The notes beneath the pieces were generated by a model. That model saw nothing but the letters and a program-made list of their open reading frames with translations, was not told where the DNA came from and did no database searches. From Bacteroidota bacterium (lineage in GTDB: Bacteria; Bacteroidota; Bacteroidia; Chitinophagales; LD1), in the NCBI GenBank assembly GCA_018267355.1, contig JAFDYP010000379.1, forward strand, positions 1 through 14,251: a DNA stretch of 14,251 nt, written 5' to 3'. Positions 1-14,251 of the stretch are shown piece by piece. Each line of letters begins with the position of its first letter. Position 1 is the stretch's first letter. The position numbers and the translations under genes were made by a program.

Positions 1-1
1 G

Positions 2-235
2 AACTATGGCCTGAAGATAGAAGGCCACACAGATAATGTAGGCAAGGCTGAGATGAACATGGAGCTCTCAATCAAGCGCGCCGAGGCAGTCAAGAAGTAC
101 CTTGTAGCTAAGAATGTGGACGCCTCTAAGCTCGAGACATATGGCTACGGCCTGACCCGCCCTATAGCAGACAATAGCACTGCTGCAGGCCGCCAGAAGA
201 ACCGCCGCGTAGAGATGACCATTACATTCAAGTAA
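2..235 (+). CDS. OmpA-family C-terminal domain protein, 3' end only
   Basis: This is the last 77 codons of a gene that enters from the left edge; frame 2 is open from the first base to TAA at 233-235. The residues form the second half of an OmpA-like peptidoglycan-binding domain: IEGHTDN, then a helix with KRAEAVKKYL, then the GYG/RPIADN segment, and finally NRRVEMTI. In this family the Asp of GHTDN and the Arg of the NRR motif contact diaminopimelate in peptidoglycan, so the protein should tether the outer membrane or a periplasmic complex to the cell wall. The N-terminal part (barrel, TPR or lipoprotein) is outside the window, so the exact type (OmpA porin, Pal-like, or a T9SS-associated OmpA protein) cannot be decided. 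A hairpin follows the stop codon. Confidence 0.9.
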   Translation, partial: NYGLKIEGHTDNVGKAEMNMELSIKRAEAVKKYLVAKNVDASKLETYGYGLTRPIADNSTAAGRQKNRRVEMTITFK

Positions 236-252
236 GAAGTCATAGGTTATAA

Positions 253-290
253 GTAATGCCATCCGCCCCTGCGGATGGCATTACACTTTT
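253..290. terminator. Bidirectional terminator between convergent genes
   Basis: A perfect 14-bp inverted repeat (253-266 with 271-284, loop CCCT) starts with GTAATGCCATCCGC and lies between the stop codon of the OmpA gene (235) and that of the convergent minus-strand gene (301). On the plus strand the right arm runs into ACTTTT, a short U-tract; on the minus strand the tail is only mildly U-rich. It most likely ends transcription of both genes. The right-arm end GCATTACACT recurs in the mscL hairpin at 4246-4255. Confidence 0.75.
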
Positions 291-300
291 CCGGGGTGGA

Positions 301-1725
301 TCACTTAGGAGTTATCTCATAGAGCTTCTCCAGTATCCATGTGCGGTCAGCCGTATTGCCGGTGGCCTCTATCTCTTTGCGCAGCGCAGCCACCTTTGCT
401 TTATCTTTTACATCTACACGGTAGAGCTTCATCACAAAGCGGGCAAAGTTGCCGTAGTTGGTTTTGTTTTGCTCTGAGATCAGTTTCTTGCGATCCAGCA
501 GCATACGAAAGCTTTCACGCAGGGAGAGTAGGGAAGGATATGCATCCAGCTCATAGTATGTCTTCATGAGCGTGGTCTTGGAGTCCAGCTGGTAGAATAC
601 ATCACTGTACTCCACATCCTGCAATAGCTGTAATACTTTGTCATACTCTCGTACAGCAAAGTGATAGCGTGCCATATTGAATGTATATGCATTGCCGGCC
701 TCTTCTTTCGATAGCCGGTTCTTATAGTTCTCTATAAAGGTGCGCGCCCACTTGTGATCTTTGCTCCGGAGCGCGATGGTCACTATATTCTTGTAGTCCC
801 ACGGCGAGAGTACGCCGTCCTGATAGATCAGCTCGTGATCGAGTGCGTATTGGTATAGCGCGAGTATCTCATGCAGGTAGCCCAGGTGGCCTTTGTTGAT
901 ACGCCGGATGGCATAGTTCAGCGCAAAGGCAAAAACCTCCCTGCGCGTATAGTCTGCCATGAGCGGGAGATGGTTAAAGAAGCATTCTTTCAGGGCTGTG
1001 AAATGTGCCTCCTCCTCAGGCGCTATCATAGTGAGTATGGCGCGGTAGTACGTATCTGCTACAGGTACCGCCACTGGTGGATGCCGCTCCAGATAGCTCA
1101 TGATCTCTGAGAGGAGGGCTGTGTCCTCCTGCATACTCAGAAAGTGACGATAGTGAAGGATAGATGCACAATAGCGCAGCTTATTGACCAGGTAGAAGCT
1201 GTCGAGGCTGGACATAGCCTCGGTGAGGTGTTTCTCCGGACCGCGCTCACCGCGGTTTTCTATATGAGTATAGTACTGCTCATCCAGGCGGAAGGTATGA
1301 AGGTAGTACTCATGATCGCGCAGAGGCTGCTGCTCGAGTTGCTTGCGGGCATGCAGGTATGGCTCTGTGAAATGCTTGTCAAGCTTCATACCTGTATAAA
1401 GATCCAGCAGATGGTAGCTGCTGTCATGCGGTTGTTTCTTCAGTCGCTCAGTGACGAGGAATGCCTCCAGCTTTTTTAACAGGTCTGACAGTAGCCGGGC
1501 GAAATATTGGTTAGTAAACTGACGTCCGGGCTGGACCTTTTTCCATATTTTGTATTTATCCGGGGCTGCTGTTTGCCCAGCTGAGTAGAAAGGACGAAGC
1601 GCTTCATATAGTTTAATAAGCTTCTGATCCTGATTGTGGTAGGGAGAGATGAGAAAGGTATGAAATCTGTTTAGCTCGTAGGCGCTCAGGCGCGCCAGTA
1701 GTAGGTGAAGCTTTGTATCGGTCAT
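301..1725 (-). CDS. Conserved hypothetical helical protein, 474 aa
   Basis: I do not know a function for this protein. It starts at ATG 1725-1723 and ends at TGA 303-301. It has no signal peptide and no membrane segment, so it is probably cytoplasmic. It is rich in Leu, Tyr, Lys, Arg and Glu and reads as helical throughout, like TPR or other helical-hairpin repeat proteins: residues around 340-400 (KWARTFIENY, AYTFNMARYHFAV, YDKVLQLLQDVEY) look like TPR-type helix pairs. The N-terminus, with LSAYELNRFHTFLISPYHNQ, resembles a motif I recall in a widespread uncharacterised Bacteroidota family whose members begin with an ELxxFxxFLxSPYFN-like stretch. The gene is monocistronic, divergent from the secreted protein gene. 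A weak -7 candidate, TATATTTA, lies at 1748-1741 on the minus strand, 15 nt before the start. A repeated 15-bp motif surrounds it (see repeat at 1729-1810). Confidence 0.8.
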   Translation of the reverse strand: MTDTKLHLLLARLSAYELNRFHTFLISPYHNQDQKLIKLYEALRPFYSAGQTAAPDKYKIWKKVQPGRQFTNQYFARLLSDLLKKLEAFLVTERLKKQPHDSSYHLLDLYTGMKLDKHFTEPYLHARKQLEQQPLRDHEYYLHTFRLDEQYYTHIENRGERGPEKHLTEAMSSLDSFYLVNKLRYCASILHYRHFLSMQEDTALLSEIMSYLERHPPVAVPVADTYYRAILTMIAPEEEAHFTALKECFFNHLPLMADYTRREVFAFALNYAIRRINKGHLGYLHEILALYQYALDHELIYQDGVLSPWDYKNIVTIALRSKDHKWARTFIENYKNRLSKEEAGNAYTFNMARYHFAVREYDKVLQLLQDVEYSDVFYQLDSKTTLMKTYYELDAYPSLLSLRESFRMLLDRKKLISEQNKTNYGNFARFVMKLYRVDVKDKAKVAALRKEIEATGNTADRTWILEKLYEITPK

Positions 1726-1728
1726 AAA

Positions 1729-1810
1729 AAGTGATCCGTATAAATATACCTTAAAATATTGATTTTATTGATAAAATGAGGTCAATCGGTAAATAAGTGG
1801 TCCGTATAAT
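1729..1810. repeat. Direct repeat pair in divergent intergenic region
   Basis: Two copies of AAGTGRTCCGTATAA lie at 1729-1743 (AAGTGATCCGTATAA) and 1795-1809 (AAGTGGTCCGTATAA), differing at one position and offset by 66 bp. They sit in the AT-rich 176-bp region (1726-1901) between the divergent 474-aa and 720-aa genes. The proximal copy is 3 bp from the minus-strand start codon and abuts the -7-like TATATTTA. The arrangement suits a pair of operators or a 5'-leader element for the 474-aa gene, but this is inference. No other clear element was seen in this region apart from a short hairpin at 1862-1874. Confidence 0.5.
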
Positions 1811-1901
1811 GTCATATAAATGTGCTTTTTTAAATGAGTGCAATGAAGTCTTTTTGTAATGAGCTATAGTAGCTTTTTGCAAAACAGATAAACCGAATGA
1901 G

Positions 1902-4064
1902 ATGATAGTATATCTGAAAAACAGCCTGCGCAGGCATCTGATACTGATCGGCATGCTGTCCATGAGTGTAGCCAGCCATGCCCAGTGCGCTACGGTGCTC
2001 ACAGACGCTGTGACGCCGGCCTGCGGCAGCCTGCATTCCGGCACGGTGACGATACATGCGAGCAATGCGCCCCCGCCATATCAGTATCGGCTGGGAGCAG
2101 GTGGTAGCTGGCAGACAGATTCCTTGTTCACCGGTCTGGGTGCGGGTAGCGCTACAGTGTACGTCATGGAGGCGGGCGGCTGCGTGGACTCTATCGTAGT
2201 AGTGATCGGTAGTGCCGGTACGCCTTTCACACCGGCTATCACAGCCACAGCGTGGTCTGCTACATTCTGTAATGGTGTGGGTATGGTAGATACTTTCTGG
2301 GCATCTGGGAGTAGTGCAGCGCTTACATATCAGTGGTATCATAATGGTGCGCCTATCTCAGGTGCTACAGCTGCTACATATACTACCACCGTGCTCAATG
2401 ACCACGATAGCCTGTGGGTGGTAGGCTATACCTCATCTCCATGTGCTACGGTGGACTCTGCAGTCAGCAATACTATCCATATCACGGCGTATACAGGGAC
2501 CATCCCATCCGTCACTGCTACTGCGACATCCTTGTCATACTGTGCAGGAGGGAGCTTTGTAGATACCTTTTGGGCCAGTAGCGCCGGGAGCGCTGTGCTG
2601 ACGTATCACTGGTATCGCAATGGGGTGGCGGTGACGGGAGCTACAGGCTCATCCTGGAGTACGGCCACGCTCAGTGACCATGACAGCATATGGGTAGTAG
2701 CTCAGGGCACCGGACCTTGTGCCGTACCTGCCAGCAGCAATGTACTGCATATCAGCATTTCACCGGATACGATACCTGCCATTTCTATTACTGCTGCATC
2801 TTTGTCGTTTTGCGCAGGATCAGGCTTTGTGGATACATTCTGGGCTACGGGCGGCACCAGTGCGGCACTCACCTATCAGTGGTACAGAAATGACACTGCA
2901 GTATCAGGAGCTACCGGGGCCTCGTGGGCTACATCATCTCTGGCTGACCATGATAGCATATGGGTAGTAGCGTATGGTGCTACGGGCTGTACGGCAGGAG
3001 ATTCATCCGTCAGCACGCGCCTCACTATATCGCTCATCAGCTGCGCAGATAAGGTCTGGCCGGGAGATGCGGATGCCAATAACGTAGCGGATAATAACGA
3101 CCTGCTACAGGTAGGACTGGCCTACGGCGCTACCGGCCCGGTACGTACAGTGCAGGGTATAGTCTGGCAGGGCGATAGTGCCGACAGGTGGAGTCAGTAT
3201 TTCTCCATCTACGCACCTACGGTCAACTATGTGCATGCTGACTGCAACGGAGACGGCGTGGTCAATAGTGATGACACCCTCGCTATAGTCACCAACTTTG
3301 GCCTGACACATCCCAAAACAAATGGATATGGTACGCCGCGCAGTGGTGCACATAGCATGTATCTGGAGTTTTCGCGGGATACGGTGTACGATGGGCAGAG
3401 CCTGGTAGCTGCGGTCATACTGGGTGATGCGGCGATACCTTTTGCAAATATATATGGCATTGCCTTTACGTATAACTATGATCCGCTGGTCTACGACACC
3501 AATAGTATCTCTTTTGAATATATCAACTCGTGGCTGGGAGACTATACCAATAGTATAAATATCAGCAAGACCTTCCCGGCACCGGGTGTCATCAAAACTG
3601 GGATCACAGGCATAGATCACCTGGATAGAAATGGATGGGGCGCCATAGCCAGATTCAGAGGTACGATCACGACAGATAATATCAATGGCATCAGAAGGTA
3701 TGTCAATACAGACTATATCACAGACATCACTGCAGTAGACATGAAAGGTGATACCATAGAGGTCAATACCTGCGTGGACTCAAACCTGATCATACAATGG
3801 GCTACCGGTATCCATGATATCACAGGTGGCGACCATATCGAGATCTATCCTAATCCGGCCAGGGACTACATACAGGTGACCTCCGAGCATCCGATGACAC
3901 AGGTGCAGCTATACGACGGGCTGGGAGAACTCATGATGGATAATCATGCAGGTGGTGAGACATTGCTATCATTTGACGTCTCTGGCCTCGCCAGCGGCAT
4001 CTATATAGTGCGTATATCCACTGTGGAGGGAAGTACCATAAGAAAGGTCACGATAAGGCACTAA
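1902..4064 (+). CDS. T9SS-secreted multidomain protein: SprB-like, Ig-like x3, dockerin-like, cohesin-like
   Basis: A 720-aa secreted protein of the type IX secretion pathway. Residues 1-28 are a signal peptide (KNSLRRHLILIGMLSMSVAS, cut near SHAQ). Residues 29-105 resemble a SprB repeat (TVTIHASNAPPPYQYRLG, then a terminal GC). Residues 108-377 are three Ig-like repeats of about 90 aa, each with FC near the start, VDTFWA, LTYQWYRNG, DHDSIWVV and a second Cys about 59 residues later, suggesting one disulfide per repeat. Residues 386-470 hold two Ca-binding dockerin-like loops (GDADANNVADNND and DCNGDGVVNSDD). Residues 484-620 look cohesin-like (VYDGQSLVAAVILGD, then FTYNYDPLVYD). Residues 645-720 are a type A sorting domain (IYPNPARDYIQV, SGLASGIYIVRI). 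A surface adhesin or structural role is likely; no catalytic domain is visible. TTTTTG at 1874-1879, 22 nt before ATG, is a weak -7 candidate. A strong terminator follows. Confidence 0.85.
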   Translation: MIVYLKNSLRRHLILIGMLSMSVASHAQCATVLTDAVTPACGSLHSGTVTIHASNAPPPYQYRLGAGGSWQTDSLFTGLGAGSATVYVMEAGGCVDSIVVVIGSAGTPFTPAITATAWSATFCNGVGMVDTFWASGSSAALTYQWYHNGAPISGATAATYTTTVLNDHDSLWVVGYTSSPCATVDSAVSNTIHITAYTGTIPSVTATATSLSYCAGGSFVDTFWASSAGSAVLTYHWYRNGVAVTGATGSSWSTATLSDHDSIWVVAQGTGPCAVPASSNVLHISISPDTIPAISITAASLSFCAGSGFVDTFWATGGTSAALTYQWYRNDTAVSGATGASWATSSLADHDSIWVVAYGATGCTAGDSSVSTRLTISLISCADKVWPGDADANNVADNNDLLQVGLAYGATGPVRTVQGIVWQGDSADRWSQYFSIYAPTVNYVHADCNGDGVVNSDDTLAIVTNFGLTHPKTNGYGTPRSGAHSMYLEFSRDTVYDGQSLVAAVILGDAAIPFANIYGIAFTYNYDPLVYDTNSISFEYINSWLGDYTNSINISKTFPAPGVIKTGITGIDHLDRNGWGAIARFRGTITTDNINGIRRYVNTDYITDITAVDMKGDTIEVNTCVDSNLIIQWATGIHDITGGDHIEIYPNPARDYIQVTSEHPMTQVQLYDGLGELMMDNHAGGETLLSFDVSGLASGIYIVRISTVEGSTIRKVTIRH
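2223..3032 (+). repeat. Three tandem in-gene Ig-like repeats (about 270 bp each)
   Basis: Units at about 2223-2492, 2496-2762 and 2766-3032 encode three homologous Ig-like modules of the T9SS protein. DNA identity is still visible in places, for example GCATATGGGTAGTAG in units 2 and 3, while the first unit is more diverged. This indicates tandem duplication with units 2 and 3 the younger pair. Such tracts can recombine to change repeat number. Confidence 0.75.
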
Positions 4065-4087
4065 ATGCCATGAGATAAACTACCATG

Positions 4088-4121
4088 AAAGCGTGGCGGG
4101 ACCGAGGTTCCGCTTTTTTTT
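4088..4121 (+). terminator. Rho-independent terminator of the T9SS protein gene
   Basis: GCGGGACC (4096-4103) pairs with GGTTCCGC (4106-4113) with one G-T pair and a tiny loop, and is followed directly by eight T residues (4114-4121). An alternative outer pairing of AAAGCG (4088-4093) with CGCTTT is possible. It lies 24-57 nt after the stop codon of the 720-aa gene and is a textbook intrinsic terminator. Confidence 0.85.
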
Positions 4122-4212
4122 GACGTCAGAAAGGTTTGTGTCAGTATCGCCATGCAAAAGCAGGAGATCTGCAGCGCTGGCACCGGGTAGGCCGTTTCCT
4201 GTCACAGCCATG

Positions 4213-4249
4213 ATGCAAATAGCCCCCGCATCTGCGAGGCTATTTGCAT
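4213..4249. terminator. Hairpin after mscL, probable mscL terminator
   Basis: ATGCAAATAGCC (4213-4224) pairs perfectly with GGCTATTTGCAT (4238-4249), with an inner CGC/GCG pairing around ATCT. It begins 15 nt beyond the mscL stop codon in the minus direction. Neither side has a strong U-tract. The rest of 4122-4212 shows nothing coding. Confidence 0.6.
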
Positions 4250-4264
4250 TACACTCAGTAGATT

Positions 4265-4693
4265 TTACTTTTTGAGGGAGTCGCGGATCTCTACCAGCAG
4301 TTTGTCAGTAGTAGACAGCTCCGGTGCTGCCGGTGCCACTACAGGTGCCTCTTCTTTCTTCTTCATAGAGTTGATACCCTTGATAAAGAGGAACAGCACG
4401 AAGGCCACGATGATAAAGTTGACCACTATCTGTATAAAATTGCCCCAGGCCAGTATCGCAGCGCCGGCTTCTTTTGCTTTGGCATAGGTCGTATAGTTGC
4501 TACCATCCAGGGATACAAAGTTATCAGTGAAGCTGACACCTTTCAGGACCACCTTTGAGATGACCGGCATGATGATGTCATTTACCATAGAGTCCACTAT
4601 TTTGCCAAATGCAGCGCCGATGATCACACCGACTGCCAGGTCCACTACGTTGCCTTTCATGGCAAACTCCTTAAATTCCTTGAGCATTCCCAT
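4265..4693 (-). CDS. mscL: Large-conductance mechanosensitive channel MscL
   Basis: A 142-aa inner-membrane channel that forms a homopentamer and opens under high membrane tension to release solutes during hypo-osmotic shock. The family signature is complete: amphipathic N-terminus [17 protein letters not shown], first membrane helix with the Gly/Ala-rich pore constriction ([13 protein letters not shown]), DIIMP at its end, a periplasmic loop (about residues 52-78), second membrane helix (about 84-105, [20 protein letters not shown]), then a charged KKKEE linker and a C-terminal bundle helix ending [11 protein letters not shown]. Length is normal for MscL. ATG at 4693-4691 is chosen; a second ATG two codons in (4687-4685) is equally possible and would give MLKEFKEF. 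A -7-like TATTTTTT lies at 4720-4713, 19 nt upstream. The gene is monocistronic, in line with the pirin gene but 82 bp away from it. Confidence 0.97.
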
Positions 4694-4775
4694 ATACTTA
4701 ATCTTTAGGGTTAAAAAATAGTTTAGAACCTAAAGCTATAAATTAAATCTACAAAGAAAGGAGACGTATAGCATT

Positions 4776-5495
4776 CTATTGCAATATCATAGGCACATCC
4801 ATCAGCAGCAGTTCTGCATCAGCATCGGCCGTGATATGCAGTACATCTGTATCAGAGATGCCGAGGCCATCCCGCTTATTCAGACTGGTGCCATTGATGG
4901 TCACATCTCCTGATATCACAAAGGCGTAGACACCATTGCCGGGCTTCTTGACCAGATAGTCTGTCTGAAAGCCTTTCTCCAGCGATCCTATGCTAAACCA
5001 TGCATCCTGATGTATCCAGAGGCCGCTCTCTGCCGGGCCGGGCCCGAGCAGCTGCTGGAATTTGTTGATACGGTCTTCCTTTTTGAAGGCCGCCTGTCCA
5101 TATCGCGGGGTCACATTGCCCTCCCGGGGGAAGAGCCATATCTGGAGGAGCTTCAGCGGATCGGTCTTGCTCGCATTGTACTCGCTGTGGTAGATACCTG
5201 TACCAGCGCTCATCACCTGCACCTCGCCTGCCCGCACCACCTCCTCGTGCCCCATGCTGTCCTTGTGTGCCACGGCACCCTCCAGCGGGATGGTGATGAT
5301 CTCCATATTGTCATGCGGGTGCTTGCCAAAGCCCATACCCGCCGCTATGGTATCATCATTCAGCACGCGCAGCACGCCGAAGTGTACGCGGGAGCGGTCA
5401 GTGTAGTCAGCGAAACTGAAGGTATGCCAGGCATTGAGCCAGCCATGATCGGCATGACCACGGGTGTTGGCTTTATGCAGTGTTATCTTTTCCAT
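4776..5495 (-). CDS. Pirin family protein (YhhW-like bicupin)
   Basis: A 239-aa pirin-type bicupin. Family members bind one metal, usually Fe, in the N-terminal cupin; E. coli YhhW has quercetin 2,3-dioxygenase activity, and others act as redox-sensing regulators. Visible features are the N-terminal RGHADHGWLNAWHTFSFADY segment, the conserved FGVLRVLNDD and GFGKHPHDNMEIIT motifs, and AGEVQVMSAGTGIYHSEYN. The predicted metal ligands are all present: His59, His61, His103 and Glu105. The C-terminal cupin (about 150-239) lacks such ligands, as usual. There is no signal peptide, so it is cytoplasmic. It starts at ATG 5495-5493, 21 nt downstream of a strong TATCTTTG promoter. The physiological substrate cannot be told from sequence; it may detoxify an electrophilic or phenolic compound. 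Confidence 0.93.
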   Translation of the reverse strand: MEKITLHKANTRGHADHGWLNAWHTFSFADYTDRSRVHFGVLRVLNDDTIAAGMGFGKHPHDNMEIITIPLEGAVAHKDSMGHEEVVRAGEVQVMSAGTGIYHSEYNASKTDPLKLLQIWLFPREGNVTPRYGQAAFKKEDRINKFQQLLGPGPAESGLWIHQDAWFSIGSLEKGFQTDYLVKKPGNGVYAFVISGDVTINGTSLNKRDGLGISDTDVLHITADADAELLLMDVPMILQ

Positions 5496-5516
5496 ATTGT
5501 TATCGTTTTAGTAGCA

Positions 5517-5546
5517 CAAAGATACAACAAAAATAAATGTTGCAAC
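5517..5546 (-). promoter_or_regulatory. Promoter of the pirin gene
   Basis: Read on the minus strand, TATCTTTG (5524-5517) is an exact match to the Bacteroidota -7 consensus TAnnTTTG, and GTTG (5546-5543) lies 18 nt upstream as a near -33 TTTG. The start codon is 21 nt beyond the -7 element, giving a short leader. Confidence 0.65.
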
Positions 5547-5548
5547 AT
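5537..5548. promoter_or_regulatory. 12-bp perfect palindrome over the -33 element of the pirin promoter
   Basis: ATGTTGCAACAT is a perfect 12-bp inverted repeat overlapping the -33 element. The placement suits a repressor operator or a -33-overlapping activator site. Which regulator binds is unknown. Confidence 0.4.
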
Positions 5549-5581
5549 ATAATTGTGCTATTTAACGACTTTTTAGATGGA

Positions 5582-5818
5582 TCAGATGTCCTGTAGATGC
5601 TCCGTCTTGCAACTATGCTCGAGCACGATCTTGGTAGAGGTCTCGCTGGGAGAGAGGCTGATGGCAGGGAGCTCGTCTATAGTGAGGCGTATAGCGTCCC
5701 ACTCGGCGGCGAGAGCCGGGTCTGCGGCTATCTGTGCCTGCAGCGCAGCGGCTTCTTTTTCTGCCAGTTCGCCGTAGGCGAGCAGTATGAGGAGGTCAGA
5801 TGTAGAGCTTTGTATCAT
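5582..5818 (-). CDS. Small hypothetical protein, 78 aa, anti-sigma-like
   Basis: A 78-aa soluble acidic protein, ATG 5818-5816 to TGA 5584-5582. Its core (LLILLAYGELAEKEAAALQ, then DPALAAEW) resembles the helical N-terminal segment of anti-sigma-factor-like small proteins in Bacteroidota, which often sit beside ECF sigma genes. The zinc-binding HisCysCys motif of ZAS proteins is absent, there is no membrane segment, and no sigma factor gene is in the window, so an anti-sigma role is only a suggestion. Gene status is supported by that composition and by the competing plus-strand frames having no protein-like features. It lies 106 bp downstream of the 116-aa membrane protein gene in the same direction and could be co-transcribed with it. 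Confidence 0.6.
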   Translation of the reverse strand: MIQSSTSDLLILLAYGELAEKEAAALQAQIAADPALAAEWDAIRLTIDELPAISLSPSETSTKIVLEHSCKTEHLQDI

Positions 5819-5924
5819 GTTGGTTTTTTGATGTTGATCAATCGATGCCCCTTATAAACGCCGGATAGGTTTTTTATTGTGCTTTCGCGTCCCTTTGGCT
5901 ATGAAAAGCGATACGCTGGCTGAA

Positions 5925-6275
5925 TCATCCTGCTTTTCGTGACCCTACCAGCCAGCATCCGGCCGGCATCAGTATCACTACCAGGATACAGATAGCGGCC
6001 AGGTGCCCGTAGGCTGTGTACTGGGTCCAGGCGCAGCGCGCGTGATACACAAACGGATAGATGGCGCCGATAGTATAGAGCAGCCAGCCGATCTGCGGTG
6101 GGCGCACTACGCAGTACAGACACAGACAATAGCTAACCAGGTGTACGATATGAGACCAGATAGGTTCACTGCTGAATGGACGCGCCAGGCCTACCACATG
6201 CACACCCAGGCAGATGATCAGAAAGAGAATCATCACTCTGCGAAAAATGACGTCTATCATAGGCGAAAGATACAT
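5925..6275 (-). CDS. Small integral membrane protein, 116 aa, unknown function
   Basis: I do not recognise a named family. The protein has about four hydrophobic segments: residues 10-30 (RRVMILFLIICLGVHVVGLA), 42-57 (IVHLVSYCLCLYCVV), 61-77 (IGWLLYTIGAIYPFVYH) and 89-107 (GHLAAICILVVILMPAGCW). Two polar stretches look conserved-type: ARPFSSEPIWSHIVHLVSY, with two His, and PFVYHARCAW. The His/Cys content inside and near the membrane segments is notable. ATG at 6275-6273 is used; an internal ATG at 6260-6258 (MIDVIFRRV) is equally credible and would remove five residues. It is divergent from the MbnP/MbnH pair, whose first start codon is 90 bp away. Confidence 0.65.
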   Translation of the reverse strand: MYLSPMIDVIFRRVMILFLIICLGVHVVGLARPFSSEPIWSHIVHLVSYCLCLYCVVRPPQIGWLLYTIGAIYPFVYHARCAWTQYTAYGHLAAICILVVILMPAGCWLVGSRKAG

Positions 6276-6365
6276 CTTAAATTAACTTCATGTTTAACAA
6301 AAAATACGAAAGGATGGCCGGTGGTGGCCGTATTTATTGGTAACTTCATTACTCATTCTGTTTTT

Positions 6366-7073
6366 ATGAGAAAGTACTACGTCCTTCTGTTTATGGGCAT
6401 CGCCCTCTTTCTGGCCTCCTGCCGCAAAGACCCAGCTACGCTCAGCCTGACCGTGCAGCCTAAATGGGGATCGGATAACCTGCAGCTCAACACGACCTAT
6501 TCATCTACAGGTGGCTACATGAATTTTTCCAGCTTTGGCATGTATCTGTCTCACATCAAGCTGGTGAAAGCAGATAACAGTGAAGTAGAAGTAGACTCTA
6601 TGGCTCTCATAAACTATGCAAATAATGCCATCAAGATCGACCTGAAAGCAGTAGAGGGCAGTTATAAGGGCATCAAGTTTGGGGTAGGGCTGGACTCTGC
6701 ACAGAATGCCATCAGCCCGGCACAGGTAGATGACCAGTCTGCCTATAAACCTGACGTATTGTACTGGGCGCAGGGACTGGACCATCTGTTTATAGCCATG
6801 GAGGGGCACTCCGGCAGCACCAGCAGCCTGGGCAACATCTTTTTTTATCACATAGGTACAAATACCATGTACCGTACTACCGAGGTAGACCAGCCCTTCA
6901 CCGTAGCAGCCGGCAGCAGTACCAGTCTGACACTGGATGCTGATATATCAAAGGTCTTTAGCGGTGCTAATGGTGTAAATGTGCTCACGCAACCCGGTAC
7001 GCATAGCACAGACTCGGTAGCTATAGCGGTAAAAGTAGCAGACAATTTTACTCAGATATTTACCCTCCAGTAA
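6366..7073 (+). CDS. MbnP-like lipoprotein (putative copper-binding)
   Basis: A 235-aa MbnP-family lipoprotein. Residues 1-19 are a lipoprotein signal peptide (KYYVLLFMGIALFLASC, lipobox LASC, Cys19 lipidated). The mature part fits the family: FSSFGMYLSHIKLVKADNS, a central SYKGIKFGVGLDSAQN motif, VLYWAQGLDHLFIAMEGHS, and FFYHIGTN. In methanotroph MbnP, a Trp is oxidised to kynurenine by the partner MbnH and supports copper binding. Two Trp are present here, Trp34 and Trp134; Trp134 in LYWAQG is in the family-conserved segment and is the likelier site. His63, His140, His148 and His162 are possible ligands. The start at 6366 is chosen because it gives an intact lipoprotein signal; the frame is open upstream to 6003 but that part overlaps an opposite gene. 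The stop is 1 nt before the next start, so this is a two-gene operon. Confidence 0.88.
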   Translation: MRKYYVLLFMGIALFLASCRKDPATLSLTVQPKWGSDNLQLNTTYSSTGGYMNFSSFGMYLSHIKLVKADNSEVEVDSMALINYANNAIKIDLKAVEGSYKGIKFGVGLDSAQNAISPAQVDDQSAYKPDVLYWAQGLDHLFIAMEGHSGSTSSLGNIFFYHIGTNTMYRTTEVDQPFTVAAGSSTSLTLDADISKVFSGANGVNVLTQPGTHSTDSVAIAVKVADNFTQIFTLQ

Positions 7074-7074
7074 G

Positions 7075-8223
7075 ATGCGGCAATCATCCAGACTTTATGC
7101 TATCGTGCTATGCGCACTGACCATAGTGCTGCTGGCACAGTGCAAGCACGATCCACCTATCACGCCGGGTAGCAATGGGACCACTGATACACTATATACC
7201 AGTACACCATATACATTCTCGCAGACCATTGGTGGTATCTACTCCTATAGAAAGGTGAAAGTCCCATCTGATAACCCTGAGACCTATGAAGGCATCAGGC
7301 TGGGACGTATGCTGTTTTATGATTCTACCCTGTCCATCAATAGACAAGTATCCTGTGGCAGCTGCCACAAACAGGAGTACTCATTTGGTGATAATCAAAG
7401 GCTGAGCCAGAATGTACACGGCCCTACCAAGCGCAATGCCTCTACACTGGTCAATCTGGGCATCAATTCTATTTTCTTTTGGGACGGCAGGCAGGCTACG
7501 ATAGAGACTGCAGTGGATGATGCGCTGACACATGAGCAGAGCCCTGATATGTCAGCGCTTTTCGCATATCTGGATACGACCCCGGTATACAAGTACTTAT
7601 TCGGCAAAGCTTTTGGAAAACCAGTGGATAATGCCCCGCTGGTGACCGAGGATAAAATAGTAAAAGCTATTGCCCAATTCATACGTACCCTGCGGGCAGA
7701 AGACTCAAGGTATGACAAATACAACAGGGGGGAGGCCAGCGCGCTGAACGCCGGTGAGCTGAATGGAATGAATATCTTCTTTGATCAGCAGAAGGGTGAC
7801 TGTGTGCACTGCCATATGGATGCGCCTTATATGACATTGGCCAATGTCAATGTGCCGATGCGCAATAATGCATTGGATACAGTGGCTAATGTTTCTCAGT
7901 TTGCAGATATAGGCTATGGCCAGGTGACAGGTGATATCAGTGACTACGGCAAGTTTAAAATACCGGCACTGCGCAATGTGGAGGTCTCGGCACCATATAT
8001 GCATGATGGTAGGTTCACCACACTCGAGCAGGTAGTAGATCATTATGGCAGCTATGACAGCCTGAGGAAATCACCTACAGTAGACCCGCTGATGGAGCGG
8101 CTAGTCTATCCTAATATACCAGACCTGACAGCTCAGCAGAAATCAGACCTGGTAGCATTCCTCAAGACTTTGACAGATACAGCTTTCCTGCACAATCCGG
8201 ATTTTTCCAATCCGTTTCATTAG
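7075..8223 (+). CDS. MbnH/MauG-like di-haem cytochrome c peroxidase lipoprotein
   Basis: A 382-aa periplasmic lipoprotein (signal MRQSSRLYAIVLCALTIVLL, lipobox LAQC, Cys23) of the bacterial di-haem cytochrome c peroxidase/MauG family. Two c-type haem motifs are present: CGSCH (94-98) and CVHCH (243-247). Other family marks are FYDSTLSINRQVSC, the FFWDGRQATIETAV segment, IPALRNVEVSAPYMHDGRF and EQVVDHYGSYD. By recollected alignment with the Pseudomonas enzyme, the residue equal to its Met275 haem ligand is Tyr324 (VVDHYG against AVAVMG). A Tyr ligand is the MauG/MbnH trait, so the protein more likely oxidises a protein partner than acts as an ordinary peroxidase. The adjacent MbnP gene, one nt away, is the obvious partner. 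The gene ends 7 nt from the convergent VIT-family gene, with no terminator between them. Confidence 0.9.
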   Translation: MRQSSRLYAIVLCALTIVLLAQCKHDPPITPGSNGTTDTLYTSTPYTFSQTIGGIYSYRKVKVPSDNPETYEGIRLGRMLFYDSTLSINRQVSCGSCHKQEYSFGDNQRLSQNVHGPTKRNASTLVNLGINSIFFWDGRQATIETAVDDALTHEQSPDMSALFAYLDTTPVYKYLFGKAFGKPVDNAPLVTEDKIVKAIAQFIRTLRAEDSRYDKYNRGEASALNAGELNGMNIFFDQQKGDCVHCHMDAPYMTLANVNVPMRNNALDTVANVSQFADIGYGQVTGDISDYGKFKIPALRNVEVSAPYMHDGRFTTLEQVVDHYGSYDSLRKSPTVDPLMERLVYPNIPDLTAQQKSDLVAFLKTLTDTAFLHNPDFSNPFH

Positions 8224-8230
8224 AAGTAGT

Positions 8231-8920
8231 TTATGCTTTCTGAAAGAGGGAGGCGATACCGAAGGCGGCACCTGCGGCCAGGGCACCGATGACCATTGTA
8301 TTGAGCGCACCTTTGAAAGGAGGCTGGCCCGTGACGCGGCTCTTGATATAGCCAAAAACGAGTAATGCGGCCAGTGTCACGATCACGGATACGATCAGCG
8401 CCATATGTACATCTGACATGATCAGGTAGGGGAGCAGCGGTATGAGCCCGCCGGCTATGTATGACGCTCCGATAGTCAGGGCGCTATTGCGGGCACGGTT
8501 GGCACTCGGCTGCTCCAATCCCAGCTCATAGCGCATCATAAAGTCCACGTATTTCCTCTTATCCTTAGATAGCTCATCTACTATACGGTCCTGCACATCC
8601 TCTGCTATACCATAGTGCGCAAAGATCTCTTTGACCTCCGCGCGCTCCTTCTCGGGGAATGCATCTACCTCATAATACTCACGTGCTTCCTCTGATTTAT
8701 AGTGCTCCAGCTCAGTACGGCCGGACAGGTAGCCACCCAGGCCCATGGCTATACTGCCTGCTGCTATCTCTGCTATGCCTGCGGTGACGATGATATGCGT
8801 AGAGTCTACCGCGCCACTCAGGCCCGCAGCCAGCGCAAAGGGCACCGTAAGGCCATCGGCCATGCCTATCACTATATCACGGACCAGGTCGGAGCTCTCA
8901 AAGTGTTTTTCCTCATGCAT
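8231..8920 (-). CDS. VIT1/CCC1-family iron/manganese transporter
   Basis: A 229-aa membrane protein of the VIT/CCC1 family, proton-coupled Fe2+/Mn2+ (or other divalent metal) exporters. Five hydrophobic segments are visible. TM1 holds DIVIGMADGLTVPFALAAGL, with the conserved Asp22. TM2 holds AEIAAGSIAMGLGGYLSGR, with Met59. A cytoplasmic charged domain follows (about 68-140): EEAREYYEVDAFPEKERAEV and MMRYELGLE, the Met/Glu cluster corresponding to the metal-binding helices of plant VIT1. TM3-5 follow at 145-168, 172-194 and 203-226. ATG 8920-8918 gives MHEEKHF, a family-like N-terminus; an upstream TTG (8929-8927) would add three residues and is less likely. TATCATTG at 8952-8945 is a one-mismatch -7 candidate. 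The regulatory palindrome at 8966-8977 lies upstream and may also affect this gene. Confidence 0.92.
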   Translation of the reverse strand: MHEEKHFESSDLVRDIVIGMADGLTVPFALAAGLSGAVDSTHIIVTAGIAEIAAGSIAMGLGGYLSGRTELEHYKSEEAREYYEVDAFPEKERAEVKEIFAHYGIAEDVQDRIVDELSKDKRKYVDFMMRYELGLEQPSANRARNSALTIGASYIAGGLIPLLPYLIMSDVHMALIVSVIVTLAALLVFGYIKSRVTGQPPFKGALNTMVIGALAAGAAFGIASLFQKA

Positions 8921-8965
8921 GCGGTGCAAATTAGGATTTAATCACAATGATAGGAAACCCGGTGC

Positions 8966-8977
8966 TGACAAAAGTCA
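8966..8977. promoter_or_regulatory. Crp/Fnr-type palindrome TGACAAAAGTCA upstream of DUF2892-ccoI
   Basis: TGAC-AAAA-GTCA has the TGA-N6-TCA layout of Crp/Fnr-family sites (compare FNR TTGAT-N4-ATCAA). It begins exactly 85 nt before the ATG at 9051 and 57 nt before a -7-like CACCTTTG at 9023-9030. The same layout recurs upstream of ccoS. The divergent VIT gene could also be controlled, since the site lies 13 bp from its -7 candidate. Confidence 0.6.
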
Positions 8978-9022
8978 TATGGACCTCTAATGGCGCTCAC
9001 ACATTTGCTCTCCGCCAGTCGC

Positions 9023-9030
9023 CACCTTTG
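9023..9030 (+). promoter_or_regulatory. Candidate -7 promoter element for DUF2892-ccoI
   Basis: CACCTTTG matches TAnnTTTG except for C at the first position and ends 20 nt before ATG 9051. There is no TTTG at the normal -33 spacing (a TTTG at 9004-9007 is only 15 nt away), which would fit an activator-dependent promoter. Confidence 0.5.
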
Positions 9031-9050
9031 TGTCACTAAAACTAAAAGTC

Positions 9051-9251
9051 ATGAAAAAGAACATTGGCGCATTTGATGGAGTATTTCGTATGATCCTCGG
9101 ATTTCTATTCCTCGCCTATGGCATCCTCGCAGGTCCATGGTGGATCGCTCTTTTCTCTCTGATACCATTTGTCACAGCGGCGCTCTTCTACTGCCCGCTG
9201 TATGATCTGGTAGGTGTGAGCACCTGTGACGAAAGCGAGGTACAGCAATAG
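9051..9251 (+). CDS. DUF2892/YgaP-like inner-membrane protein, 66 aa
   Basis: A 66-aa protein with two membrane helices, MKKNIGAFDGVFRMILGF through CPLYDLVGVSTCDE. The pattern GAFDGVFRMILGFLFLAYG, then WWIALFSLIPFVTAALFYCPLY, with a final GVSTC, is that of the DUF2892 family (the membrane part of the YgaP rhodanese). Cys48 and Cys59 are the conserved-type cysteines of this family. The biological role is unknown. It is the first gene of an operon with ccoI, 2 nt before it, so it may assist metal delivery or the redox state in cbb3 maturation. ATG 9051 is preferred: the frame is open to GTG 9030, but this would overlap the -7 candidate. Confidence 0.85.
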   Translation: MKKNIGAFDGVFRMILGFLFLAYGILAGPWWIALFSLIPFVTAALFYCPLYDLVGVSTCDESEVQQ

Positions 9252-9253
9252 TC

Positions 9254-11674
9254 ATGTCTACAGCTACCTACAGCCTGGCTGGTAGTCAGGCTGTCTGCTA
9301 TCACTGCGGGGAGCCGTGTGAGGCTGATAGTCTCGTCTATGACGACAAGCCATTCTGCTGTGCCGGGTGCAAGACAGTCTATGAGCTGCTCGCGGGCAAT
9401 GATCTGAGCTGCTACTATGACCTGAATGCCAAACCCGGTACCGCCCAAAAGGCAGGCCGCAGCCGCGTGAGATATGACTGGCTGGATGATCCGCAGGCCG
9501 CCTCAAAGCTCATCCAATACACGGATGATGAGATCGCTATAGCCAGCTTCAAGATCCCCACTATCCACTGCAGCTCTTGTATATACCTGCTGGAGAATGT
9601 GTACAGGCTACAGCCTGGCATAGTCCGGTCTCAGGTAGACTTTGTGCACAAGACGCTGCGCCTGACCTTTCGCAAGAAAGATATATCCTTGCGCCAGGCC
9701 GTAGAGCTGATAGCTAGCCTGGGGTATGAGCCGCAGCTCACGCTGAATGACCTGGAGGCTAAGACCACGTCATCATCCAATCGCTCTTATTACCTCAAAA
9801 TCGGGGTAGCATTTTTTGCCTTTGGCAATATCATGCTGCTCAGTTTCCCGGAATACCTCGGCATCGACGCACTGAGCGAGACCCCGCTGCGCCGTTTCTT
9901 TGGCTACCTCAATTTCCTCTTGTCGCTGCCGGTCATACTCTACAGTGCCCGGGAGTTCTTTCAGTCAGCGTATGGCGCCCTGCGCCAGCGCTCTACTAAT
10001 ATGGATATACCCATAGCGCTGGGTATGATCGTTATGTTTCTGCGCAGTAGCTATGATATTTTTATGCTGCAGGGTGCGGGCTACATGGACACGCTGGCCA
10101 GCCTCACCCTGCTGATGCTGATAGGCAGGCTCTTTCAGAATAAAACCTATGCTACCCTCGCCTTTGACCGGGATTATAAATCCTACTTCCCGGTAGCGGT
10201 CACCGTATCCCGTGATGGGCATGAGGCCAGCATACCGCTCTCGGGCCTGACCATAGGAGATGAGATCATAGTACGCAATGAGGAGCTGATACCTGCAGAC
10301 TCTATCCTCCTGGCGGGTGAGGCCATGATAGATTATAGCTTTGTGACCGGAGAGTCCATACCTGTGCCCAAGAAGGCCGGGGATATGATCTATGCCGGCG
10401 GCAAGCAAACCGGCAGCACCATCTCTATGACCGTGGTGAAAGACGTTTCGCATTCCTACCTGACCCAGCTGTGGAATGATGATGCCTTTAAGGGCGCAGC
10501 AGAGCCCGGTACCATATCACTGGCCAACCAGGTGAGCAGGTACTTCACGCCGGCGGTTTTGCTCATAGCCATAGTAGCCGGAGCGTACTGGGCGCGCACT
10601 GATATGCACCGGGCCATGAATGCATTTACTGCCGTGCTGATCATCACCTGTCCATGTGCACTGGCGCTATCGGCTCCTTTTACACTGGGCAATGCCATAC
10701 GCATCCTGGCAAAGTATGGCATCTACCTCAAGAACACTGCGGTGATAGAAAAGATCACGACCATACGCTCCATCATATTTGATAAAACGGGGACACTGAC
10801 AGACAAAAATGGCCGGCATATCAGCTATGCCGGAGATACGCTCTCTTTTGAAGAGCAGATATATGTCGCTTCCCTCACATATCACTCCTCGCATCCACTC
10901 AGCCGTAAGGTCTACCAATACCTGTCTGAAGTGCCGACTATGCTGGTTTCTGATTTTCGCGAGGTGCAGGGCCAGGGGATAGAGGGACTGGTGGAGCAGC
11001 ATAGGGTACGGGTTGGTTCGGCAGCCTTTGCCGGCGGTCCGCCAGCAGATACTGATCATCCTCAGGCATCTGCAGTACATATATCTATAGACGGTATCTA
11101 CCGGGGGCGATATGACATCCGCAATGAATACCGCACCGGGCTGAACGGCCTGATACAGACGTTGCGTTCCCATTTTGATCTCTATGTGCTCTCCGGAGAT
11201 AATGATCGGGAGAAAGAAAACCTGCGGCAGATCATCCCTGCAGATCACCTGATGTTTGACCAGCAGCCTGCAGACAAGCTCTGCTTTATCAAACAGCTGC
11301 AGGAGAAACATACCGGCAAGGTAATGATGATAGGAGACGGACTGAATGATGCCGGTGCCCTGCGCCAGAGCGATGTGGGCCTGGTGGTGTCTGACGATAC
11401 CAATAATTTCTCCCCTGCCTGCGATGCGATCATAGATGCCAGGAGATTTGAAGGCATAGACCATCTGATCAGTTATTCTGGAGATGCCATGCGCATCATC
11501 AAGGTCAGCTATGGCATATCGCTTCTATATAATATAGCAGGTATGTACCTGGCGGTGCAGGGCGATATGAGTCCGCTGGTAGCGGCGGTCCTGATGCCGA
11601 TCAGCAGTATTACTATTATCAGTTTTTCCACCTTTTTATCATGGACAGCAGCACGGAGAAGGCATTTGATTTAG
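9254..11674 (+). CDS. ccoI: CcoI (FixI) copper-transporting P1B-type ATPase
   Basis: An 806-aa heavy-metal P-type ATPase of the CcoI/FixI group, which exports Cu+ across the inner membrane for assembly of the CuB centre of cbb3 oxidase. The cysteine-rich N-terminus has CYHCGEPC (15-22) and FCCAGC (34-39), typical of CcoI-type proteins. An HMA-like domain has HCSSC (105-109). Eight membrane helices are expected, the first pair near 180-235. P-type motifs are all intact: TGES (365-368), the ion-binding CPC in TCPCALALSAP (466-468), phosphorylated Asp510 in DKTGTLT, the HP of SSHPLS (547-548) and GDGLND (694-699). The last helices carry YN (759-760) and MSP (772-774). Start ATG 9254 is 2 nt after the DUF2892 stop. 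The next genes ccoS-ccoNO-ccoQ complete the oxidase locus, which supports CcoI over a generic CopA. Confidence 0.95.
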   Translation: MSTATYSLAGSQAVCYHCGEPCEADSLVYDDKPFCCAGCKTVYELLAGNDLSCYYDLNAKPGTAQKAGRSRVRYDWLDDPQAASKLIQYTDDEIAIASFKIPTIHCSSCIYLLENVYRLQPGIVRSQVDFVHKTLRLTFRKKDISLRQAVELIASLGYEPQLTLNDLEAKTTSSSNRSYYLKIGVAFFAFGNIMLLSFPEYLGIDALSETPLRRFFGYLNFLLSLPVILYSAREFFQSAYGALRQRSTNMDIPIALGMIVMFLRSSYDIFMLQGAGYMDTLASLTLLMLIGRLFQNKTYATLAFDRDYKSYFPVAVTVSRDGHEASIPLSGLTIGDEIIVRNEELIPADSILLAGEAMIDYSFVTGESIPVPKKAGDMIYAGGKQTGSTISMTVVKDVSHSYLTQLWNDDAFKGAAEPGTISLANQVSRYFTPAVLLIAIVAGAYWARTDMHRAMNAFTAVLIITCPCALALSAPFTLGNAIRILAKYGIYLKNTAVIEKITTIRSIIFDKTGTLTDKNGRHISYAGDTLSFEEQIYVASLTYHSSHPLSRKVYQYLSEVPTMLVSDFREVQGQGIEGLVEQHRVRVGSAAFAGGPPADTDHPQASAVHISIDGIYRGRYDIRNEYRTGLNGLIQTLRSHFDLYVLSGDNDREKENLRQIIPADHLMFDQQPADKLCFIKQLQEKHTGKVMMIGDGLNDAGALRQSDVGLVVSDDTNNFSPACDAIIDARRFEGIDHLISYSGDAMRIIKVSYGISLLYNIAGMYLAVQGDMSPLVAAVLMPISSITIISFSTFLSWTAARRRHLI

Positions 11675-11692
11675 CAGTTTGCGTCAAAATCA

Positions 11693-11704
11693 TGACAAAC
11701 GTCA
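11693..11704. promoter_or_regulatory. Crp/Fnr-type palindrome TGACAAACGTCA upstream of ccoS
   Basis: TGAC-AAAC-GTCA has the same TGA-N6-TCA layout as the site at 8966-8977, starts exactly 85 nt before the ccoS ATG and 57 nt before TACATTTG at 11750. It is 18 nt past the ccoI stop codon, in the only real gap (103 bp) between ccoI and ccoS. An upstream GTCA at 11683-11686 gives a second, overlapping inverted repeat (GTCA-N6-TGAC). Confidence 0.6.
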
Positions 11705-11749
11705 GGCTTATCGTTGCCTACGGTCATAAATCTGCCTTCGGCCACCCTC

Positions 11750-11757
11750 TACATTTG
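11750..11757 (+). promoter_or_regulatory. -7 promoter element of the ccoS-ccoNO-ccoQ operon
   Basis: TACATTTG is an exact match to the Bacteroidota TAnnTTTG -7 consensus, ending 20 nt before the ccoS ATG. No TTTG is present at the expected -33 position, consistent with activation from the upstream palindrome. Confidence 0.65.
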
Positions 11758-11777
11758 CTACCGCTAATCACCCAAAA

Positions 11778-11957
11778 ATGAGCGTACTCTTTGTATTAAT
11801 ATCCGCCTGCCTGCTGATGGCACTGCTCTTCCTCCTCGCCTTCATATGGAGCGTGAAGCAAGGCCAGTATGACGACGACTATACACCTGCAGTGCGCATA
11901 CTTTTTGACGACACGACCAGATCAGATTCATCCAATAAAACAAATCCAGAAAAATGA
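11778..11957 (+). CDS. ccoS: cbb3-type oxidase assembly protein CcoS
   Basis: A 59-aa single-pass inner-membrane protein. Helix residues are about 3-24 (VLFVLISACLLMALLFLLAF), followed by the family-typical IWSVKQGQYDDDYTPAVRIL. CcoS is required for cofactor incorporation in the cbb3 oxidase; in Rhodobacter loss gives an inactive enzyme. After the conserved core the tail (FDDTTRSDSSNKTNPEK) is polar and variable. The stop codon overlaps the start of the next gene in ATGA (11954-11957), so translation of the two is coupled. It follows a -7 element by 20 nt and no ribosome-binding motif is evident, as usual in this phylum. Confidence 0.93.
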   Translation: MSVLFVLISACLLMALLFLLAFIWSVKQGQYDDDYTPAVRILFDDTTRSDSSNKTNPEK

Positions 11958-14083
11958 CGGTAGAAACTTTTAAGTATGACAACAGGTGGGTGCGCAACTT
12001 TGCTTTTGCGTCTTTCCTGTGGGGCTTTGTAGGGATGCTGGTAGGGCTGATCATAGCCTTGCAGCTCGTTTTCCCACAGCTCAATTTCGTAGAGTGGACC
12101 ACCTTTGGCCGGCTCCGCCCACTGCATACCAATGCGGTGATCTTTGCCTTTGTAGGTAATGGTATCTTTATGGGGGTCTACTACTCCCTGCAGCGCCTGC
12201 TCAAGGCGCGTATGTGGAGTGATGCACTCTCGGCCATCCACTTCTGGGGCTGGCAGCTCATCATCGTAGCGGCAGCCATCACACTGCCTCTCGGCATCAC
12301 AGCCGGCAAGGAGTATGCAGAGCTGGAGTGGCCTATAGATATCGCTATCACACTCATCTGGGTGGTTTTCGGTATCAATATGTTTGCTACTATCCTGACC
12401 CGCAGGGAGCGCCACCTGTATGTAGCGATCTGGTTTTATATAGCTACGTGGATCACAGTGGCCATGCTCCATATTGTCAATTCATTTGAGCTGCCTATCT
12501 CAGCCTTCAAGAGCTACTCTCTCTACGCCGGAGTGCAAGATGCGCTGGTGCAGTGGTGGTACGGGCACAATGCGGTGGCATTCTTCCTCACTACGCCATA
12601 TCTGGGCCTGATGTACTACTTCCTGCCCAAAGCAGCTAACCGCCCGGTATATTCTTATCGCCTTTCCATCATCCACTTCTGGGCGCTGATCTTCCTCTAT
12701 ATCTGGGCGGGTCCTCACCACCTGCTGTACACAGCGCTGCCAGACTGGGCTCAATCTCTGGGTACTGTCTTCTCAGTGATGCTCATAGCCCCATCATGGG
12801 GGGGGATGATCAATGGCCTCCTGACCCTGCGTGGTGCATGGGACAAGGTACGCGAAGATCCGGTTCTGAAATTTATGGTGGTAGCTGTGACTGCATATGG
12901 TATGGCTACCTTTGAGGGGCCACTGCTCTCTATCAAAAGCGTAAATGCGATCTCCCACTATACAGACTGGACTATCGCTCACGTACACGTAGGCGCCCTC
13001 GGTTGGAATGGCTTCCTGACCTTTGGTATCCTCTACTGGCTGGTACCGCGCCTGTACAATACAAAACTCTTCAGCATACGCCTGGCCAATGCACACTTCT
13101 GGCTCGGTACGCTAGGCATCCTCTTCTATGCTATCCCTATGTACTGGGGTGGTATCTATCAGAGCCTGATGTGGAAGCAGTTTACTGCGGAAGGAATCCT
13201 GAAGTATCCTAACTTCCTGGAAACTGTCAGCTACCTGCGTCCATTCTATATGGCGCGCGCTCTCGGCGGCCTGCTATACCTCACTGGTACCACGGTAGGT
13301 ATCTACAACCTCTTTAAGACTGCTGCACAGGGCAAGTTTGTAGCAGAAGAGGAGGCATCAGCTCCGGCACTGGAGAAGGACTATACTCCTCACGGTTCAG
13401 AAGGCTGGCACAGAGTGATAGAAAGAAGGCCGGTACAAATGCTCATCTTCAGCTTTATAGTGGTGGCCATAGGTGGTATCATAGAGTTTGTACCGACCTT
13501 CCTCATAGAGTCAAATGTGCCCTCTATAGCCAGTGTGAAACCATATACTCCGCTGGAGCTGCATGGCCGTGATATCTATATCCGCGAGGGCTGCTACAAC
13601 TGCCACTCACAGATGATCCGCCCATTCCGCAGCGAGACTGAGCGCTATGGTGAGTACAGCAAGGCTGGTGAGTTTGTATATGATCACCCATTCCAGTTTG
13701 GCTCCAAGAGGACCGGCCCGGACCTGCAGCGCGAAGGCGGCAAATATCCTGATAGCTGGCACTATAACCACATGCTGGATCCGACCATCATGAGCCCCGG
13801 CTCTATCATGCCTGCCTACCCGCACATCATAGACCATGACCTGGATACGACCTACACCGCTGCCAAGATCAAGGCCATGCAGATGCTGGGCGTACCCTAT
13901 CCTAAAGGCTATGAGACCGTAGCCGGTACAGACCTCGTGAAGCAGCAGGCTACCATCCAGGCGAGCCTGGCCAAAGACGGTATCAAAGTGGCAAAGAATA
14001 AAGAGATCATAGCCCTGATAGCCTATCTGCAGCGCCTGGGTCATGACATCAAAATGAATCCTCAGACTGCAGCACAAAATTAA
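11954..14083 (+). CDS. ccoNO: Fused cbb3-type cytochrome c oxidase subunits I and II (CcoN-CcoO)
   Basis: A 709-aa fusion of CcoN (about residues 1-465) and CcoO (about 490-709), the catalytic core of the high-affinity cbb3 oxidase that reduces O2 and pumps protons at the inner membrane. In CcoN, His58 (LRPLHTN) fits a low-spin haem b ligand, His205 (WWYGHNAVAF) and His255-His256 (AGPHHLLYT) fit CuB, Tyr249 (FLYIWAG) fits the cross-linked Tyr by its 44-residue spacing from His205, and His343/His345 (TIAHVHVGALGW) ligate haems. After a linker (about 455-495) and a helix (496-517), CcoO carries the c-haem motif CYNCH (547-551) with SQMIRPF, GPDLQREGGKYPDSWHYNHM, and Met619 in SIMPAYP as likely axial ligand. 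This fusion is common in Bacteroidota. Start overlaps ccoS; the frame is intact. Confidence 0.96.
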   Translation: MTVETFKYDNRWVRNFAFASFLWGFVGMLVGLIIALQLVFPQLNFVEWTTFGRLRPLHTNAVIFAFVGNGIFMGVYYSLQRLLKARMWSDALSAIHFWGWQLIIVAAAITLPLGITAGKEYAELEWPIDIAITLIWVVFGINMFATILTRRERHLYVAIWFYIATWITVAMLHIVNSFELPISAFKSYSLYAGVQDALVQWWYGHNAVAFFLTTPYLGLMYYFLPKAANRPVYSYRLSIIHFWALIFLYIWAGPHHLLYTALPDWAQSLGTVFSVMLIAPSWGGMINGLLTLRGAWDKVREDPVLKFMVVAVTAYGMATFEGPLLSIKSVNAISHYTDWTIAHVHVGALGWNGFLTFGILYWLVPRLYNTKLFSIRLANAHFWLGTLGILFYAIPMYWGGIYQSLMWKQFTAEGILKYPNFLETVSYLRPFYMARALGGLLYLTGTTVGIYNLFKTAAQGKFVAEEEASAPALEKDYTPHGSEGWHRVIERRPVQMLIFSFIVVAIGGIIEFVPTFLIESNVPSIASVKPYTPLELHGRDIYIREGCYNCHSQMIRPFRSETERYGEYSKAGEFVYDHPFQFGSKRTGPDLQREGGKYPDSWHYNHMLDPTIMSPGSIMPAYPHIIDHDLDTTYTAAKIKAMQMLGVPYPKGYETVAGTDLVKQQATIQASLAKDGIKVAKNKEIIALIAYLQRLGHDIKMNPQTAAQN

Positions 14084-14104
14084 TCAACGCCAAACCAGAA
14101 TATC

Positions 14105-14251
14105 ATGTTCAGCTTTTTCAAAAGATATGCAGAGACGATAGCGGGTGTGAATGTATATCCCAAGATATCACTCGTCATCTTTTTCATCTTCTTCACTGCG
14201 CTGCTGTGGTTCACTTTCAGGACCAATAAGCAATACATAGAGGAGCAAGCC
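14105..14251 (+). CDS. ccoQ: CcoQ-like cbb3 oxidase small subunit, 5' end
   Basis: The first 49 codons are inside the window and the gene continues past the right edge. MFSFFKRYAETIAGVNVYPKI is followed by one hydrophobic helix (SLVIFFIFFTALLWFTF, about residues 22-38) and a polar tail with RTNKQYIEEQ. Single-helix length, the Tyr-rich N-terminus and position after ccoNO match the CcoQ-type small subunit in Bacteroidota cbb3 operons, which stabilises the oxidase. The start is 21 nt beyond the ccoNO stop. A downstream CcoP is expected outside the window. Confidence 0.85.
   Translation, partial: MFSFFKRYAETIAGVNVYPKISLVIFFIFFTALLWFTFRTNKQYIEEQA

Follow-up and report, generated by a model that had tools for sequence, protein, structure and literature searches.

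Two cbb3 operons lying in one stretch of DNA share a palindrome at one fixed distance from their start codons. Is this resemblance accidental, or does it mark a common control? In the window (the whole 14,251-nt stretch of DNA that was analysed), the palindrome at the first promoter, P1, is TGACAAAAGTCA (8966..8977, + strand), and that at the second promoter, P2, is TGACAAACGTCA (11693..11704, + strand). A direct read of the window confirmed the positions and distances claimed in an earlier, sequence-only reading: each palindrome begins 85 nt before its start codon (9051 and 11778), and each -7 element begins 57 nt past the palindrome start and leaves 20 nt to the ATG. That reading had assigned the two operons to ccoI and ccoNO; this part of the gene order stood, but the operon starts had to be corrected. 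The P1 operon starts with a gene for a YgaP-like transmembrane protein (PF11127; 9051..9251, +), followed by ccoI, the heavy-metal P-type ATPase of cbb3 maturation (9254..11674, +). The P2 operon starts with ccoS (FixS, PF03597; 11778..11957, +), followed by ccoNO, coding for the fused cbb3 oxidase subunits I/II (11954..14083, +; PRK14485, above cut-off). The ccoI product matched TIGR01525 with 321 bits, under the cut-off of 346, and its name rests on the position of the locus.

Both palindromes are perfect TGA-N6-TCA dyads. The proposal that a Crp/Fnr-type operator is common to the two operons was supported, as was its placement: the P1 palindrome is a predicted Crp/Fnr-type dimer site centred at about -65, and that at P2 is likewise a predicted Crp/Fnr-type site. 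The P1 palindrome was present in three of three close relatives with the 85-nt spacing to the start codon kept, L006 differing at one centre base; the P2 palindrome was identical in 3/3, at the same spacing.

The -7 element of P2, TACATTTG (11750..11757, +), is an exact TAnnTTTG, and that of P1, CACCTTTG (9023..9030, +), belongs to the same class with C for the first T, which supports the promoter class that had been suggested. Within the genus, all six ccoI promoters compared had TTTG at offset 61, and all six ccoS promoters compared had TAnnTTTG at offset 57. In an alignment of close relatives, ACCTTTG of the P1 element was invariant across the four sequences compared. TTTG stood at offset 61 in 16/16 hand-chosen sites of the ccoI, ccoS and usp type, and in 6/11 sites of other families. 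The primary promoter of Bacteroidetes has TAnnTTTG at -7 and a -33 TTTG at a spacing of 19-21 bp. P1 and P2 have the same -7 element but differ in the rest: by direct read, as had been noted before, neither has a TTTG 19-21 nt 5' of the -7 element, and a proximal regulator site (described below) lies just 5' of that position. An extra TTTG of P1, at 9004, is 15 nt from the -7 element and is missing from L007 as well as from the promoters of G002 and G006. A nearer sequence at 9000, CACATTTG, was rejected as the P1 -7 element because it is absent in L007.

The earlier view of a promoter with a single site proved wrong or incomplete. A grammar scan placed a degenerate proximal site, TAATGGCGCTCA (8988..8999, +), 22 bp 3' of the distal site of P1, with its centre at about -43; the corresponding site of P2, TGCCTACGGTCA (11715..11726, +), is also 22 bp 3' of its distal partner. 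Together with the -7 element, this second site completes the conserved unit, which reads TGAC-N4-GTCA-N10-TGA-N6-TCA-N23-TAnnTTTG. At both promoters, five of the six core bases match in the proximal site. Its TCA half (ccoI promoters, P1 type) or GTCA half (ccoS promoters, P2 type) was preserved in 6/6 promoters of the genus in each case. A scan of the window for the complete grammar, which has 16 core bases, at a tolerance of three mismatches gave P1 and P2 and nothing else, with one mismatch apiece. The palindrome TGACAAANGTCA occurs there in two exact copies; at two mismatches or fewer there were nine matches, including these two, against a shuffle mean of 2.96. The shared palindrome is a real observation, and a larger one than first described.

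It had been suggested that the genome be scanned for TGAC-N4-GTCA. This loose pattern was rejected as a genome-wide signal: it gave 65 matches against 70 for the reversed pattern and is not enriched, so that a scan with it alone would resemble noise. Within seven genomes of the genus the A-rich TGACAAANGTCA was enriched, with 58 matches as against 10 for the control. As a general signal beyond the genus the exact sequence was rejected (29 against 32 for the control, 13 other relatives).

The unit as a whole was sought with open spacers, and without gene preselection, in 395 genomes of the class. There were 128 matches, as against none for the reversed control. Of these, 70 had a 27-nt spacer to TTTG, and the next commonest length, 28 nt, had 10. 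For pairs of TGA-N6-TCA in 60 genomes of the order, a gap of 10 (22 bp centre to centre) accounted for 32 of 71, and no other gap had more than five; with the reversed pattern there were 25 matches, all gaps taken together. Offset 58, a column outside the query, was A in 80% of the 70 sites, in agreement with TAnnTTTG. In G031 and G029 three sites follow one another at 22 bp. The proposed link to respiration was also supported, 26 of the 70 sites preceding ccoS/ccoNO (21) or ccoI (5); six were next to Usp-like genes and five led into PAS-kinase operons, while for 32 no adjoining gene was recognised by the queries used. It is clear that the three-part architecture extends beyond these two operons and this genome. 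A relaxed match also lies at the cco locus of culturable members of the class such as Spirosoma, Raineya or environmental Flavobacterium strains.

As to the protein that reads these sites, a plain Fnr or Crp paralogue had been suggested. The gene neighbourhoods point elsewhere: the most likely activator of P1 and P2 in this genus is a receiver-cNMP-HTH_Crp fusion, with a PAS histidine kinase encoded next to it as the predicted switch. The receiver and Crp parts of the fusion form one polypeptide (PF00072, PF00027 and PF13545; kinase PAS_9, HisKA and HATPase; G006 copies). The regulator is near cco genes in G001, G003, G004, G005, G006 and G008, and of the 87 grammar matches in genomes with a listed regulator, at least 28 lay within 20 kb of it. 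In the genome under study, an operon for an MBL protein, a kinase and a receiver carries the tandem site TGACTTTTGTCA-N10-TGATACGCATCA, and the regulator gene is interrupted by the contig end. The proximal site of this operon is a full palindrome, TGATACGCATCA (TGACCAGCGTCA in G005). Since the tandem site is strong in the regulator's own operon, the fusion is probably autoregulated.

Co-occurrence was assayed with the Crp part only as query, so the receiver was outside the reach of the test. Of 58 genomes that have the 27-nt grammar, 51 gave a match at E<=1e-45, as did 127 of 337 others (Fisher p 2.8e-13; 5.6e-14 at 1e-38 and 3.4e-9 at 1e-50, shared ancestry being ignored in all three, and regulator and targets often being at one locus). 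Most of these 127 genomes were also without a strict-pattern match, and G032, G034 and G045 had no match to the strict tandem pattern despite strong regulator matches. No receiver-Crp protein was found in the 73% complete assembly of G002, though sites are present there. In G309 a Crp gene lies near the site, in a 232-aa frame.

Could P1 and P2 resemble each other by chance? The count of the loose palindrome in this genome is what chance would give, but chance also predicts unconserved sites and flat spacer histograms; relatives conserve the sites, the same genes are hit repeatedly, both spacers showed a sharp optimum, and the reversed control of the open-spacer search was at 0. We regard this explanation as practically excluded. 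A second possibility is that the distal palindrome alone is the regulator site and that the proximal half-palindrome is part of the promoter proper, for example a changed -33 box. It would fit the degenerate proximal sites of P1 and P2, in which only the TCA half is firmly kept. It is nevertheless improbable in view of the full proximal palindrome in the regulator operon, the sharp 22-bp peak of paired sites in the 60 genomes and the triple sites at 22-bp steps.

A heavier objection is that another Crp/Fnr protein, for instance the 203-aa Crp found in G004 or a cysteine-rich Fnr that senses oxygen directly, reads the tandem sites and that the fusion is a mere neighbour. Receiver-less Crp/Fnr proteins with an N-terminal CxxC...C...C do occur near tandem sites in G039, G048, G051 and G063; the recognition helix E-[ST]-x-I-R is common to the fusion, the cysteine-rich Fnr and the 203-aa Crp; and in G004 the latter outscores the fusion, which is second in the domain search. 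Against this, the fusion is the strongest cNMP-domain match in G001, G003, G005 and G006, and its operon carries a tandem site in G003, G004 and, with the truncated gene, the genome under study. We consider another reader unlikely. A cysteine-rich N-terminus of the FNR [4Fe-4S] type was not seen in the seven receiver-Crp fusions aligned. The sole uninterrupted cNMP-domain match in our genome (assembly 77% complete), an HTH_Crp_2 gene on contig C141 (L005), was set aside as regulator, its recognition helix, REAISR, being different. A gene of similar score, a putative orthologue, seems present in G007, where there are no tandem sites.

The reading we prefer, with a probability of roughly 0.7, is that P1 and P2 belong to a class-wide low-oxygen regulon defined by paired sites and a -7 element, with a receiver-Crp activator likely in this genus. 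Two predicted Crp/Fnr-type dimer sites adjoin at 22 bp, two helical turns apart, with the TTTG of the -7 element 27 nt past the second. Two activator dimers would be bound side by side, the strong distal dimer at about -65 (class I-like, the better-matching site) stabilising a weak proximal one at about -43, which would substitute for the -33 box in a class II-like manner. The dimers would then recruit RNA polymerase with the primary sigma factor, and the PAS histidine kinase would switch the fusion by phosphorylation. The sites and their spacings, the conservation, the gene neighbourhoods, the domain make-up and the co-occurrence were observed directly; binding, activation, cooperativity, phosphorylation and the signal itself, low oxygen or redox, we infer.

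In the parts of the open-access literature available to us, no operator or regulator was found defined for the switch-on of high-affinity respiration in Bacteroidota. The available part of PMC9723704 describes cbb3 induction under oxygen limitation and contains TAnnTTTG as a word; Fnr and Crp are not mentioned in its main text, as far as that was available. The accessible portion of PMC8510549 has no mention of Bacteroidota, Bacteroidetes, Chlorobi, TGAC, tandem or receiver domain. Bacteroidota are abundant in soil, water and guts, and the grammar gives sequence-based predictions of transcription starts, regulon members and regulator. The promoters would also be a clean example of activation without a -33 box. 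More tentatively, with slightly less than even chances, there may be a class-wide microaerobic code of Bacteroidota: two, sometimes three, adjacent Crp/Fnr dimers at 22 bp that stand in for the -33 box at one set distance from the -7 element, with a reader that swaps between a phospho-switched receiver-Crp and a cysteine-rich direct sensor. If true, one DNA grammar would serve two modes of oxygen sensing, the code staying constant as the reader is swapped.

E. coli CRP and FNR activate from class I positions at -61.5 and class II positions at -41.5, which the centres at P1 and P2 (about -65 and -43) resemble. P1 and P2 differ in the predicted fixed pair of adjacent dimers 22 bp apart and in the promoter core; we know of no such fixed rule in E. 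coli. In alphaproteobacteria, FixL-FixJ-FixK and FnrN exert low-oxygen control of fixNOQP and fixGHIS through an FNR-like site, TTGAT-N4-ATCAA, and autoregulation is known, according to the available parts of PMC7888657 and PMC4999443. As given in the accessible part of PMC7888657, fixNOQP has a single anaerobox at -33/-34, and fnrN has two, at -34 and -2. Common to those systems and the present case are a histidine kinase, a Crp/Fnr-family activator and targets in cbb3 structure and maturation (predicted here), and a PAS sensor kinase and a receiver protein lie near the cbb3 genes here as well. The control proposed for P1 and P2 is a new form of FNR/FixK-type control. Instead of the one anaerobox of fixNOQP, two predicted activating-type sites stand 22 bp apart before TAnnTTTG; and whereas FixJ (or FxkR) and FixK are separate proteins, here receiver and Crp are fused, as if the FixJ-FixK cascade had collapsed to a single protein.

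The sequence-only reading had described nearly identical palindromes 85 nt before the start codons of two cbb3 operons, and every coordinate and distance that it gave for both promoters proved right when read directly in the sequence. P1 (palindrome 8966–8977, ATG 9051) serves ccoI and the YgaP-like membrane gene ahead of it; P2 (11693–11704, ATG 11778) serves ccoS and a fused ccoNO. The window is one entire contig of 14,251 bases from a genome that is 77% complete, and its ccoI is 97, 86, and 89% identical to those of the closest named relatives (the uncultured Bacteroidetes SZAS-56, UBA1941, and SZAS-59, respectively). Divergent from P1 lies a gene (8231–8929, minus strand) that may encode a VIT1-type metal transporter, judging by its look; its ORF starts 37 nt from the P1 palindrome.

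When sites of the genus were aligned by the palindrome, the respiratory promoters carried a TCA at exactly 31–33 nt downstream. This TCA reads as the right-hand half-site of another TGA-N6-TCA dyad, whose centre lies 22 bp beyond that of the palindrome. The palindrome noticed earlier is present, but this downstream site had been overlooked. Many other copies of TGACAAANGTCA in the aligned genus genomes had no downstream TCA, and some were intragenic. The proximal site is degenerate in P1 (TAATGGCGCTCA) and P2 (TGCCTACGGTCA); that of the operon of the candidate regulator is a full dyad, TGATACGCATCA, or TGACCAGCGTCA in G005. Across 20 genomes, the composite pattern TGAC-N4-GTCA-N10-T-N8-TCA was matched 65 times vs 5 times for the reversed control, a site with two perfect dyads being scored twice. 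Three-site Crp/Fnr-type arrays with 22 bp steps were seen upstream of genes at L249:8585–8640 (G031) and L250:2911–2966 (G029), and suggest that more than two dimers may be bound side by side.

The spacing between the sites is real. With the gap left open (0–30) in 60 genomes of the order, probably Chitinophagales, a gap of 10 occurred in 32 of 71 matches and any other in at most 5; two sites were scored on both strands, and the reversed pattern gave 25 matches. In a phylum sample of 198 genomes (gaps 4–16 allowed), gap 10 accounted for 9/15 matches in the order, 12/25 in the rest of the class Bacteroidia, and 4/45 in other classes, where gaps of 9 (10 matches) and 12 (9 matches) were commonest.

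The distance to the −7 element of the Bacteroidetes promoter consensus was examined likewise. In 395 genomes of the class, the tandem pattern TGAC-N4-GTCA-N10-TGA-N6-TCA followed by TTTG after an open spacer (12–42) gave 128 matches in 86 genomes, where a site with two TTTGs was scored twice and six off-peak matches were near-copies of one repeat in G539; the reversed pattern gave none. The spacer was 27 in 70 of the 128, 28 in 10, and any other length in at most 4. The G539 repeat, dispersed over six places and starting with TGACAATTGTCAACA or a near-copy, resembles the tandem site; it is likely to be mobile and to add only noise to the match count. Counting from the start of the distal palindrome, the unqueried base at offset 58 was A in 80% of the 70 spacer-27 sites, and the element is therefore TAnnTTTG. 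Among hand-chosen sites, TTTG stood at offset 61 in 16/16 sites of ccoI, ccoS, or usp type in the genus and in 6/11 of other families. Four MBL-operon sites of the genus lacked an exact TTTG, three of them reading, by eye, TACTTTCG or TACATTCG at positions 57–64.

P1 and P2 were the window's only matches to the 16-base core when as many as 3 mismatches were tolerated. Both palindromes are preserved across three close relatives, except for one centre base in P1 of L006, and the stretch from palindrome to start codon (a GTG for ccoS of L006) is gapless in all four aligned sequences at both promoters. In these four the conserved −7 element of P1 is ACCTTTG (9024–9030); the nearer CACATTTG at 9000 was ruled out, being missing from the relative L007. 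A scan of 25 named cco loci that tolerated at most 2 mismatches and required two of four additional bases found 23 matches in 14 loci, and none in the reversed control. A Saprospiraceae bacterium matched with 0 mismatches, and Spirosoma sp., Flavobacterium sp. SUN052, and Raineya orbicola with 1–2. The same scan gave no match in 11 of the 25. Throughout the analysis the search patterns are strict, TGAT variants of the distal site escape them, and the genomes are mostly drafts.

Targets were called as the first recognized gene within 400 nt of each of the 70 sites, using 13 queries. ccoS or ccoNO followed 21 sites, ccoI 5, a Usp-like gene 6 (24–27% identity to a protein named Usp by eye), a PAS kinase 2, a small conserved gene 2 (L304 among them), and a gene judged by eye to be pyruvate-ferredoxin-oxidoreductase-like, 1. 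At three further sites (L304, L313, L314) a PAS kinase was reached within 530 nt, past a small gene. A sixth site labelled ccoI, L339, was rejected, as it precedes another P-type ATPase (27% identity). At 32 sites the downstream gene matched none of the 13 queries. A Pfam look-up of ten downstream genes returned ScdA/hemerythrin, an iron–sulphur protein, D-2-hydroxyacid dehydrogenase, NadA, acetyl-CoA hydrolase/transferase, homogentisate dioxygenase, and a baeRF-family protein; three had no match. Tandem sites precede homogentisate dioxygenase at L341 (by Pfam) and L247:2769–2802 (by resemblance only). This enzyme consumes oxygen and is an odd member for a low-oxygen regulon. In the window's own genome, the pattern with up to 2 mismatches gave ten matches (reversed control 0) in loci fetched by motif, which is no census. 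They include sites upstream of ccoI, ccoS, the MBL–kinase–receiver operon, a lipoprotein-like gene, a CoA-transferase, and a secreted protein, and one at the end of contig C290 that resembles the usp sites of relatives.

The likely reader of the tandem sites, judged by gene context and co-occurrence, is a receiver–cNMP–HTH_Crp fusion (PF00072, PF00027, and PF13545, all above cut-off). In G003 and G004 it ends an operon of a beta-CASP MBL gene and a PAS histidine kinase, ~12–18 kb from ccoI; in G006 the kinase is encoded divergently from P1. On contig C348 of the own genome a tandem site is followed by the MBL and kinase genes and by a regulator gene that the contig end cuts off after its receiver part, the receiver being confirmed by its domain match. 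This truncation explains why the domain search of the genome overlooked the fusion. The operon's first gene (L242:2402–3805) encodes a beta-CASP metallo-hydrolase whose best NCBIfam match is a CRISPR Cas14 beta-CASP model; at 366, far under the cut-off of 800, a CRISPR link is unsupported. At least 120 relatives of 346–354 residues share the three domains, with generic names where given. In a cNMP-domain search the fusion was the strongest match in G001, G003, G005, and G006 and second in G004, and was not found in G002. A match to its Crp part (E ≤ 1e-45; the receiver was outside the query) occurred in 51/58 genomes with the 27-nt pattern vs 127/337 others (Fisher p 2.8e-13, shared ancestry ignored). 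Among the regulators listed, 28 of the 87 matches in their genomes lie within 20 kb of one.

In G039, G048, G051, and G063 a receiver-less, cysteine-rich Crp/Fnr protein stands near sites in place of the fusion, with the same recognition-helix pattern. Such genes, with an N-terminal CxxC...C...C (L256:13885–14592, L243:8505–9218, L257:6324–7121, L251:5038–5739), lie near usp-like or cco genes with the same tandem sites; a sensor swap on one DNA code is possible. The helix pattern is unspecific, since a 203-aa Crp of G004 has it too. A 203-aa Crp-type gene of G004, similar to the fusion in its helix pattern, lies beside a cytochrome c gene and, by eye, a nosZ-looking gene (L111/L129, C74:82149–85412), with a tandem-type site nearby at C74:81926. 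On C141 of the own genome (L005:1060–2859), the genes after an HTH_Crp_2 regulator seem by eye to be of YgaP, rhodanese, and thioredoxin type, which would put a second YgaP-like gene next to a Crp-type regulator.

If transcription starts 6–7 nt past TTTG, as estimated in the earlier reading, the site centres fall near −65 (distal) and −43 (proximal). The regulon's signal would be one suggested by its target genes. The distal dimer, 22 bp off on the same face, may aid binding of the proximal dimer. In terms of the activation classes of E. coli, this geometry would place the proximal dimer beside the −33 region, for class II activation through contact with polymerase.
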